Part shown: in pieces, positions 1 through 64,000 of the stretch
How the letters are laid out: each line of letters opens with the position of its first letter
How positions within the stretch are numbered: position 1 is the first letter of the stretch
Assembly (NCBI RefSeq): GCF_001645125.1
Contig: NZ_LXKA01000220.1
Coordinates: 43,881 to 107,880 of the forward strand
DNA from: Paraburkholderia ginsengiterrae
Lineage (GTDB): Bacteria; Pseudomonadota; Gammaproteobacteria; Burkholderiales; Burkholderiaceae
Direction of reading: 5' to 3'
DNA length: 64,000 bases
Translations under genes and position numbers: made by a program
Notes under the pieces: generated by a model
Database searches by the model: none
Told to the model about the DNA's origin: nothing
The model's input: the letters and a program-made list of their open reading frames with translations, nothing else

Positions 1-993
1 GCGCACGTTGTTGAAGATATACGCAGCGCCGAGTGACCAGTCCGGCGTCAGCGTATAGACCGTGTTCAACTCCGCAATGTCGAAGGTCGCAGTCGAGCCA
101 TTGGGACGCGTGGCACTTTTGAAATAGGCGCTGTCTTCGAGACGCGTATGCGTATAGACGAGGGCCACCGTAGCCTTTCCGACAACTACCGATCCGCCCG
201 CGCCGAACTCCTTCATCGACCGTGCGTTCTGCAACTGGCAATACATGGCCGCCGGATTGCTGCACGCGAAGTCGCCGATATAGCCGCTCGAACCGCCTAG
301 CGCGGCGTTCAACGGATCGTTCAGCGACAGATATCCTGCGCTCAGCGATACCGGCCCGTGGTTGTAGGCGGCTGCGAGCGAGTACCCGCGACGCGCACCG
401 AAATCGCCCGCCTGACCGCCGAAGCTGAACGTGCCGCCGAACGTCAGACCGCTGAAATCGGAGCTCGTGAACTTGATTGCGTTGTTCATGTTGAACGCTT
501 CGTTCAGGTTGTCGACGTCGCCGAAGTGCGATCCATAGAGCGTCGACCACACATTACTCGACGCGTAGACGCCGAGGAAATCCGAGTATGAGTCGTACTG
601 ACGTCCCATACTGAACGTGCCGAAGCGATCGTCACGCACGCCGACCCACGCCTGCCGGCTGAATAGCGAGCCGCTTTGCAGCATGGCACCATTGCCGGTC
701 AGAAACTGGTTTTCGAGCGCAAACATCGCCTTGAGTCCGCCGCCCAGCTCTTCCGTTCCCATCAGGCCCCAACGCGACGGCACAAGATTGCCACCTCCGA
801 CCTGCACGTCGTGGCCGCCATGGACCGCACCTCCTGCGTCAGTGACCTGCTGGTTGGTGGAATAGATCACACCGGCATCGACGGTGCCGTACAGCGTGAC
901 ACTGCTCTGTGCATTGGCATCTTGCGCACCGAATATACCGACGGCACCGAGCAGGGAGGAGAGCAGCGAAGACAGCAATAAGTGCTTTTTCAT
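1..993 (-). CDS. Gram-negative porin, 3' end cut by window edge
   Basis: Outer-membrane trimeric beta-barrel porin of the Burkholderiales type, a passive channel for small hydrophilic solutes. Only 331 codons are present and no stop is reached before the window edge; family members are about 360-390 aa. The ATG at 993 starts a Sec signal peptide (KKHLLLSSLLSSLLGAVG) with a cleavage site near ANA-QS at about residue 28. It is followed by the first-strand signature SSVTLYGTVDAG and later by SRWGLMGTEELGGGLKA and VGRQ-like loop residues (SMGRQYDSYSDF), all typical of Burkholderia porins. Upstream lies a 207-bp gap before the 3' end of the permease gene on the same strand, so it is probably a separate transcript. 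Family assignment is secure; substrate cannot be read from sequence. Confidence 0.93.
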   Translation of the reverse strand, partial: MKKHLLLSSLLSSLLGAVGIFGAQDANAQSSVTLYGTVDAGVIYSTNQQVTDAGGAVHGGHDVQVGGGNLVPSRWGLMGTEELGGGLKAMFALENQFLTGNGAMLQSGSLFSRQAWVGVRDDRFGTFSMGRQYDSYSDFLGVYASSNVWSTLYGSHFGDVDNLNEAFNMNNAIKFTSSDFSGLTFGGTFSFGGQAGDFGARRGYSLAAAYNHGPVSLSAGYLSLNDPLNAALGGSSGYIGDFACSNPAAMYCQLQNARSMKEFGAGGSVVVGKATVALVYTHTRLEDSAYFKSATRPNGSTATFDIAELNTVYTLTPDWSLGAAYIFNNVR

Positions 994-1200
994 GATGTTT
1001 TTTAAGTCGAGGGCGTGCGTCATCGGCGGTGGCAGGCGACGCCCGACACCGAACTGAACACCGGAAAATGAAATGCAACCAGGAAAAACGGTCGGAGCGT
1101 GCCGCAAACGGCGGGTGTGAAGTGGACCGCCGCCTTTATCAGACAAGCAGTCGTGGAAGTCTGCGAATAGATGCGTCGCGAGGTCCGGCTCGCGGATTGC

Positions 1201-2649
1201 CTACAGGCGCGAACTACCGAGCCTGTCGAACGCGTTCCGATCCCGCGCTTTCAGACGCAACGCGGCAATTACGCCAATCACGCCGAACACCGGCAACAAC
1301 GCGGTCAGGCTGTAGGACAGCAGCGGCCCCGCACCCGTGAGCAGCGGGAAGTTGACGACAGCCAGCGCGAGGACGGCAACCAGCGCGACACCGGAGATCA
1401 ACGGGAACACCTTTACGCGCAGCGTGCTTTCTTCTCGGTTTTTAATCCGCCCGAAGAACGCTATGACCGCCGCGGATGACAGCGTCATCAGCGCAATGAT
1501 GCAAAGCGTCGCGACATTGGTGAGCCACGAGAACAGGGTCAGGACCGGGTCTGCGTGGACGAGGACGAACATCAGCACCACGATCGCGGCAATCGCCGAT
1601 TGCCACAGCGAGCCAATATGCGGGCTGTTATGCAGCGCATGTGTGCGGCCCAGTGAAGCGGGCAACAGGCCTTCGCGACCGCTCGCGTAGAAATAGCGCG
1701 ACGCGGAGTTGTGAAATGCGAGCAGACCGGCGTAGACGCTCGTGATGAACAGCACGCTCATTGCCGCCGTCAGCGCGCGGTTCGCGTAGTGATCCGATAG
1801 CGAGTACATGAAGGTTGTCGGATCGGAGAGCGCGGTAAGTGTCTTGACGATCTCGCCACTGCCTGCACCGATCACGATGCACCACAACGAAAATGCATAG
1901 AAGCCGCCAATGAGAAGCACCGAAATGTAAGTGGCGAGCGGCACGGTCCGCTTGGGATTCTTCGCTTCTTCGCTATAGATCGTGGTGGCCTCGAAGCCGA
2001 TGAAGCTCGCAAAACAGAACAGAAAGCCGATTGCGGGCGTGCCGCCGAGGAAGGTAGCTGGCTTGAACGACACCAGATCGATACCGTGCGCGCCGCCGGA
2101 CTTGAGGATGGCGACATCGAGAATCAGCACGACGATGTACTCGCCGAACACCAGCAGCGACAGCACCTTCGCGGACAGATCGATCTGCCGGTAGCCGAGC
2201 ACCGCAATGCTGGCCATCGCCGCGAAAGAGCACGCCCACCACGGCGCATTGATACCGAAATGCGCGCTCAGGAATCCCGAACACACGGCGCCGAACATCC
2301 CGTACAGACCAATCTGCATCGTGTTGTAACCGAGCAGCGCGATCAGCGCGGCCGCGCCGCCCGCGACGCCGCCCATCCCGCGCGCGGTGAATGCATAGAA
2401 GCCACCCGCATTCGTAATGTGACGCGACATCGCCGTATAACCCGCTGCGAACATCAGCAGGATCGCAACGGTCGCGACGACCAGCGACGGTGTGCCAGCG
2501 CCATTGCCGAGCATGATGCCGATGGGAAAGCCGCCTGCAATAGCCACCAGTGGTCCGGCAGCTGAAATGACAAAGAAAACGATAAAGCCCAACCCAAGTG
2601 CGCCCTGGCGCAACTCGGTCGAAGACTTGGTTTCTAACGCGACGCTCAT
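1201..2649 (-). CDS. APC-superfamily amino acid/amine permease
   Basis: Inner-membrane permease of the amino acid-polyamine-organocation superfamily, 482 aa, with about 12 hydrophobic segments. The N-terminal GALGLGFIVFFVISAAGPL stretch and the later FIGFEATTIYSEEAKNPKRT segment (conserved E near TM6 and the EEAKNP loop) are APC hallmarks. I place the start at ATG 2649 (MSVALETK) because GGAG lies about 10 bases upstream; a longer frame reaches 2673 without a better ribosome site. It likely imports the amine or amino acid oxidised by the FAD oxidase and aldehyde dehydrogenase encoded at 4043-8181. Its upstream region holds the AAATTGG direct repeats shared with those genes. Exact substrate unknown. 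Confidence 0.9.
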   Translation of the reverse strand: MSVALETKSSTELRQGALGLGFIVFFVISAAGPLVAIAGGFPIGIMLGNGAGTPSLVVATVAILLMFAAGYTAMSRHITNAGGFYAFTARGMGGVAGGAAALIALLGYNTMQIGLYGMFGAVCSGFLSAHFGINAPWWACSFAAMASIAVLGYRQIDLSAKVLSLLVFGEYIVVLILDVAILKSGGAHGIDLVSFKPATFLGGTPAIGFLFCFASFIGFEATTIYSEEAKNPKRTVPLATYISVLLIGGFYAFSLWCIVIGAGSGEIVKTLTALSDPTTFMYSLSDHYANRALTAAMSVLFITSVYAGLLAFHNSASRYFYASGREGLLPASLGRTHALHNSPHIGSLWQSAIAAIVVLMFVLVHADPVLTLFSWLTNVATLCIIALMTLSSAAVIAFFGRIKNREESTLRVKVFPLISGVALVAVLALAVVNFPLLTGAGPLLSYSLTALLPVFGVIGVIAALRLKARDRNAFDRLGSSRL

Positions 2650-2777
2650 GGCTCTCGCTCCGGTTGACATCACTATTGTTTATATCGGGCCGCCTGAGCC
2701 ACCCGATTGCACTTCCGCATTGAGCGGGGAACCGCCTGCTCTACCGATCCAGAGCAGATGAGTTGCAATGTAGGAAG

Positions 2778-2810
2778 CCAAAATTGGTTACCGGGAGCAC
2801 AAATTGGCAA
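2778..2810. promoter_or_regulatory. Direct-repeat element, candidate AraC site before the permease
   Basis: Two copies of AAATTGG at 2781-2787 and 2801-2807, exactly 20 bp apart, sit about 130-160 bp upstream of the permease start. The downstream copy is embedded in GAGCACAAATTGGCAA. Nearly the same string recurs before the FAD oxidase (8301-8316), and a related one before the aldehyde dehydrogenase (5774-5787). AraC-family monomers bind direct repeats about two helical turns apart, so this is a plausible operator for the AraC protein at 2922-3860. Confidence 0.55.
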
Positions 2811-2921
2811 TACGATATCGGCTTGGGGAAAACGCCGACACGTAGCCGTACATGCACGGCCTGATCCATCGGGACAGAGTCCGGACACGCGTCGAAGTGG
2901 TCGAAAACGCGGGAGCGCCGC

Positions 2922-3860
2922 TCAGGATTTACGAAGCGTTTGCGAAGGCAGTTCGCCGAAGAGGTCGCGATACTCGCGGGCGAAGTAACTCAGATGCGTG
3001 AAGCCCCAACGCGCCGCCGCATCGCCGATGAGAAGCTCTGGGGCGCTGGTGGAGCGTAACAGGCGACGGACGGCGTTCAGGCGCAGCGAACGCAGATACT
3101 CCACTGGCGTGACGTTGGCGACGCGCTGGAAGCTGGTTTGCAGCGTACGACGGCTGCACCGCACCATACGGCAGAGATCGAGCACGGTGACGGGATGATC
3201 GGCGTACTCCTGCAGGAACCGCTCGCAGCGACGGACGATGTCGCTATAGGTGGCATGCGTCAGGTCGTGCGCGTCGCCGGTTGCGCCTTCGAACAGACTG
3301 AGAAACATGCTCGTCACCTCGTCCTGGAAGCGTCGCGCGGAAGCGGCCGCGTCGAGACGGTCCGCGCTCTGTTCCGTCGCATCCAGAAACGGCACCAGCT
3401 GCTGTCGAAGCGCGGCGGCGGCCTCTTCCGGCAAGCGCAACACGCTTTGCGACAGTTTCGCCACCGCGCTTTCGTCCACGGTTTCGCTGACAAGTTGCTG
3501 CATCAGTTGCGTGGGCAGGCTCACACCGATGTAGTGCATCGACTCGGGCGTGTGCAAATGAAACTCTTCGCCCGGTCCGAGCAGCATCAGCGCAAACCCG
3601 TCGACATGATGCCCCTGGAAGGTGCCCGTCGCAAGCGCGTACAGCGGCACGGCAATCGACGAATAGCCTGGTGGCGATATGCCCGCCTGCGCGACGCGAC
3701 GGTTGGTCGACTCGCGGAAGAACTGAAAGTTGTCGTCGCAGGCCTGGACAAGCGTACTTTCGAACCGTCCAGGCGTCATCTGACGGTACACCTGTTCCCA
3801 CCCGTCCACCGCGAGCGAATGGTCGTGTACGTCGTCGAGCGCGCTGACCCTGAACTCCAT
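2922..3860 (-). CDS. AraC-family transcriptional regulator (EutR/FeaR-like)
   Basis: DNA-binding activator of 312 aa. Residues 1-190 form a cupin-like sensor region (HHVDGFALMLLGPGEEFHL). The C-terminal 100 residues carry two helix-turn-helix motifs of the AraC type: VLDLCRMVRCSRRTLQTSF and IGDAAARWGFTHLSYFAREY followed by LFGELPS. The WGFTHLSYFAREYRDLFGE signature resembles EutR-type regulators. It sits between the permease and the aldehyde dehydrogenase on the same strand, so it probably controls them and the FAD oxidase through the AAATTGG elements. Start at 3860 (MEFRVSALDD) agrees with domain length. Effector unknown, presumably the amine substrate or its aldehyde. Confidence 0.9.
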   Translation of the reverse strand: MEFRVSALDDVHDHSLAVDGWEQVYRQMTPGRFESTLVQACDDNFQFFRESTNRRVAQAGISPPGYSSIAVPLYALATGTFQGHHVDGFALMLLGPGEEFHLHTPESMHYIGVSLPTQLMQQLVSETVDESAVAKLSQSVLRLPEEAAAALRQQLVPFLDATEQSADRLDAAASARRFQDEVTSMFLSLFEGATGDAHDLTHATYSDIVRRCERFLQEYADHPVTVLDLCRMVRCSRRTLQTSFQRVANVTPVEYLRSLRLNAVRRLLRSTSAPELLIGDAAARWGFTHLSYFAREYRDLFGELPSQTLRKS

Positions 3861-4042
3861 CTATGTCTCCCGCATACGCATGCCGGTCGGAAAGATTCAT
3901 CGCGTGAAACCCGCGCCAATGAATCATCCTATCAATGCCGGCTTTCGCCGCTATTTCAAAGCATAGCAGTGTCTATTTTCGAAAACATAGCCGTCAATTT
4001 TCCGAAATGCCGACAAGCGCCACCAAAGAGGCGTGCCGTCGG

Positions 4043-5542
4043 TCAATGCGCGATGCACACCGACTTGATTTCGGTAAATGCTTCGACCGCATGCTTGCCG
4101 AATTCGCGGCCCATGCCCGACTGTTTCATGCCGCCGAACGGCATGCTGGGATCGAGCGGCACATGCGAATTGACCCACACCGTGCCGGCGTCGATGTCGC
4201 GGACCAAGTTCATCGCAACGCGCAGATCGTTCGTCCACAGGCTTGCGGCAAGACCATAGGGCGAGTCGTTAGCGAGGCGCAACGCGTCGGCGGGATCGTC
4301 GAAAGGGACGAGCGCAAGGACCGGCCCGAACACTTCGTCGCGGATGATCGCCGCGTCGTGCGGCACATCGGCGATCACGGTCGGACGCACGTAGTAGCCA
4401 GCCACATCGACGCGCGTGCCGCCCGCCAGAAAACGCAGACCGTCGTGCCTCGCCTGCGCGATATGCTGCTCGACGCGATCGCGATGTTGGCTCGACACCA
4501 GCGGGTTGATCTGCGCGGACGGATCGAGACCGGGGCCAAGTGTCATCGCGTTGGCCATATCGGCCAGACCGTCGGCAATCTGCCGGTATTTGCTGCGATG
4601 CACGTAGATGCGCGAGACCGCCGCACACACCTGTCCCTGATTCAGGAACCCGCCTGCGAGCGCACCCTGCACCGCCTGATCCACGTCGACATCGGCCAGC
4701 ATGATGGCCGGATTCTTGCCGCCCAGTTCAAGCGAAAAGCGTGTCATGTTCTGCCCCGCCGCCGCGCCGACCAGTTTTCCGGTCGGGGTCGAACCGGTAA
4801 ACGAGATCTTGTTGACGCCTGGGTGTGCGGCAAGTGCCGAGCCGCATTCGCGACCGCCCGTCACAACGTTGAATACGCCCGGCGGGATACCCGCCTGGAT
4901 AGCGAGTTCGGCGAGTCGCAACGCGGTCAATGGCGTTTCCGGCGACGGCTTGATAACGATGGTGCAGCCTGCCGCCAATGCCGGAATCAGCTTCCAGATC
5001 GCGATCATCAGCGGGAAATTCCACGGCACGATACCCGCGACGACGCCGACTGGCTCCTTGCGCGTGAATGCCGTGTAGCGTGCGCCGGGCGGAAACGGAA
5101 TCGACACGTCGAGCGTTTCGCCGGTAATCTTGGTGGCCCATCCCGCCATATAGCGAACATACTCGACACTTGCGCCAACTTCGATCGCTCGGGCGATGTT
5201 GATCGACTTGCCCTGATTCAGCGTTTCGAGCTGGGCGAGTTCTTCTGCATTGTCTTCGAGGACGTCCGCGAAATGCAGCAGGATACGTTCGCGGTCGGCG
5301 GGGCGTAGACCGCTCCACACGCGCTGATCGAATGCGTCGCGCGCGTTGGCTACGGCACGATCGACATCCTGTGCGTCGGCGTCCGGCACCGTCGTGAGGA
5401 CTTCGCCCGTCGCGGGATTGAATACATCAAGACGGCGCGACGAATGCGCGGACTGCGGACCGCCATTGATAAAGAGACAGTGTTCGCGGGACAGGAATTT
5501 CTGAGCGGCTTCGCTCAAGGCAACGTTTGCAACGTTATTCAT
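4043..5542 (-). CDS. NAD-dependent aldehyde dehydrogenase, FeaB/PadA-like
   Basis: Cytoplasmic aldehyde dehydrogenase, 499 aa, oxidising an aldehyde to the acid with NAD. Catalytic Glu272 lies in LELGGKN and catalytic Cys306 in NQGQVCAAVSR; the cofactor motif FTGSTPTGK is at 248-256. The N-terminal layout (FLSREHCLFINGG) and the C-terminal KSVCIAH resemble E. coli phenylacetaldehyde dehydrogenase FeaB more than betaine aldehyde dehydrogenase. The start at 5542 (MNNVANVALS) has a GAGAG ribosome site; the longer frame to 5809 is non-homologous. It likely oxidises the aldehyde released by the FAD oxidase at 6880-8181. Candidates are phenylacetaldehyde, an aminoaldehyde or glycolaldehyde; the sequence does not decide. 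Confidence 0.92.
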   Translation of the reverse strand: MNNVANVALSEAAQKFLSREHCLFINGGPQSAHSSRRLDVFNPATGEVLTTVPDADAQDVDRAVANARDAFDQRVWSGLRPADRERILLHFADVLEDNAEELAQLETLNQGKSINIARAIEVGASVEYVRYMAGWATKITGETLDVSIPFPPGARYTAFTRKEPVGVVAGIVPWNFPLMIAIWKLIPALAAGCTIVIKPSPETPLTALRLAELAIQAGIPPGVFNVVTGGRECGSALAAHPGVNKISFTGSTPTGKLVGAAAGQNMTRFSLELGGKNPAIMLADVDVDQAVQGALAGGFLNQGQVCAAVSRIYVHRSKYRQIADGLADMANAMTLGPGLDPSAQINPLVSSQHRDRVEQHIAQARHDGLRFLAGGTRVDVAGYYVRPTVIADVPHDAAIIRDEVFGPVLALVPFDDPADALRLANDSPYGLAASLWTNDLRVAMNLVRDIDAGTVWVNSHVPLDPSMPFGGMKQSGMGREFGKHAVEAFTEIKSVCIAH

Positions 5543-5860
5543 CGCATCACTCTCGTGGCTAAGGATGACAGGTTTCAGTTGGCAGGTTTCACAGCTGGAC
5601 AGCAGCAGTCGCTCACGGGTTGCTCGCGGATGCCCGCTCGCAGCTGATGGGCTGCTCGAATGCAGCGCCCGCCTCGTAACATGCGCATGGGCGCGCGGCG
5701 GTCGTCGTGCCGCGAAGACCCTGGCTACGCGACCGGATTGGATGGACTCTAAGCAGCCCAATTGTTGTGCGTTAGCCCAAATTGGCATCGCCATCGACAT
5801 TACGGGCAAACACTGAGCGGATTTGCGCCAAAGCTATCAACACGAAAACGTGTCGATTTT
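5543..5860. other. Intergenic region before the aldehyde dehydrogenase
   Basis: This 318-bp region has no credible gene. It carries the direct-repeat element at 5755-5787 and is otherwise presumed promoter and leader of the aldehyde dehydrogenase. Confidence 0.6.
5755..5787. promoter_or_regulatory. Direct-repeat element, candidate AraC site before the aldehyde dehydrogenase
   Basis: AGCCCAATTG at 5755-5764 and AGCCCAAATTGGCA at 5774-5787 form a direct repeat with 19-20 bp spacing, about 215-245 bp upstream of the dehydrogenase start. The second half shares CAAATTGGCA with the elements at 2797-2810 and 8303-8315. Candidate site for the AraC protein at 2922-3860. Confidence 0.55.
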
Positions 5861-6298
5861 CTAGACGGTGCAAATGCACTGCTCGAACGATGTGCGTTCG
5901 CGAAACGGCCGCTGCGGCAACAGTGCAGCTTCGGCGGCGTTAATCTGCATGAGCAGAACGAAACGCACACCGTCGTCGTGGGCGACGATCGCGCAACTGG
6001 CGTCGACGAAGCCGTATTTGAAGCGCGGGTCCGCACTCACGATATCGGGTTCATCGTGCAACCCTTTGCAGCGCGCGTGATCGACGATATTCCAGCAGTC
6101 GGGCAGCCTCAACAGAATGTCCGATACATCTTCTTCACGGGAAATCACCGCCGCGAGCGCGCTGCGGTAACGCCGGAACCAGCCCGGCGCGCCGGCCGGT
6201 TCGACCTGCACGGCCGCAACGCAATACAGTAGCAGGTCGGTCAACTCCGACGGATGCGCGAGCTCCGCGCAAACGGTGGTTTGGCGGGTATCTCTCAT
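5861..6298 (-). CDS. Conserved-looking hypothetical protein, 145 aa
   Basis: I do not recognise this protein. The start at 6298 (MRDTRQTTVCAEL) is strongly supported by AAAGGAGG about 10 bases upstream; the longer frame to 6499 overlaps the cupin gene and is discarded. It is soluble, without signal peptide or membrane segment, with hydrophobic helices around LTDLLLYCVAAVQVE and VRFVLLMQINAAEAALL and a Cys-rich tail ending EQCICTV. It sits between the cupin and the aldehyde dehydrogenase on the same strand, suggesting it belongs to the amine operon, perhaps as an accessory protein. Function unknown. Confidence 0.6.
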   Translation of the reverse strand: MRDTRQTTVCAELAHPSELTDLLLYCVAAVQVEPAGAPGWFRRYRSALAAVISREEDVSDILLRLPDCWNIVDHARCKGLHDEPDIVSADPRFKYGFVDASCAIVAHDDGVRFVLLMQINAAEAALLPQRPFRERTSFEQCICTV

Positions 6299-6461
6299 CG
6301 TGTGCGTCCTCCTTTGCATGACGCGTCGCTGGACGATCCGGTGAACGCCTACAGTGGCCGCGCCGCGCCTGTTGGGCGACCGGCGTTGCGATCCTTCAAT
6401 GACCCGCGCGCCCAGCAAAACCCTGACTGACGGGCGCGCGAGCAGTGAGCCTGCAACAGAC

Positions 6462-6830
6462 TTATGCGAACGACAGATAGTGCTTTGTGAATTCGTCACC
6501 GATGACTTCCCAGACGGTTGGCGTGCCCTTAGTCACAAACCACGTATCGCCCGGTCGAAAATGACGGGTTTCGCCGGTGGATTCGTCGGTTATCCTGATC
6601 TCGCCGGCAAGCAGCGTGGCCTGTTCGCTAAACGGATAGACGAGGCGGAACTTGCCCTTCGAGGTGCCGAAATAGCCCGCTGAAATCGCATCGGTGGGCG
6701 CGCCGTGCGTGAATTTCCCGAAAGCCTGGACATCGCTGCCATCCAGAATTTCGCCGCCGAGGCCGGTGAGGCTGCCCCATGCGTCCAGTTCCGAAAGTGC
6801 GACGCCATGTTTGATTGCTGTGAAACTCAT
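6462..6830 (-). CDS. Cupin-domain protein (DUF861/EutQ-like)
   Basis: Single-domain cupin of 122 aa. The C-terminal half holds the EutQ/DUF861-type barrel with LLAGEIRITDESTGETRHF, then FRPGDTWFVTKGTPTVWEV, the usual second cupin motif. Such small cupins commonly accompany PuuB/PauB-like FAD oxidases in amine and amino-acid degradation loci; their exact role is not established. The gene lies 49 bp downstream of the FAD oxidase, so the two are probably cotranscribed. No enzyme function can be claimed. Confidence 0.82.
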   Translation of the reverse strand: MSFTAIKHGVALSELDAWGSLTGLGGEILDGSDVQAFGKFTHGAPTDAISAGYFGTSKGKFRLVYPFSEQATLLAGEIRITDESTGETRHFRPGDTWFVTKGTPTVWEVIGDEFTKHYLSFA

Positions 6831-6879
6831 GATCCTGAACTCCGTTGAAATTGATGTGACTTCGATGGATGTGATGACG

Positions 6880-8181
6880 TCAACGGCGACCGTGCCAGTA
6901 ACCCGACGTCTGATGCATGACCTTGCCCAGCGTGACTAGCACCGCTCGGTACTTGTCCTTGCCCTGAATGCTGGCGCGCGGGATCGAACTGACCAGCCGA
7001 TATCGTTCAGAGCCGCCCAGAATGCCTTCCGAGAGAATCTTGCAGATGATCTGGCTGGGCGTGACGCCGAATCCTGAATAGCCCTGCACGAAGAACACGT
7101 TGGGCCGATCCCGCAAGGTGCCGATCTGTGGGAACAGATTGCGCGTGGACGCCATCGGGCCGCCCCACGCCAGATCGATCTGCACGTCCTTCAAATAAGG
7201 GAACACTTCAAGCATCAGCTTGCGGTTCCATTCCTTCAGGTTCGAAGGAATATGTTCGACGAGCGCCGTGGACGAGCCGAATAGCAACCGGTTCTCGTTG
7301 GTCACACGGTAGTAGTTGATGACAGGGCGAATGTCGCTATATGCGCCGTGGATCGGACTGATCTGCCGGATTACCTCCGCGCTCAGCGGCTCGGTCATCG
7401 AGTTGTACGCGTAGACATTGATCGTGCTGCGATGCAGTTCCGGCTCGATACCGTTGTTGAAGCCATCGCAGGCCCAAACCAGTTTTTTGGCGGTCACGGT
7501 GCCCTTGGCGGTTCGCACACGAATGCGTTCGCCATACGTGATTTCCAGCGCGGGACTGTTTTCGAAGATGCGCGCGCCGTAGATTTCCGACACCGCTGTC
7601 GCCTCGCCGAGCAGCAGGTTCAACGAATGCACGTGTCCGCCGCCCATGTGAAGCAAGCCGGCCTGGTATACGTCGGAGCCAATGATTTTGCGCACGTCGC
7701 TTCCTTCGACATACTGAATCTCGTAGGGCGAACCCAGCGACTTGAAGTCATTCTCCCAACCGCGCAACGTTTTGGCCTGGCGCGCGTTGTAGGCCATATA
7801 GCCGTAGCCGCTCCGGAAATCCGCGTCGATGTTGTACTTGGCGATACGCTCGCGCATGATCTGCGGGCCGAGATCGCTGAGCGCGAGAATCGCTTTTACG
7901 CCGTCGTCGCCTACGTCGCTCCGGATCGCATCCAGGTCATGCCCGATGCCGGCCATCACCTGTCCGCCGTTGCGGCCAGTGCCGCCATACCCGAGATAAC
8001 GCGCTTCGAGCACGACGACATCCGTCACGCCCTGCTCAGCCAGTTCGAGCGCGGTATGAATCCCGGAGAAACCGCCGCCGATGATGACGACCTCGGCCTG
8101 AACGTCGTCTTCGAGAGAAGGAAAGCTCAGCTCATACTTTTTCGTGGCCGTGTAGTAGGTGGCCGTTTCGTCTACGTGCAT
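6880..8181 (-). CDS. FAD-dependent amine/amino acid oxidase, PuuB-like (DAO family)
   Basis: Flavin oxidoreductase of the D-amino-acid oxidase fold, 433 aa, expected to oxidise an amine to an aldehyde. The N-terminal Rossmann motif is VVIIGGGFSGIHTALELAE (residues 31-49) with Glu59 closing the ADP-binding unit, followed by GTGRNGGQ (67-74), a diagnostic of PuuB/PauB-like oxidases. A conserved C-terminal QGYSGFGVT motif supports the same subfamily. The start at 8181 (MHVDETATYY) has AAAGGA upstream; eight further in-frame residues before it are discarded. With the permease, aldehyde dehydrogenase and cupin it forms a transport-oxidation-dehydrogenation route. Substrate may be a polyamine derivative, an arylamine or an amino alcohol. 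Confidence 0.9.
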   Translation of the reverse strand: MHVDETATYYTATKKYELSFPSLEDDVQAEVVIIGGGFSGIHTALELAEQGVTDVVVLEARYLGYGGTGRNGGQVMAGIGHDLDAIRSDVGDDGVKAILALSDLGPQIMRERIAKYNIDADFRSGYGYMAYNARQAKTLRGWENDFKSLGSPYEIQYVEGSDVRKIIGSDVYQAGLLHMGGGHVHSLNLLLGEATAVSEIYGARIFENSPALEITYGERIRVRTAKGTVTAKKLVWACDGFNNGIEPELHRSTINVYAYNSMTEPLSAEVIRQISPIHGAYSDIRPVINYYRVTNENRLLFGSSTALVEHIPSNLKEWNRKLMLEVFPYLKDVQIDLAWGGPMASTRNLFPQIGTLRDRPNVFFVQGYSGFGVTPSQIICKILSEGILGGSERYRLVSSIPRASIQGKDKYRAVLVTLGKVMHQTSGYWHGRR

Positions 8182-8300
8182 CGTGAAATCCTTTTGGCGT
8201 CGCATCCCGTGCTTGGCAAGGTATCGCCAAGGCTAGCTGCGGGTGCGGCGTCGCCCGGTTTGCGGATAACTCATTCTCCGGGTGCATAATTTTTGATGGT

Positions 8301-8316
8301 GAGCACAAATTGGCAA
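8301..8316. promoter_or_regulatory. AAATTGG element before the FAD oxidase
   Basis: GAGCACAAATTGGCAA at 8301-8316 is identical over 16 bases to the permease-side copy at 2795-2810 and lies about 120 bp upstream of the FAD oxidase start. The preceding half-repeat is less clear (TAATTTTTGATGG). Candidate AraC binding site. Confidence 0.55.
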
Positions 8317-8521
8317 GGCGCTGAGTCACCAGGGTAAAGCTGGTTATTGTCGGTCCGGGCCGCCGACACCTGCACAAGCTGCGTTTCGACTGAGTTGCGC
8401 GCCATACCGCCCTAGATGGGCACGGCGAAAGTGCTCCCTACCCCAGCAATGGATCGAGAGTTCACTTTTGCTGACAAGCTGTCTGGAGTTCGTGGCGAAG
8501 TGTGCCGCACTGCAGTGCGAT

Positions 8522-8641
8522 CTTGCGGCCAAAAGAGCTGCTCGCTGGCTCGATGACTTCGTTGCAAAAAAGAAGCGTGACGGCGTCATTGCATCGTCAG
8601 TTTTAAACGATGCGATCAGCGGCGCATCGATTGCCAACTGA
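8522..8641 (+). pseudogene. C-terminal remnant of a family-3 solute-binding protein
   Basis: A 39-codon stretch ending in TGA at 8639 encodes LAAKRAARWLDDFVAKKKRD and then GVIASSV..ISGASIAN. It resembles the last 40 residues of the SBP_bac_3 protein at 9151-9888 (AATQLLEAFVEELKTSGHIA...RGATVAP). The frame continues upstream but loses all resemblance, so a frameshift or deletion has removed the rest. It is on the opposite strand to its intact relative, suggesting a decayed paralogue rather than part of the operon. Confidence 0.4.
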
Positions 8642-8710
8642 TCAAGCAGATTGAGGCGATCGGATGCGGCCCGAACCCTCAAGGCGCCCCCATGTTCGGG
8701 AGCTTCGGGG

Positions 8711-8727
8711 GCAGCCGGGACGGCTGC
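8711..8727. repeat. Perfect 7-bp stem hairpin
   Basis: GCAGCCG-GGA-CGGCTGC forms a perfect 7-bp stem with a 3-base loop. No T tract follows on either strand. Role unknown; possibly a processing or termination structure. Confidence 0.35.
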
Positions 8728-8752
8728 ATCGGGTTATTGGGTAGCACCGCGA

Positions 8753-8773
8753 CCGGCGGTTTGATACCGCCGG
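8753..8773. repeat. Perfect 8-bp stem hairpin
   Basis: CCGGCGGT-TTGAT-ACCGCCGG forms a perfect 8-bp stem with a 5-base loop, 25 bp from the hairpin at 8711-8727. No T tract follows on either strand, so it is not a standard intrinsic terminator. Confidence 0.4.
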
Positions 8774-9150
8774 CAGAAGACAAATGCCGCCGGGCGGGCC
8801 ATCCGCGACGGCTCCTCCTCTTGACCGGGAAGTTCGCCTGGACCGGCCGACCATCGTCGGGTGAGAAATCCATACTAGCCGTTGAGTCTTTGAGCGACTA
8901 ATGACGGCTGTGGCCGGCGACGCGACGTGCAACAAAGGTGGTCGAGCGGCCGTTGACGAAGCGAAGCAGTTCCACGAATGTCCAAACGATGGCCGCGACG
9001 AGTGTTTCCTCCTGGCCGATCGCCGTCCGACGCGTCAGACCGTGGCCGACCGTCAAGAGTCAGTCGCCCATGGGGCTGGAATGGCCGATTGGGAACTTAT
9101 AGCGGACGCACGCCCTCTTCACATTTCGTCGCGCATCCCTAAGTCCAGCC

Positions 9151-9888
9151 TCATTTTGCAGGGGGCGCTACCGTAGCACCGCGTATGTCGTGCCGCGCCA
9201 GCAGGCCGGCAATGTGACCTGATGTTTTCAGTTCTTCAACGAACGCCTCCAGCAGTTGCGTCGCGGCATCCCCCCGCGCTTTCGCCACCCCCATCGCCTG
9301 CTGAATCACCATAAACGGTTCTTCCAGAAGGCGCAGCCCGCTATGTCGCATCGCATCGGAAAGTAGTTGCTGTTTCACCCCGGCAGCAACCTCGAGGCCT
9401 TGCTCGACAAAAGTATCGACTACAACCGGCGACGTCGGGACACGAATGATGTCGGCCCGAATTAGCTCCCGGCTCAAAAAAAGGTCGTACGCGCTGCCGC
9501 CGCCGACCGCCACGCGATTGTGCGATTCGTCTACCTGACTAATGTCGGTGATCGGTGAATCCTGCCTGACCAGATAACAACCTTCGATCAATACATACGG
9601 CGAACTGAAAGCGATACCTGCTCCACGAACAGGATCGACGGCGAAAAAACCGACGTCAGCACGGCCATTTGTCACCGCGTCGACGGCTTTGGCCGCAGCG
9701 TCGACCACAAGAAACTCGACCGGCACTCCCAGCCGCTCAGCCAACTCAGTAGCGAGATCGACTGAAACGCCAAAAGGTCTTCCCGTGGCTTGATCCGTGT
9801 TCGCGAGAATGGGATTACCCAGATTGATCGTTGCACGCAGCGTACCGTTGGGCGCGAGCGCCGAGACGATTGTGTCGTTCAGTTTCAT
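9151..9888 (-). CDS. Family-3 solute-binding-type protein without signal peptide
   Basis: A 245-aa protein of the periplasmic binding protein family 3 fold (SBP_bac_3). It has the typical GRPFGVSVDLATELAERLGV entry, GRADVGFFAVDPVRG, AFSSPYVLIEGCYLV and C-terminal FVEELKTSGHI segments. The N terminus, MKLNDTIVSALAPNGTLR, has no signal peptide, so it is predicted to be cytoplasmic. AAGGAG precedes the ATG at 9888; a TTG one codon upstream is also possible. No ABC permease or ATPase lies nearby. Signal-less members of this fold include enzymes such as cyclohexadienyl dehydratase, so a catalytic or sensor role is possible. It is the last gene of the aconitase-lactonase-PrpF run, 13 bp after the NMT1-type gene. 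Confidence 0.8.
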   Translation of the reverse strand: MKLNDTIVSALAPNGTLRATINLGNPILANTDQATGRPFGVSVDLATELAERLGVPVEFLVVDAAAKAVDAVTNGRADVGFFAVDPVRGAGIAFSSPYVLIEGCYLVRQDSPITDISQVDESHNRVAVGGGSAYDLFLSRELIRADIIRVPTSPVVVDTFVEQGLEVAAGVKQQLLSDAMRHSGLRLLEEPFMVIQQAMGVAKARGDAATQLLEAFVEELKTSGHIAGLLARHDIRGATVAPPAK

Positions 9889-9901
9889 CAATGCCGACTC
9901 C

Positions 9902-10906
9902 TTATTTGACCTGCTCCACGAACTCGTTCGTGTAGGTGCTCGACAGGTCGATATGCTTGCCTTTGATATTGGGATTGAATTCGCTCATCACTTTCAGGAC
10001 CGTTTCCGGCCCTCCCGGCGGCATCTTGCCATCTGGCGAGTACATGGGCAGAGAAGCCTTCAACGCCTGCACGTAAAGGGCCCTGTTTCCGCCGTAGTAG
10101 TCCGCCGGCATCTTCGCCGCAATGTCTTCCGCCGGGTGCGTTTGAATGAATCGCAACGTTCTGACAAAGGCCCTGGCGAGCTTGCCGGCCTCGGATTTGT
10201 GTGACTGCGCCCAGCTGCGCTGCACATAAAGACTGGACGCGGGATACAGGCCGCCCAAGGCAGCCCGGGTTCCTTCGACGCTGTTCAGGTCAACGAGAAC
10301 CTTCGCATCGCCACTTGTACGCAGCAACGATGTCGTCGGTTCTGTCGTCCACGCCACATCGACGCGCTTCTGTCTGAAGGACGCTATCAGGCTATTTCCG
10401 GCACCTACAGGCAGCATCGAATAATCACTCGTTTTCAGACCGTATTGCGACGCCAGATATTGCCCGAGGAAAGTGGATGAGGAACCCAGCCCCGTCACGC
10501 CGAGCGTTTTCCCTTTGATATCGCCCATGTTCCTGATCTGGTTCGCGGCGTCGACGCGGACCATTTCCATGCTTCCGGGCACAAGCCCGAAAAGAACAAT
10601 GCATTCAACGGCCTTGCCCTTCGCCTGCAAGTCGATCGAATGATCATAGAAGCCGACGACCGCCTGGGCGGCTCCCGCGAGCAGTTCATTTTCGGCGTCG
10701 ACACCCGCCTGCTGGGACTGAAGTTCGACATCGAGTCCCTCGTCTTTGAAATAACCCAGGCTTTCCGCCAGCTTCGGTGGAAGATAAATCAGCTTGTTCA
10801 TACCGCCGACGATGATCGTGATCTTTTCGTCCGCATGAGCGGCACATGCGCAGAAAGCGCTCGACACTATAGTGAGCATCGCAAGACGGCGAAGCGGGAA
10901 ATTCAT
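9902..10906 (-). CDS. NMT1/SsuA-type periplasmic substrate-binding protein
   Basis: Secreted binding protein of 334 aa in the NMT1/THI5 and SsuA/TauA fold class. The Sec signal peptide MNFPLRRLAMLTIVSSAFCA ends near CAAHA-DE at residue 26. Family traits are the early YLPPKLAESLGYFKDEGLDV, the DIKGKTLGVTGLGSSS loop and RQKRVDVAWTTEP. Relatives bind aromatic sulfonates, nitrate, carboxylates or pyrimidines for ABC importers. Here no ATPase or permease gene is adjacent, so it must use a distant transporter or act otherwise. It lies 56 bp after prpF, within the same likely operon, suggesting it binds the pathway's carboxylate substrate. Confidence 0.85.
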   Translation of the reverse strand: MNFPLRRLAMLTIVSSAFCACAAHADEKITIIVGGMNKLIYLPPKLAESLGYFKDEGLDVELQSQQAGVDAENELLAGAAQAVVGFYDHSIDLQAKGKAVECIVLFGLVPGSMEMVRVDAANQIRNMGDIKGKTLGVTGLGSSSTFLGQYLASQYGLKTSDYSMLPVGAGNSLIASFRQKRVDVAWTTEPTTSLLRTSGDAKVLVDLNSVEGTRAALGGLYPASSLYVQRSWAQSHKSEAGKLARAFVRTLRFIQTHPAEDIAAKMPADYYGGNRALYVQALKASLPMYSPDGKMPPGGPETVLKVMSEFNPNIKGKHIDLSSTYTNEFVEQVK

Positions 10907-10962
10907 GGACGTCTCCTTTTTATAGTGGATTCCGCAAGCGGACCTTAAACGTTCTGCCGGTT

Positions 10963-12147
10963 TCAGCGGGATGAGTTATGTGCCAGCGGGGTCGGCACCA
11001 GCACGTGACCTTCCATCAGGCGGCGGGCGCTCCGGCTCATGATTGCCTTGCTGACCACCCATGTGCCATTGCGTTGTTCCGCTTCGGCGCCTACCGCCAT
11101 CACGCCCGAAGGATGGCCGAACCGTATCTGTTCCGCCCGGGGCGCCGGCATCAGCACGTTCACGACCGTTCCGGGTATCGCTGCCGCAACGGCTATGGCC
11201 ACCGCGCCAGTGCCGGTCATTGCGTGATGCAACTTTCCCATCGACAGGATTCGCGCGTTGATATCCACCATTGCCGGTTCAACCCGTTTGCCGCTAGACG
11301 CGGTGTAGGCACGTGGCGATGCAACGAACGCCAGTTTCGGTGTATGGGGGCGCAACTCAGTCACCTCCTGCGGAGTCGCCGCCAGGCCCATTCTCACCGC
11401 CGCGTGCGCGCGGATAGCTTCACATTTGGCAAGGAGTGCTTCATCGTCGTTGATGTCGCGTTGCATCTCGCTGCCCTTCAGCCCGAGATCTTCCGCGTTG
11501 ATGAAAATAGCGGGATTGCCCGCATTGATCAGCGTGAGCTGGTAAGTCCCGTAACCTGGAACGTCGATGGCGTCGACGACGTTGCCCGTCGGAAACATGC
11601 CGCCCGAGAGCTGGTCGCCCTCGTCGCTGCCACCTGGGTCAAGAAATTCGATGCGGATTTCGGCGGCCGGAAACGTTACACCATCGAGCTCAAATCCGCC
11701 CTCCTCTTCGACCTGGCCATTGTTCGTTGGCACATGCGCGATGATTCTTGCGTTGATGTTCGCCTGCCAGATTCGCACGGTCGCGATGCCATCCGCAGGC
11801 GCGTTGACCAGACCTTGCGAAATGGCAAAGGGACCCACGGCCGACGTCAGATTCCCGCAATTGCCGGACCAGTCGATCACCGGTTTGTCGATCGACACGG
11901 CACCGAACAGATAATCGACATCGCAGTCCGGGCGCGAGGAAGGCCCCACGAGCACCACTTTGCTCGTGCTGGATGTCGCACCACCCATGCCATCCGTCTG
12001 CTTCTCATAGGGATCGGGACTGCCGATGACGCGCAGCAGAATCCAGTCTCGCTCTGCCGGGTCCAACGGCAAACTATCGGCCCGAAAGAACACCCCTTTG
12101 CTGGTGCCACCGCGCATATAGACGGCTGGAATTCTGGTTTGAGTCAC
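10963..12147 (-). CDS. prpF: PrpF-family isomerase (methylaconitate / oxalomesaconate type)
   Basis: Cofactor-free isomerase of 394 aa with the diaminopimelate-epimerase fold. PrpF moves the double bond of 2-methylaconitate; the related GalD tautomerises 4-oxalomesaconate. Visible signatures are MRGGTSKGVFF with Lys17, DGMGGATSSTSK, and Cys97 in WSGNCGNLTSAVGPFAI. The start is GTG at 12147, preceded by AGGAG that overlaps the lactonase stop codon, so the genes are translationally coupled. The aconitase partner at 13241 resembles AcnD, the enzyme PrpF normally assists, but prpB and prpC are absent. The true substrate may therefore be another unsaturated tricarboxylate. PrpF family certain, exact reaction open. 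Confidence 0.88.
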   Translation of the reverse strand: MTQTRIPAVYMRGGTSKGVFFRADSLPLDPAERDWILLRVIGSPDPYEKQTDGMGGATSSTSKVVLVGPSSRPDCDVDYLFGAVSIDKPVIDWSGNCGNLTSAVGPFAISQGLVNAPADGIATVRIWQANINARIIAHVPTNNGQVEEEGGFELDGVTFPAAEIRIEFLDPGGSDEGDQLSGGMFPTGNVVDAIDVPGYGTYQLTLINAGNPAIFINAEDLGLKGSEMQRDINDDEALLAKCEAIRAHAAVRMGLAATPQEVTELRPHTPKLAFVASPRAYTASSGKRVEPAMVDINARILSMGKLHHAMTGTGAVAIAVAAAIPGTVVNVLMPAPRAEQIRFGHPSGVMAVGAEAEQRNGTWVVSKAIMSRSARRLMEGHVLVPTPLAHNSSR

Positions 12148-12150
12148 GTG

Positions 12151-13227
12151 CTACTCCTGAACGGTTTTGAATACGATGCATACGGGACTGCCGGTGTGCA
12201 CCACCTGTCCCGTTGGCGAAGGCATGCCGCTCGACCTGTCGAGCGCGTACTGGACGATGCTGTCGGATCGCTCGTTGGCGACGTACAGATAACGGCCCGA
12301 AGGGTCCAGACTGATGAACCGCGGAAAATTGCCCTGGGTGTCGGTCCATCGCGGCTGACCTGGCAGTCCACTTGTGCCGTTGAGCGGCAACGTCGCAACC
12401 GAGTCATGACCGCGGTTGGACACGTAAAGCGTCCGTCCCGCGGGATCGATCGCAATGCCGGCGGCGCTCGTATCGCAGTGGGCGTTGCAGGGAATCACCG
12501 AAACGGTATGCAGCGGTTCCAGCACTCCGGTGAAGACATCAAAGCCCCATGCCGTGACGGTCGAATCCAGTTCGTTTGCCACGTAGACGAGCGGCAACGT
12601 CGGATGAAACGCTGCATGCCGGGGACCCGCGCCGGACCTGCATCGGCGTCCAACAACGCGCGGTTCGCCGCTCTCGAGCCATTGAATCGCGAACACCGTA
12701 TCGAGTCCCTTGTCCGGGACGATGTGCCAGTTGGTGTTGTATCGCGTCGTGGCGTAGCGGGATACCTGATGCGGATGGGATCCGGCTTGTTCGGTCCGGT
12801 GCGGACCCAGCGTGCCCGACAGCGAAACGAGCGAGGACACAGGTGCCAGTTCGCCCTCCGGCCCGACTGGAATCCGGGCCACGGTCCCTGTTGCGTAATT
12901 GGCGACGATGAGCGAGAAGCCGTCGCGCGAGAACGCAAGATGTACGGGGTTTGTGCCTTCGCATGATTGCCGGTTCAACAGGCTCAAACGTCCGCTCGAA
13001 TGTTCGACGCGATAGCTGCTAAGCTCGCTGCCGTCCCCATGAACCGCATAGAGGACATCCTGCCGCGCGTTCAATGCGAGAAAGGACGGGTTGTCAGGGA
13101 CCTCGCAGATATCCGTCAGTTCCCAGCGCTGGTTCACCGGATCGACTGCAAAGACGCTGATGCCGCGGCCGCGCGCGTTTCTTTCGCGTGTCGTGCGACA
13201 GCCAACGTAGGCAAAAATCGGTTTCAT
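12151..13227 (-). CDS. Beta-propeller lactonase (Pgl/YbhE, 3-carboxymuconate cyclase family)
   Basis: Seven-bladed propeller protein of the lactonase family PF10282, 358 aa, the family of 6-phosphogluconolactonase Pgl and of fungal carboxymuconate lactonising enzyme. Repeated blade motifs are visible: LALNARQDVLYAVHG, LAFSRDGFSLIVANYATG, AAFHPTLPLVYVANELDST, IDPAGRTLYVSNRGHDSV and LDPSGRYLYVANERSDSI. The start at 13227 (MKPIFAYVGC) lies 13 bp after the aconitase stop. Flanked by aconitase and PrpF-family genes, it probably hydrolyses or forms a carboxylated lactone rather than serving the pentose phosphate route. Substrate not determinable from sequence. Confidence 0.87.
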   Translation of the reverse strand: MKPIFAYVGCRTTRERNARGRGISVFAVDPVNQRWELTDICEVPDNPSFLALNARQDVLYAVHGDGSELSSYRVEHSSGRLSLLNRQSCEGTNPVHLAFSRDGFSLIVANYATGTVARIPVGPEGELAPVSSLVSLSGTLGPHRTEQAGSHPHQVSRYATTRYNTNWHIVPDKGLDTVFAIQWLESGEPRVVGRRCRSGAGPRHAAFHPTLPLVYVANELDSTVTAWGFDVFTGVLEPLHTVSVIPCNAHCDTSAAGIAIDPAGRTLYVSNRGHDSVATLPLNGTSGLPGQPRWTDTQGNFPRFISLDPSGRYLYVANERSDSIVQYALDRSSGMPSPTGQVVHTGSPVCIVFKTVQE

Positions 13228-13240
13228 AGCTTTCGTTGCC

Positions 13241-15841
13241 TCAGGCCGCAGCGATGCATTCGTTCGCGATACGTGGCAGCAAACCGCCAGCCTCGAATAT
13301 CTGCGCTTCTTCAAGTGTGTCGATTCGACACTTCACTGACGTACTGAACGTTTCGCCGTTGCGGCGTCCGATACGCAGCGTCAGAAGGCTACCCGGTTCG
13401 ATCGCGCCATCGATACCTTCGATCGAAAACGTCTCCGATCCATCGAGCGCCAACGTGCGCCGAGTCACTCCTTCCGAGAATTCGAGCGGCAGCACACCCA
13501 TGCCGACCAGGTTCGAACGGTGAATGCGCTCGAAGTTTTCGCAGACGACAGCGCGCACTCCGATAAGACGAACGCCTTTCGCGGCCCAGTCCCTGGACGA
13601 TCCCGCGCCGTAGTTCTTCCCTGCCACGACGATGAGTTCCTGCCCACGCTCCATATAGCGTTCTGCTGCATCGAAGAGACGCATCGTGGTGCCCTCCGGT
13701 TCCATCCGGGTGAGGGAGCCTTCCTTCCCACCGGCCATTTCATTGCGCAAGCGGTTGTTCGCAAAGGTCGCCCGAATGGCCACCTTATGATCACCTCGCC
13801 GCGTGCCATACGAGTTGAACTCCGCCGCATTGACGCCCTTGGCGATCAGATACTCGCCTGCCGCGCTTTCGGGAAGAATCGCGCCCGACGGCGACAGGTC
13901 ATCTGTCGTGACGTTGTCTCCGAACACGCCAATGGCGCGCATCTGCTGGAATCGCGCAGGCTGCGTGAGGCTCGCCTGCCAATAGGGCGGGCGGCGGATA
14001 TAGTTGCTATCTTCGCGCCACGGAAAGCGTGCCGGCACTGCCTCGCTACCTTCCAGCTGGCCGGCTTTGCGAAACATCTCCGCGTAAATGCTCAGGTACT
14101 GTTCGCCATGGATGCTCGCCTTGAGTAGCGCGTCGATCTCTTCATCCGTCGGCCATAGATCCTTCAGATACACGGGGTTGCCGTCCTTGTCCGTAGCGAC
14201 CACACCGTTTTCGATGTCGACATTGATCGTGCCGGCAATCGCATAGGCGACCACCAGCGGCGGTGACGCGAGAAACGCTTCCTTCACCCGCGGATGAATG
14301 CGGCCATTGAAATTACGGTTCCCTGAAAGGACAGCGACGGCATGAACATCCCGCTTCACGATGTCCGCTTCGATCTCTTTTGGCAGAGGTCCCGACATAC
14401 CGTTGCACGACGTGCAGCCGAAGCCGATGATGCCGAAACCAAGCGCCTCGAGCGGCGCCATCAGCTCCGCCTCCCGCAGGTAGCATTCCACCGGTTTCGA
14501 TCCGGGAGCGAGCGATGTTTTCACCCACGGTTTGCGCTGCAGCCCGAGTGCGACCGCCTTACGGGCGACCAGGCCCGCGGCGATCATGTTGCGCGGGTTC
14601 GATGTGTTGGTGCAGCTCGTAATCGCAGCGATGACGATGGCGCCATCGTCGAGTCTGATTTCAGACGACTCTTCCTTCTCGGTGGCGAGTTGCGCAGCCG
14701 GTCGAGCGATACCCTGGCTGACGAGCGCTGACAACGGCACACGGTCGTGCGGGTTGGACGGCCCCGCGAGCGCGCGGCCCACACCCGATAGGTCGAACGA
14801 CAAAGTCCGATCATATTCGGCTTCGGCAAGATCGTCCGCCCATAGACCTTGCGCCTTCGCGTAACTTTCCGTCAGCGCGATCTGTGCATCCGACCGGCCA
14901 GTCACACGCATGAAGTCGAGTGTCTTCTCGTCGATCGCAAAGAGCGCTGCGGTGGCGCCGAATTCAGGCGCCATGTTGGAAATGGTTGCCCGGTCGCTCA
15001 GGGTCATCGCGCGCGCGCCATCGCCGTAAAACTCGATGATGGTACCGACCACCATCTGCTTACGCAGAAACTCGGTGATGCCCAACACCAGATCGGTCGC
15101 CGTCACGCCTGGCTGCCGGAAGCCTTTGAGTTCCACGCCGACGATGGTCGGCAAGCGCAACCACACCGCGCGCCCGAGCATCACTGATTCCGCCTCGATG
15201 CCACCCACACCCCAACCCAGCACGCCAAGCGCATTGATCATGGTCGTATGGCTATCCGTGCCGACGAGCGTATCGGGGTAGGCCACGCCGTCTTTCACCT
15301 GGATGACTGGCGACAGATATTCGATGTTTACCTGATGCAGGATGCCGTTGCCAGGCATCAGTACGTCAAGATTCGAAAACGCCTGCTTGCACCACGCCAG
15401 AAATTCAAAGCGTTCGGCGTTCTTGGTCTGCTCGATCGCCATGTTCTTCGACATCGCTTCAGGGTCGCTCCCGGCAACCTCGACATTCAGCGAATGGTCG
15501 ACCACGAGATGCGTGGGCACGACGGGGTTGATTGTGGTGGCATCGCCGCCCGCTTCCGCAACCGCGTCGCGCATACCCGCAAGATCGACCAGCGCCGGGG
15601 TGCCGAGCAGATCCTGCAAGACGACGCGCGCCGGATAGTAAGGAAAGTCGACGTCGTGACAACGCGCGGCCAGCGCCTGCAAATAGCGCGCGGCGTCCGC
15701 GGCAGGCTGCCGGCGTACGACGTTCTCTGCGAACACCCGCACGCAATACGGCATGCGGGCGAACTGCGCCGCGTCGAGAGACGACATCGCGTCGACGACG
15801 CTGACAAATTCGACGGTCTGATTGGGAATGGTGCGGGACAT
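13241..15841 (-). CDS. acnD: Aconitase-family hydratase, AcnD-like
   Basis: Iron-sulfur (de)hydratase of 866 aa, the length of AcnA/AcnD enzymes. The 4Fe-4S cluster ligands are Cys410 in ITSCTNTSNP and Cys476/Cys479 in GCTSCNGMSG. Other signatures are PTHLVVDHS, VGTDSHTTMINALGV and the C-terminal swivel-domain loop GSSRDWAAKG. Many segments (FLASPPLVVAYAIAGTI, LKDLWPTDEEIDALL) read like AcnD, the methylcitrate dehydratase that requires PrpF. The start at 15841 (MSRTIPNQTV) has GGAG upstream. It heads the operon and is divergent from gntR; a candidate operator lies about 50 bp upstream. AcnD versus general AcnA remains somewhat open. Confidence 0.9.
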   Translation of the reverse strand: MSRTIPNQTVEFVSVVDAMSSLDAAQFARMPYCVRVFAENVVRRQPAADAARYLQALAARCHDVDFPYYPARVVLQDLLGTPALVDLAGMRDAVAEAGGDATTINPVVPTHLVVDHSLNVEVAGSDPEAMSKNMAIEQTKNAERFEFLAWCKQAFSNLDVLMPGNGILHQVNIEYLSPVIQVKDGVAYPDTLVGTDSHTTMINALGVLGWGVGGIEAESVMLGRAVWLRLPTIVGVELKGFRQPGVTATDLVLGITEFLRKQMVVGTIIEFYGDGARAMTLSDRATISNMAPEFGATAALFAIDEKTLDFMRVTGRSDAQIALTESYAKAQGLWADDLAEAEYDRTLSFDLSGVGRALAGPSNPHDRVPLSALVSQGIARPAAQLATEKEESSEIRLDDGAIVIAAITSCTNTSNPRNMIAAGLVARKAVALGLQRKPWVKTSLAPGSKPVECYLREAELMAPLEALGFGIIGFGCTSCNGMSGPLPKEIEADIVKRDVHAVAVLSGNRNFNGRIHPRVKEAFLASPPLVVAYAIAGTINVDIENGVVATDKDGNPVYLKDLWPTDEEIDALLKASIHGEQYLSIYAEMFRKAGQLEGSEAVPARFPWREDSNYIRRPPYWQASLTQPARFQQMRAIGVFGDNVTTDDLSPSGAILPESAAGEYLIAKGVNAAEFNSYGTRRGDHKVAIRATFANNRLRNEMAGGKEGSLTRMEPEGTTMRLFDAAERYMERGQELIVVAGKNYGAGSSRDWAAKGVRLIGVRAVVCENFERIHRSNLVGMGVLPLEFSEGVTRRTLALDGSETFSIEGIDGAIEPGSLLTLRIGRRNGETFSTSVKCRIDTLEEAQIFEAGGLLPRIANECIAAA

Positions 15842-15889
15842 CGGGGTTTTCTCCAGGGCAATGCAGGGCTGCTTGCGTTTCGATGTTGT

Positions 15890-15911
15890 GCATTCTATGA
15901 TCATAAAACGC
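15890..15911. promoter_or_regulatory. Inverted repeat, candidate GntR operator before the aconitase operon
   Basis: GCATTCT-ATGATCAT-AAAACGC, an imperfect inverted repeat with an 8-bp spacer, lies between the divergent aconitase and gntR genes. The 12-mer ATAAAACGCAAT (15903-15914) recurs exactly, in the opposite orientation, at 17048-17059 before the MFS gene. Its position and recurrence make it the best operator candidate for the GntR regulator. Confidence 0.55.
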
Positions 15912-15985
15912 AATAGGCAAACAACCTTGTGCTCGGTGGTTACCCTGGCGCAACTCGAAACCGGCAGTCACCGGAGAAGCAGGCA

Positions 15986-16993
15986 ATGGCAAAATCGCAG
16001 ATCGGTCTTTCAGATGCATCGCCTTACCGGGCGGTCGTGAACGGCCGTCCTTTGCCCGCGATCCCCATGCGCTCCTCCGAAGACACCACCACTGCGGCCC
16101 TGACCCCGCTACAAACCCGCGTGACGCGGGAGATACTTGCGCTGGCAAGGCGTGAAGATCTCGCCATCGGCGACCGCCTCGCCGAATCGATTCTTGCGGA
16201 GAAAATCGGCACGTCGCGCACACCGGTAAACGTGGCCCTGCACCATCTCGTGACGCTCGGGGTGGTCTACTACGACGCCAATCGCGGCTTCTTCATGGCC
16301 AAGCCCGCCCGCGACGTGACGGATGTGGCGGCGCCGTTTTTTGAGGAGCCAGACGATCCGCTGTACCTGAAGATCGCCGAGGACCGTCTTGCGCATCGGC
16401 TGCCCGACGTCCTGTCCGAAGCCGATCTGATGCGGCAATACGAGGTCTCGCGCAGCGAACTGCGGCGCGTGCTCTCCCGCATGCAGGAAGAAGGCTGGCT
16501 CGAGCGCCAGGTGGGCCACGGCTGGCAGTTCATGCCGATGATCGATTCGGTCGACGCCTACGAGGAAAGCTATCTTTTCCGGGCGGCCATCGAGCCGACT
16601 GGCGTCATGTCGCCGACCTTCAGCGCGAATCGCGTCGAACTGGAGGAATTGCGGCGCCGGCAGCGCTTTATCGCCGAAGGCGGCTATCTGTCGATGAATT
16701 CGGTCGAGCTGTTCGAGGCGATCAGCGAGTTTCACGAAACGATCGCCAAATGGTCCGGCAACCGTTTCATCGCCCAGTCGGTACGGCGCATGGACCGCCT
16801 GCGGCGACTCGTCGAGTACCGTCAGGCAAGAGCGCGCAAACCTCGTCAGGAGCAGGCATTGGAACACCTCGCCATTCTCGACGCGATTGCGCAGCACGAC
16901 CTGTTGCGCGCCGCCGCTCTATTGCGGGATCACATTGAAGGTGCACGGCGTGCCAAGGTGCATGCGCAGGAGATCTTCACACCGCACGCCTGA
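15986..16993 (+). CDS. GntR-family regulator with two winged-helix domains
   Basis: Transcription factor of 335 aa. Residues about 40-110 are a GntR winged helix (AESILAEKIGTSRTPVNVAL). A second winged helix follows at about 120-185 (VLSEADLMRQYEVSRSELRR, LERQVGHGWQF). The last 150 residues are an FCD-type all-helical effector domain with SEFHETIAKWSGNRFIAQS. The start at 15986 (MAKSQIGLSD) has GGAG about 9 bases upstream. It is divergent from the aconitase operon and upstream of the MFS carrier, and inverted repeats before both are likely its sites. Effector probably a pathway carboxylate; FCD regulators often bind such acids. Confidence 0.88.
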   Translation: MAKSQIGLSDASPYRAVVNGRPLPAIPMRSSEDTTTAALTPLQTRVTREILALARREDLAIGDRLAESILAEKIGTSRTPVNVALHHLVTLGVVYYDANRGFFMAKPARDVTDVAAPFFEEPDDPLYLKIAEDRLAHRLPDVLSEADLMRQYEVSRSELRRVLSRMQEEGWLERQVGHGWQFMPMIDSVDAYEESYLFRAAIEPTGVMSPTFSANRVELEELRRRQRFIAEGGYLSMNSVELFEAISEFHETIAKWSGNRFIAQSVRRMDRLRRLVEYRQARARKPRQEQALEHLAILDAIAQHDLLRAAALLRDHIEGARRAKVHAQEIFTPHA

Positions 16994-17016
16994 TTTACCG
17001 CAGCAGTTACGATCGC

Positions 17017-17040
17017 GCGGCCGCCCGGCCGCTTTTCTTT
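17017..17040 (+). terminator. Intrinsic terminator after gntR
   Basis: GCGGCC-GCCC-GGCCGC forms a 6-bp all-GC stem with a 4-base loop, directly followed by TTTTCTTT at 17033-17040. It starts 24 bp after the gntR stop. This separates gntR from the MFS gene, which then needs its own promoter. Confidence 0.7.
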
Positions 17041-17050
17041 GACCATCATT

Positions 17051-17072
17051 GCGTTTTATATTCACAAAACGC
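17051..17072. promoter_or_regulatory. Perfect inverted repeat, candidate GntR operator before the MFS gene
   Basis: GCGTTTT-ATATTCAC-AAAACGC is a perfect 7-bp inverted repeat with an 8-bp spacer, 55 bp before the MFS start codon. The left half lies in ATTGCGTTTTAT, shared exactly with the aconitase promoter in opposite orientation. Candidate GntR operator. Confidence 0.6.
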
Positions 17073-17126
17073 TTTTATTGCCGTTTGTCAGAGGCACGAG
17101 ATTCTCAAGAATCTACGGAGACAACC

Positions 17127-18419
17127 ATGTCGTATCGCCGAGGCTGGATCGCCCTCTTTCTCTTTTCACTTTCGATGATCAACTATATGGACCGCATCGC
17201 CCTGTCGATCGCGGCCAAACCGATCGCGAGCGAATTCAAGCTGACCGCGGTCGGCATGGGGTATCTGTTTTCTTCGTTCATCTGGAGTTACGCGCTCTTC
17301 CTGTTGCCGATGGGCGTTCTCATCGACCGTTTCGGCACCAAACGCATGGCCGGAGTAGGTATCTTCGTCTGGTCCGCGGCAACGGCATTGACTGGTGTCG
17401 CTTCCAGCTTCTTCGGTTTGATGGCCGCACGGCTGGTGATGGGAGCGGGGGAATCGACGAGCAATCCGGTGGGCGCGAAGGTCATCCGCCAGTGGATCCC
17501 CGCAAACGAACGGGGGATGGTCACCTCGATGTTCAACAGCGGTTCCTATGCGGGACCAGCGATCTGCTCCGTCATGCTCGGCTCGCTAATAGCATTGTTT
17601 GGTTGGCGTATATCGTTTGTCGTCGCGGGTGCGACCGGCTTTGTCTGGCTCGCGGCGTGGCTGATGTTCTTCGACGCGCCCGAGAAAGTGCGTTGGTTGA
17701 AAAACGAGGAACGCGACAAGATTGTGCGCGAGCGGGATTCGAAACCCGCCTTCACGTCTGACGCTGTGCCTCAGCCCTCGGGTCTGCTGTCGTTGCTGCG
17801 CACACCGACCCTCTGGGGACTCGCGATTACCCAAGGCTGTAACGTCTATACGCAGTATCTGTTTTTGACCTGGTTGCCGAGCTATCTGCAGACCAGTCGG
17901 CACCTGAGCATCACCCACACGGGACTATTCTCCGCTGTGCCGTATGCCGCGGCCGTCGTGCTTTGCATTCTGGTCGGCCGCCTAAGCGATCAATACCTCA
18001 AGAAGAGCGGCGTGGGCACGGGTCGCCGCCGTAATGCTGTTGCACTCGCCATGCTGACAGGCGCAGCTATCCTCGCCGTGCCATTTACGTCGAACCTGAT
18101 TGCACTCCTGCTGGTTTTTTCGATCACGCTAACCGGAATCGCCTCCACCACGTCATTAAACTTCGCCTTGCTGAACGATCTTCTTCCGAACTCGCGCGAT
18201 GTGGCCAAGGCGATGGCCTTCGTTGTCGTCGGCGGCAACATCTTCGGCATGATTGCCCCGATCGCAACGGGCTACGTGATCAACGCGACGGGCAGTTATG
18301 ACTGGGCATTCGGCATCGCGGGCATCCTTCTGCTCGTCGGCGCAACGGTCGTGCTCACCATGACGCGCTCGCCAATGGCAGTCAATCGCGGTGCTTCAAC
18401 TACGCGGGTCACGGTGTAA
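17127..18419 (+). CDS. MFS transporter, anion:cation symporter (ACS) family
   Basis: Inner-membrane secondary carrier of 430 aa with 12 predicted helices, in the class that imports organic anions such as galactonate, tartrate or phthalate. Typical ACS features are the N-terminal INYMDRIALS, GVLIDRFGTKRMAG (loop 2-3 motif) and RLVMGAGESTSNPVGAKVI. The start at 17127 (MSYRRGWIAL) has CGGAGA upstream; the longer frame runs into the operator region. The shared inverted repeat suggests it is regulated with the aconitase operon and imports that pathway's substrate, which would explain the missing ABC components near the two binding proteins. Confidence 0.9.
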   Translation: MSYRRGWIALFLFSLSMINYMDRIALSIAAKPIASEFKLTAVGMGYLFSSFIWSYALFLLPMGVLIDRFGTKRMAGVGIFVWSAATALTGVASSFFGLMAARLVMGAGESTSNPVGAKVIRQWIPANERGMVTSMFNSGSYAGPAICSVMLGSLIALFGWRISFVVAGATGFVWLAAWLMFFDAPEKVRWLKNEERDKIVRERDSKPAFTSDAVPQPSGLLSLLRTPTLWGLAITQGCNVYTQYLFLTWLPSYLQTSRHLSITHTGLFSAVPYAAAVVLCILVGRLSDQYLKKSGVGTGRRRNAVALAMLTGAAILAVPFTSNLIALLLVFSITLTGIASTTSLNFALLNDLLPNSRDVAKAMAFVVVGGNIFGMIAPIATGYVINATGSYDWAFGIAGILLLVGATVVLTMTRSPMAVNRGASTTRVTV

Positions 18420-18644
18420 CGGTTGAATGTTGCCGTGCCGGCGGCGACGGGCTCGTTCACAGTCGCAGGCAATTTTTCTCCAATGTCGGACCAGTGGACA
18501 ATCAAAACTGTGCCGCGTCGGATGAACTCGTTGCCCGCGGACCATTGGATGAGTTCCACCGCACGCGCCAAGGGATCACTGCCGCGATGCGACGTGCAGT
18601 TAATACGCGCTCGGCCTGGAGTGGTCCGCATTCGCCTTGGCTTC

Positions 18645-18953
18645 TCAACTGGGTTGAGGCTGCTGGCACTCCGTTTGGAACCAGTAGTCGACCAGCCGCT
18701 GTGCCGCTTGTAGGTCATCCGGGTAATATGGGTCATACCAAGGTGACGGGTCGTAGCCCGCTTTCCTCAGGGCAGCCAGTTCGCTATGGTGTTGCGCCAT
18801 CGTAGGGGGCGCGTTGGTCCTGAGCGCCGCTAGGTCGCGGCACTCTGTTGGACTGAGGTGCGGCCCGGCATACGGCCTGCCGCCGACGGCGCAGCCGGCG
18901 AGCAAAAGCACCAGAGTGGGAAGTATTGACCTTGTTCCAGGCGCTCTTCGCAT
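18645..18953 (-). CDS. DUF4148-type lipoprotein
   Basis: Small lipoprotein of 102 aa. The signal peptide ends in a lipobox, LVLLLAGC, with Cys at residue 21. The mature part carries the pattern SELAALRKAGYDPSPWYDPY, YPDDLQAAQRLVDYWF common in Burkholderia DUF4148-related proteins. AAGGA precedes the ATG at 18953. The family is abundant in Burkholderiales and has no known function. Four other DUF4148 proteins occur in this window, but only this one keeps a lipobox and the PYYPDDLQAA tail. Confidence 0.8.
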   Translation of the reverse strand: MRRAPGTRSILPTLVLLLAGCAVGGRPYAGPHLSPTECRDLAALRTNAPPTMAQHHSELAALRKAGYDPSPWYDPYYPDDLQAAQRLVDYWFQTECQQPQPS

Positions 18954-19625
18954 AGTACGTGTCCTTCACTACGATGGTGGCAGCCCGCCCGGTGGCATGC
19001 GGCCGCACCCGGCGTCTCGTCGTCAAGTCGTTTCGTCCTTCGAGTGACGATGCCGTCGTGCTGCCGGCTGATACCTAGGAGCGCGACATGGCCGAACAGC
19101 ACAAACCCGGCGGGAAGGATCAGACGTCTGGGACCCTTCTGCTGATCTGACTTGCGACACGCAAGCATTGTTCCCGCCCCGCTATTAGCAGTGTAGATCA
19201 GCAAAGCGCGCCGCGAATGCTCACGCGAGGTCCGCATCCGTGCCTCGGCTGCCCGAAAGTCTCTGTTCGACCCTCTTCGGCCGTTGGAACTGGCGCGACG
19301 TGAACGGCGGCTTCAGAGGGCACAGCGGTCATTGATCTTGTCGAGTCACTCGGTAGATCAAGCGAGCAAATGAGGTACCCGGGCAGCAAGACAAAGCGGC
19401 GATCTGGAATGGGTCATTCCGGCGCGCACGTGCCGGTGGGCCTCGGTGCGGCCGATGCCTGCGGGCTGCTGCATCGGCGAGAACGCTAGGCTGTTTCCGA
19501 TGATCAGAACCGGCGGCCGCAATGATTCGATTCGATTTCATATGGGGATCCTGTAATTGCATTGGAGCCCCGGCGGCATCTGGACCTTGAATCCCGAAGC
19601 GCCGAGCCCTCCGCGCTTTGGGACG
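18954..19625. other. Long non-coding or unassigned stretch
   Basis: These 672 bp between the DUF4148 lipoprotein and the first epoxide hydrolase hold only short overlapping frames with no recognisable motif on either strand. I saw no strong hairpin or repeat. Confidence 0.5.
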
Positions 19626-21041
19626 TCACTCGTTGCGCAGCGGCCTGAAGGCCGCGCGTAGCTCTTCGGCGAAGAGCCGGGGCTGCTCCCACGCGGCAAA
19701 GTGGCCGCCCTTATCGAGCTTGTTGTAATGGATGAGCCTGGGATAGGCCCTCTCCGTCCAGCTCCGCGGTGCCGCATAGATCTCGTCAGGAAAGACGCTC
19801 ACGGCCACCGGGATGGTGACGTGCTTCGGGGCGAAGAAGTCGAGCTTGTTGTCCCAATAGAGACGAGCCGAAGAGACCGCCGTGTTCGTCAGCCAGTAGA
19901 GCGTGATGTTGTCGAGTATGTCGTCTCGCGTCAGGCCTTCGCTCTGACCGTCGAAGACGCGCGCAATGAGCGCATAGCTGCGCGCGTCGTGATCGAGCAT
20001 CCACGCGGCGAGGCCAACAGGCGAGTCCTCGATTCCGTACAGCGTCTGCGGGCGATTTGCCATCTCCTGGGCGTAGCCCAGGCCATGCCTGTAGAAGAAA
20101 TCGAGCTGGTCGTAGGCATGCTTCTCGTCGGACGAGAGGCCGGCCGGCGGGGGACCGCCCAACTGAAGTGCCTTTGCGACATCGTCCGGCACAGTAGCGG
20201 GCATATTGGTGTGAATGCCGAGCAATTCTGGTGGCGCCTGCAGTGCCATCTGCTCCGATACCGCATCACCCCAATCGCCGCCCTGCGCCACAAACTGTTT
20301 ATATCCGAGGCGCTTCATCAGCACGGTCCACGCGCGTGCGATGTGAGCAGGGTCCCAACCGGGTGTGGTGGGCTGCCCTGAAAACCCGTAGCCTGGCAGC
20401 GACGGAATCACCACGTCGAAAGCGTCCGATGCACGCCCGCCATGGGCCGTTGGATTCGTCAGCGGATCGATGATCTTCAACTGCTCGACGATCGAGCCTG
20501 GCCACCCGTGCGTGATGATCACCGGCAACGCATTCCTGTTCTTCGAGCGAACATGGATGAAGTGAATGTCCACCCCGTCGATGGTCGTCACGAACTGCGG
20601 CAAGGCATTCAGCCTTGCTTCGACCTTGCGCCAGTCGTAATCCGACTGCCAATAACTCGCTAGCTCCCGCATCGTTGCAAGCTGCACGCCTTGCGACGCA
20701 TCCGTTACCGTTCCCTGTCTGGGCCACTTTGTCCCGGCGATCCGCCGACGCAGGTCCGCGAGAGCCTCGTCGGACACGTGGATTTTTGGGAACGGACGGA
20801 TCGACGTGTCGTCTGCGCTCGACGCCGCTGCGGCGACCCCGATCACGGAGGCCTGCGCCGTCGCTGCGCCGGAGTTCGAGGTGATGGGCGGCTGGGCAGC
20901 GACTTCTACGCCACCGGACGCAGGAAGTGTTGTCTCGGCGTGCGCGGCGACCGCGGGAAGAACAATGCCGATGGCTGCCGCGACCCATGCGGAAACCGCA
21001 AGACGACTGCGTCTGCCAATCAGCGAATAAAGTCCGAACAT
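19626..21041 (-). CDS. Exported epoxide hydrolase-like alpha/beta hydrolase (EHN family), copy 1
   Basis: Alpha/beta hydrolase of 471 aa with the epoxide-hydrolase N-terminal region (EHN). The oxyanion motif HGWPGS is at residues 178-183, the nucleophile Asp256 sits in QGGDWGD, and the catalytic His447 in GGHFAAWEQ. Microsomal-type epoxide hydrolases open epoxides by this Asp-His machinery. The start at 21041 (MFGLYSLIG) has AGGAG and opens a membrane-type signal segment ([20 protein letters not shown]) ending in AHA. An Ala/Ser-rich linker of about 50 residues follows. It is adjacent and closely similar to the gene at 21150, so a tandem duplication. Substrate unknown. Confidence 0.88.
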
Positions 21042-21149
21042 GATCAATCTCCTGAGCGGCGCAAGGCAGCAGAAGGCTGCCGACACGCCTTTAGAATTCG
21101 TGGGGTGAGGACGCGGACGGCGAGGGGAAGACCGTCCGCGTCCACTAGC

Positions 21150-22481
21150 TCAGCGCAGCGGCCTGAACGCCGCCCTAAGTTCCTGAGCGAAGATCGTCGG
21201 CTGCTCCCACGCGGCGAAGTGGCCGCCTTTCTCGGCCCGGTGGTAGTAGACCAGGTTGGGGTAGGCCTTCTCTGTCCAGCTCCGCGGCGCCTGATATTGC
21301 TCGCCGGGGAACACGCTCACGGCCACCGGGATCTTGACGCCCTTGGCGTTAAAAAAGCCGCCCTTGTATTCCCAGTAGAGACGAGACGCGGATACTCCGG
21401 TATTGGTCAGCCAGTACAGCGTGATGTTGTCGAGGATCTCGTCACGCGTCAGTTCGCCAGTGGCGCTCGTGGTCCGGTTCAGAGCCGAGACGACCGCCGC
21501 GGCCGGCTGGCCATCGGCATCGTTGTGGTCGAGCAGCCACGCGGCCAGGCCGACGGGTGAATCGGCAATGCCGTAGAGCGTCTGCGGACGCGATCCCATC
21601 AACCGGGCGTAGTCCACTTCCTTGAACGTCAGGGCGAGCTGCTCGTAGGCGCGCTTCTCCTCCGCTGACAGGCCGGCTGGCGCCGGGGCGCCGATCTGGA
21701 GCGCCTTGTCGACGTCGGCTGGAACCGTCGCGGGCATATTGGTGTGGATGCCGAGCAAACCCGTGGGCGCCTGCAAGCCCATCTGGTCGACGACAAACGC
21801 ACCCCAGTCACCGCCCTGGGCGACGTAGCGCGTGTAGCCGAGGCGCTTCATCAATACTGCCCACGCCTTGGCCATGCGCTCGGGACCCCAGCCGGTGGCC
21901 GTCGGCTTGCCTGAAAACCCATAGCCCGGCATCGACGGAATCACCACGTGGAAAGCGTCCGATACGCTCGCGCCATGGGCTTTGGGATTGGTCAACGGAT
22001 CGATGATCTTCAGCTGCTCGATGATCGAGCCGGGCCATCCGTGGTTGACGACCAGCGGCAAGGCATTTTCATGCTTCGAACGAACGTGAATGAAGTGAAT
22101 GTTCAGCCCATCGATTTCAGTGATGTACTGCGGCAGTGCGTTCAGCTTCGCCTCAACCTTGCGCCAGTCGTAGTCCGTCGCCCAATAGCGAGCGAGTGCC
22201 TGCATGGTCGCGAGCGGCACGCCTTGGGAGTCATCCGAAACCGTTTCCCGTTCAGGCCAATTTGCTTCCCTGATGCGCCGACACAATTCGACAAGCTTCG
22301 ATTCCGGAAAATGCACATGAAACGGATAAACGGCAACCCCGTCACTGCCCGGATGTGGCGCACCGGTAGTCAGGGCTCTTGCATTCTGTGAAAGACCGAA
22401 AAGTCCGAGCGATCCCGCGGTAATGCTTGCCGCCGCAGCTGCGGAAAAGCGACGACGCTTGAAGTTGGGCTCATCTTGCAT
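21150..22481 (-). CDS. Tat-exported epoxide hydrolase-like alpha/beta hydrolase, copy 2
   Basis: Paralogue of the neighbouring hydrolase, 443 aa. The N terminus NFKRRRFSAAAAASITAG is a twin-arginine signal with RRRF at residues 9-12, so export of the folded enzyme is predicted. HGWPGS is at residues 147-152, the nucleophile Asp225 in QGGDWGAF, and the catalytic His in [10 protein letters not shown] near the C terminus. GAGGAA precedes the ATG at 22481. Identity with copy 1 is high through the whole catalytic region, but the signal types differ. The two genes are 108 bp apart and probably share a promoter upstream of 22481. Confidence 0.88.
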   Translation of the reverse strand: MQDEPNFKRRRFSAAAAASITAGSLGLFGLSQNARALTTGAPHPGSDGVAVYPFHVHFPESKLVELCRRIREANWPERETVSDDSQGVPLATMQALARYWATDYDWRKVEAKLNALPQYITEIDGLNIHFIHVRSKHENALPLVVNHGWPGSIIEQLKIIDPLTNPKAHGASVSDAFHVVIPSMPGYGFSGKPTATGWGPERMAKAWAVLMKRLGYTRYVAQGGDWGAFVVDQMGLQAPTGLLGIHTNMPATVPADVDKALQIGAPAPAGLSAEEKRAYEQLALTFKEVDYARLMGSRPQTLYGIADSPVGLAAWLLDHNDADGQPAAAVVSALNRTTSATGELTRDEILDNITLYWLTNTGVSASRLYWEYKGGFFNAKGVKIPVAVSVFPGEQYQAPRSWTEKAYPNLVYYHRAEKGGHFAAWEQPTIFAQELRAAFRPLR

Positions 22482-22699
22482 GACAAATTCCTCGGTAAGT
22501 GGATAGATTAAGGAGTCCTGATACTCAGTGGCGTTTCCCCACTGAGTGCACAGCTTGTAAGTGGATTGGCTGGCCGGTTATCGGTTGATGCGATATCCGG
22601 AATGGGTCCGCCCGCGCTTCGTGGCGGACTTGCGGCAGGGGCCGTTGAATGCCCCGTGGCTAAAGACGTTCGGACGAGCCTTCGTCGCTGTCGACCCCG

Positions 22700-23083
22700 T
22701 CAGACAGGCATGCGATACAGGGCGCAGAGCTTGTTGCCATCCGGATCTCGCACATAGGCGAGATACAGCGGACCCGCTTCGGTGTCGCGTACCCCAGGCG
22801 GGTTCTCGACCGATTTGCCGCCGTTGGCGAGCGCGACGGCATGCAGGGCTTCCACCTGCTCGGTCGACTGGCAAGTGAAGCCGATCGTGCCGCCATTGGC
22901 AGGGGTGGCCGGCCGGCCATCCAGCGGCCGGGTCACGATGAACACGGCATTGTCGGAGAGATAGATATAGTCGCCTATGGCCCGGAGCAGGCCTTTGCCA
23001 TAGCCGAGTGTGCCCAGAACGGCATCGTAGAATTGCTTGGCTCTTTCCAGGTCGTTGGTGCCGACCACTACATGACTGAACAT
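22700..23083 (-). CDS. VOC-superfamily (glyoxalase-like) protein, copy 1
   Basis: Metal-dependent fold protein of the vicinal oxygen chelate superfamily, 127 aa. It shows the standard opening MFSHVVVGTNDLERAKQFYD, central GGTIGFTCQSTEQVEALHA and closing LAYVRDPDGNKLCAL. AAGGAGGA precedes the start. A paralogue at 48146 is about two-thirds identical. The promoter and leader (23135-23224) closely match those of the isochorismatase gene at 24466, including a palindromic operator between -35 and -10. This gene is therefore probably controlled by the HxlR protein at 23737. Function unknown; relatives include glyoxalases and dioxygenases. Confidence 0.85.
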   Translation of the reverse strand: MFSHVVVGTNDLERAKQFYDAVLGTLGYGKGLLRAIGDYIYLSDNAVFIVTRPLDGRPATPANGGTIGFTCQSTEQVEALHAVALANGGKSVENPPGVRDTEAGPLYLAYVRDPDGNKLCALYRMPV

Positions 23084-23134
23084 CCCTTTGTCCTCCTTAG
23101 GATTCGGAAAGTCATTGAGTACAAAGTTGCTTCT

Positions 23135-23224
23135 CGCAGTGGCGCCGACTGCTCAAGACGGACGGTGCGTGACGTCTCACACATCGGTACGTTCGAGTAT
23201 AACTATGAAAAACATAGTGTCAAG
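23135..23224 (-). promoter_or_regulatory. Promoter-leader duplicate with HxlR-type palindrome before the VOC gene
   Basis: Read on the minus strand, 23224 to 23135 starts TTGACACTATGTTTTTCATA, reaches TATACT as -10, and ends GGCGCCACTGCG. It matches the region 24335-24423 before the isochorismatase gene over about 90 bp with few changes. The imperfect palindrome ACTATGAAAAACATAGT occupies 23202-23218, between -35 and -10, where a bound repressor would block RNA polymerase. Confidence 0.6.
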
Positions 23225-23736
23225 AAAAACAATGCTTTGCGGTGATTCGTGCTCAAACGGTAGTTGGACCGAGGTGGTGTCGCAGCTGCGATAGCAGCGA
23301 CCGACGACCGATGAAACCGCGCGAGATCAGGGGTGGCGCCGGCGATGGAAAAGGCGGAGACGGTATCCAGTGGCAGTGCACTCACCGTTGCCGAAGGCGT
23401 GTGAAAAAGCGAAGAGGATTTGATACAGCCGCCGCCAATAGCATGAGCGACGCTACATCGGCGGTGCGGCGGACGATCTGCAGGTCGGGAATGCGCTGCG
23501 CGTGTCGCGGGAGGTTCGGGGAGCGTGAAGGTGGCGGGATCAGTCGAAGACCGCCTCAGTTGAACGGCGACCTTGTAACTTCAATTGACCGAGCGGAAGG
23601 TGTGCCAAGTGCCGGATATCAAGAGTCAGCCGGTAACCGGCCGATTCGCTTCTGGACTTCTGTTCCCGTCAGAGTGAGGCGTGCTCTCATGGCACAGGCG
23701 TCATGGGTGTCTCGTGCCGCCTTTCGTGATTTCCCG
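23225..23736. other. Unassigned stretch
   Basis: No gene is supported between the VOC promoter and the 3' end of the HxlR gene. A short palindrome GCCGGTAACCGGC occurs near 23630-23642. Nothing else stands out. Confidence 0.45.
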
Positions 23737-24237
23737 TCATTTCCGCGTGAAGGAAGCACGTCGCGCTGCTCGTTCCGTCGCGTAATCGTTGCCCATTGAG
23801 CCGTCCAGGTCCTTGCGCTCGACTGGCTTCCCGCAGTGCGGGCATACGTTGGCAAGCCCGACGTCGTGACCGCATTCGCGATGCACGAAATGCATCGCCA
23901 CTTCCTCATCCGTATCCTTGCACCAAATTTCACCCCATGCGCGCAGCGCGTAGATCACAGGATGGAACGCCCACCCCTTGTCCGTCAGGCGGTATTCGTA
24001 GCGCAACGGCTTGTCACTATACGGCTGACGTTCGACCATGCCATCCGCTTCAAGCGCCTTCAGCCGTGAGGCCATCATCTGTGGCGTTGCTTCGGTCTGG
24101 ATCTGTATCTCCTCGAACCGCGTTGCGCCCATGTACAGCTCCCGCAGTACCAGGATCGTCCAGCGGTCGCCCACCACATCGACCGAGCGCGCCACTGGGC
24201 ACACCGTATCCGCCTTCTCATCCGTTGCCGATGCCAT
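23737..24237 (-). CDS. HxlR-family transcriptional regulator
   Basis: Winged-helix regulator of 166 aa. The N-terminal signature CPVARSVDVVGDRWTILVLR, the GATRFEEI segment and the wing QPYSDKPLRYEYRLTDKGW are typical HxlR. The C-terminal third adds a possible metal or redox site with Cys122, Cys132 and Cys135 (ECGHDVG...CPHCGKPV); HxlR members can sense aldehydes or oxidants through Cys. It is divergent from the isochorismatase-aldehyde dehydrogenase pair. Palindromes of the form ACTATgaAWTTCATAGT precede this gene, the isochorismatase gene and the VOC gene, so autoregulation and control of both neighbours is likely. Confidence 0.92.
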   Translation of the reverse strand: MASATDEKADTVCPVARSVDVVGDRWTILVLRELYMGATRFEEIQIQTEATPQMMASRLKALEADGMVERQPYSDKPLRYEYRLTDKGWAFHPVIYALRAWGEIWCKDTDEEVAMHFVHRECGHDVGLANVCPHCGKPVERKDLDGSMGNDYATERAARRASFTRK

Positions 24238-24255
24238 GATGACGCTCCAATAGTA

Positions 24256-24272
24256 ACTATTAATTTCATAGT
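24256..24272. promoter_or_regulatory. HxlR-type palindrome before the regulator gene
   Basis: ACTATTAATTTCATAGT, 17 bp, with 7 of 8 positions symmetric, lies 19 bp upstream of the hxlR-type start codon. It differs from the 24341-24357 palindrome only at positions 6 and 9. Candidate autoregulatory operator. Confidence 0.6.
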
Positions 24273-24334
24273 ATCACGGTCCACGCGTTTGTGCTTGTGC
24301 TTGTCGCGTCAGTTCGCCCGGATGTCTTGTAGCT

Positions 24335-24423
24335 CTTGACACTATGAAATTCATAGTTATACTGGCTCGTACCGATGCGCGAGACGTCACGCATCCCAAA
24401 CCAGGCAGTCGGGCGCCACTGCG
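24335..24423 (+). promoter_or_regulatory. Promoter with perfect palindromic operator before the isochorismatase operon
   Basis: TTGACA at 24336-24341 and TATACT at 24358-24363 form a near-consensus promoter with a 16-bp spacer. The spacer is almost entirely the perfect palindrome ACTATGAAATTCATAGT (24341-24357). Downstream sequence to 24423 matches the VOC-gene leader (23135-23224). Repression by the adjacent HxlR protein is the simplest reading. Confidence 0.65.
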
Positions 24424-24465
24424 ACACGCGACCCCGGTCGCATATGTTTCTGAAGGAGTACTGAA

Positions 24466-25116
24466 ATGTCTAATCCTCTCTATCACACGGCGCGAACCGG
24501 CCTGTTGCTGGTGGATCCGTACAACGATTTCCTTTCCCATGGAGGCAAGGTCTTCCCGCTGCTCAGGGACGTTGCTGACGACGTCCGCCTGCTCGACAAC
24601 CTGCGCGCATCGGTGGCGGCCGCACGCTCGGCGGGCATCCAGGTGTTCTATGTACCGCATCGGCGCTGGCAGCCCGGCGACTACGACAACTGGGACCACC
24701 CGAATCCGACGCAACGTCTGATACAGCAACGTCATACCTTCGCGAAGGGTACATGGGGTGGAGAATGGCATCCGGATTTCGTGCCGCAGGACGGCGACAT
24801 CATCATCCAGGAACACTGGGGGCAGAGCGGGTTCGCCAATACCGACCTCGACTTCCAGCTCAAGCAGCAAGGCATTACGCAAGTGATCGTGGTGGGCCTT
24901 CTGGCAAACACCTGCATCGAATCCACGGCGCGCTTTGCCATGGAACTCGGCTATCACGTGACGCTCGTGCGCGATGCGACGGCAGCCTTCAGCAAGGAGA
25001 TGATGCACGCCGCGCACCATCTGAACGGGCCAACGTTTGCCCATGAAATCCTGACGACGTCCGAACTGGTTGCCGCCCTGCCTGTGGCAACGGAAACGCA
25101 AGGGAGCCCAGCGTGA
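24466..25116 (+). CDS. Isochorismatase-family cysteine hydrolase
   Basis: Cytoplasmic hydrolase of 216 aa. The family Asp is in LLLVDPYNDF (Asp17 or Asp21) and the nucleophile Cys150 in GLLANTCIESTARFA. The usual catalytic lysine before SxF is not evident: the segment reads IIIQEHWGQSGFANTDL. GAAGGAG precedes the ATG. The stop overlaps the GTG start of the aldehyde dehydrogenase, so the two are coupled. Relatives hydrolyse isochorismate, N-carbamoyl compounds, nicotinamide or other amides. With the dehydrogenase it may take an amide or imide towards a dicarboxylate. Substrate unknown. Confidence 0.88.
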   Translation: MSNPLYHTARTGLLLVDPYNDFLSHGGKVFPLLRDVADDVRLLDNLRASVAAARSAGIQVFYVPHRRWQPGDYDNWDHPNPTQRLIQQRHTFAKGTWGGEWHPDFVPQDGDIIIQEHWGQSGFANTDLDFQLKQQGITQVIVVGLLANTCIESTARFAMELGYHVTLVRDATAAFSKEMMHAAHHLNGPTFAHEILTTSELVAALPVATETQGSPA

Positions 25117-26690
25117 AACTGACCGGCAATCTCCTGATTGGCGCACAGGAAATTCGCGCCACGGCGGGCGCGATGCAGGCGCTCAATCCCGCAACCAATC
25201 TCAATTTCGCGCCTGACTTCGTCTTTGGCGGCATCGAAGAAGTCGACCGCGCGGTGCAACTGGCCGACGAAGCGTTCGACAGCTACAACGACACGAGCCT
25301 GGCAGTCCGTGCGGCGTTCCTGGAGCGCATTGCCGATGGGCTCGACGCCAATGCCCCGGCACTGGCCCTACGCGCCGCGCTGGAGACCGGCTTGCCGGCC
25401 GCGCAGCTCGAAGCGGAGGCCGCTAGGGCGGCCACGCAGTTCCGGCAGTTCGCCACGGTCGTGCGTCAGGGACGCTTTCGACAGGCAACGGTCGATCCCG
25501 CCCAGCCAGAGCGTCTACCTCGGCCACGCATGGATCACCGTATGCAGAAGATCGGCCTCGGTCCGATTGCCATCTTCGGGGCAAGCAATTTCCCGATCTC
25601 GTACTCAGTCGCGGGCGGCGACACGGCGTCCGCGCTGGCGGCCGGCTGTCCCGTCATCCTGAAGGCGCACAACGCCCATCCGGGCGCATCGGAAATCATG
25701 GGCCGCGTCATCCAGCAGGCCGTTAAGGACTCGGGCCTGCGTGAAGGCGTCTTCTCCCTGGTGCGCGGCGACGGCAATGCGATCGGCGAAGCGCTGGTCG
25801 ATCATCCGCTGATCAAGGGCGTGACCTTCACAGGTTCCGAGGCGGGCGGCATGGCGCTATTCCGGCGCGCCCAGCAGCGTCCGGATCCGATCCCCGTCTT
25901 CACGGAAATGACCAGCGTCAATCCCACCTTCGTGCTGCCCATCGCGCTCTTCTCGCGTGGCAGCGAGATTGGCGACGGCTTCGCCGAACGCATGCTGGTG
26001 AACGTAGGCCAGGCTTGCCTGAAGCCCGCGATCCTGCTGGCCGTCGACGGCATCGGCTACAGCGAACTGAAGGAAGCGCTGATTGCCCGCATCAACGCGA
26101 TGCCCTCTCGCACCATGCTGACACCCGGCATCAACATGGCGTACCAGAAGAATGTGGCCCGTCAGCTCGCCGCGGGGGCGAAACAGATCGCGGCGGGTGG
26201 TCCTCCCCAAGGCGAGTGGGATGGGCAGGCATTCCTCTTCGAGGTTGACGGCTCGCGCCTGCTTGAAGAGCCGGCATTGTCGGAAGAGGTCTTCGGCCCT
26301 GCGGCACTGCTGGTGCGCGTACGGGACGACGAGCAACTGATCGCCCTCGCCAGGCAGTTCCGTGGCCAGCTCTCGGCGACGATGCATATCGAACGCCCCG
26401 ATCATGCGCTGGCTGCGCGGCTCTTGCCGGTCCTGCAACGCCGCACTGGCCGCATCGTCATCAATGCCTTCGCGCATCCGCAGGAAGTGTCCTGCGCATC
26501 GATTCACGGCGGCCCGTTTCCGGCGTCCTCCGATAGCCGTTTCACGTCGGTTGGCATGAGCGCGATCGAACGTTTCCTGCGGCCCGTCTGCTACCAAGGC
26601 TTCCCCGACGAGTTGTTGCCGGAGGCGCTCCGGCACGACAACCCGCGCGGCCTCTGGCGGCTGGTGGACGGCGAACCGTCGAAGGCCTGA
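25113..26690 (+). CDS. NAD(P)-dependent aldehyde dehydrogenase, alpha-ketoglutarate semialdehyde type
   Basis: Aldehyde dehydrogenase of 525 aa, the length and layout of 2,5-dioxovalerate dehydrogenases. It opens KLTGNLLIGAQEI, carries FGASNFPISYSVAGGDTASA, the catalytic Glu265 in FTEMTSVNP, and ends with VCYQGFPDELLPEALR. Catalytic Cys302 lies in NVGQACLKPAI; most relatives read GQFCTNPG here, so the active-site loop is unusual. The GTG start at 25113 overlaps the upstream stop by four bases. In the known pathway the enzyme makes 2-oxoglutarate from sugar acids or hydroxyproline; here the isochorismatase partner suggests another source of the aldehyde. Confidence 0.88.
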   Translation: MKLTGNLLIGAQEIRATAGAMQALNPATNLNFAPDFVFGGIEEVDRAVQLADEAFDSYNDTSLAVRAAFLERIADGLDANAPALALRAALETGLPAAQLEAEAARAATQFRQFATVVRQGRFRQATVDPAQPERLPRPRMDHRMQKIGLGPIAIFGASNFPISYSVAGGDTASALAAGCPVILKAHNAHPGASEIMGRVIQQAVKDSGLREGVFSLVRGDGNAIGEALVDHPLIKGVTFTGSEAGGMALFRRAQQRPDPIPVFTEMTSVNPTFVLPIALFSRGSEIGDGFAERMLVNVGQACLKPAILLAVDGIGYSELKEALIARINAMPSRTMLTPGINMAYQKNVARQLAAGAKQIAAGGPPQGEWDGQAFLFEVDGSRLLEEPALSEEVFGPAALLVRVRDDEQLIALARQFRGQLSATMHIERPDHALAARLLPVLQRRTGRIVINAFAHPQEVSCASIHGGPFPASSDSRFTSVGMSAIERFLRPVCYQGFPDELLPEALRHDNPRGLWRLVDGEPSKA

Positions 26691-26699
26691 TGCCAACAG

Positions 26700-26730
26700 G
26701 CACCCGCCCGCACCATCGCTGCGCGGGTGC
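26700..26730 (+). terminator. Hairpin after the aldehyde dehydrogenase
   Basis: GCACCCGC (26700-26707) pairs perfectly with GCGGGTGC (26723-26730) around a 15-base loop, starting 10 bp after the stop codon. No T tract follows, so termination is plausible but not certain. Confidence 0.45.
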
Positions 26731-26786
26731 AAATCCCTAACCCGTTAATTCGTTGCGGACGTCAACGTTTCTAAAAGGTGCTCAAC

Positions 26787-27125
26787 ATGACTCGCATTTA
26801 TCAAGCATTCCTTATCGTGGCTACACTTGGTCTGCCGATTGCCAGCCACGCCCAATCCCAATCGACGGTAACGCGCGCCCAGGTTCGCGCCGAACTCGTC
26901 GCTGCGGAACAGTCCGGCCAGATTCCGCAGAGCAACACGCGCTATCCGGAACCCGCGAACTACTCGGTCGCGGCGCCCCATGTGTTCCATCGCTCGCACG
27001 ATGTCACTACAACGTCCTATGGTCCGTCGATGAACGGCAGTGCCGAGTCGGGTTTCCGCGCGACGCGCGACCGTTCGTTCGCCACTGCGCCGATCGGGTT
27101 CGACGACATCTATCGTGGCCAGTAA
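26787..27125 (+). CDS. DUF4148 family secreted protein
   Basis: Small exported protein of 112 aa. The signal peptide TRIYQAFLIVATLGLPIASH ends at HAQ near residue 24. The DUF4148 core TVTRAQVRAELVAAEQSGQI follows directly. The remaining 70 residues are low-complexity and polar. AAAGGTG precedes the ATG at 26787. Function unknown; the family is abundant in Burkholderia. Confidence 0.82.
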   Translation: MTRIYQAFLIVATLGLPIASHAQSQSTVTRAQVRAELVAAEQSGQIPQSNTRYPEPANYSVAAPHVFHRSHDVTTTSYGPSMNGSAESGFRATRDRSFATAPIGFDDIYRGQ

Positions 27126-27288
27126 CGTACCGCTTTCGACACGTGCAAGGAGACACCCATGTCCGCCGCGCTGACGCTGCGCTTCGCGAGTGAAGCGACG
27201 TGGCCGGAGCGCGGTCGGCTGGCGGCTGCAGGCGGCTGTGCGCGAGCGTCTTTCACTTGGAAAGCTATTCTGACGCAGGAGATATCCA

Positions 27289-27582
27289 ATGCAATTTCTT
27301 GTTCTGGTTTCCCTCACCACTCCCACCCCCATGGACGCGCCCACACAGGAAGAGCGCGAAGCCGAGTCGGAGGTCATCCGGCAACTCTACCGCGATGGCA
27401 TCGTCAGGCAGATCTGGCTGCGCGGCGATGGTGGCGCATGCATCATCGCGGAAGGCGATGCTCCACAAACTCTGGATGCTGTCTTCTCTGCCCTGCCCCT
27501 GGTGAAGTCCGGCTTCCTTCAGCCTCCGAAGGTCATTGCACTGAAGGCATATTCGGGGTTCGGGCCCAGGGCTACGCCATGA
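27289..27582 (+). CDS. Muconolactone delta-isomerase-like small protein
   Basis: A 97-aa soluble protein with the ferredoxin-like arrangement of muconolactone isomerase and YciI-type proteins. It shows MQFLVLVSLTTP, a long helix EEREAESEVIRQLYRDG, then IVRQIWLRGDGGACIIAEGD and a closing LPLVKSGFLQPPKVIAL. CAGGAGA lies upstream of the ATG. It is preceded by a DUF4148 gene and followed by the acetamidase gene. It may be an isomerase or a ligand-binding protein of this catabolic group; the family call is by pattern only. Confidence 0.65.
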   Translation: MQFLVLVSLTTPTPMDAPTQEEREAESEVIRQLYRDGIVRQIWLRGDGGACIIAEGDAPQTLDAVFSALPLVKSGFLQPPKVIALKAYSGFGPRATP

Positions 27583-28050
27583 GGCCGGCGACAGGTACGG
27601 CGAAGCGTTTGAATCGCCGGCGCTAATGCATAGCTCCGCCCGGTACGAGCAGCGCTTTCAGGCATCTGGACAGAGGACTGGAAGCGCGACCGTGTCCATC
27701 AACATGCCTGTAACGCGTCGACGCGCTCGAAAACGAAGCGCTGCGCCGCATTCAGGCCGGCAGCACTTTCACCGGACTGTGCGACATGCTCGTCGCGCGG
27801 GTGGGCGAAGCCGGCGGCATCGTGAAGGACGGCGCGCTGCTCGCCGGCTGGCTCGGCAGCGAGCTCATCACCGGTGTCGATACGACGTAAATGCCCCGTA
27901 CACGCCCTTGAGAGACGAAATCTGGATCTCCGGCCCCTCACGAGCGCGAACGACGAATCACCCCAGCCCGCACGATCGGCCCCACGAGCGATCGTGCTCC
28001 TCTGTCAAACAAACAGACGCCGCATTTGATGCGGCACGTGGAGAGCAAAC
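27583..28050. other. Intergenic region with an unrecognised gene remnant
   Basis: These 468 bp contain the fragment at 27714-27890 and otherwise only short frames. The acetamidase ribosome site (GGAGAG) is at its right end. Confidence 0.45.
27714..27890 (+). pseudogene. C-terminal fragment of an unrecognised protein
   Basis: After an in-frame TAA at 27711, 58 codons run to TAA at 27888. They encode VDALENEALRRIQAGSTFTG, then LCDMLVARVGEAGG and LLAGWLGSELITGVD. The regular helical pattern and good codon use suggest the tail of a real protein, but no start codon or ribosome site fits. I do not recognise the family with confidence. Confidence 0.35.
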
Positions 28051-29385
28051 ATGACGACCCTCGTTTCCGATGCCATCACGGTGCAGCCGCCTGTCAAACG
28101 GCTGCGTGTCGTTTCCTACACGAGCGGGCTCATCGGGCCCAGCCAGACGATGCTAGGTCCGCTCGCCGACGGCGGCACGCTGATCGCCAGCACGCCGCCC
28201 GGCTGCTGGGGGCCGATGATCACGCCGGCCTTCCAGGGTGGCCACGAGGTGACGCAACCGGTCGCCATCGCCGGGGCCGAGGTCGGCGACGCCGTCGCGC
28301 TAAGGATTGAACGGCTGCGCGTCACGTCAGTTGCGACGTCTTCGGGCATGATGGAATTCGTCGAGGGCCGTTACCACGGCGACCCGTTCGTCGCCAAGTT
28401 CTGCCCGGCGTGCGGCACGGAGCACCCGGCGAGCTATGTCGAAGGCATCGGCGAGGACGCCATTCGCTGCGATCACTGCGGCGCCGAGGTCAGCGCCTTT
28501 CGCTTCAAGCATGGCTATGTGATCGTCCTCGATCAGGAAAACCAGGTCAGCGTGACCGTCAATCAGGAGGTCGCCAATGGCCTGGCAGGCAACGCGCCAT
28601 TGATGTCGGCTCTGCCCGAGCTTGCGGCCCAGCATTCGATCCTGTCGCTCGCGCGTGCCGACATCCCGGGCGTGGCAGCGCACATGCGCCCGTTCCTCGG
28701 CAACATCGGCACGACGCCCTCACGCGACATCCCCGACTCGCACAACTGCGCCGATTTCGGCCAGTACCTGGTCGGCGCGCCGCATCGCTACGCGCTGACG
28801 CGCGAGGAACTGCACGCGGCCAAGACTGACGGGCACATGGACACCAACTCGGTCCGAGAGGGTTGCATCCTGATTTGCCCCGTCAAGGTGCCGGGCGCCG
28901 GCGTGTATCTCGGGGACATGCACGCGCAACAGGGCAACGGCGAGATCGCGGGGCACGCGACCGACGTGTCCGGCGAAACCGAGATCACCGTCGAGGTCAT
29001 CAAGAACCTCGCGCTCGAAGGACCGATCCTGCTGCAGAACTTCGACGACCTGCCGCCGATGGCGCGTCCGATGAGCGCCTTGCAGCGGCAAAAGGTGGCC
29101 GAGCTCGGCGCGCGCTGGGGTCAGCGCGAGATCGAGGAGAGCGGGCCGATCACGTTCATCGGCAGCGGCGCCAACCTGAACGAGGCCACCGAGAACGGCT
29201 TGCGGCGCGCCGCGGGCGTGACGGGGCTCGCGTACGAAGAAGTCCTGAATCGGGCGACGATCACGGGCTCGATCGATATCAGTCGACTGCCCGGCACAGT
29301 GCGCGTGACCTTCCTGTGCCCGCTCGCGATCCTCGACCGCATGGGGATCGGGCGTCTGGTGCGCGAAAAGTACGAGCTCGAATAA
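28051..29385 (+). CDS. Acetamidase/formamidase family protein
   Basis: Amidase-fold protein of 444 aa related to FmdA/AmdA, which hydrolyse formamide or acetamide to the acid and ammonia. Family traits include DSHNCADFGQYLVGAP, LGDMHAQQGNGEIAGHATDV and the central NIGTTPSRDIPDSHN. An extra zinc-ribbon-like insertion is seen near residues 120-150, CPACGTEH and CDHCGAEV, not present in short FmdA. GGAGAG precedes the ATG. A strong hairpin follows the stop. Together with isochorismatase and aldehyde dehydrogenase genes it points to amide catabolism, though it has its own intergenic region. Confidence 0.85.
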   Translation: MTTLVSDAITVQPPVKRLRVVSYTSGLIGPSQTMLGPLADGGTLIASTPPGCWGPMITPAFQGGHEVTQPVAIAGAEVGDAVALRIERLRVTSVATSSGMMEFVEGRYHGDPFVAKFCPACGTEHPASYVEGIGEDAIRCDHCGAEVSAFRFKHGYVIVLDQENQVSVTVNQEVANGLAGNAPLMSALPELAAQHSILSLARADIPGVAAHMRPFLGNIGTTPSRDIPDSHNCADFGQYLVGAPHRYALTREELHAAKTDGHMDTNSVREGCILICPVKVPGAGVYLGDMHAQQGNGEIAGHATDVSGETEITVEVIKNLALEGPILLQNFDDLPPMARPMSALQRQKVAELGARWGQREIEESGPITFIGSGANLNEATENGLRRAAGVTGLAYEEVLNRATITGSIDISRLPGTVRVTFLCPLAILDRMGIGRLVREKYELE

Positions 29386-29388
29386 AAA

Positions 29389-29431
29389 CGCGCCGCGCCT
29401 CATTTCGGATTTTCGGATGAGGCGCGGCGCG
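29389..29431. terminator. Long perfect hairpin after the acetamidase gene
   Basis: CGCGCCGCGCCTCAT (29389-29403) pairs perfectly with ATGAGGCGCGGCGCG (29417-29431), a 15-bp stem with a 13-base loop, starting 3 bp after the stop. On the minus strand it is followed by a T run (CGTTTTTATT), so the intrinsic signal is better for leftward transcripts; on the plus strand no T run follows. Confidence 0.65.
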
Positions 29432-30445
29432 TGCGCGCGTGACGTCGATCGGGGCGTCCGACACCCCTCATTCCTGGTGCTGGACCGACTCGATGAGATT
29501 GTTGCGAAGTGCGACGATCGCCTTGGTTGTCTCTCGAAACCGTCCGCAGCCGCGCGGACCATAAGTTCTTACATGTGCATTTACGATAAGTGGTAACGCC
29601 GATAACATCTGCGTGAGGATTTGATGAAAGGCTGCGTATTGCGGGTTTGCTTCGCTGGCGGGTCTGCTTCGCTGCCGCTTTCATGATAAATGTGTCAGGC
29701 ACAACCCACCGCATTTTTCACGCGCAAGAAGCGCGGCAAGCCATCTGAAAATGCACGGGTCATCCGATCCGAAATACCGCCTCTATTACCGCCACGACCA
29801 AGGGGGGAATGTGGTGAAGGACGTCAATGTCGGCATTGACTGCACCACGAGCTTTCAGCAAAGCATCAAGTTGTCCGATTTCACGATTGTGTTCGACGGG
29901 GCCGAGAAAGCTCGTCAATGTAGTCGTCATGCCTAGGTATGTCCGTGAGACCTTTGCACCGGTCGGTCGAAGCGCCTCCCGGTAGTCCCAACGCATGATG
30001 CCGTGCATGCACGGGCCTGTGACTCCAACTCCCGCCCGACGTCCCGTGCCTGACGCGGTGAGCAGACGACGAGCTCGCTGGCGCATCAGGAACCCAGATC
30101 TCCTGATACTGTGACCGTGCGCCGAACTGGCGCTTACGCGCGACGTCACCGAGGATGCATGAACGACAGCAACATGCGCGATGAAACTCAAACGGCCGTT
30201 AATGGGTGCTGAACCGACGTTTGGACGGCCGAGCGACATGGCGAGCGAATGACGCTTCATGGCCGGTAGTACGCGTTCACCCACCTCGGCGAAAAGCGGC
30301 CGTTGAAGATTCAAAGGTCTTCTCTGTGTGACGCTCAGCGAACTGGTGCTATCGGCCACAAGCGGACGGTCGACGAACCAGCCTAAATTGTTGACAATAC
30401 AATTGCCACTGACGTAACAGACACGAGTTTGCGGAGGTAATTCAA
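29432..30445. other. About 1 kb without a supported gene
   Basis: Short frames occur on both strands but none shows a known motif with a ribosome site. A 57-codon minus-strand frame ending at 29760 (LDALLKARGAVNADIDVLHH) has reasonable composition but no recognised relative. The right end holds the palindrome at 30387-30398 and the RidA ribosome site. Confidence 0.45.
30387..30398. promoter_or_regulatory. Palindrome ATTGTTGACAAT before the RidA gene
   Basis: ATTGT-TG-ACAAT is a perfect 5-bp inverted repeat that overlaps a TTGACA -35-like hexamer (30392-30397), about 50 bp before the RidA start. GntR-type regulators often bind similar TTGTnnACAA sites. No regulator gene is adjacent. Confidence 0.4.
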
Positions 30446-30823
30446 ATGACGATTGAATACTTTGCTGAGAGTAATCCGGGCACAAAAACTCTGCCACGCT
30501 CGCTAGCGACGAAGGCCGGCAACTTTGTGTTTGTATCCGGTCAGGTAGCCAGAGACGAAGACGGCAGCATCGTCGGTGGCGGGATAGAAGCTCAAGCACG
30601 TCAGGCATTGAAGAACGTCGCTCATGTACTCGCGCTCGCGGGTTGCAGGCTCGAGGACGTCGTGAAGACAACCGTCTGGCTTGAAGACGCTCGCGACTTC
30701 GATGAATTCAATCGCATTTACGGAGAGTTCTTCCGCGAGAACAAGCCGTCACGTTCGACACTACAGGCGAAGAACATGGTCGGCACCAAGGTAGAAATCG
30801 AGGCCATTGCTTATAAGCCTTGA
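30446..30823 (+). CDS. RidA/YjgF-family enamine/imine deaminase-like protein, copy 1
   Basis: Trimeric RidA-fold protein of 125 aa. Members hydrolyse reactive enamines or imines, or act in catabolic pathways. It shows ATKAGNFVFVSGQVARDEDG, QARQALKNVAHVLALAGC and the active-site Arg in PSRSTLQAKNM, ending VEIEAIAYKP. GGAGG precedes the ATG. It stands alone between two gene-poor regions. Substrate unknown. Confidence 0.88.
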   Translation: MTIEYFAESNPGTKTLPRSLATKAGNFVFVSGQVARDEDGSIVGGGIEAQARQALKNVAHVLALAGCRLEDVVKTTVWLEDARDFDEFNRIYGEFFRENKPSRSTLQAKNMVGTKVEIEAIAYKP

Positions 30824-31611
30824 CCCCGTCACGGCTTTCGATGCTGTCACCTACTGTGCCTACGTGCTTGGCCTGGAAGCTATGCTGCACCTGCTTTCGG
30901 GCGCAAACCCCTCCATCGAGCGGTCGGTCTAAAGGCCGCCGTTCATGGCGAACGTTAGCTGCTAATGGTTTTATACCGCCCGTTCTTGCTTAGCTTGGCT
31001 TGGCGCTACTGCTCGCCATTAACTGTGCATTCGCCGACCAGATAGAGGGCTATTACCGTGCCTTTAATCGACGAGGCTATTTCCCGGTCCCGCCGCCTCC
31101 TGATTCCTCCATGTGAAGCATGCCGCGTCGAGAATGGCATAAGCAGACGGCTAACCAATCATTCAAACTGACCTACGCAAAATGCCGCGCAGTCCGATGA
31201 ATTCAAGCGTTAAATGACCGCTTTGGAGAAAGCTGTACGGCCGGTTAGGGTCGCTTCATGCCCCTCGCATCTCTGCTGCGATCAGCGATCGATCGAGCTC
31301 CGTATCGTACCGGGTTTGGCCGGGTCCGGTCGCTGACCCAAACCCACTCGCGGACATTCGGGGGGAGTTTTGCCCTGACTGCGGACCTTCGGCTGTTGAG
31401 GACAGATGTAAATTCTTAAAAGAAGCCGGTGGGTCCGCGCCGGGTCGGGGGGCAGTTCCGGGTCGACAGCCGAGGTTCGTGGTCGAGCCGCAGTCGAGTT
31501 GCCGTCGGACTCACGACTTTGGTCAGTAGGAGAAAGCCGCCGAAGCTGCTTCCCATCATCGCGCCTGCACCTGTGGTTGTATCGGCTCGGCAAGCACTGT
31601 CGGGCAAGCTG
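30824..31611. other. 788 bp without a supported gene
   Basis: No frame here carries a recognisable motif or ribosome site, and I saw no strong hairpin. It separates the convergent RidA and amidohydrolase genes. Confidence 0.45.
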
Positions 31612-32739
31612 TCACCGCGTCAGACGCGGCAGAAGCGCGAGCGCGTTCTCCCGGCCGATGGCAAGCAAATCTGCGTCAGAGAGGCCGAGTTGCCTCATGC
31701 GGCGAACTGTCTCCGCTAAAGGTGCGTAGGGATTGTCACTCCCGAAAAGAATCTGTGCCGTCGGCACCAAGCTGGTAAGTGCGGCGATCGCCGGAGCGAA
31801 GGCTGTATCGGCGATGTCGTAGTAGAGGCGACGGAGTTCGTACTCAATGCCGTTAGGGGCCTTCTCCGCAACGTTTGCTGGAGGGAACTCGAGCATACGT
31901 CCGTACATCATGGGCATGGTGCCGCCCGCGTGCGTGAAGATAAAGCGTACGTTTCTGTATAGGGAGAAAGAGCCTGTGTACAACAGGTTCGCAATGGCGC
32001 GCGCGGTATCCTGCGGAATCTCGTCCACTACCGGTGGGACGTTTGCCAGCAAGGTTCGACAACAGAATGGCACGGTGGGATGCACGAACACCACCGCTTT
32101 GCGGCGGTCGAGCTCTTCGAAAACAGGCCTGTACGCTGCATCGCCCAGCCACCTGTCACCGTAGCTGGTCAGCAAACCGATTCCGTTTGCTTGCAGCACG
32201 TCGAACGCATACTCGATTTCGCGAAGACTACCTTCCTGATCGGGCAGCGGAAGGGCGGCAAACAGCCCGAAGCGGCCCGGATAGGTCCGGCCGAGATCCG
32301 CCGCATACTCGTTGACCCGGCGAGCTGTTTTCCGTGCCTGCTGCGCGTCACCGAACCAAACGCCCGGTGTCGTGAGCGACAGTATGGCGGTGGCAACACC
32401 GCTGCCGTCCATTGCGTTAATTGCGTGCTCGGGCGCCCAGGTGTTCCACGCTGGAGTGAGCTTGCCGCCGAAAGACGCTGTGATCCGTTCACGGTTTTCA
32501 GCGAGATAGAAGGGGGGAATGTGATGATGATGTACATCGATCAGGCCTGACTTCACGATAGCCGGCGCTTGCGCAAATGCGCGCGAAAGGCATCCAGTCC
32601 CGATCGCTGCGGCGCAAAGCGCTACCTCTGCGGCGCCGGTGAGGAATCCTCGCCTTTTCTCATTGACCGGGGCGGGGATCGAAGGATTGCAGCAGCCACA
32701 GCGACTGAGAAGCAGCCGTTGCCCAAAGCGATCGTACAT
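31612..32739 (-). CDS. Tat-exported amidohydrolase (metal-dependent, amidohydrolase 2 family)
   Basis: TIM-barrel metal hydrolase or decarboxylase of 375 aa. The metal-binding LIDVHHHHIPPFY motif begins at residue 66; later VFVHPT, FIFTHAGGTMPMM and LFGSDNPYAPL complete the site. Related proteins decarboxylate or hydrolyse aromatic acids such as gamma-resorcylate or aminocarboxymuconate semialdehyde. The N terminus has NEKRRGFLTGAAEVALCAA, a twin-arginine signal with RR at 29-30, preceded by a Cys-rich CGCCNP segment. The start at 32739 has GGGAGAAG upstream. It stands alone, and the export of such an enzyme is unusual. Substrate unknown. Confidence 0.87.
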   Translation of the reverse strand: MYDRFGQRLLLSRCGCCNPSIPAPVNEKRRGFLTGAAEVALCAAAIGTGCLSRAFAQAPAIVKSGLIDVHHHHIPPFYLAENRERITASFGGKLTPAWNTWAPEHAINAMDGSGVATAILSLTTPGVWFGDAQQARKTARRVNEYAADLGRTYPGRFGLFAALPLPDQEGSLREIEYAFDVLQANGIGLLTSYGDRWLGDAAYRPVFEELDRRKAVVFVHPTVPFCCRTLLANVPPVVDEIPQDTARAIANLLYTGSFSLYRNVRFIFTHAGGTMPMMYGRMLEFPPANVAEKAPNGIEYELRRLYYDIADTAFAPAIAALTSLVPTAQILFGSDNPYAPLAETVRRMRQLGLSDADLLAIGRENALALLPRLTR

Positions 32740-33430
32740 ACGCTTCTCCCTGTGACGAAAGAAACGATTAGGTCGCGCGCGTTCCAGGAAATTCGTGGCT
32801 GGCCCCATCTCTCTATATTCAAGGCGACCACCGGCTGTTGGTCAACAAGGACGCAGCGAGGAACTGTACGCAACCGCTCTCCAACACGGCGGGATCGGAA
32901 GTTTGACGCCGCGCGGCCGGCGGTACGTTCGACGGGTAATCCTGTGGCGACGGACCGCAGACTTGCCGGCTTGTCGGGAAACATGGAGAAGGGCGCGCTC
33001 GAGAATTTCAACGCCCCCTTTGTTCGCTGAGTCCGCCTCGAGCAATGTGCAAGGGTGGCTGACGAAATGTCCGCAGCATATCGCGTATGAAGAATGTCCG
33101 TTTTGCATGCGACGCCAGCCGTTGCCTGCACGATACCCTGACGGCCCGCTTCGGGCCGATCAGAGGCGGCCGCGCGGCTCATCGCGATTCGCTGGGCTGC
33201 CACCGTCCTGTCCGGCCGACGTGTTGCGAGGATACGGATTTCACTTTTTCGGGCACGCAGAAACTACGGGCCGTTCTGTGACTTCCCACACTCCTGCTAC
33301 GTAACGTAACGTTTCACTAGTACCGGGTAAACGTTGTTCGCTTATACGCAAGCATTTTTCCGCAGCCCCACTCCCCAAGACGTGCATAACGGGATGGTCA
33401 AACGTGACGCGGCATTTCTTCCGCCGAAGG
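32740..33430. other. 691 bp without a supported gene
   Basis: Only short unrecognised frames. An 11-bp palindrome AACGTAACGTT lies at 33303-33313 inside a CGTAA repeat. Nothing else stands out. Confidence 0.45.
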
Positions 33431-33631
33431 TCAACTCCTCTCGAGCGCTTCGAGCAAACGCAGTGCCTCGTCGAGCCCTTTCACGCGGCCTGCCTGCGAC
33501 GGCACGAGCGATGCACTCCATACGGAGTTGATCCGATGCCGCCAATAGGCCAGCGGGATGTGGCATTCCGCGGAAATAAACGAGATCACGCGCTCAAGAT
33601 GTTCAATGTCTTTTTCGAGTTGACGATTCAT
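33431..33631 (-). CDS. Small hypothetical protein, 66 aa
   Basis: Short soluble protein starting MNRQLEKDIEHLERVISFI and ending RLLEALERS, with two amphipathic helices around AYWRHRIN and KGLDEALRLLEALE. I do not know a function. The start at 33631 has a weak G-rich site (GGGGGC); 22 upstream residues in the same frame look non-coding. Composition and helical pattern favour a real gene, but evidence is limited. Confidence 0.5.
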   Translation of the reverse strand: MNRQLEKDIEHLERVISFISAECHIPLAYWRHRINSVWSASLVPSQAGRVKGLDEALRLLEALERS

Positions 33632-33985
33632 TGCGCCCCCACGGGAATACCAGACCGAACCAAATTCAGAGCATAAAATATGCCGCGAGGGACCCACTTT
33701 ATGTGTTAAACGCCCGGGTCAGGCGTTTTCTCCAACGGGTAGAAAGGGCCGGACATCTGGTCAGGGGTGCGAGGCAGCGTCGACTGCTCAAGCGCGAATC
33801 TGAGCGGAGCGCACGCGCCGATGGCGTCAAAGACTGCGGCTATCCGCAGTACGTCCAGACGACGCGATGTCCCGTCGTGTTCATCGTTGTGCCGCTCGCC
33901 ATGGTCGTGCTGCCGTCAGCTCGGGGTCTGCCATTCTCCCGGGACGCTGTGCGGCGCGTTCCGTACACGCATCCCGGGCATCGGC

Positions 33986-34249
33986 TCACTGCCCGCCGTA
34001 GAGCGCGTTCAAGCGATCCAGTGTGCCGTCCTGCTGGGCGCGCTGCAATTCCTGCTTGACCTCCGCGCGAGTCTTGCCAAGGGGGGCGCCGCTCATGCTA
34101 CCGCCCCCGGGCGTGCCGCCGACCGCGTCCGACGTCATAGCTGCGTTGCTGTCGGAGGCCGTGCTGGATACGTCAGTGTTGTCACCCGCATAGGCCAGCG
34201 TGGTGCACAACGTCAATGCGGCAATAGGGATCAAAATCAGAGCTTTCAT
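33986..34249 (-). CDS. DUF4148 family secreted protein
   Basis: Exported small protein of 87 aa. The signal peptide MKALILIPIAALTLCTTLAY ends at AYA-GD. A Ser/Gly-rich linker (TPGGGSMSGAPLG) leads to the DUF4148 core KTRAEVKQELQRAQQDGTLD near the C terminus. GGAGA precedes the ATG at 34249. No partner genes; function unknown. Confidence 0.82.
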   Translation of the reverse strand: MKALILIPIAALTLCTTLAYAGDNTDVSSTASDSNAAMTSDAVGGTPGGGSMSGAPLGKTRAEVKQELQRAQQDGTLDRLNALYGGQ

Positions 34250-34845
34250 CGTATTCTCCAGCATGATGCATGACATGCCCGACGCCGATCGAATCACACA
34301 GTTTGCGCCGGGATTTCGTGCCGCTTAGAAAAGCATCAAAGGTTCTTGCAATGACTCGGCACGCTCTTGCAATACCCGGGCAGATTTTCCTTTATTCCCG
34401 AGTTATCTCCCTTTTTTTGTATCGCGACCGCTCCAGGATAGGTCCCAGGCATTCAGCCTGGATCTATTTTCATCACCGGCAACTTGCTCTCCTGGTGTTG
34501 ATGGCTGTTCTGCTGGTTGTTCCGTCGAGTCGGATATTGGAAGTATTTTTCTGATCTGCAATCAGAACGTCGGCGTAGCACACGCAAGCCAGCTCAAGGC
34601 CCTGCCTGGATGGGCAAGTCCTGTCTCCCACAGCCCATCCAGAGGGCCACTACGGTGCGGAGATCAGAACGACATCGGTTCGCGGAAGTCTGGCGTTCAT
34701 GGCGGCGACCCCCATCGAGATTTTGGGCTACGCCTGCCTGCCCCGCCCAAGGATTGCGACACACCGGCAGGCACAACTGCACTGTATGCACTGGCCGCGA
34801 ACGCGTGAATCAGGCGCAATTGCTAAAAGGGGCTAGGGGATTGCC
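34250..34845. other. 596 bp without a supported gene
   Basis: No motif-bearing frame. An AT-richer part near 34390-34420 contains a run of seven T without an obvious hairpin. Confidence 0.4.
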
Positions 34846-35130
34846 TTATTCAGCGGTCAAGCTCTGGCCCAATTGGCTCTTGATCCACTGAAAGACGAAG
34901 CGCATCAGGTCCTCGCCGCTCCGAATATGCAGCTTTTCCTTGATGTTGGCCTGGTGTGCCTCGATGGTCCCCACGCTCCGACTCAGCTCCCCGGCGACTT
35001 CGCGGGTAGGATCATCATGGCGGAACAAGGTGAGTTCATTCAGACGGGTGTGGATGACTGGACCACCCTGCCAGCTGCCCTTGGATGCCTGACCGCGTGA
35101 CCGGCTGTCGTGGGTTGAGAAACCTCCCAT
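34846..35130 (-). pseudogene. C-terminal LuxR/NarL helix-turn-helix remnant
   Basis: The frame carries the second half of a GerE-type helix-turn-helix: TREVAGELSRSVGTIEAHQA, NIKEKLHIRSGEDLMRF. The first half (expected LTxREREVLRLIA) appears only as a corrupted LNELTLFRHDDP, and no receiver or sensor domain precedes it. This is therefore the decayed 3' end of a LuxR-family regulator gene, with at least one frameshift and loss of the 5' part. Confidence 0.6.
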
Positions 35131-35389
35131 TTAGACGCGCCCATCACATCGACATCGACGGATTCAGAAGCCCGGGAATTCCAGCTGGATGGAGCCGTTC
35201 TGCCAGAAAATGCGCGGGGGCTTTACTTGTGCCATCGGTACCGCAGGCGCGCCATCGCCGTCTGGCACAACGGCGAAGCGATTGGCGCGGGCAACTGCGC
35301 CGGGCACCCAGTCGCTGTGCACGCACACGGCCCCTGCCATGTGGCATGAAGGAGGGATATCGCGGCCCTGCCCATCGGGAGGATGACAA

Positions 35390-35818
35390 ATGACCATGAC
35401 ACAACCAGGTACCCCGACGCCGATGCGCGCGTCGCTGGAGGCACAAGCGCTCGAAGCGGTGCTCAACGGCACGCAATGGTTGATGGGGCCGACGCTGGGC
35501 GAACAGCAGGAGCCGGACGCGACAGATATGCACGTGGCAGCAGGCCGGTGGAAGGATGAAGGCCGCGTGTTCGCCATTGAGCGGGCGGGCCAGACCTTGT
35601 ACCCGCGGTATCTCTTCGATGAGTCCGGCACGCCGATCCCTGAGGTTGACGAAATTCTGGGCGTTTTCGCGGGCTACGCACCATTGCGGATTGCTTCGTG
35701 GTTCGAATCGACCAACAGCCTGTTACATGGCAGACGCCCGCGCGAATGCCTGGCGACGGTTCCATCGGCTGTGGTTGAAGCCGCCCGGGACCATGTGGCC
35801 AGCGCCATGCACGGATAG
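35390..35818 (+). CDS. MbcA/ParS/Xre-type antitoxin-like protein (C-terminal toxin-binding domain)
   Basis: A 142-aa soluble protein. Residues 85-142 (EILGVFAGYAPLRIASWFES, TNSLLHGRRPRECL, VVEAARDHV) match the pattern of the MbcA/ParS toxin-binding domain (W-F-x-x-x-N-x-x-L-x-G-R-x-P). The middle GRVFAIERAGQTLYPRYLFD is common in Burkholderiales members of this group. GGGAGG precedes the ATG. No RES-domain toxin gene is visible within several kilobases, so it would be an orphan antitoxin or have another role. Neighbouring genes are decayed. Confidence 0.6.
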   Translation: MTMTQPGTPTPMRASLEAQALEAVLNGTQWLMGPTLGEQQEPDATDMHVAAGRWKDEGRVFAIERAGQTLYPRYLFDESGTPIPEVDEILGVFAGYAPLRIASWFESTNSLLHGRRPRECLATVPSAVVEAARDHVASAMHG

Positions 35819-36092
35819 CGCCGGAAAACCCGTCGGGCCACCGGCGCACCGCCGCGCCGGGCGGAGCCGAAGACGCCGATCGCGGGTCTTCCGGCGGACA
35901 CAGCCACCTTCCAGGCCGGGCAAAAGTCATTGGAGTGGCCAGCCCGACACACACGGTGACCATTTGCGCAGGATTTCCCTGCCGGGGATAGATCCCTCAG
36001 GCAGGGCTGTCCGCCCGTCCCGCATTCCAGAAACGCGATCCGCGCCGCTCACAGGCCAGGACCTCTAGTCGCGTGTGCGTCGACCCATTCCA

Positions 36093-36760
36093 TCAGCGTT
36101 GACCGCCAAGAGAGTCGAACCAGGCGTGCGCGTAAGCACAGCCGTGATTGGGGATGCCCGAACCGGAGAGTGCCTGGTCGAAGAACGTTCGGGCGGGCTC
36201 GGGAATTTCGTCAAGACGAACATAGTGGAAGCCTGCGTCGTTCACGCGAACCGTGACCTCTGGCTGTGCCGGTCGCGGCGGCAACCCTTCGCGACCCTGA
36301 TTCAGTGCGGCTGCAAGACAGCGCGCAACGAGGTCCCACACGCTGGTGGCCCATCTCGGATAACTGCGCGCGATCGCCCGCTCCCCTACCTCACCGAGTA
36401 CCGCATCGTCCAGGACCACCGCATAATCGGCGAGCGCTCCGGCCCGCAGTCGCCCGGTATGCCCACGAGCCAGGCGCGCAATGCCTCGCACAACTGGTCA
36501 AACGGCATCGCGCGTCCGTCGAACTGCCCCAATTGCGGCAGCACGACCGTGCGCACGAAGTCACTGCATAGTGCCGGATCGAAGTCGGTCCGTTCACCGT
36601 AGAACTCGTGGCCGTTCTCGCCCACGACGGCGATGCTGATCAGCTGGCAGCGCCGGAAATCGGTGAACTCGGTGTCAATGAAATAGCGGCTGTCCTGGCC
36701 CCCCGCAGCCCCGCTCGGGATCGGATGCACCAGCGCGCCATGAAATCGGGTATCGGTCAT
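36093..36760 (-). pseudogene. Frameshifted 3'-5' exonuclease-like gene
   Basis: From 36760 (MTDTRFHGALVHPIPS) the protein shows an RNase-H-fold exonuclease start, RYFIDTEFTDFRRCQLISIA with the DEDD-type Asp-x-Glu, then GENGHEFYGERTDFD and MPFDQLCEALRAWLVGIPG. The frame breaks near 36430-36450; an alternative frame carries on as GALADYAVVLDDAVLGEVG to a stop at 36093, ending GCAYAHAWFDSLGGQR. A single frameshift would reconnect the parts into about 220 aa, but the expected later catalytic residues are not clear. It may be a true pseudogene; a sequencing error cannot be excluded. Confidence 0.55.
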
Positions 36761-36921
36761 GGACGGGCGCGCCTTCCCGCGTTCCGGGGACACGGCGGCC
36801 CGGCGCGGCGACCGGTCCGTTCGACATTCAGCATCTGTTCGCTCCTGCTTCATATTGAGGCGACCTGGACCACCCGCACGCTGTCGCGCGCCACTGGCCA
36901 TCCACGCCGCCGCCAGATTCT

Positions 36922-37170
36922 TCATTGCCCACCGTCGTCGTCCGGGTCCGCAGCCGGTCCCACGCCGCCGGCCGGCTGCGGCCCGGCGCCCGGTGAGCGC
37001 GCGGGACGACGACGGAGCGGACCGGCGAGCACGCTCGCATGCGCGGGAAACGGCACGGTGGCAGCCTGACGCGCCTCGTCGTTTGTCGCCTGCGCGAAAC
37101 GCCGCAGGCGCGCCCGCAGTGCTTCGGATGGCTCGTCCGGAAACTGCACCGGTCGTCTGCGCCTGCTCAT
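36922..37170 (-). CDS. Small hypothetical protein, 82 aa
   Basis: Starts MSRRRRPVQFPDEPSEALR and continues LRRFAQATNDEARQAA, then becomes Pro/Gly-rich. The stop overlaps an ATG of the exonuclease frame (ATGA at 36922-36925), which favours a translated pair. No recognised family; very basic N terminus. Could be decayed like its neighbours. Confidence 0.4.
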   Translation of the reverse strand: MSRRRRPVQFPDEPSEALRARLRRFAQATNDEARQAATVPFPAHASVLAGPLRRRPARSPGAGPQPAGGVGPAADPDDDGGQ

Positions 37171-37215
37171 GTCAGTCCCTCACAGAACCGCGTCGGCCGT
37201 AACGATTGCGCGCTG

Positions 37216-37241
37216 GCCGTGATAAGGCGGATTATCACGGC
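37216..37241. repeat. REP-like hairpin with TTATC ends, copy 1
   Basis: GCCGTGATAA-GGCGGA-TTATCACGGC is a perfect 10-bp stem with a 6-base loop. A near copy lies at 60135-60164 and a looser one at 38812-38836. It may be a repetitive extragenic palindrome. Confidence 0.55.
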
Positions 37242-37824
37242 TAGTCCTCGCCTGACCGGTGGAGCGCCGCGAGCCGCGTCTGCAGCTCCATGAGCACCGC
37301 CGGCGCGCTGATGCCCAGCACCGGATCGGTGCGCACCAGATGGCTCCGGCACACCGCCGGCCAGCCTGCGTCGTCATCGTCGAGCGCGAGCCACGCATCG
37401 GGCTCGCGCCGGCATACGTCGCCCCAGACCTGCACACCACGCGGAAGGGACCGGAACCACTCCGGATCCATCCGGCGGTGGAAGGTCGCGCCCACTGCTG
37501 GAATCGTATTCGGTCGCCCCTACCCGGATCTCGCTCAGCGGTTCGAGGGTCCACTGCTCGACCTCCCGGGCCTGGCGCGTGCTCAGCACGGCGGCGCCGC
37601 GCAGCACGGTATCGCCGTCAGCGAACTGGGTCAAGCGACGGCGCGCTTCCGGTCAGGTCCATCATCACGATCGCCGGCATGTCCCGCGAGCGCCGCGGCG
37701 AGACCCGGAGGATGAGTACGCCCCGCGGAACCAGTTGCGAGATCACCCCCCACACGCCTGCGCCCTCGGGCTGGAAAGCGACTGCCGACGAAGGCAAACG
37801 GTTATTTTCACTTGCTACAAACAT
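37241..37824 (-). pseudogene. Decayed two-part locus: unknown protein and HAD-like phosphatase remnant
   Basis: Three overlapping minus-strand frames carry coherent pieces. From 37824: MFVASENNRLPSSAVAFQPE, GVWGVISQLVPRGVLILRVS. From about 37634: LTQFADGDTVLRGAAVLSTR, EQWTLEPLSEIRVG. From 37495: MGATFHRRMDPEWFRSLPRG, WGDVCRREPDAWLALDDDDA, with LVRTDPVLGI, the C-terminal pattern of HAD-domain proteins. Frameshifts separate the pieces, and the HAD N-terminal DxDG motif is missing. The locus looks like degraded plasmid-type accessory genes. Confidence 0.45.
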
Positions 37825-38296
37825 AGAACATCAACTCAAATTTCCGACTCGCCGACGCGACGCCAATGTGAATCCATCGCACCGGCATCTTTCGTCGCCC
37901 CTGCCTGGTTACCGCAACGACGGACCACTGCGCTGCGGCGAAGACCAGAAAGCTGACCGTCTCCTCCATGCACCCGGCGCGGCATTACGCCTGAAAAGGT
38001 TTCACCAGTCCCGCCCGATCGGGTGAGACTCGAATTAGCCCGTATCCGTCACTGACATCAACCTTCCCTTAATTTTCTTGAATTCCAGACGCCACAGGAT
38101 TTCGGCCACAGGTTACCGTCACTGCAGACTCACTGATCCGACTCTCGCGAGCGCCTCTGGAGGCACCAGCCGCAAAATGCTCGCCGGATTCCGGTGGTTC
38201 ATAAAAAGAACGGTGAATCAAATCAAATGAACACTATAGGTTGTAGCCCTTTAGTATTCTCAATGAGTTCGTCTAATCCTTTATCGGAGGACTTGC
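37825..38296. other. 472 bp upstream of the XRE gene
   Basis: No gene is supported. The last 110 bp are AT-richer (TCAAATGAACACTATAGG) and probably hold the XRE promoter. Confidence 0.45.
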
Positions 38297-38584
38297 ATGC
38301 GCCGCAATGCCACGCTGGGCAAAGCACTGAAACAGCTTCGGGAGATCGCTAACGTGACCCAGGAAGATTTCGGACTGGTATCCAGCCGCACCTACATCAG
38401 TACGGTCGAGCGGGGTCTGAAGTCACCAACACTGGGAAAGATCGAGCAGCTCGCGGACGTGCTGGGCGTCCATCCCCTCACCCTGCTGACGGCGGCCTAC
38501 ATGGAAAGACTTACTCCCAAAGAGGTTGACCGGACGACGGCCCTGCTGCGCGACCAGTTGCTGGCACTCGTTAGCGAGAAGTGA
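38297..38584 (+). CDS. XRE-family helix-turn-helix regulator
   Basis: DNA-binding protein of 95 aa. The Cro/CI-type helix-turn-helix spans residues 10-65, with QEDFGLVSSRTYISTVERGL, KSPTLGKIEQLADVLGVHPL. The short tail is helical. GGAGG precedes the ATG. Such single-domain XRE proteins occur in plasmids, phages and toxin-antitoxin loci; the nearby MbcA-like gene and decayed genes fit a former mobile segment. Target unknown. Confidence 0.87.
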   Translation: MRRNATLGKALKQLREIANVTQEDFGLVSSRTYISTVERGLKSPTLGKIEQLADVLGVHPLTLLTAAYMERLTPKEVDRTTALLRDQLLALVSEK

Positions 38585-39107
38585 GGGAGGCGCTCCGGTA
38601 TTGCCGGGGAGAAGTATGCGCTGCTTGTCCAGATGACACTGGACACCGGAACTCGCTGATGTCCGATATCTGAATTCACCGGTCAGACGGGCGGTCCCTA
38701 AGCGACGCGCAACCATACTCCCAAGCCCGGCAACGATTGGCCGCTCCGTCACAAGTAAGGATCTCCGGACCGCCGTCCCGCCGGTTGCGGCCAGCCGGGC
38801 GGTCAGCGGCGCTGATAATGCCGCGTTATCGCGGCCAGCCGTACGGCCCGTCAGGGGGCGAACCCCGGAGCGTTTCCCGCTCAGGCTGCCAGGCACCGGG
38901 CGGCCATCGCATGGTGATCCGCCAAGACTCGAGGCGGCCTGGTGCCCGGTCATAGGCTCAAGGTGGGGACATCAAGCAACGGGTAGTCGTCCGGTTGCAT
39001 CATCCGTGAGCTCAACGGAGCCACAGGTGCCATGCCGGCGGTTGCAAACTTGGCAGCATGATCAATATCACCCTCGTGCGGCCTGACTGACAGGGGCTTC
39101 CGCGCCT
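38585..39107. other. 523 bp without a supported gene
   Basis: No credible gene. It contains the loose REP-like hairpin at 38812-38836 and some short GC-rich palindromic runs. Confidence 0.45.
38812..38836. repeat. REP-like hairpin, loose copy
   Basis: CTGATAA-TGCCGCG-TTATCGCGGCC keeps the GATAA...TTATC core of the hairpins at 37216 and 60135 but pairs less well outside it. Confidence 0.4.
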
Positions 39108-39812
39108 TCACTGTGGCGCCGGTGCGTCCAGATAGACGCCTGCCGACAGTCCGGCCTTCACTTGCCGCGTGAACTCGTCGGTGGACACTTCCTCCGCCCC
39201 AGCTTCGATCGCGTCGTATGCCTGACGCACGACGTCGCCCGGCGTCGCCTTCGGCACTTCCAGCACGCGCGTCAGATCCGTATCGATAAATCCGGCATGC
39301 AGCCCGACCACCTGCGTGTGCTGCTCGCGCAGCGAATGACGCAGGCCGTTGGTCACCGCCCACGCGGCCGACTTCGACACGCCGTAACCGGCGAGGATCG
39401 GCCGGTTTATCCAGCTCGCAACAGACAGCACGTTCAGGATCGCGCCGCCGCCGTTGCTGGCGAGGTTGCCCGCGAACGCCCGCGACATCGACAGCATGCC
39501 GAACACGTTGGTTTCGAAGTGATCGCGCAACGCGTCGAGCGCGCCGTCGTCCGTCAGGCTGCCAAGCCGAGCGATGCCCGCGTTGTTAATCAGAAGCGTG
39601 ACGTCGCGCGCCGTGTCGGCGGCAGCGGCCACGGCCGCCGGATAGGTCACGTCAAGCTTCACGAGCACGACGCCCGGCAGCGCTACGCTGGCCGGATTGC
39701 GCGCGCCCGCATAGACCTTGCGCACTCCTCTTTCGAGCGCCTGCTTCGCGAACTCAAGCCCAAGCCCGCGGTTCGCGCCAGTCACGAAAACAACAGAACC
39801 TTCGATCTTCAT
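39108..39812 (-). CDS. Short-chain dehydrogenase/reductase (SDR)
   Basis: Classical NAD(P)-dependent SDR of 234 aa. The cofactor motif TGANRGLG is at residues 11-18, NNAG follows in LLINNAGIARLG, and the catalytic Tyr-Lys pair is in AGYGVSKSAAW. AAAGGA precedes the ATG. It is last in the run with an enoyl-CoA hydratase and a VOC protein on the same strand; the 107-bp gap to the hydratase allows cotranscription. Substrate unknown. Confidence 0.9.
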   Translation of the reverse strand: MKIEGSVVFVTGANRGLGLEFAKQALERGVRKVYAGARNPASVALPGVVLVKLDVTYPAAVAAAADTARDVTLLINNAGIARLGSLTDDGALDALRDHFETNVFGMLSMSRAFAGNLASNGGGAILNVLSVASWINRPILAGYGVSKSAAWAVTNGLRHSLREQHTQVVGLHAGFIDTDLTRVLEVPKATPGDVVRQAYDAIEAGAEEVSTDEFTRQVKAGLSAGVYLDAPAPQ

Positions 39813-39919
39813 ATCTCATCCTTTCGCATGTCGGATCGCTGAGAGGCCGCCTGCGGCCCCTTGAGACCTGGGTGCGAATGCCTCTGCTGGCGGGGGTAGC
39901 ACGGATTGCTCGCAGAGGC

Positions 39920-40777
39920 TCAACCCTTCGGCGCGCCGGTGAGCGGCAGATCTTTGTCATCGTTGCCCGCCTGCCCAAGCGTAGGCAGGTACCTGCCGAA
40001 ATTCATTTCGAAGTCGCTCGGCACGCCGTAGGCCAGGTTCCTGAGCTTGGCGCGCCGGGCTTGCCCACTTGGCGAGGCCAGGGCCGGGAAGAACAGGTCG
40101 ATGCTCGACTGGAGTTCGGTAGCCGTTGGCATTCCGAAGCGATTGATCTGGGTTTTAGCCGCGCCGAGCGTTTCACGGTCGAATGAGGCCAGACGTCGGG
40201 CAAGCGTATCGACAAAGGAGTCGAGGTCGGCATCGTCCAGCGTGCGGTTCACCCAGCCATAGCGTTCGGCGATGTCGGCGTCGAAATCGTCAGCGCTGAG
40301 GGCAATCTCAAGTGCCCGCGACCGGCCGACCAGGCGCGGAAGCCATTCCAGCGCCCCGCCGGCCGGTACAAGGCCGACGCCGACTTCCGGGTTGCCGAAT
40401 ATCGCATTCTGCCGGCTGGCGAAGCGCATGTCGCAGGCCAGCACGAACTCGTTGCCGATGCCGCGCGCGCGGCCGCGAATCTTGGCGATGCTCACGACCG
40501 GCGCTGACGAGAGGCGCAGCACGCAGTCGCGCCACAGGCCCAGCACCTCCGGCCGTTCGGCTGCCCTGGCTACGTCGAGATGGGCGACGAAAAAATCGGG
40601 ATTCGCCGACTGAAACAGTACGACCTTCACTGACGGGTCCGCCTCGAGGTCGGTCATTAACACCGCAAATTCGTCGATCGTTGCAGGCACAAACATATTG
40701 ATCGGCGGGTTGCTGAAGGTGACCGTCCACCGGCCCGGATTGGTTCGGTCGATGTCGAGTTGCGAAGAATCGGGCAT
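39920..40777 (-). CDS. Enoyl-CoA hydratase/isomerase family protein
   Basis: Crotonase-fold protein of 285 aa. The oxyanion-hole region reads KIRGRARGIGNEFVLACDMR and the Glu-containing loop NPEVGVGLVPAGGALEWLPR; both are typical. Members hydrate enoyl-CoAs, isomerise double bonds or cleave beta-diketones. AGGAGA precedes the ATG. Some such proteins linked to SDR and VOC genes act on small non-CoA substrates, so the exact reaction is open. Confidence 0.88.
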   Translation of the reverse strand: MPDSSQLDIDRTNPGRWTVTFSNPPINMFVPATIDEFAVLMTDLEADPSVKVVLFQSANPDFFVAHLDVARAAERPEVLGLWRDCVLRLSSAPVVSIAKIRGRARGIGNEFVLACDMRFASRQNAIFGNPEVGVGLVPAGGALEWLPRLVGRSRALEIALSADDFDADIAERYGWVNRTLDDADLDSFVDTLARRLASFDRETLGAAKTQINRFGMPTATELQSSIDLFFPALASPSGQARRAKLRNLAYGVPSDFEMNFGRYLPTLGQAGNDDKDLPLTGAPKG

Positions 40778-40899
40778 GGTGCTTCTCCTGAGGCGATGAG
40801 TAGACCCGCGCTGCGTTCAAGCGGTCTCGGGTCGCGCCAGCTTGCACGTCAGGGACCTCTACTGCGCAGAAGAGCCGGTTGAAGAATCAGAGGTGCCGC

Positions 40900-41577
40900 T
40901 CACAAAGGCAAGTCCTTGCCTGCCTGCTCATTTGCCATGTACTCGGCATACCAGTCCGGCCAATTTTCGTCGCGTTGGCCGCCGGTCCGCTTCTCGTGCT
41001 CGCCGTGCGCCGCCTCTGCCCGCCGGAGCGCCGCCGCGAAATCCGCCGTAGAGGTGAAGGTCGTGGCGTCTGTGTCCAGGCGACCGGGCGCTCGATGTGT
41101 GAGCTCCTGGAACAGCCAGCCATTGCCGTCCGGATCACTAAACGAGGCGAACGAGCGATAGCTGCGTTGCTCGGGGTCCCGACCGCTAATGCGGATCCGC
41201 CCGAACAGATAGGGATCATCCGGGCCGGCGTACGCGCCAGCGGCATCGTGAAATACTTCACTCATCTCGACCCCACGTTCCAGCAACTCCTTACGAACTG
41301 CCTCGACGTCGGAGACGATCAGGTACAGCCCCTGTGCGGAGCCGGGTGTGGCCGCTGTGACGTTCTTGCCGAAGATGACCGAACACCCGGAACCGGGCGG
41401 CGTGAACTGGATTACGCGGAAATAGCCATCGTCGGAGGCAAAGTCGGCGTCAAGCCTCCACCCCAAGCCGCCGTAAAAGCGCTTGGCGCGATCGACGTCA
41501 GAAACAGGGATGACGATGACCTCAAGCTTCATGTCGACGCCCCGCACGTTCGGGGTCCCGACTGCAGCGATGCTCAT
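40900..41577 (-). CDS. VOC-superfamily protein with C-terminal extension
   Basis: Glyoxalase/bleomycin-resistance fold protein of 225 aa. VOC elements are KLEVIVIPVSDVDRAKRFYG, GLGWRLDADFASDDGYFRVI and FASFSDPDGNGWLFQEL. An extra C-terminal region of about 70 residues ends with ENWPDWYAEYMANEQAGKDL, a pattern seen in a VOC subgroup where it forms a helix. GGGAGG precedes the ATG at 41577. First gene of the VOC-hydratase-SDR run. Confidence 0.88.
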   Translation of the reverse strand: MSIAAVGTPNVRGVDMKLEVIVIPVSDVDRAKRFYGGLGWRLDADFASDDGYFRVIQFTPPGSGCSVIFGKNVTAATPGSAQGLYLIVSDVEAVRKELLERGVEMSEVFHDAAGAYAGPDDPYLFGRIRISGRDPEQRSYRSFASFSDPDGNGWLFQELTHRAPGRLDTDATTFTSTADFAAALRRAEAAHGEHEKRTGGQRDENWPDWYAEYMANEQAGKDLPL

Positions 41578-42666
41578 GTGAACCTCCCACTGCTTCGGCC
41601 GCAACGCGGCCTTCGAGATTGACGACAACGATAAGTGGTGACGGGGACCGGATGTGACTTGCGCGGGGCCGGGCCGGATCGGCTGCCACGGCTCTCAGGC
41701 TCGGGCGTCTGCACACAACTATCGAAGTTGGCCTGGCGTTCGGCGGACGCAAGCGTCGACGCGCATGCAATGTACCCCTACGCTGGCAACGCCCGCCGTC
41801 ATGGACCTGAGTCATATCGTAGGTCGGCCTCATTACGAAATCCTCTCATCGTAACGCCAACGTCGGATTTGGATAGGACCTCGGCCGTGAACCTCGGAAG
41901 GCGACGGCAAAGGGTCACATGCCATCCGATTTCAGCGCCCGAAAGTCGAAACATTTCCTATCGCACCACGCCTTCGAAGAATCAGCCGCCACCTCTCTAT
42001 AACGGCGCAGCCGGAGCCCTTTGCGTCCATAAATCGTTTTGCTAGCAGATAGCCTGCTTCGTCCCGCAGTCGGGGTTCGGACTAAGAAATGCCTACCGGA
42101 TGCGCGCGAATAGATAGTTCAATTTGAACGTTAGCCTGGGCCGCCGCCTCGTCTTCCACGAACGCTCAAGAATCCGACAAGTCCTCCATAGGATGTGGCA
42201 CAGAGTGCGGCGGGTGGAAACGCGTCACCTTCGCCGCAAATCCACACCACGGTTTCGGTAGCCTGATGAATACCGCGGCCGGGCGACCTCCATACCCTCG
42301 CGTGCCTCGATGAGCATGGTGCCGCTTCGTCCCTGTGCGGGCCATATTGCCTGGGCCGCACCATCTGCAACCGCGCGAGCGTGCCAAGGCGTCTGGTCGA
42401 GAGCGATGACTCGTCAGCGACCTTGCCAGAACAGTTCACCGAACAGCTCCTTGACCTTGATCGTGGCGTCGGCCCGGGGTTTCCCGCTCAACGGGTGTGA
42501 TTTCATAGACTCGCCGCGCGCGCTTTCCGAACTGCCCGGGCCGGGAGAGCAAATACCTCGTCCCTTCCCGGCCTTGAAGCATCGGACATCGATACGGATC
42601 TGCCGAGTCAGGTAGACGGCTTTCTAACTCTGCGCGGTAGCCCATCCCGCCGGGGTCGCTCCCGCT
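41578..42666. other. About 1.1 kb without a supported gene
   Basis: Several overlapping frames exist but none shows a motif and ribosome site. The region ends at a relaxase remnant. It may be decayed mobile-element DNA; nothing recognisable remains. Confidence 0.45.
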
Positions 42667-42843
42667 TCATTGAAGCGATCCGTTCATGGCTGCGGACACG
42701 ACACCGCGTTGACGCGTGTAGTCGTGGACGTGCCCGATACTGGCATCCGCGATCTGAACCTGAGCACGATAAGCGGCGGCAGTCGTTGCACTGCTACCCG
42801 CCGACCGCGACACCGCTTTCACACTAAGGTGATAGATCGACAT
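42667..42843 (-). pseudogene. N-terminal remnant of a MobA/MobL relaxase
   Basis: The frame starts MSIYHLSVKAVSRSAGSSAT, continues TAAAYRAQVQIADASIGHVH and DYTRQRGV, then stops after 58 codons. This is the start of the MobA/MobL family of plasmid mobilisation relaxases (M-x-I-Y-H-L-S-x-K and H-D-Y-T-R-K-x-G-V motifs). Full proteins are several hundred residues, so only the first 5% or so survives. It marks the former presence of a mobilisable plasmid or integrative element. Confidence 0.7.
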
Positions 42844-42916
42844 GTCTTTGACTTTGCAATTTTCCGCCACAAGTGCGCACGAGTTGGCGTAGCCAACTCC
42901 TAAGTCGGTTGCCCCT

Positions 42917-43050
42917 TTGGTAAAGCGTCGCGAACTGACGCCACCTGTCACCGATTGATCCTTTCGAGCGCGCCTTTGACCCATTCACGACTGGGCGAAT
43001 GTAACGCCTCAATTTAAAGTTTGCTCTCCTATTCACACATCGAATGAATC
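42917..43050 (+). repeat. Promoter-leader repeat, copy A (before DUF4148 gene at 43057)
   Basis: Core 98 bp from GATTGATCCTTTCGAGCG to CACACATCGAATGAATC, directly before a DUF4148 start codon. It aligns without gaps with copy C (offset exactly 4500 bp) including about 36 bp more upstream (TTGGTAAAGCGTCGCGAACT), and with copies B and D in the core. It contains a TTGACC hexamer, AATTTAAAGT and a conserved 5' leader. Probably a duplicated promoter. Confidence 0.75.
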
Positions 43051-43056
43051 CATCAA

Positions 43057-43320
43057 ATGAAACACTATCTGATTACTGTTCTCATCGCCGGTTCGGCTTC
43101 TATTTCCGTCTTTGCGCAAACCCCGGCGCCTGCGCAGCCCGCCAACAACGGCGCGCAAATCGCTCAAACTGGGAGCCCGGCACAGAATGGAGAATGGACG
43201 TCCCCACAAGATCAACCGGCGATGGAAAAGACGCGTACGCAGGTTCGTCAGGAACTCATGCTAGCGGAGCGTGATGGCCAGCTAGCCACGCTCAACTCGA
43301 CCGTCTTCGCGCATCAATAA
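43057..43320 (+). CDS. DUF4148 family secreted protein
   Basis: Exported protein of 87 aa. Signal peptide KHYLITVLIAGSASISVFAQ ends at FAQ near residue 20. A Pro/Asn/Gln-rich linker leads to the DUF4148 core KTRTQVRQELMLAERDGQLA near the end. It follows repeat copy A and precedes a tiny lipoprotein gene by 14 bp, so the two are probably cotranscribed. Function unknown. Confidence 0.82.
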   Translation: MKHYLITVLIAGSASISVFAQTPAPAQPANNGAQIAQTGSPAQNGEWTSPQDQPAMEKTRTQVRQELMLAERDGQLATLNSTVFAHQ

Positions 43321-43334
43321 AGTATCTAAATCCC

Positions 43335-43490
43335 ATGAATCGATCTACATGGCTAAAGCGTGCGGTCATCTATGTTGCGACCGCAGTTTCGATGGGGCTG
43401 CTTCTCGCAGGCTGTGCAATGCCTGCCACGAACCCGGCCAACGGATGTGTCGGTCCGCCAGAGTTTTGCAATACGTACTTCGGTAGCTGA
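43335..43490 (+). CDS. Small lipoprotein, 51 aa
   Basis: A short gene with a clear lipoprotein signal: basic start MNRSTWLKRAVIYVATAV, hydrophobic core and lipobox GLLLAGC with Cys at residue 27. The mature peptide is only about 25 residues and contains three more Cys (NGCVGPPEFCNTYFGS counts two of them plus the lipidated one), suggesting a disulfide. It starts 14 bp after the DUF4148 stop; the ribosome site is weak. I know no function. Confidence 0.6.
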   Translation: MNRSTWLKRAVIYVATAVSMGLLLAGCAMPATNPANGCVGPPEFCNTYFGS

Positions 43491-43738
43491 GCAGTCGCGG
43501 CACATTCCTGGTAATGTGGAATGTGGCGCTTGAGTGCCGGCGCATTGGCTCGACGACACAATTCAGCCGGAACGAGAAAAGATTTCGAAGAGTTTCTCAC
43601 AGTGGTGTGTTGTCCTGATGGTCAATCAACGTCCTGGTACAGTTCCGGACGACCACGGATAGTCGCGGTATCCGCTCGGATCCTTACACCGAAACCGTCT
43701 GTCGCGGGCGGTCCGTACAAACTCAACTGGAGCTTGTG

Positions 43739-44359
43739 ATGAAAAAGCATTGGTCTGTGAGAACCGCAGAGGACTTCGGTCGCACCAGATTGTCCCCGTC
43801 TTTTTTTATGCGCGACTTTCTGCACAGCGAGATCGCTGCCATTCAGAGCTTTCAAAATTTGCCAGATGACCCGGCAGCTGCCGTGCGATCTGGCCGCGAG
43901 CTCTGCACCCAATTACTTGAGCCTTTACAAGCCACATTTGGCCGGCTGGCGATTCGCTCAGGCTACCGCTCTCAACAGGTGAACGAATTTGGCTGTCGGC
44001 ACCGGCTCAGTTGTGCCTCCAATGAGAAAAACGCTGCGAGGCACATCTGGGATCATCGCAACAAGAACGGCATGGGTGCCCTCACTTCCGTAGTCGTGCC
44101 GTGGTTGGCCGACAGGATCGATACGGGAATCACATGGCAGTCAATGGCATGGTGGATCCACGACAACCTGCCGTACAGCGAGTTGCAGTTCTTCCCAAAG
44201 CTGTTTGCGTTTAATATCGGCTGGCACGAAGTACCGAAGCGGACCATATACAGCTTCATTGAACCCCGTGGATATCTGACCAAACCTGGTTTCGCGAACC
44301 ACACAGGTGATCACAGTTCCTTTTACGTCGATTTCCCAAAGCTTGTCGTCGTGCGTTGA
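43739..44359 (+). CDS. Hypothetical protein, remotely peptidase M15-like
   Basis: Soluble protein of 206 aa. FFMRDFLHSEIAAIQSFQNL, LEPLQATFGRLAIRSGYRSQ resembles the start of D-Ala-D-Ala carboxypeptidase (M15) domains, where RSGYRS is typical. The expected SxHxxGxAxD zinc motif is only loosely present (AARHIWDHRNKNG), so activity is doubtful. TGGAG precedes the ATG at 43739; a GTG one codon upstream is also possible. No signal peptide. It sits alone before the convergent tag gene. I treat the family link as tentative. Confidence 0.65.
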   Translation: MKKHWSVRTAEDFGRTRLSPSFFMRDFLHSEIAAIQSFQNLPDDPAAAVRSGRELCTQLLEPLQATFGRLAIRSGYRSQQVNEFGCRHRLSCASNEKNAARHIWDHRNKNGMGALTSVVVPWLADRIDTGITWQSMAWWIHDNLPYSELQFFPKLFAFNIGWHEVPKRTIYSFIEPRGYLTKPGFANHTGDHSSFYVDFPKLVVVR

Positions 44360-44432
44360 CGACCGTCGATTCTCACTTCAGTACAGCGCTTGCTGTCATA
44401 AACAACGTCGAAGGTCGACGCTCGTACTCGGC

Positions 44433-45143
44433 TTAATCGCGCGGCCATACACCCGAACTTCCACGGCGGTGACTACCTACGAGGTGCGTGTCGACCATCC
44501 CTGTCGCTTCCATTAGTGCATACATGGTAGTCGGCCCGACGAATGTGAATCCTTTTTCTCTGAGTGCCTTGCTGAGCGCAATCGACTCGTCCGACGTGGT
44601 TGGCACCTCCGCCACCGTCATGGGTATCGGCGTTTTCTTTGGCTGATACGACCATATGAAATCGACCAGGCCACCTTCCAAGCGCAACGCTATCGTCGCT
44701 GACGCATTTTTTATCGTTGCCAGAATCTTTGCGCGATTCCGGATTATCCCAGGGTCGGCCAGTAACCGCGTCACGTCATCATCGTCGAATTCCGCTACCG
44801 CCTCGGGCACGAAATTGCTGAAGGCCGCCCGAAACGCGTCGCGCTTTCGAAGTATGGTGATCCACGACAGCCCTGACTGAAAACTCTCAAGCGCGAGCCG
44901 CTCAAACAGCCCGCGCTCATCTCGAACGGGCATTCCCCACTCTGTATCGTAATACTCCCTGAGGAGCGCGTCCGACGCGGCCCATGGCGTGCGCACCAGA
45001 CCGTCGTCACAAGTCACCGGTCCCGCAGCTTCTGCCCGAGCCGGCATGGTACCGCCGCTGTCTGGGTTGAGCTCGACAGTCGAGTTTGTCGATGGCAGGC
45101 GTTTTTTCGGTGCTTTTGCGTCTGGCTTGCGCTTCGCTGGCAT
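44433..45143 (-). CDS. tag: DNA-3-methyladenine glycosylase I
   Basis: Base-excision DNA repair enzyme removing 3-methyladenine. Core motifs are CDDGLVRTPWAASDALLREY, EWGMPVRDERGLFERLALES with the catalytic Glu, QSGLSWITILRKRDAFR, and the C-terminal GFTFVGPTTMYALMEATGMV with DTHLVG and the zinc-binding His-Cys region, though the terminal HxxxC pattern is weak (HLVGSHRRG). At 236 aa it is about 45 longer than E. coli Tag owing to a Lys/Pro-rich N-terminal extension (AKRKPDAKAPKKRL). A start at the internal Met33 would give normal length. Tag family certain. Confidence 0.92.
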   Translation of the reverse strand: MPAKRKPDAKAPKKRLPSTNSTVELNPDSGGTMPARAEAAGPVTCDDGLVRTPWAASDALLREYYDTEWGMPVRDERGLFERLALESFQSGLSWITILRKRDAFRAAFSNFVPEAVAEFDDDDVTRLLADPGIIRNRAKILATIKNASATIALRLEGGLVDFIWSYQPKKTPIPMTVAEVPTTSDESIALSKALREKGFTFVGPTTMYALMEATGMVDTHLVGSHRRGSSGVWPRD

Positions 45144-45626
45144 ATACGTTTTGTTCGATTGGAACTGAGGTCACTGAACCGCTTCCTTCTGAAGCGACCC
45201 ATGGTTGCTTTTGGCATGGGCAAAGCGGTAAGCCAGGGGACGAAGACCTCTCAGCCATACCGGTGCCTTTAGCTGTACTCGTGCCTAGTGATTCGACGCG
45301 ATGCCGCCCAGGCGCGAGAACCACGACGATGTCGACGCCAGCAGCCGCCGTAGCCTTGTGTGCAATAGTTTTACCATGAAATTTCTCCAGCGTGGAATGT
45401 GTTTGGATTTCCGGGCACGTGCCCGGCGTGTAATGCGGCACGGCCTGAGGCGCGGAAGCCAGTTCCCGATCAGTCGCGCTGCTGGTGCTCTACTTGGTAT
45501 TGACTTCGTCCGTCGCGCGAAAGTCAACGTCGACATCACGCTGCCTCCTTTACGGCAGTCGACCGTCATCACCAGGACGGTCGAAAATCATGGCACAGAC
45601 TGATGATGTTCCTGGGCTGCGCCTAC
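45144..45626. other. 483 bp without a supported gene
   Basis: Overlapping short frames only. A minus-strand segment RLIGNWLPRL is faintly like SymE-type toxins but the remainder does not support it. Confidence 0.4.
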
Positions 45627-46022
45627 TCATAGCACTGCAGCAACGCAGTCGATTTCAATGTCAAAGCGTCCCGGCCAGGCCGGCACGTTGACGAAAATTC
45701 TGGCCGGGGGGTCCTTTGGAAAGTACTTTGCATAGATGGCATTTACCGCCGCAAACTGATCGACTGACGTGCAGTAGACGTTACACTTGAGGACGTTTTC
45801 CAATGACGAGCCGGCAGTTTCCACACACAGCTTCAGCTGCTCAAGCACAAGTTCAGTTTGTCTTTCGATGGGTGCGTCAATTACATCTCCAGTCGCTGGA
45901 TCAAACGGAGGAAAGCCAGATACGAAGATCAGGCTGCCGTGTCGCGTAACCGCCGATGTGGGCGCCTTCCAGCGCTCGAGATACGTTGACAAGGGTTCAA
46001 CGCGGATAGTCTCTCGCTTCAT
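45627..46022 (-). CDS. RidA/YjgF-family protein, copy 2
   Basis: RidA-fold protein of 131 aa. It shows VTRHGSLIFVSGFPPFDPAT, IERQTELVLEQLKLCVETAG, the active-site PPARIFVNVPAW and ends FDIEIDCVAAVL. It is distant from the RidA at 30446 and belongs to a different subgroup (Phe-Pro rather than Gln after SG). A ribosome site is modest (GGAGAG). Flanked by unassigned sequence and an NTF2-like gene 117 bp downstream. Confidence 0.88.
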   Translation of the reverse strand: MKRETIRVEPLSTYLERWKAPTSAVTRHGSLIFVSGFPPFDPATGDVIDAPIERQTELVLEQLKLCVETAGSSLENVLKCNVYCTSVDQFAAVNAIYAKYFPKDPPARIFVNVPAWPGRFDIEIDCVAAVL

Positions 46023-46139
46023 GTTTCTCTCCGTCGAGGTTCATTGATACCCGTTAAGGGCTTACCGGTAAGACGTTGATAGCTGACACTGCCAGGCCCG
46101 GCGCTGCGTGAATGTGCTGCGGCGCCGGGTCCAGCGTGT

Positions 46140-46571
46140 TCATGAAGCGGGCTTGTTCAAGCCGGCAACGAGTGCCTTGAAGCCGACCCATCCCCAATAG
46201 ACCCGATGGTGGGCAATCAACCCGTTCTCGATGTCCATCACCTCGACAAGATCAACCTGATCGCCGTGCGGCGTGTCGCGCGGATACTCCCAGGTCAGTT
46301 GCCGGCCATTGGAGAAGAACGTCCCCGTTCGATACCAGCGGCCGAGATCGTTCTGCAGCTTGCGAAGACCCGCGTCGAAGAAAGGCTGGATTTGCGCTTT
46401 GCCCTTCAGGATGCCCTCGGTGCTGTCTTTCAGCGTCACCAGGATCAAAGGGGTTTCGAGGATGGCGTCCTCGGCATAGAGCGCCATCAGACCTTCCAGA
46501 TCGCGGCTCAGGATGGTTTCGTGCCAGCGTTCATAAATGTGGCGGATTTCGGCATCGGTATTTCCGGTCAT
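46140..46571 (-). CDS. SnoaL/NTF2-like protein
   Basis: Cone-fold protein of 143 aa. Typical segments are EIRHIYERWHETILSRDLEG, LMALYAEDAILETPLI and NGRQLTWEYPRDTP with VDLVEVMDIENGLIAHHRVY. Members include polyketide cyclases, isomerases and non-catalytic binding proteins. TTGGAG precedes the ATG at 46571. No signal peptide. Function undetermined. Confidence 0.85.
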   Translation of the reverse strand: MTGNTDAEIRHIYERWHETILSRDLEGLMALYAEDAILETPLILVTLKDSTEGILKGKAQIQPFFDAGLRKLQNDLGRWYRTGTFFSNGRQLTWEYPRDTPHGDQVDLVEVMDIENGLIAHHRVYWGWVGFKALVAGLNKPAS

Positions 46572-46737
46572 GGTTGACTCCAAATAAAAAATAGCTTCCA
46601 TTTAATCAGTCTTGTCACAACGCCATCGCGGCACCGTGACAGCGACAGATCCAACGTTGAGTTGCTGCGCACTTAGGGGACCGTGCTCAATGACCAGATG
46701 CCTTCGGCATCCTGTTGGCACGACAACCATCAACGTG

Positions 46738-47046
46738 TTACGGATGGCTGTACATCGCGTCCCAGTCGGCCTTCGAGACGGCCGGGCGTCCCGTGTCCGA
46801 CGAGTCGCTGGCGACACCGCCGACGCCCGTTGCAGCGTTTTGTGCTGCCACCTTGGCTTCAGCAGCCTGGATGTCGGCCGGATATGTCGTGTCGTCGGCG
46901 GCGGCGGGGTTATAGCCCGCTTTCTCGAGCTGGATCAGTTCGGCGCGTACCTGTGCACGGGTGACAGGCGCATTCGATTGGGCAAACACGGCAACGGGAG
47001 CAGCAAGGGCAGCGGCAACAACAACGGCTTGAATAAGGGACTTCAT
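46738..47046 (-). CDS. DUF4148 family secreted protein
   Basis: Exported protein of 102 aa. Signal peptide KSLIQAVVVAAALAAPVAVF ends at FAQ. The DUF4148 core is VTRAQVRAELIQLEKAGYNP, then YPADIQAAEAKVAAQN and a C-terminal DWDAMYS-like end seen in many Burkholderia members. Its start is preceded by repeat copy B on the same strand. Function unknown. Confidence 0.85.
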   Translation of the reverse strand: MKSLIQAVVVAAALAAPVAVFAQSNAPVTRAQVRAELIQLEKAGYNPAAADDTTYPADIQAAEAKVAAQNAATGVGGVASDSSDTGRPAVSKADWDAMYSHP

Positions 47047-47052
47047 GCTAGC

Positions 47053-47150
47053 GATCCTTCGATGTGTGGATAAGGAGCCCCAACTTTAATTTGAGGCGTT
47101 ACGTTCGCCCAGTCGTGAACGGGTCAAAGGCACGCTCGAAAGGATCAATC
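47053..47150 (-). repeat. Promoter-leader repeat, copy B (before DUF4148 gene at 46738)
   Basis: The reverse complement of 47053-47150 matches the 98-bp core of copies A, C and D, running GATTGATCCTTTCGAGCG to CACACATCGAAGGATC, and ends just before the DUF4148 start at 47046. Copies B and C are in opposite orientation about 300 bp apart, each driving a different gene. Confidence 0.75.
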
Positions 47151-47406
47151 GATCCAGACGCTTCGCCGCTAGAGGTGGTCACGCCCGCGTTGTTGTACGG
47201 GATCACTGGCCTCCTTTCGCAAGCCCGTCCGTTACAGGCGGATCCAAGTGGTCCAGCCCGCTACGGGCATGTTGCAGGAGCTCGCGCCGCGTGCCCGTTT
47301 CCGCATCGAAGCGCCCGTACGCGTAACGGATTCCTTTGGCCTCGACGGAACGCGTACAACGGTGCCGAGTAGAAGGGTCGACCGATCCCGGCGAACCCAC
47401 AGCAGC

Positions 47407-47550
47407 GGTTGTGCCGTTGGTAAAGCGTCGCGAACTGACGCCACCTGCCACCGATTGATCCTTTCGAGCGTGCCTTTGACCCGTTCACGACTGGGCGAAC
47501 GTAATGCCCCAATTTAAAGTCTGGGCTCCTATCCACACATCGAAGGAATC
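47407..47550 (+). repeat. Promoter-leader repeat, copy C (before OsmC gene)
   Basis: Aligns gap-free with copy A from about 47417 to the leader end, with about ten substitutions in the core, and places CGAAGGAATC as ribosome site directly before the OsmC start at 47555. Confidence 0.75.
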
Positions 47551-47554
47551 AATC

Positions 47555-47992
47555 ATGGAAAAGATCGAGAAAGTTCTCGCCTCAGGCACGACCCACGCCA
47601 CGATCAATCGCGACCCCAATGTCGAGCCCGGCGCCCTCGACCTCAAGCTGTCGGCGCCTGGCGTCGAAAGCCTCGAGTTCATCGCTACCGACCTGCACCC
47701 GAGAGCCGAGCAGTTGTTTGCGGGCGCGTGGTCGGCCTGTTACACCACAGTGTTCGGGAGGGTGGCCTCGCTGAAGAAGGTCACGCTGCCGCCCGACTAT
47801 TCCGTGGACATCCAGGTAAGCATTGGGTCCTCCGGTGCCGGGTATTGCCTGGGCGCCGAACTCACCGTCCGCGTGCCGGGTCTGGGAACGGAAGTCGTCG
47901 AGGAACTCGCGCAACTGACCCATCAGCATTGCCCGTACTCGAAGTCTGTGCATGGCAACATCGAGGTCATCACGAACATCGTCACGGTGTGA
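47555..47992 (+). CDS. OsmC/Ohr-family peroxiredoxin
   Basis: Thiol peroxidase of 145 aa that reduces organic hydroperoxides. The peroxidatic Cys62 lies in FAGAWSACYTTVFG and the second Cys126 in THQHCPYSKSV, as in Ohr/OsmC. GAAGGAA precedes the ATG at 47555; the longer frame runs into the repeat. It follows repeat copy C, so it is probably coregulated with the genes after copies A, B and D. Confidence 0.9.
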   Translation: MEKIEKVLASGTTHATINRDPNVEPGALDLKLSAPGVESLEFIATDLHPRAEQLFAGAWSACYTTVFGRVASLKKVTLPPDYSVDIQVSIGSSGAGYCLGAELTVRVPGLGTEVVEELAQLTHQHCPYSKSVHGNIEVITNIVTV

Positions 47993-48145
47993 TCGGATAA
48001 GGCGCACGCGTCTCACCAAACGTCTTTTCGCGTCGGTGATTGCGCATTTATGCGTCGCTGGGCCGTTGCGCATTGTCGTATTTCATGCGCACCGGCCACG
48101 GCATCGGATGGGGCGTGGTTTATTTACTTAAGTAGGATGGAAGCA

Positions 48146-48538
48146 ATGTTTAGTCACGTAGTGGTCGGTACCAACGACCTGAAAAAAGCAAAGCACTTTT
48201 ACGATGCTGTGCTGGGCGCGCTCGGCTATGGTGAGGGCCTCAGCGACGATAACGATGCGCGCAGGCGCTATGTCTATCGCACCGACACCGGGCTTTTTAT
48301 CGTCACCCAGCCGATCAATGGTCAGCGTGCTAGCCCTGCCAATGGTGGAACGATTGGCTTTGCCTGCCAGTCGACCGAGCAGGTCGATCGGTGGCATGCC
48401 GCAGGGGTCGCTAACGGTGGAGCTTCGGCTGAAGCGCCGCCCGGCATGCGTGAGGCCGCGTCAGAGAGCCTCTATCTCGCCTATCTGCGCGATCCGGACG
48501 GTAACAAGATCGGTGCCTTGTGTCGCGCGCCGGCCTGA
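48146..48538 (+). CDS. VOC-superfamily protein, copy 2
   Basis: Paralogue of the VOC gene at 22700, 130 aa. It opens MFSHVVVGTNDLKKAKHFYD, has PANGGTIGFACQSTEQVD and closes LAYLRDPDGNKIGAL. About two-thirds of residues are identical to copy 1. I place the start at 48146, matching copy 1; an ATG at 48137 is also possible. The leader does not contain the HxlR palindrome of copy 1, so regulation differs. Confidence 0.85.
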   Translation: MFSHVVVGTNDLKKAKHFYDAVLGALGYGEGLSDDNDARRRYVYRTDTGLFIVTQPINGQRASPANGGTIGFACQSTEQVDRWHAAGVANGGASAEAPPGMREAASESLYLAYLRDPDGNKIGALCRAPA

Positions 48539-48894
48539 AGCGAACGACGGCGCCAAAGGCGCTCTCGACCGACGGCGACCATAGCGGCACTCAGGCGCCG
48601 CCGCAAGAACTCTACAATGCGAATAGCCGGGGCCGCTGACATTGACACCTGGCTGTCGTATATACGGCAGCGGCCTGGCGTTCTTTGTATTGCGATTAAT
48701 GGCACGTCATATGCCTTGTGACACATCAGGCTCCAGCCACAGGGGATGCAGATGAAATCCATGGATCCACTGGCACCCCGCAAATCGAATGCTCGCAGAC
48801 TATCTGTGCCTTGCGGTCTACTCCGCGAATCTGGCGCTCGGCAGGCGAACGGCGCTTAACGGTCGTATTGCCGCTATCAATGGGGTTGTCCGAT
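48539..48894. other. 356 bp before the AraC gene
   Basis: No gene is supported. An in-frame extension of the AraC gene covers the right part but has no family resemblance. Confidence 0.4.
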
Positions 48895-49911
48895 ATGGAA
48901 TACCAGACTGACTGGCTCACCCGATTCATGGAACTCGTGACGGTCACCGGGAAACTGCAAACTCGGTGCGCGTTGGGAGCGCCGTGGGAAAAAAAATACA
49001 CCCAGGCCGGACCTCAGGAAATACCGTACCACATCATATTGACCGGCACGGCCTTACTCGAGAATTCGGATGATGGGGCGACCTATGAATTACGGGCGGG
49101 TGACATCGTGTTGCTGCCGCACGGTTCGGCGCATGTGTTGCACGACGGCAGCGGTGCGGCACCGGTCCCGTCCAAGGAACGCGTTTCAGGTAGTTTCCTG
49201 GTTAGCGAAAATGGCGGCACTGGCGAGTCGCTGGATATGTTGTGCGGGCGATTTTTCGTTGCGCCGCCTCATGACCGGTTAATCCGAAGCTATCTACCGT
49301 CGGAACTCGTGGTACGCACCGAAGACTATGGCAGCGCTGCACAGAGCCTGCCGCAGGTCGAACGTCTGAGCCGGCTCGTCGCGCTGATGCGGGCCGAAGC
49401 GATGGACAATGCAGTGGGCAGCGGTGCGATCCTGAACGCGCTGTCGTCTGCGCTGTTCGCGTTGACGTTGCGGGCGGCCGGTGAGGCCGGTCACGCACGT
49501 ACGGGGGTGCTGGCCCTCGCCGCCCACCCAAGGCTCGCGCCTGCGGCCGCTGTAATGTTCAGCGACCCAGCTCGAGCGTGGACGCTTCCGGAACTGGCCG
49601 GGCTATGCTGCATGTCGCGCGCCACGTTCATGCGGCATTTTCAGGCGAGTCTCGGCTGCTCCGCGATGGACCTGCTGACTGATATCCGGGTGAGCACCGC
49701 CGCGAACGCATTGCGAAAATCTACATCGTCCATCGAGACGGTTGCCGATCTGGTCGGGTATCAGTCGGTGTCTGCGTTTGGGCGCGTGTTTGCTCAGCGG
49801 ATGGGTATGACGCCGGGCGACTGGCGGCAGCAGGCACTTAAGGGCGGTACCCCGCAGGTATCGGACGACGAGGCAGACGCGGCTGGTGAACGCGATCGCG
49901 GGGGCGAGTGA
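48895..49911 (+). CDS. AraC-family regulator (AraC_N cupin type)
   Basis: Transcription factor of about 338 aa. The N-terminal half is a cupin of the Cupin_6 type: APWEKKYTQAGPQEIPYHII, YELRAGDIVLLPHGSAHVLH. The C-terminal half has two helix-turn-helix motifs, WTLPELAGLCCMSRATFMRH and SIETVADLVGYQSVSAFGRV, closing GMTPGDWR. I favour the ATG at 48895 (MEYQTDWLTRF) from family alignment; a longer frame starts at 48718. It lies between repeat copies C and D and may regulate the AhpD-like gene or efflux operon downstream; this is inference. Confidence 0.88.
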   Translation: MEYQTDWLTRFMELVTVTGKLQTRCALGAPWEKKYTQAGPQEIPYHIILTGTALLENSDDGATYELRAGDIVLLPHGSAHVLHDGSGAAPVPSKERVSGSFLVSENGGTGESLDMLCGRFFVAPPHDRLIRSYLPSELVVRTEDYGSAAQSLPQVERLSRLVALMRAEAMDNAVGSGAILNALSSALFALTLRAAGEAGHARTGVLALAAHPRLAPAAAVMFSDPARAWTLPELAGLCCMSRATFMRHFQASLGCSAMDLLTDIRVSTAANALRKSTSSIETVADLVGYQSVSAFGRVFAQRMGMTPGDWRQQALKGGTPQVSDDEADAAGERDRGGE

Positions 49912-50426
49912 ACGCGGGACCACTCGTCGTGCGCCTGCCACCAGGCGCACGCGACGCTCGCTAATCACGCAGGAGCCCCGGTTCGAAAGCTATGAGTGTG
50001 GCTCGTCGTCGGGCCTCACTTACCGCGCGTGAGACATATAACGGATTGTTCCGATGGGACGACTGCAGCCGACGCTTGGCGATCGCCAGGATCGCTAGCG
50101 AAAACAGGCTGAAGAACAGCGCCGTTTTACCGGCCACGCCCTTATCGGGCACACCGCGATGACGCAACAGTTTTCGCAGTGCGCCGTCCGCCATGTATCG
50201 CCCTGATCTTCTCGCGCCCCGAGGCGATGCGCCATTTCATCCCCCTGCCCGTCGTCTTGCCGCGCTTGTCTGCCCCAATGCAGCGCGCGTCGCTGGACAG
50301 CTTCCTTGCGGCCGTGAAGCTGGGCATGCGCCTTTACGGCAAAGGCAGCGCATCGGTAGCCGTGCCGATTACACCGTGAACCGTGAAGGGCGAATCGTCG
50401 GGAGACGGATGCCGGTTGCAGCCTGA
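49912..50426. other. 515 bp without a supported gene
   Basis: A plus-strand frame at 50179-50379 encodes RPEAMRHFIPLPVVLPRLSA and further plausible sequence, but has no motif or ribosome site. Otherwise nothing is seen before repeat copy D. Confidence 0.4.
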
Positions 50427-50524
50427 GATTGATCCTTTCGAGCGAGCCTTTGATACATTCGCGACTCGGCGAACGCAACGCCTTAATTTAAAGTTTGGGA
50501 TCCTATTCACACATCGAAGGAATC
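50427..50524 (+). repeat. Promoter-leader repeat, copy D (before AhpD-like gene)
   Basis: GATTGATCCTTTCGAGCG to ATTCACACATCGAAGGAATC, 98 bp, aligned without gaps to copies A and C but more diverged (TTGATA instead of TTGACC). The similarity begins abruptly at 50427. GAAGGAA serves as ribosome site for the gene at 50529. Confidence 0.75.
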
Positions 50525-50528
50525 TCAA

Positions 50529-51068
50529 ATGAGCCGTATCTCCATACCCGACGTCGCATCCGCCACTGGTGCTGTTGCAGAAGCCTACGCCGTGACCAGG
50601 AAAGTAACCGGTGGCGTTGTTCCGAACCTGTTTGCCGCGATCGGCGCCTTGTCCCCCGATGTCCTCAATTCGTATATGAACGCTGAAGCGGTCCTCGGTG
50701 CAGGCACGCTTGGCGGTAAGGATATCGAAACAACAAAGGTGGTCGTCAGCGAATTGAATGGCTGCGACTATTGTGTTGGCGCCCACGTCATGCTCGGGAA
50801 AATCGTGGGGCTTTCGCCGGAATCGCTCAAGCAGATCCGCGCAGGCAATCCCACGGGCGATGCAAAGCGTGATGCGCTTGTGCAATTCGTACGGCTCATT
50901 CAGCAGAGCAGCGGCACGATAACCGCGGAACAGTTTGCGGCAATCAAGGAGGCCGGTTACACCGATGCGCAACTGGTTGAAATTGCGCTTGCGATCGCAC
51001 TGACAGTGTTTACCAATACCTTCAATCGTTTCAACGATACGACGCTGGACGTGCCGCGCGCGGATTGA
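50529..51068 (+). CDS. Carboxymuconolactone decarboxylase/AhpD-family protein
   Basis: Alkylhydroperoxidase-like helical protein of 179 aa. The redox pair Cys79 and Cys82 with His86 lies in SELNGCDYCVGAHVMLG, the AhpD-type CxxC motif rather than the non-redox decarboxylase version. The N-terminal VVPNLFAAIGALSPDVLNSY is typical. It follows repeat copy D and precedes the RND efflux operon by 111 bp. Likely a peroxide-reducing or disulfide protein. Confidence 0.88.
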   Translation: MSRISIPDVASATGAVAEAYAVTRKVTGGVVPNLFAAIGALSPDVLNSYMNAEAVLGAGTLGGKDIETTKVVVSELNGCDYCVGAHVMLGKIVGLSPESLKQIRAGNPTGDAKRDALVQFVRLIQQSSGTITAEQFAAIKEAGYTDAQLVEIALAIALTVFTNTFNRFNDTTLDVPRAD

Positions 51069-51179
51069 CGAAGAGAGCGACGCAACGAAGCTGAGTGCGT
51101 TCGACGGTTCGACCGTCAGGTCGTCCGTCAGCAACGAAACCTGGAAACAAGTGCATCTGCACCCAATTGGAGTGTCACT

Positions 51180-54100
51180 ATGTGGATCGTCAGGATCGCA
51201 CTCAGAAGACCTTATACCTTTATCGTCCTCGCGCTACTGCTCGGCATAATCGGGCCGCTCACCGTGCTGCGTACGCCGACGGATATCTTTCCCAATATCA
51301 ACATTCCGGTCGTCAGCGTCATCTGGAACTATAGCGGCCTGCCACCGAACGAGATGGGCAACCGGATCACCGGCAACTTCGAGCGGTTCACGCTCATCAC
51401 GGTCAACAATATCGAGCATATCGAATCGCAGTCGCTCTCGGGTGTTGCGGTTATCAAGTACTTTTTTCGTCCCGGCACGAACATCGATCTGCCGGTGAGT
51501 CAGTTGACGGCGGGTGCACAAACGTGGCTAAAGCAATTGCCGCCAGGCATCACGCCGCCGCTTATCGTCTCCTATAACGCCTCCAGCGTCCCCATCATCC
51601 AGCTGGCGCTTTCCAGTAAGACGATTCCGGAGCAGGGTCTCTTCGACCTCGCCAACAATTTCGTCAGAACTCAGCTCGTTGGCGTTGCGGGCGCATCCAT
51701 TCCGTATCCGTACGGGGGGCGTGTACGTCAGGTGCAAGTCGATCTCGACCAGCAGCAGCTGCAGGCGCGCGGCGTTTCGGCCGACGACGTGGTCAACGCG
51801 ATCAATGCGCAGAACCTGATCATTCCGGCGGGCACGCAAAAGGTAGGAGAGTTCGAGTACAACATCAAACTGAACGGCAGTCCGGTTGCTGTTCAGGACC
51901 TCAACGACCTGCCGATCAAAACGGTCAACGGCACGCTCGTCTACGTCCACGACGTGGCGCATGTGCGTGACGGCGCGGCACCGCAGACCAACATTGTCCG
52001 CGTCGATGGCCAACACGCGTCGCTGATGACGATCCAGAAGACAGGCACCGCCTCGACCCTCGATATCATCGGCCAGATCAAGGCGCTGCTGCCATCCGTG
52101 CGCAACGCGTCACCGTCCGCGCTCGACATTCAACCGATCGGCGATCAATCGGTATTCGTGAAGTCGGCCATCAGCGGCGTGGTCCGTGAAGGAGTGATAG
52201 CCGCCGCGTTGACCGCGCTCATGATCCTGCTCTTCCTTGGGAGCTGGCGCTCGACGCTCATCATCACCATTTCGATCCCGCTGTCGGTGCTCTGCTCGCT
52301 GATCGGGCTGTCGCTTCTCGGCGAGACGATCAACATCATGACGCTGGGGGGACTGGCGCTCGCCGTCGGCATTCTGGTCGACGATGCCACGGTCGCTATC
52401 GAAAGCATCAATGCCCATCTCGAGCGTGGCGCTGAAGTCGAGACGGCCATCCTCGCCGGCGCTCAGGAAATCGCCGTGCCGGCGCTGGTCGCTACGCTGT
52501 GTATATGCATAGTTTTTGCTCCGATGTTCTTCCTTTCCGGCGTCGCGCGCTTTCTCTTCGTGCCGCTGGCGGAGGCGATCGTCTTCGCCATGCTCGCGTC
52601 CTATGTGCTCTCCCGTACGCTGATCCCCACCCTCGCGAAGTACTGGCTGCGGATGCACGAGGGGCACGACGCGGAGCAAGACTCGCGCAATCCGTTCGTC
52701 AGACTGCAGGGTGCCTTCCAGCGTGGCTTCGAGGCACTGCGGCTGCGCTACCACCGGCTCCTGGTGCGCATGATTGCACGGCGTCGTTTCTTCATCCTGG
52801 TGTTTCTCGGCTGCATGCTGGCGTCTCTTGCGCTCATTCCGTGGCTCGGCAGCAACTTCTTTCCGTCGGTCGACAGCGGTCAGATCAAGCTACACCTGCG
52901 CGGCCACGCCGGGCTGCGGGTCGAGGAAACCGCGCGACTCACCGATGAGGTCGAGGCGACCGTTCGCAAGACCATTCCGGGGTCCGAAATATCTAGCGTC
53001 GTCGACAATATCGGCCTACCTGTGAGCGCCCTCAACCTCTCGTACAGCAACTCCGCGCCGACTACCGCTGCCGATGCAGACATTCTCATCACGCTGAAAG
53101 AGAAGCATCGTCCGACCTCGGAATATGTGCGTCAGTTGCGGGCATCGTTGCCGCAGGCGTATCCGGGCGTGAGCTTCGCTTTCCTGCCTGCCGACATCGT
53201 CAGCCAGATCCTGAACTTCGGCGCCCCGGCGCCTATCGATATCCAGGTCAGCGGATTCAACGTCGAGGCCAACGACGCGTTCGCGCAGCAACTGCTCTCG
53301 CAGGTGCGGCACGTGTCGGGCATTGCCGACGTGCGCATCCAACAGGACCTCGACTATCCGGAGTTCGACGTCAACGTCGACCGCAGCCGAGCGCAGGATG
53401 TGGGCCTGTCGCAGCGCGAGGTGGCCAACGACCTGCTGTTCACGCTGACTGGCAGCTTCCAGACCAACCCGACGTTCTGGCTCGATCCGAAAAACGGCGT
53501 CTCCTATCCGATCGTCACCCAGACGCCGCAGCCGCAGCTCGATTCCCTGGACGCGCTTCGCAACGTGCCGCTCACGGCCGCAGGCGGCCAGTCGAAAATC
53601 CTGGGGGCAGTGGGCACGATCACGCGCAGCGTGGGACCGGCTGTGGTCTCGCACTACAACGTGAAGCCGACGATCGACATCTACGCCGCCGTGCAGGACC
53701 GCGATCTCGGTGGGGTTGCGACCGACGTCAACAAGATCGTCGATGCGGCGAAAGCGAATCTGCCTCGCGGTTCGTCCATCGTGGTGCGCGGCCAGGTGCA
53801 AACGATGAAGACATCCTTCACGGGTCTCTACGGCGGTCTCGCTTTCGCGATCCTGCTCGTCTATCTGCTGATCGTCATCAATTTCCAGTCCTGGACCGAC
53901 GCCTTCATCATCGTCACGGCGCTGCCCGCCGCGCTGGCCGGCATCGTCTGGATGTTGTTCCTGACCCGCACGCCGCTCTCCGTGCCGGCGCTCACCGGCG
54001 CACTCATGAGCGTCGGCGTCGCGACCGCAAACAGCATCCTGGTGGTGAGCTTCGCCCGCGATCGTCTGCTTGAGGTGGGCGGCGACGCGTCGAAGGCAGC

Positions 54101-54374
54101 GACGGACGCCGGCTTCGCCCGCTTTCGTCCCGTGCTGATGACGGCACTCGCGATGGTCATCGGCATGGTGCCGATGGCGCTGGGCCTCGGCGACGGCGGC
54201 GAACAGAACGCGCCGCTCGGCCGCGCCGTCATCGGCGGACTTGCCTTCGCCACCGTCGCCACGCTGCTCCTCGTGCCCGCCGTGTTCAGCCTGATCCACG
54301 GCGGTGAGAAGAAGGCGCCGGCAGCCGGCCCCACGCAACAACCAGTATTGGATAGGGAGTTTGAACATGAGTAA
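51180..54374 (+). CDS. RND efflux pump inner-membrane permease
   Basis: Proton-driven exporter of 1064 aa with 12 membrane helices and two large periplasmic loops. TM1 begins RRPYTFIVLALLLGIIGPLT; the proton-relay Asp-Asp lies in TM4, LAVGILVDDATVAIES; the second half repeats the fold with LTGALMSVGVATANSILVVS. TTGGAG precedes the ATG. The stop overlaps the adaptor start (ATGAGTAA). In contrast to most such operons the pump gene comes first, then adaptor and outer-membrane channel. Substrates unknown; hydrophobic drugs or solvents are likely. Confidence 0.93.
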   Translation: MWIVRIALRRPYTFIVLALLLGIIGPLTVLRTPTDIFPNINIPVVSVIWNYSGLPPNEMGNRITGNFERFTLITVNNIEHIESQSLSGVAVIKYFFRPGTNIDLPVSQLTAGAQTWLKQLPPGITPPLIVSYNASSVPIIQLALSSKTIPEQGLFDLANNFVRTQLVGVAGASIPYPYGGRVRQVQVDLDQQQLQARGVSADDVVNAINAQNLIIPAGTQKVGEFEYNIKLNGSPVAVQDLNDLPIKTVNGTLVYVHDVAHVRDGAAPQTNIVRVDGQHASLMTIQKTGTASTLDIIGQIKALLPSVRNASPSALDIQPIGDQSVFVKSAISGVVREGVIAAALTALMILLFLGSWRSTLIITISIPLSVLCSLIGLSLLGETINIMTLGGLALAVGILVDDATVAIESINAHLERGAEVETAILAGAQEIAVPALVATLCICIVFAPMFFLSGVARFLFVPLAEAIVFAMLASYVLSRTLIPTLAKYWLRMHEGHDAEQDSRNPFVRLQGAFQRGFEALRLRYHRLLVRMIARRRFFILVFLGCMLASLALIPWLGSNFFPSVDSGQIKLHLRGHAGLRVEETARLTDEVEATVRKTIPGSEISSVVDNIGLPVSALNLSYSNSAPTTAADADILITLKEKHRPTSEYVRQLRASLPQAYPGVSFAFLPADIVSQILNFGAPAPIDIQVSGFNVEANDAFAQQLLSQVRHVSGIADVRIQQDLDYPEFDVNVDRSRAQDVGLSQREVANDLLFTLTGSFQTNPTFWLDPKNGVSYPIVTQTPQPQLDSLDALRNVPLTAAGGQSKILGAVGTITRSVGPAVVSHYNVKPTIDIYAAVQDRDLGGVATDVNKIVDAAKANLPRGSSIVVRGQVQTMKTSFTGLYGGLAFAILLVYLLIVINFQSWTDAFIIVTALPAALAGIVWMLFLTRTPLSVPALTGALMSVGVATANSILVVSFARDRLLEVGGDASKAATDAGFARFRPVLMTALAMVIGMVPMALGLGDGGEQNAPLGRAVIGGLAFATVATLLLVPAVFSLIHGGEKKAPAAGPTQQPVLDREFEHE

Positions 54375-55527
54375 AAATCAAACGCAGGGCCGCAAGCTGC
54401 TGCCGCTGTGCGGCGCGTTCCTCGTGATCGGCACGATCGCCTGGGGCATCTGGTCGCGCGACAGTGCCGAGGCGGCGCTCGTCAAGGTAACCGACGACGA
54501 GGCGCTGCCGACCGTCTCCGTGATCACGGCCGCCGCCGGCCCCGCCGACGAAGCGCTCGTGCTGCCCGGCACGGTGCAGGCCGAATCCGAGACGCCGATC
54601 TACGCGCGCACCAGCGGCTATGTGAAGCGTTGGTACACCGACATCGGTGCGCACGTGAAAGCCGGGACGCTCCTGGCCGAGATCGACTCGCCCGAAGTCG
54701 ATCAGCAGCTCCGCCAGGCCAAGGCTGACCTGGCAACGGCAAACGCGAACAACCTCATTGCGCAGCAAACGGCAAAACGCGTCCACGCGTTGCTGCCGAC
54801 GCAATCGGTCTCAGCCGAGCAGGATGATCAGGCCACCAGCGATGCCACAGCCAAAGCCGCACTCGTGGCCGCCGCGGAGGCGAACGTCGAGCGCCTGACT
54901 CAACTGGTCGGGTTTGAGCGGGTCGCGGCGCCCTATGACGGCGTCGTCACGGCGCGCGAAACCGACGTCGGCAACCTCATCAATGCCGGCAGCGGCAGCG
55001 GGCCGGAACTCTTCCGCGTTGCCGACACCAGCAAGCTCAGGATCTATGTCCAGGTGCCGCAGAGCTACGCGGCGCTCGTGAAGCCCGGCGTCACGGCTAC
55101 GCTGCAGTTCCCGGAATATCCGGGACGGACTTTCCCGGCGAGCTTCACGCGCTCCGCCGACGCAATCAATCCCGGAGCGCGGACCCTGCTCGTCGAGCTC
55201 GAAGCCGACAACGCGAGCGGTGAACTGTTTCCGGGCGGCTATACCGATGTCCACTTCAAGGTGCCGGTCGCGCAGCGCGGCGTGAACATTCCAGCCAACG
55301 CGCTGCTGTTTCGCGCCGAAGGTGTCCGCGTGGCGAGCCTCACTAGTAGTGGCCTCGTCACGCTGCATACGGTCACGCTAGGCCGCGACTTCGGTCCGAC
55401 AGTCGAAGTCACGACTGGGGTTGCGCCGGGCGAGAAGATCATTCTCAACCCGCCTGCTTCGCTCGCTGACGGCGAGCGCGTGAGGCAGCAGAGCGATCGC
55501 AATCCGGCGCCGGGAGGCCGGTCATGA
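54367..55527 (+). CDS. RND periplasmic adaptor (membrane fusion protein)
   Basis: Adaptor of 386 aa linking pump and outer-membrane channel. An N-terminal anchor, KLLPLCGAFLVIGTIAWGIW, has no lipobox. The lipoyl halves are ARTSGYVKRWYTDIGAHVKA and FERVAAPYDGVVTARETDVG, around an alpha-hairpin rich in Ala and Gln; the beta-barrel shows VKPGVTATLQFPEYPG. AGGGAG precedes the ATG, which overlaps the pump stop by eight bases. Four-base overlap with the next gene indicates one operon. Confidence 0.92.
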   Translation: MSKNQTQGRKLLPLCGAFLVIGTIAWGIWSRDSAEAALVKVTDDEALPTVSVITAAAGPADEALVLPGTVQAESETPIYARTSGYVKRWYTDIGAHVKAGTLLAEIDSPEVDQQLRQAKADLATANANNLIAQQTAKRVHALLPTQSVSAEQDDQATSDATAKAALVAAAEANVERLTQLVGFERVAAPYDGVVTARETDVGNLINAGSGSGPELFRVADTSKLRIYVQVPQSYAALVKPGVTATLQFPEYPGRTFPASFTRSADAINPGARTLLVELEADNASGELFPGGYTDVHFKVPVAQRGVNIPANALLFRAEGVRVASLTSSGLVTLHTVTLGRDFGPTVEVTTGVAPGEKIILNPPASLADGERVRQQSDRNPAPGGRS

Positions 55528-56957
55528 AGCGACTTCTGAAACGCAGCGTACCACTCGTCGCGTGCCTGCTCTGCGCCTGTGATTTCGCACCGATCTACGT
55601 GCCGCCCCCCATTGCAACGTCCACCGACTTCAAGGAGTCCGCGGACTGGACGCCGGCGACGCCAAGGGATTCGGTGCCACGCGGGCAATGGTGGCGGATC
55701 TTCCAGGACCCGACGCTCGACCGTCTGGAAGACCAGGTCAGCGCAGCGAACCAGAACCTGAAGGTTGCCGTCGCCCAGTACGACGAAGCACGCGCCGACG
55801 CAAGGACGGCGCAGGCCGATTATTACCCCTCGCTCAACGCGAGCGGGTCCGCATCGCACGAGGGCGTGTCGCGCGAGGTGGCGAATCCGTTGCCGAACCG
55901 ATCCTTCAAGAACTACAGCCTCGGACTCGACTTCGATTACGAAATCGACGTCTGGGGCCGCGTACGCAACCAGGCCAAGGCCGGCTTGGACCGGGAACAG
56001 GCCAGTGCCGCCGATCTCGCAACGGTGGATCTGAGCCTCCATGCCGAGCTCGCCAACGACTACTTCATCCTGCGCGGCGACGATGCGGAACAGGACGTGG
56101 TCGACCGGACGGTCGAAAACTATCGCAAAGCGCTGGAACTTACGCAGGCAAGGTTCAAGATCGGGTACGCGGCCAAACCGGATGTCTCCGCCGCCGAGGC
56201 GCAATTCGAAAGCGCCACGACGCAGGCCACCGAAATCCGCCTGAAGCGCACGAACCTCGAACACGCCATCGCGATCCTCACGGGACGGCCGCCGGCGGGC
56301 TTCGCGTTACCTGAAAACAAGCTCGATGCAGCGCCGCCGGAAATCGCGCCGGTACTGCCGGCCGCTCTGCTCGAGCGGCGTCCCGATGTCGCGGCGGCGG
56401 AACGCCGGGTCGCGGCCGCCAATGCGGACATCGGCGTCGCCAAGGCCGCCTATTACCCGGCCTTCAATCTGAACGCGCTTCTCGGTGTCGAGGCTGCAAT
56501 GCCGAACCACCTCTTCACGGCGCCTGCAGAAGCGTGGTCACTGGGCCCTTCGGCCGTCGTAAACCTCCTCGACGGCGGCAAGCGTCGCGCGCTCAATGAC
56601 CGCGCTCGTGCCTCCTATGAGGAGGCGGCGGCGCAATACCGCCAGACCGTGCTCGATGCGTACGGCGAGGTCGAGGACAGTCTCGCGTCGCTGCGCCTCC
56701 TCGCTCGCGAGGCCACCAGCCAGCAGGCCGCCGTGACCGCCGCCGCGGATTCTACGGCACAGGCGACGCATCTCTATTCGGGTGGGCTGGCCAACTACTA
56801 CAACGTCATCGAGGCGCAGAACATCGAGCTTGCCGCGCGACTGACGGAGGTCGACATCGAGACGCGCCGAATGGCCGCCGACGTCTCACTCGTCAAGGCG
56901 CTTGGCGGCGGCTGGCAGCGCAAGGACGGGCTGGCGCCCGCCACCGCTACCGACTAG
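55524..56957 (+). CDS. Outer-membrane efflux lipoprotein (NodT/OprM family)
   Basis: Trimeric channel subunit of 477 aa. A lipoprotein signal ends in LVACLLCAC with the lipidated Cys at residue 19. OprM-type features are WWRIFQDPTLDRLEDQVSAA, NQNLKVAVAQYDEARADART and in the second repeat LLERRPDVAAAERRVAAANA. It starts inside the adaptor stop region. It completes the tripartite pump. Confidence 0.92.
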   Translation: MKRLLKRSVPLVACLLCACDFAPIYVPPPIATSTDFKESADWTPATPRDSVPRGQWWRIFQDPTLDRLEDQVSAANQNLKVAVAQYDEARADARTAQADYYPSLNASGSASHEGVSREVANPLPNRSFKNYSLGLDFDYEIDVWGRVRNQAKAGLDREQASAADLATVDLSLHAELANDYFILRGDDAEQDVVDRTVENYRKALELTQARFKIGYAAKPDVSAAEAQFESATTQATEIRLKRTNLEHAIAILTGRPPAGFALPENKLDAAPPEIAPVLPAALLERRPDVAAAERRVAAANADIGVAKAAYYPAFNLNALLGVEAAMPNHLFTAPAEAWSLGPSAVVNLLDGGKRRALNDRARASYEEAAAQYRQTVLDAYGEVEDSLASLRLLAREATSQQAAVTAAADSTAQATHLYSGGLANYYNVIEAQNIELAARLTEVDIETRRMAADVSLVKALGGGWQRKDGLAPATATD

Positions 56958-57009
56958 GTTGCTTTGCTTCTTCGCCGAAACGATCCCTCTTTGAAGGCGG
57001 ACGCCGAGT

Positions 57010-58053
57010 ATGGATACCATCAGAAACATGAAAACCTTTGTCGCAGTGGTGGACACGGGCGGCTTTACGAAAGCGGCACATCAGCTGTCAACGACGCCGC
57101 CTGTGATATCGCGCTCGGTCACAGAGCTCGAAGGGCATCTGCGCACCCGGCTCCTGAACCGCACGACCCGTCGAGTTGCGCTAACCGAAGCTGGTCAACG
57201 GTATCTAGAGCGTTGCCGCGAGATTCTGGCATCCGTCGCCGCGGCCGAGGCGGAGGCTTCGGACGCCCACGCCATTCCGGCAGGGACAATCAGGATTCAT
57301 GCGACGCCGAGCATCGGCCAGAACTACGTCATACCTGCGATTGCCGCCTATCAGGCGCGCTATCCGGAAGTCACCGTTGACCTGACGTTGTCGCAGCACG
57401 TGCCAGACCTTCTGGAGGAAGGCTACGACGTGGCAATCCGGTTGTCGCCCGATGCGCTGCCGGATTCGAACTTCATTTCTCATCATCTGGGGGCTATCCG
57501 CACGGTCCTGTGCGCCGCTCCGCACTATCTGGAGGTCCATGGCATGCCTCGCACCGTAAAGGATCTAGCGAGCCATGCGTGTCTGCAACTGGCGTTGCCC
57601 ATGTTTGCGTCGGACCGATGGCTGCTCATGGGCCCGGACGGAGAACGCGAATTCCAGCTTCCCGCCAGCCGCTTCAAGGTGAATATGTCCGAGGCGATGG
57701 CGGCGGCATTGCACGAAGGCATGGGCATCGGAACCCTTCCGACGCTCGCCATCCGTTCCGCTTTGCGAGCGGGATCGCTGGTCAGGGTGCTGCCCGACTA
57801 TCATCTGCAGGAGCTCAATGTTTACGCGCTTTACGCTTCCCGACAATATCTCGATGCAAAGATCAGGACGTGGATTCAGTTCGCCCGAAAATGGATCACC
57901 TACGCGATACGCGCGGACGAATTGGTCATTGCAGGTACGCCGGGACACGACGTTGAACCGGGTCTGCCGCGAACCACAGCAAGCGTGCGGGATGGCGGCC
58001 CGGCGGACTTCGCACGGCCCGTTTCCACCATGCCGGTCTTGAACGCCAGGTAA
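57010..58053 (+). CDS. LysR-family regulator
   Basis: Transcription factor of 347 aa. The winged helix at residues 3-60 (FVAVVDTGGFTKAAHQLSTT, PPVISRSVTELEGHLRTRLL) is followed by a periplasmic-binding-like effector domain with DLLEEGYDVAIRLSPDALPD, typical of the CrgA subgroup. The last 40 residues after the domain are unusually long and low-complexity. It lies 52 bp downstream of the efflux operon on the same strand and may regulate it. Effector unknown. Confidence 0.9.
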   Translation: MDTIRNMKTFVAVVDTGGFTKAAHQLSTTPPVISRSVTELEGHLRTRLLNRTTRRVALTEAGQRYLERCREILASVAAAEAEASDAHAIPAGTIRIHATPSIGQNYVIPAIAAYQARYPEVTVDLTLSQHVPDLLEEGYDVAIRLSPDALPDSNFISHHLGAIRTVLCAAPHYLEVHGMPRTVKDLASHACLQLALPMFASDRWLLMGPDGEREFQLPASRFKVNMSEAMAAALHEGMGIGTLPTLAIRSALRAGSLVRVLPDYHLQELNVYALYASRQYLDAKIRTWIQFARKWITYAIRADELVIAGTPGHDVEPGLPRTTASVRDGGPADFARPVSTMPVLNAR

Positions 58054-58096
58054 CATGTGTTACGAGCGGCCGCCACTCGCCACCTCTACCTTCCGG

Positions 58097-58813
58097 CTAT
58101 GTCGTCGCTCCCCCGAGCACCATGAGATGCATCTCACGCCGTTCGACAAAACCCAGCGTCCGATAGAGCGCGATAGCGGCGTGGTTCAGTTTGAACACGT
58201 GCAGAAAGGGTGTTTCGGCTCGCGCGCGGATAGCCGCAATCAGCAGCCTCATCAGGCCGGCCGCATGACCTTGCCCTCGAAAAGCGGCATCCACACAGAC
58301 GGCACTGATTTCGGTATATCCGTCGAGCCTCATGCGCTCACCCGCCATTGCGGCCAGCTTGCCCTGTCTGCGCACGCCGAGATAGTCGCCGAGTTCGATG
58401 GTGCGTGGGCCAAACGGCCCAGGCTGCGTCGCAGTGGTCAGGGCGAGCATCTCCGGCACATCACGCTCGGCGAGCCTGACGTGCTCGAAGGCACTCGTTG
58501 GGTCGAGCTTGCCTTGCCAGATCATCTGCAGCAGCGTCGTATGCGTGATGACGGAGAACCCGGCCGGAGGCAGGACCTCGCCCGGGGTAACCAAAGCAAC
58601 CGGACCGTGCGCCTCGATCAATCTACGCAAGGCTTCGAAGGATGCCGGACTGGCATCGGCCATGGCAGCAAAGCGCGCAATGGCGGTCGGAAACCGCAGT
58701 GCTCGATCGTCCCCGAATGCAAAGCGGCGCTGCTTGCTGGTGAGCGCGTTCCATACGACGTCGTCGAGCGGGTGCGCGATACCGGTATCGTTCCTTGCTG
58801 CAGCCTCAGACAT
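58097..58813 (-). CDS. GNAT-family N-acetyltransferase
   Basis: Acetyltransferase of 238 aa. The acetyl-CoA site is EISAVCVDAAFRGQGHAAGL with the R-G-Q-G-H motif, and the C-terminal NHAAIALYRTLGFVERREMH closes the fold. The first 100 residues form an extra region (VVWNALTSKQRRFAFGDDRA) seen in a GNAT subgroup with an N-terminal half-domain. GAGGAG precedes the ATG. Convergent with the LysR gene and divergent from the GlxA-type regulator. Substrate unknown. Confidence 0.88.
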   Translation of the reverse strand: MSEAAARNDTGIAHPLDDVVWNALTSKQRRFAFGDDRALRFPTAIARFAAMADASPASFEALRRLIEAHGPVALVTPGEVLPPAGFSVITHTTLLQMIWQGKLDPTSAFEHVRLAERDVPEMLALTTATQPGPFGPRTIELGDYLGVRRQGKLAAMAGERMRLDGYTEISAVCVDAAFRGQGHAAGLMRLLIAAIRARAETPFLHVFKLNHAAIALYRTLGFVERREMHLMVLGGATT

Positions 58814-58911
58814 TCATTGCTCCTCGATTGAAGGTTTTCTGTCTCGCAGAATAGACTTAAACCGGCCGGGGAAATAGCATCTCAAATGACATTATTCGAG
58901 GCGTTTACGCC

Positions 58912-59874
58912 ATGCGTATCTTCGTTTTTCCCCTGGATGGCGTGTTCGATACGGGCATGGCCGTGGTACTCGACGCCATGAGGATCGCGAACGGGCTGGC
59001 AGCGGTTGCGCGTCCCGGCGAACCACGCCCGTTCGACGTCGAGTTGGTCGGCCTCCGAACCCGAATCAGGACGGCGCTCGGCATGAGCGTTCCTACGAAA
59101 AAGGCGCACAGCATGCCGCTGCCGGACTGGATCGTGGTGCCCGCGATCAGTGCCGGAACACCTGATACGTTGGTGCAATGTCTCGAACGTCCGGCCGTAC
59201 GGGATGCCGGCACACAGTTGCGTCGTTGGCAAGGACAAGGTGCCCGAATCGCCGCCGCTTGCATAGGGACCTTCGTCCTCGCCGAATCGGGCCTGCTCGA
59301 CGGGCAGGAGGCGACCACGACATGGTGGCTCAGCCCGCTATTCCGAAGCCGCTACCCTGAGGTTCGCCTCGACCAGGACCGCATGCTCGTCCCTTCGGGG
59401 CCGTTCGTGACCGCTGGCGCGGCGATGGGGCATCTGGATCTCGCTCTCTGGCTGATTCGGCAAGCGAGCCCGGAATTAGCCACGCTCGTGGCGCGGTACA
59501 TGTTGGTCGACGGACGGGTATCCCAGGCGCCCTATATCATCCCCGATCACCTAGCACATAGTGATCCTCTCATCGAGCGATTCGAGCGATGGACACGCGC
59601 GAATCTGGCGAGGGGATTCTCGCTGCAAGGGGCTGCGCATGACCTCGCAACGAGCCCGAGGACACTGCAAAGGCGCGCCGAAGCCGTGCTCGGCAAATCC
59701 CCCTTGTCCTACTTTCAGGATCGGCGGGTCGAGCGTGCCAGACACCTTATCGAGACAAGCTCGATGGATCTGGATGCAATTGCCGCAGAAGTCGGCTATG
59801 CAGACGGCGCAACTCTGCGAACGCTGCTTCGCCGGAGACTGGGTCGAGGAGTGCGCGAGCTCCGATCAAACTGA
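58912..59874 (+). CDS. GlxA-type AraC regulator (DJ-1/PfpI-like sensor)
   Basis: Regulator of 320 aa. The N-terminal domain, RIFVFPLDGVFDTGMAVVLD, is of the DJ-1/PfpI type with Cys117 at the nucleophile-elbow position in ARIAAACIGTFVLAESGLL. The C-terminal 95 residues carry AraC helix-turn-helix motifs, FSLQGAAHDLATSPRTLQRR and MDLDAIAAEVGYADGATLRT. Members regulate carnitine, arginine or glycine-betaine catabolism; here the target is unclear. The nearest downstream gene is the secreted SnoaL-like protein. Confidence 0.9.
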   Translation: MRIFVFPLDGVFDTGMAVVLDAMRIANGLAAVARPGEPRPFDVELVGLRTRIRTALGMSVPTKKAHSMPLPDWIVVPAISAGTPDTLVQCLERPAVRDAGTQLRRWQGQGARIAAACIGTFVLAESGLLDGQEATTTWWLSPLFRSRYPEVRLDQDRMLVPSGPFVTAGAAMGHLDLALWLIRQASPELATLVARYMLVDGRVSQAPYIIPDHLAHSDPLIERFERWTRANLARGFSLQGAAHDLATSPRTLQRRAEAVLGKSPLSYFQDRRVERARHLIETSSMDLDAIAAEVGYADGATLRTLLRRRLGRGVRELRSN

Positions 59875-60489
59875 GCGGGACGAACCCGAACGCGCATGGA
59901 TGACTGTGATACCTCGGAAGCTGTCCTTCGTACCGCAACGGCTCGAACGGCGGCACAGGGTCGGGAGTACGCATCCAACTGCGGTGAAGCTGACGCTCGC
60001 ATCTGCCGAAGTGCGAATGTCGGGATAGTAATCTACCGCCACCTGACCGACGCCGATACCTGAACGTCGACGATGGCCGATCGATGGGCAGATGCTCCCC
60101 TCTCCTCATGCTTCAATTCCTCATCGAGAAGCTTTTGCCGTGACAATGCGGCTTATCACGGCAACGGCGCCGTCTGGAATGGGCAACTGGGTCCCCGTTA
60201 CCCAGGGGTTCGGCTCCATGTCTGTAACCACCTACCCGACAGCCCCATTAAGGGCATGACCGAGACAGAAAAATAATATTCGCGGCTAACCCGAGCCCCC
60301 GTGGGTTCAGCGGTCGAGGCCCTAACTGAAGGGCCGAAAACATCGGACTTAGCACCTACATCGAGCGATCGCGAAAGTTTCAGCCGCGCGGAAGCGTCGA
60401 TGCACCGGCAAGATCCGTCTCGTCGTCGCCACCTGCAAATGCTAAAGTCCTTGCAGCCGCCGACTTTCAACGAAAAGAAGGGGACCGTC
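59875..60489. other. 615 bp with one REP-like hairpin
   Basis: No gene is supported, although the SnoaL-like frame is open back to 60301. It contains the hairpin at 60135-60164. Confidence 0.45.
60135..60164. repeat. REP-like hairpin, copy 2
   Basis: TTGCCGTGACAA-TGCGGC-TTATCACGGCAA pairs at 11 of 12 positions around a 6-base loop. The right arm TTATCACGGC is identical to that at 37232-37241. Confidence 0.55.
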
Positions 60490-60993
60490 ATGCCAAACAG
60501 AATCTCCCTGCTCCAGCGCGCGGCAGCCGCCGCTGCTTTCTTTGTGCTGATCGCGAGCCATGTGGCCCGAGCAGAAGATAGCGTCGCACCGGTTCATCCG
60601 GCCGTTCGCGATATTGCCCAGGAAGAGCGCAACCGCGCGTTAGTCGTGAACTTCTACGATGCGGTGTTCAACCGGCACGATCTCAGGACTGCTAGCACCG
60701 TGCTCGCACCGAATTACATTCAGCACAATCCGCATGTGCCCACCGGGTCCGCGCCGTTCATCAGCTTCTTTACCGAATACTTCAAGCATGCCCCCGATGC
60801 CCGTTCGGCCATCGTGCGCAGTGCGACCGACGGCGATCTCGTCTTTCTGCATGTTCACTCGACCAGCAACCCGCAAGACCGCGGCAACGCCATCGTGGAT
60901 ATCTTCCGCGTCGAGCACGGCAAGATCGCCGAGCACTGGGATGTGATTCAACCCGTGCCCGAGCAGTCGGCCAACGACAATACGATGTTCTAG
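60490..60993 (+). CDS. Secreted SnoaL-like protein
   Basis: Cone-fold protein of 167 aa with a signal peptide (LLQRAAAAAAFFVLIASHVA, cleavage near ARA-ED at residue 27). SnoaL traits are NRALVVNFYDAVFNRHDLRT, VLAPNYIQHNPHVPTG and GNAIVDIFRVEHGKIAEHWD. The IQHNP motif and AEHWDV ending are typical of the subgroup with predicted enzyme activity. AAGGGG precedes the ATG at 60490. Substrate unknown. Confidence 0.87.
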   Translation: MPNRISLLQRAAAAAAFFVLIASHVARAEDSVAPVHPAVRDIAQEERNRALVVNFYDAVFNRHDLRTASTVLAPNYIQHNPHVPTGSAPFISFFTEYFKHAPDARSAIVRSATDGDLVFLHVHSTSNPQDRGNAIVDIFRVEHGKIAEHWDVIQPVPEQSANDNTMF

Positions 60994-61235
60994 TCGATCC
61001 GGCGAAACACGCTGTCTGCCGCGGGTCTTGCCTCGCGACAGACAGCGCGCCGCAGTTCAATCGCGGCTGCCGACCACGACCTGAAAGTGGACCTGCAGCC
61101 GGTGGCCCTCCATGGCTGATTTCAATATCGTGCCCTTCCTTGTCCCGACCGTCGCCCTCACGGGCAAAGTGCGCGACGCATGACGCGCACGCACCCGCTT
61201 CGAAGAGGACGAGCGCGACCCAGGCGCACTCAACC

Positions 61236-62330
61236 TTAGTCGATGCGATATACCCATTCGAGAGGATCGGCGAGCTTGCCGCGCTGGATTCCGGTCAGCT
61301 GCGTGCGGATGCGTTGTGTCACGGGCCCCTCTCCCCCGTTGCCGATCTGAAATTCGCCAGCGGCATGGCGAACCTCACCGACCGCAGTGACGACAGCAGC
61401 GGTCCCACAAGCGAACACCTCCTGGACACGGCCGCTCGCGGCGTCTGCACGCCATGCGTCGAAAGCATAAGGCGTTTCGTTGACTACGATGCCTTCACGC
61501 CTGGCAAGCTCGATGATCGAAGCCCTGGTGATGCCCGGCAGGATCGTGCCGGACAATGGCGGCGTCGCCAGAGAGCCATCGTCCATGACGAAGAAGAGAT
61601 TCATCCCTCCCATCTCTTCGATCCATTTGTGCTCAGCGGCATCGAGAAAAACCACCTGGTCGCAACCTTTGGTTGCAGCCTCGGTCTGCGCGATCAGGCT
61701 GGCAGCATAGTTTCCGCCGCATTTGGCCGAACCCGTTCCACCCGGCGCCGCGCGAGTGTATCGGTCGGACACCCAGACAGTAACCGACGTCTTGCCTGCC
61801 TTGAAGTACGGACCTACGGGGCAGGCGATGACGCAGAACACGTACTCGTGTGACGCGCGCACACCGAGGAAGCTCTCGGAGGCAAACATGAACGGACGTA
61901 GATAAAGACTGCCATCGCCACCAGGCACCCAGTCCCGGTCCACCTTGACGAGAGATTCCACCGCCTCGACGAAGAGCGTTTCCGGGAGATCGGCCATGGA
62001 AAGACGCGCTGCCGAGGCACGAAACCGCTTGGCATTCTCGAAGGGGCGGAACAGCGAGATCGAGCCGTCTTCGCCGCGATACGCTTTCATGCCTTCAAAA
62101 ATCTCCTGCGCATAGTGCAACACGGCGCAAGCGGGATCGATCTGAAACGGCCGGCGAGGCTCGACCTTCGCATCGTGCCAGCCAAGCGTGTTGGTCCAGC
62201 GGAGTGTTGCCATGTGATCGGTGAACACCCGACCGAACACGGGGTTTGAAATGCTCGCGACGATCTGATCGTGCGGAGTCGGAGTCGCGGTGGGGGACAC
62301 GGCAAATTGTGTAGGCATATCAGTTTTCAT
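61236..62330 (-). CDS. ilvE: Branched-chain amino acid aminotransferase
   Basis: PLP enzyme of 364 aa, fold type IV, moving amino groups between leucine/isoleucine/valine and 2-oxoglutarate. The PLP lysine Lys203 lies in GGTGSAKCGGNYAASLIAQ; other signatures are LHYAQEIFEGMKAYRGEDG and EEMGGMNLFFVMDDG. Length and signatures match the eukaryote-like (BCAT group) branch rather than the short E. coli IlvE. Start at 62330 has a weak ribosome site; ATG 62318 is an alternative. It lies 204 bp after leuA on the same strand, indicating a leucine-related unit. Confidence 0.93.
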   Translation of the reverse strand: MKTDMPTQFAVSPTATPTPHDQIVASISNPVFGRVFTDHMATLRWTNTLGWHDAKVEPRRPFQIDPACAVLHYAQEIFEGMKAYRGEDGSISLFRPFENAKRFRASAARLSMADLPETLFVEAVESLVKVDRDWVPGGDGSLYLRPFMFASESFLGVRASHEYVFCVIACPVGPYFKAGKTSVTVWVSDRYTRAAPGGTGSAKCGGNYAASLIAQTEAATKGCDQVVFLDAAEHKWIEEMGGMNLFFVMDDGSLATPPLSGTILPGITRASIIELARREGIVVNETPYAFDAWRADAASGRVQEVFACGTAAVVTAVGEVRHAAGEFQIGNGGEGPVTQRIRTQLTGIQRGKLADPLEWVYRID

Positions 62331-62534
62331 ACTTTCATTCGACCAATGACGGGACGGGTCTCACCAGACTCGCACGGCGACCCGTGAAAGATTGAAATGG
62401 GAGGAGAACGAACGCGGAGGTGTTCGTTTCCCTGGGGTTGGCGTTTTCGACGGCATGTCTTCTTCGGACCGCACCATTGCCATTGGCTTAGCCGGGAAAT
62501 AGCGACTTACGCGAAGACATGCCGACGCCCTGCG

Positions 62535-63719
62535 TCAGAGCTGCAAACCGGTAGTATCCGCGACCTTGCCTTGCTGCGACAAAGCGACGAGTGCTTCGTC
62601 GGACACGGTTGCTTCCTGATCGGCGAGGGCCTTGAAGCGAACGAACGCTGCATTCAGTTCAGCTTCGCTGTCGATCTCGATTCCTAACTCCCGCAACCGC
62701 TGCTTGAATGCATTTCGACCAGACAGCTTGCCGAGCACGATCTTGTTCGAGCTCCAGCCTACGTCTTCCGCGCGCATGATTTCGTAGGTGTCGCGCGCTT
62801 TCAGCACGCCGTCCTGGTGGATGCCTGATGCATGGGCGAATGCATTGGCGCCGACTACCGCCTTGTTCGGTTGCACCGTAAACCCAGTGATCGCCGAAAC
62901 CAGCCGCGAAGCTTCGACAATCTGAGTCGAGTCCACGCGCACATCAAGGCCGAAGACATCCCGTCGCGTCTTGACTGCCATCACGACTTCCTCGAGCGCC
63001 GTATTGCCCGCTCGCTCGCCAAGGCCGTTGATAGTACATTCGATCTGTCTGGCCCCGCCCGACTTGACGGCCGCCAGTGAGTTGGCCACGGCCAGGCCGA
63101 GATCATCGTGACAGTGGACCGAAAAGACTGCCCGATCAGAATTGGGAATGCGTTCACGAAGTTCGCGGATCAAGGCAGCGTAGCCATCCGGAACGGCATA
63201 GCCGACCGTATCAGGGACGTTGATGGTAGTCGCACCTTCGTCGATCACGCCTTCTATCACGCGACAGAGAAAGTCGAGGTCGGAACGGCTCCCGTCTTCC
63301 GGCGAGAACTCCACGTCATCGGTATAACCGCGCGCAAGACGCACTGCGCGCCGCGCCTGGTCATAGACCTGATCAGGCGACATGCGCAGTTTCTTCTCCA
63401 TGTGCAGCGCGGATGTAGCGATGAAAGTATGAATGCGGGAACGGCTGGCCGGTTTCAGCGCCTCGGCGGCTCGCGAAATGTCACGCTCGTTCGCCCGCGC
63501 CAGAGAACAGACAATGCTGTCCTTCACCTCGCTGGCGATTGCTCGAATAGCCTGGAAGTCTCCTTCGGAGCTCGCTGCGAAGCCTGCTTCGATCACATCG
63601 ACGCGCATGCGCTCGAGTTGCCGGGCGATGCGCAGTTTTTCTTCTTTGGTCATCGACGCACCGGGCGATTGTTCTCCGTCGCGCAAGGTGGTGTCGAAAA
63701 TGATGAGTCGGTCTGACAT
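62535..63719 (-). CDS. leuA: 2-isopropylmalate synthase-like protein lacking the regulatory domain
   Basis: Condensing enzyme of the LeuA/homocitrate synthase family, 394 aa. It opens [20 protein letters not shown] with the metal-binding Asp and catalytic Arg, and has the metal-binding [16 protein letters not shown] and NGLGERAGN motifs. Subdomain II follows ([28 protein letters not shown]). The C-terminal allosteric domain of about 110-120 aa found in standard LeuA is absent: the protein stops at [15 protein letters not shown] precedes the ATG. It would escape leucine feedback control or serve a special pathway with the adjacent ilvE. Homocitrate or citramalate synthase activity cannot be excluded. 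Confidence 0.88.
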
Positions 63720-64000
63720 GCCAGTCTCCTGTGGGGAACGGCAACTGAGTTGATCAGGGAATGGGGGGTAACCCTTCCTGCCTGTCGTGACGCTGGATCA
63801 CAGCGCCTGACCGCGCGATTATAGCTAACGATCCCGCGGGCAAATCCAGGGTCAACCCGCGTCCGAGGAAGTAAAATCTATGGTCGCCCCCGTTTTTGCA
63901 ACACTGATTTTTGATGGCGTAGTTGGTTTGCTCAAATCTATCCGGCGTCGTTATGGGGATATGTCCCCGCGCCATGATGAGAGTCGCGCCCAACGATCCT
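63720..64000. other. Upstream region of leuA to the window edge
   Basis: These 281 bp hold the leuA ribosome site and presumably its promoter. A minus-strand frame at 63754-63993 has no recognised motif. I see no leader peptide rich in Leu codons. Confidence 0.45.

Follow-up and report, generated by a model that had tools for sequence, protein, structure and literature searches.

A predicted RclR-like-activated oxidant promoter, probably first that of an OsmC gene and copied onto neighboring genes in Paraburkholderia ginsengiterrae

Four copies of one promoter-leader repeat in a 7.6-kb cluster

Why should four small genes in one bacterial cluster be preceded by nearly the same ~100 bp of DNA, and which protein would act on it? 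We addressed these questions in a 64,000-nucleotide stretch of the P. ginsengiterrae genome (contig NZ_LXKA01000220.1; the window). The answer that we favor, and regard as quite probable, is that the repeat is an oxidant promoter activated by an RclR-like protein, that it first served an OsmC gene, and that it was copied onto other genes. The features concerned, with predicted half-sites and -10 elements, are as follows.

42906..43056, + strand: copy A (predicted operator, promoter, and leader), ahead of the DUF4148 gene at 43057-43320; half-site starts 42955 and 42976, -10 TAAAGT at 43015-43020
43057..43320, + strand: small DUF4148 protein encoded behind copy A
46738..47046, - strand: small DUF4148 protein encoded behind copy B, whose homologues elsewhere have another, common upstream region
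47047..47150, - strand: copy B (inverted), ahead of the DUF4148 gene at 46738-47046; half-site starts 47148 and 47127, -10 at 47088-47083
47406..47554, + strand: copy C, ahead of the OsmC/Ohr-like gene; half-site starts 47455 and 47476, -10 at 47515-47520
47555..47992, + strand: OsmC/Ohr-like peroxiredoxin, target of copy C
48140..48538, + strand: VOC/glyoxalase-like protein, between the OsmC and AraC genes
48895..49911, + strand: Cupin_6/AraC-family regulator, RclR-like, between copies C and D
50427..50528, + strand: copy D, ahead of the AhpD-like gene; half-site starts 50429 and 50450, -10 at 50489-50494
50529..51068, + strand: AhpD-like protein (carboxymuconolactone decarboxylase [CMD] family) with a CxxC motif, target of copy D

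The four copies described in a first-pass annotation of this DNA are real and lie where it had placed them, with copy B inverted and copies A, C, and D aligning without gaps in a single 150-nt frame (42906-43055, 47406-47555, and 50380-50529; offsets of 4500, as reported for A and C, and 2974). Across this whole frame copy C is 90% and copy D 66% identical to copy A; over ~100 bp, blastn identities to copy C are 94% (B), 90% (A), and 87% (D), with E values from 2e-35 to 1e-27, and the match among the four copies is far beyond chance. The leader of copy B carries one extra T, and the ribosome site of copy A reads GAATGA instead of GAAGGA. Two earlier measurements are revised: the repeat ends 4 (C and D) or 6 (A and B) bases before the ATG rather than 6 to 8 bp before it, and the additional upstream sequence common to A and C is ~47 bp long, not ~36 bp, with the shared block beginning at 42906 and 47406.

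Pfam confirmed the genes behind the copies as DUF4148, DUF4148, OsmC, and AhpD-like (CMD), and two of the four targets (OsmC and AhpD-like) do belong to thiol-peroxidase families, in agreement with the earlier view of them as peroxide detoxifying. The VOC/glyoxalase-like gene has no repeat of its own and is perhaps part of the OsmC transcript. The genome-wide search proposed with the first-pass annotation returned only these four full copies in 8.53 Mb, all within 7.6 kb, such that the repeat is local and not dispersed in its own genome. A fifth match of 23 bp (G000 contig 24; E value of 1.4) was discarded as chance or a fragment.

Promoter architecture and a candidate regulator

Each copy contains a pair of direct half-sites spaced by 21 bp, a -10 element (TAAAGT) 39 nt past the start of the second half-site, and a downstream leader of 34 to 36 nt that includes the ribosome site. 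Direct repeats with a 21-bp period beside the -35 are an AraC-type layout, exemplified by araBAD I1-I2, an AraC-type class II activated promoter whose pair of direct half-sites is likewise spaced by 21 bp, with the second one abutting or overlapping the -35. The repeat has the same 21-bp direct half-sites with the second next to the -35, in all four copies and in the homologues, and differs from I1-I2 in its half-site sequence and in the proposed signal, which would be thiol oxidation, not sugar binding. Conserved columns beyond those in the search pattern described below (AGTCTCGAAA at the -35 and GGCTCC in the leader) favor AraC-type activation, while the poor -35 of the window copies counts against it. 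The interpretation that fits the repeat best is an activator-dependent promoter of the AraC type with its leader, which upholds the earlier proposal that a promoter and leader, ribosome site included, stand ahead of unrelated genes. An ECF-type promoter was also considered and rejected, since visual comparison of the copies showed no conservation of CGTC.

The start of the Cupin_6/AraC gene was set by homology, a longer GTG frame opening at 48718, and its product contains Cupin_6 (PF12852; E value of 2.7e-31) and AraC helix-turn-helix (PF12833; E value of 1.9e-18) domains. Cys25 and Cys117 of this protein align with Cys21 and Cys89 of Escherichia coli RclR, described as its redox cysteines in the accessible text of PMC7464077. 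Equivalents of both are retained in 31 of 31 aligned proteins, a point in favor of activation by the AraC protein. Against it stand the score of 128 bits with the NCBIfam RclR equivalog NF040475 (cutoff 400), which would place the protein as RclR-like and not RclR itself, and a second AraC homologue in the same genome (C223; 58%), which could share or compete for the candidate sites. We take the Cupin_6/AraC gene product to be the likely activator of all four copies.

We infer that each copy would act as one activator-dependent sigma-70-type promoter with a 5' leader, at which the RclR-like protein of the cluster would bind the two direct half-sites, of which the second adjoins a weak -35, and would recruit polymerase to the -10 TAAAGT, with transcription predicted to start about 5 to 9 nt past this element. 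Reactive chlorine, or thiol oxidants like it, would probably be the trigger by oxidizing the two conserved cysteines; by analogy with the regulator's relatives, chlorine-type oxidants are a better guess for the inducer than peroxide. OsmC/Ohr, AhpD, and the two DUF4148 proteins would be induced jointly, and the common stress regulon suggested earlier, DUF4148 included, holds as the best predicted reading.

Occurrence of the repeat and its layout beside AraC homologues

Full-length copies were found in 9 of 145 same-genus genomes, for a count of 15 that excludes two partial copies in genome G030 (L022, near 13.4 kb and 10.7 kb); a 23-bp match in a tenth genome (G003) was discarded as chance or a fragment. 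Of 143 genomes, 8 contain AraC orthologues of at least 74% identity, every one of them belonging to the 9 with full copies. Six genomes have a single full copy, 80 to 87% identical to copy C, upstream of an OsmC/Ohr gene in a cluster with the AraC gene. In P. aromaticivorans BN5, a single copy lies ahead of ohr. Genome G125 has a full copy ahead of DUF4148, and its sole listed AraC homologue is only 47% identical, which speaks against activation by the AraC protein.

Beside more distant AraC homologues of the genus (L041 to L062), 16 of 22 loci have the ungapped layout near the regulator gene; the other 6 have no convincing site, 3 of them (L057, L059, and L060) matching the search pattern at 3 to 4 mismatches. 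This pattern specifies 21 bases (two half-sites and the -10) and was searched with up to 3 mismatches, giving 80 matches in 41 of 143 genomes versus 4 for the reversed control. Sixty-one of these matches fall in the 6-kb surroundings of AraC homologues, which comprise about 0.1% of the DNA, and the remaining 19, with no listed homologue within 6 kb, count against the AraC reading.

In wider bacteria, the layout was present beside relatives of the regulator at 48 of 80 named loci (reversed control, 0) and, outside Burkholderia sensu lato, at 25 of 51 (reversed, 0 of 51; shuffled, 0 of 153), counts that do not represent independent events, as the loci are related by descent, and that come from a pattern derived from the window and genus loci. 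The pattern was absent from 32 of the 80 named loci at 3 mismatches and from 19 at 4, again a point against. The RclR-like clade spans alpha-, beta-, and gammaproteobacteria, the layout extends across Proteobacteria, and the genes behind homologous promoters include those for nitroreductase, AhpD/CMD, and DUF417, the family of RclC.

These distributions bear on whether the promoter might instead answer to another regulator (an AraC paralogue, OhrR/MarR, or an ECF sigma factor), its linkage to the AraC gene reflecting hitchhiking. Such a reading would accommodate the promoter without an AraC orthologue in G125, the second AraC homologue in the P. ginsengiterrae genome, and the location of two Burkholderia cenocepacia ohr genes near putative OhrR genes (PMC2830190). 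We consider it quite unlikely, since the layout tracks the AraC clade over many genera and with differing target genes. The 21-bp direct repeats are also AraC-type, whereas palindromes are the expected sites of MarR proteins.

Comparison with known RclR systems

RclR of Pseudomonas aeruginosa adjoins an AhpD-like gene and induces it under HOCl and HOSCN, according to the accessible text of PMC7950407, much as copy D, ahead of an AhpD-like gene, and the RclR-like regulator are associated here. The RclR-RclX system differs in that the accessible text of the same paper states no operator and in that the promoter here stands before four genes, OsmC and DUF4148 among them. E. coli RclR is 28% identical to the window regulator over 314 amino acids with both redox cysteines in common, and RclC of rclABC is a DUF417 protein, like several targets of the homologous promoters; the two differ in target set, and the window regulator scores too low for the NCBIfam RclR model. 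A half-site scan of the E. coli rcl locus placed all of its 8 best scores outside the rclA-rclR intergenic region, which argues against the AraC reading. In B. cenocepacia, array data for NaOCl show exported proteins induced along with an OsmC-like gene (BCAL1763-1766; PMC2830190).

Searches of an open-access collection, which excludes most subscription papers and bioRxiv, gave no description of this operator, and literature searches with the sequence string and the gene sets returned nothing specific. To the first-pass annotation our analysis adds a probable regulator, an operator layout that recurs widely next to the regulator's relatives, and evidence, given below, for promoter replacement at DUF4148. 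For the RclR-like regulators, a large clade, the layout would offer an operator sequence that can be tested, with which regulons for defense against reactive chlorine and thiol oxidants might be read from genomes, and it links DUF4148 proteins to a probable oxidant response.

Promoter replacement at DUF4148 and spread of the copies

DUF4148 homologues not behind the repeat have another, common upstream region in 21 of 22 cases (L210 is the exception), and three of these 21 sit in genomes with a copy at OsmC. The different common region at other homologues implies that the promoter was swapped here, and this sequence comparison firmly indicates replacement at DUF4148. The upstream flank of copy C is weakly shared with OsmC loci of three other genomes, such that the position of copy C is probably ancestral; the promoter would first have belonged to the OsmC unit. 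Shared flanks are unequal, with A and C sharing ~47 bp beyond the core, and copy D and two G030 copies ~290 and ~500 bp, and in Paraburkholderia elongata an OsmC remnant lies behind one copy. Both observations favor duplication and recombination over a transposon, narrowing what had been described as an unknown route of movement to local duplication plus recombination with loss of the original coding sequence. Under the proposal, recombination within the repeat would have carried the promoter to other genes, whose own upstream regions were replaced or bypassed, a traceable example of regulon growth through promoter duplication and replacement.

We also considered a MITE-like nonautonomous element of 98 bp with imperfect terminal inverted repeats, which would insert a promoter before genes. 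The ends of copy C (ATTGATCCTTTCGA ... TCGAAGGAATCAAT) pair at 13 of 14 positions, 6 or 7 of the inner 7 pairs are formed in each of the 15 copies, and copies B and D begin near the left end; however, the outer 7 pairs are not retained (copy B, 7 of 14), and the left arm coincides with the proposed operator half-site and the right arm with the ribosome site. Shared flank lengths vary by pair and so define no fixed end, and no target-site duplication was seen by eye in the aligned flanks. The lack of a further full copy in the 8.53 Mb, the six genomes with one full copy ahead of OsmC, and the spread of the layout across Proteobacteria likewise oppose an element of this type, which appears exceedingly improbable and was dropped on the grounds of variable flanks and absent dispersed copies.

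A possible hairpin in the leader

The leader (GGCTCC-TAACCACCTGATGAA-GGAGTC) could fold over the ribosome site, which raises the alternative that conservation mainly serves a structured RNA, either a Shine-Dalgarno-masking hairpin or riboswitch-like, to which the promoter is incidental. Several alphaproteobacterial leaders look compensatory. All six stem pairs are kept in 16 of 44 leaders, including GGCTCG/CGAGCC and GGTTCC/GGAACC variants, and paired cells amount to 84.4% versus a shuffle mean of 81.6%, a value reached by 3 of 2000 shuffles (17 of 2000 with 33 distinct arm sets). Double changes do not rise above chance: 4 cells were observed, a number that 222 of 2000 shuffles attain (shuffle mean, 1.9). 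The stem also guided the trimming of 12 or more of the 44 rows (L069, L074, seven rhizobial-type rows, L153, L155, and L168), which biases the set toward the stem. None of the three window copies counted has a perfect stem (5 of 6 pairs in C, 5 in D, and 2 in A), many targets have the first half of the leader with no start codon nearby, and the strongest conservation lies upstream of and at the -10. We regard a primarily RNA-based function as very unlikely, and a leader hairpin covering the ribosome site as suggestive only. Rfam gave no match in the window stretch and, on 12 homologous loci, one tRNA and one snoRNA (below the gathering score), both outside the leaders.

Joining the hairpin to AraC-type activation yields a more speculative possibility, which we hold to be doubtful: the promoter and leader might form a portable two-layer oxidant switch that conscripts small secreted proteins (DUF4148 here, a GYGPAPFYHP protein elsewhere) for envelope defense against reactive chlorine. 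Its spread would take two steps, duplication of the switch together with the gene that it serves, followed by loss of the coding sequence of that gene.

Four copies of a probable promoter in a single cluster

Alignment confirmed four copies of a ~98-bp repeat, read as a promoter with its 5' leader, that the first-pass annotation had described, together with the exact 4500-bp offset between copies A and C, and protein family matches bore out the gene assigned to each. Overall that observation holds, and its interpretation is supported in part and sharpened here.

Repeat copies, predicted promoter elements and regulator gene in the window
42953-43050, forward strand: copy A, before a DUF4148 gene
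47053-47150, reverse strand: copy B, before a DUF4148 gene
47453-47550, forward strand: copy C, before an OsmC (Ohr-like) gene
From 47455, forward strand: half-site 1 of copy C, TTGATCCTTTCGAG
From 47476, forward strand: half-site 2 of copy C, TTGACCCGTTCACG
47515-47520, forward strand: TAAAGT of copy C, 39 nt after the start of half-site 2
48895-49911: Cupin_6/AraC-family gene, between copies C and D
50427-50524, forward strand: copy D, before a CMD/AhpD-like gene

Copies A, B and D matched copy C at 87 to 94% identity over ~100 bp in a search of the genome's own DNA (E 2e-35 to 1e-27), which excludes chance similarity; copy B has one extra base relative to the others, and A and C have in common a 150-nt block of 90% identity. 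All end just before the ATG, as annotated, but the distance, given as 6 to 8 bp, is 6 bp in A and B and 4 bp in C and D. The whole-genome search that had been proposed returned only these four full copies in 8.53 Mb (393 contigs), with no fifth and a next match of only 23 bp (E 1.4).

Inside every copy lie two direct half-sites 21 bp apart. With TAAAGT taken as the -10 element they start at approximately -72 and -51, the layout of AraC-type class II activators, as at araBAD. The leader from TAAAGT to ATG measures 36 nt in A and B and 34 nt in C and D. The window copies have a weak -35 hexamer; the wider consensus, read from the conservation profile, is TCGAAA, 17 bp from TAAAGT.

Conservation of promoter and regulator

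Of 145 genomes from the same genus, 10 matched copy C in a DNA search, nine with a full-length copy and one (G003) with 23 bp only. Orthologues of the window's AraC protein (at least 74% identity; next best 61%) occur in 8 of 143 genomes, namely all the full-copy genomes except G125. In each of six genomes (G064, G135, G011, G097, G007 and G107) the only full copy stands in front of OsmC/Ohr; another OsmC gene and the AraC gene are nearby, as is a VOC gene in five (fragmented in G011). The start codon is intact at the end of 14 of 15 aligned full copies, the 15th standing before an OsmC remnant that has lost it. Since promoter and regulator share one cluster, co-occurrence within the genus could by itself be hitchhiking. 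The G125 genome carries an orphan full copy before DUF4148 (L185/L024, C3:1075351) and has no orthologous regulator.

Half-site scoring of 22 loci of more distant homologues (54 to 61% identity) located, at 16, a site near the regulator gene whose half-sites are likewise 21 bp apart and whose -10 falls, without gaps, at the matching position; three of the remaining six fit a later pattern at 3 to 4 mismatches. That pattern, two half-sites plus the -10 drawn from window and genus loci (21 specified bases, up to 3 mismatches), gave 80 matches in 41 of 143 genomes, against 4 for its reversal. For 61 of these matches an AraC homologue is encoded no more than 6 kb away; such zones comprise ~0.1% of the DNA. 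Among 80 loci fetched by similarity to the AraC protein, 48 contained it at 3 mismatches (32 did not) and 61 at 4, with none for the reversed control. Outside Burkholderia, Paraburkholderia and Caballeronia the counts were 25 of 51 loci at 3 mismatches and 36 at 4 (reversed, 0/51; dinucleotide-shuffled, 0/153). Columns unused by the pattern are also conserved (AGTCTCGAAA next to the -35, and the leader's GGCTCC), as judged from 39 of the loci L095-L173 with at most 3 mismatches, sites identical to earlier loci removed. The -10 spacing seems slightly shorter at rhizobial sites.

An RclR-like regulator and its probable targets

The NCBIfam model that the regulator fits best is RclR (NF040475, E 4e-37), at 128 bits, short of the family cutoff of 400, and it is 28% identical to E. 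coli RclR over 314 aa; we call it RclR-like and claim no membership in RclR proper. Two cysteines at the positions of RclR Cys21 and Cys89 are kept in all 31 proteins aligned (the window regulator, homologues from 29 of the 80 loci, and E. coli RclR). RclR is activated by a disulfide formed from oxidised Cys-21 and Cys-89, according to a review (PMC7464077). The family match, both redox cysteines and this role give good grounds to infer RclR-like sensing.

A Pfam scan of 34 hand-picked proteins from 115 sites (33 from other loci and the window's AhpD) assigned 12 to nitroreductase, 11 to CMD/AhpD, 5 to DUF417, 2 to alpha/beta hydrolase and one each to OsmC, GST, CzcE and DUF4148. E. coli RclC is annotated as a DUF417 protein, like the five targets behind homologous promoters, and PMC7950407 reports induction of AhpD-like rclX by P. 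aeruginosa RclR under HOCl and HOSCN. Together these make reactive-chlorine or thiol-oxidant defence the likeliest theme of the putative regulon. RclR-like AraC regulons are of a known kind; in the literature searched, including PMC7950407, PMC7464077 and PMC2830190, we found no description of the clade's operator layout, the fourfold local use or the capture of DUF4148.

Five sites away from listed regulators (L174-L178) each precede a small, apparently secreted protein with the motif SGYGPAPFYHPA.GAPASQRGQS; the single member scanned (L177) had no Pfam match.

How the promoter may have reached four genes

Of 22 DUF4148 homologues not behind a repeat (L189-L210, 77 to 86% identity), 21, all but L210, have in common a different sequence upstream (E ≤6e-10 in blastn against L201), and three are in genomes carrying a copy at OsmC (G007, G064, G107). 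Before DUF4148 in the window, G030 and G125, by contrast, stands the AraC-type promoter: at this gene the promoter was swapped.

The native DUF4148 upstream region includes a near-perfect palindrome, ACGAACAG-GG-CTGTTCGT, ~20 to 60 nt before the start, detected by a loose pattern in 20 of the 22 (not L207 or L210), a putative operator or RNA hairpin.

Flanks of the repeat form two sets. The first joins A, C and two copies in G030, extending ~47 bp beyond the core between A and C (extra identity previously put at ~36 bp) and ~130 bp between C and G030. Copy C's flank recurs, with weaker similarity, in the single-copy genomes G135, G107 and G007, which points to C as the probable ancestral copy. 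The second set joins D to two other G030 copies, over ~290 and ~500 bp. The flank at OsmC is of the first set in the window and of the second in G030 (position 16 kb), so flanks and genes were probably reassorted by recombination within the repeat.

Elsewhere in G030, a copy with the first flank stands before an OsmC remnant that lacks a start codon, and beyond this come a DUF4148 gene (49% identity to that of copy A) and a small gene found behind copy A as well; copy A looks like this arrangement minus the remnant.

Remnant gene
L022, 9749-10031 (G030, P. elongata): this OsmC remnant, preceded by a promoter copy that is intact; start lost, cut after ~60 codons

At L099, L102, L137 and L164 (Mesorhizobium, Bradyrhizobium, Variovorax and Cupriavidus) we read the leader as running into a short AhpD-like N-terminus joined to a nitroreductase, as if only the start of an AhpD gene had survived and the rest of its coding sequence had disappeared. 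The route suggested in general is duplication of the promoter with its gene, followed by loss of the gene, with a mobile element an unlikely carrier; this narrows what the first-pass annotation had left unknown, how the cassette moved.

A possible leader hairpin

Leaders of several relatives have a possible stem containing the ribosome site, GACTCC/GGAGTC, with variants GGCTCG/CGAGCC and GGTTCC/GGAACC. All six pairs are kept in 16 of 44 leaders; the three window copies counted keep 5, 5 and 2. Double changes, at 4, did not exceed the shuffles (mean 1.9; 222 of 2000 reach this number), whereas the paired share, at 84.4%, did (shuffle mean 81.6%, reached by 3 of 2000), some trimming having leaned towards the stem; we regard the hairpin as a lead. 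In alphaproteobacterial leaders (L098-L132, L153 and L155) a potentially covarying hairpin can be drawn across the ribosome site.
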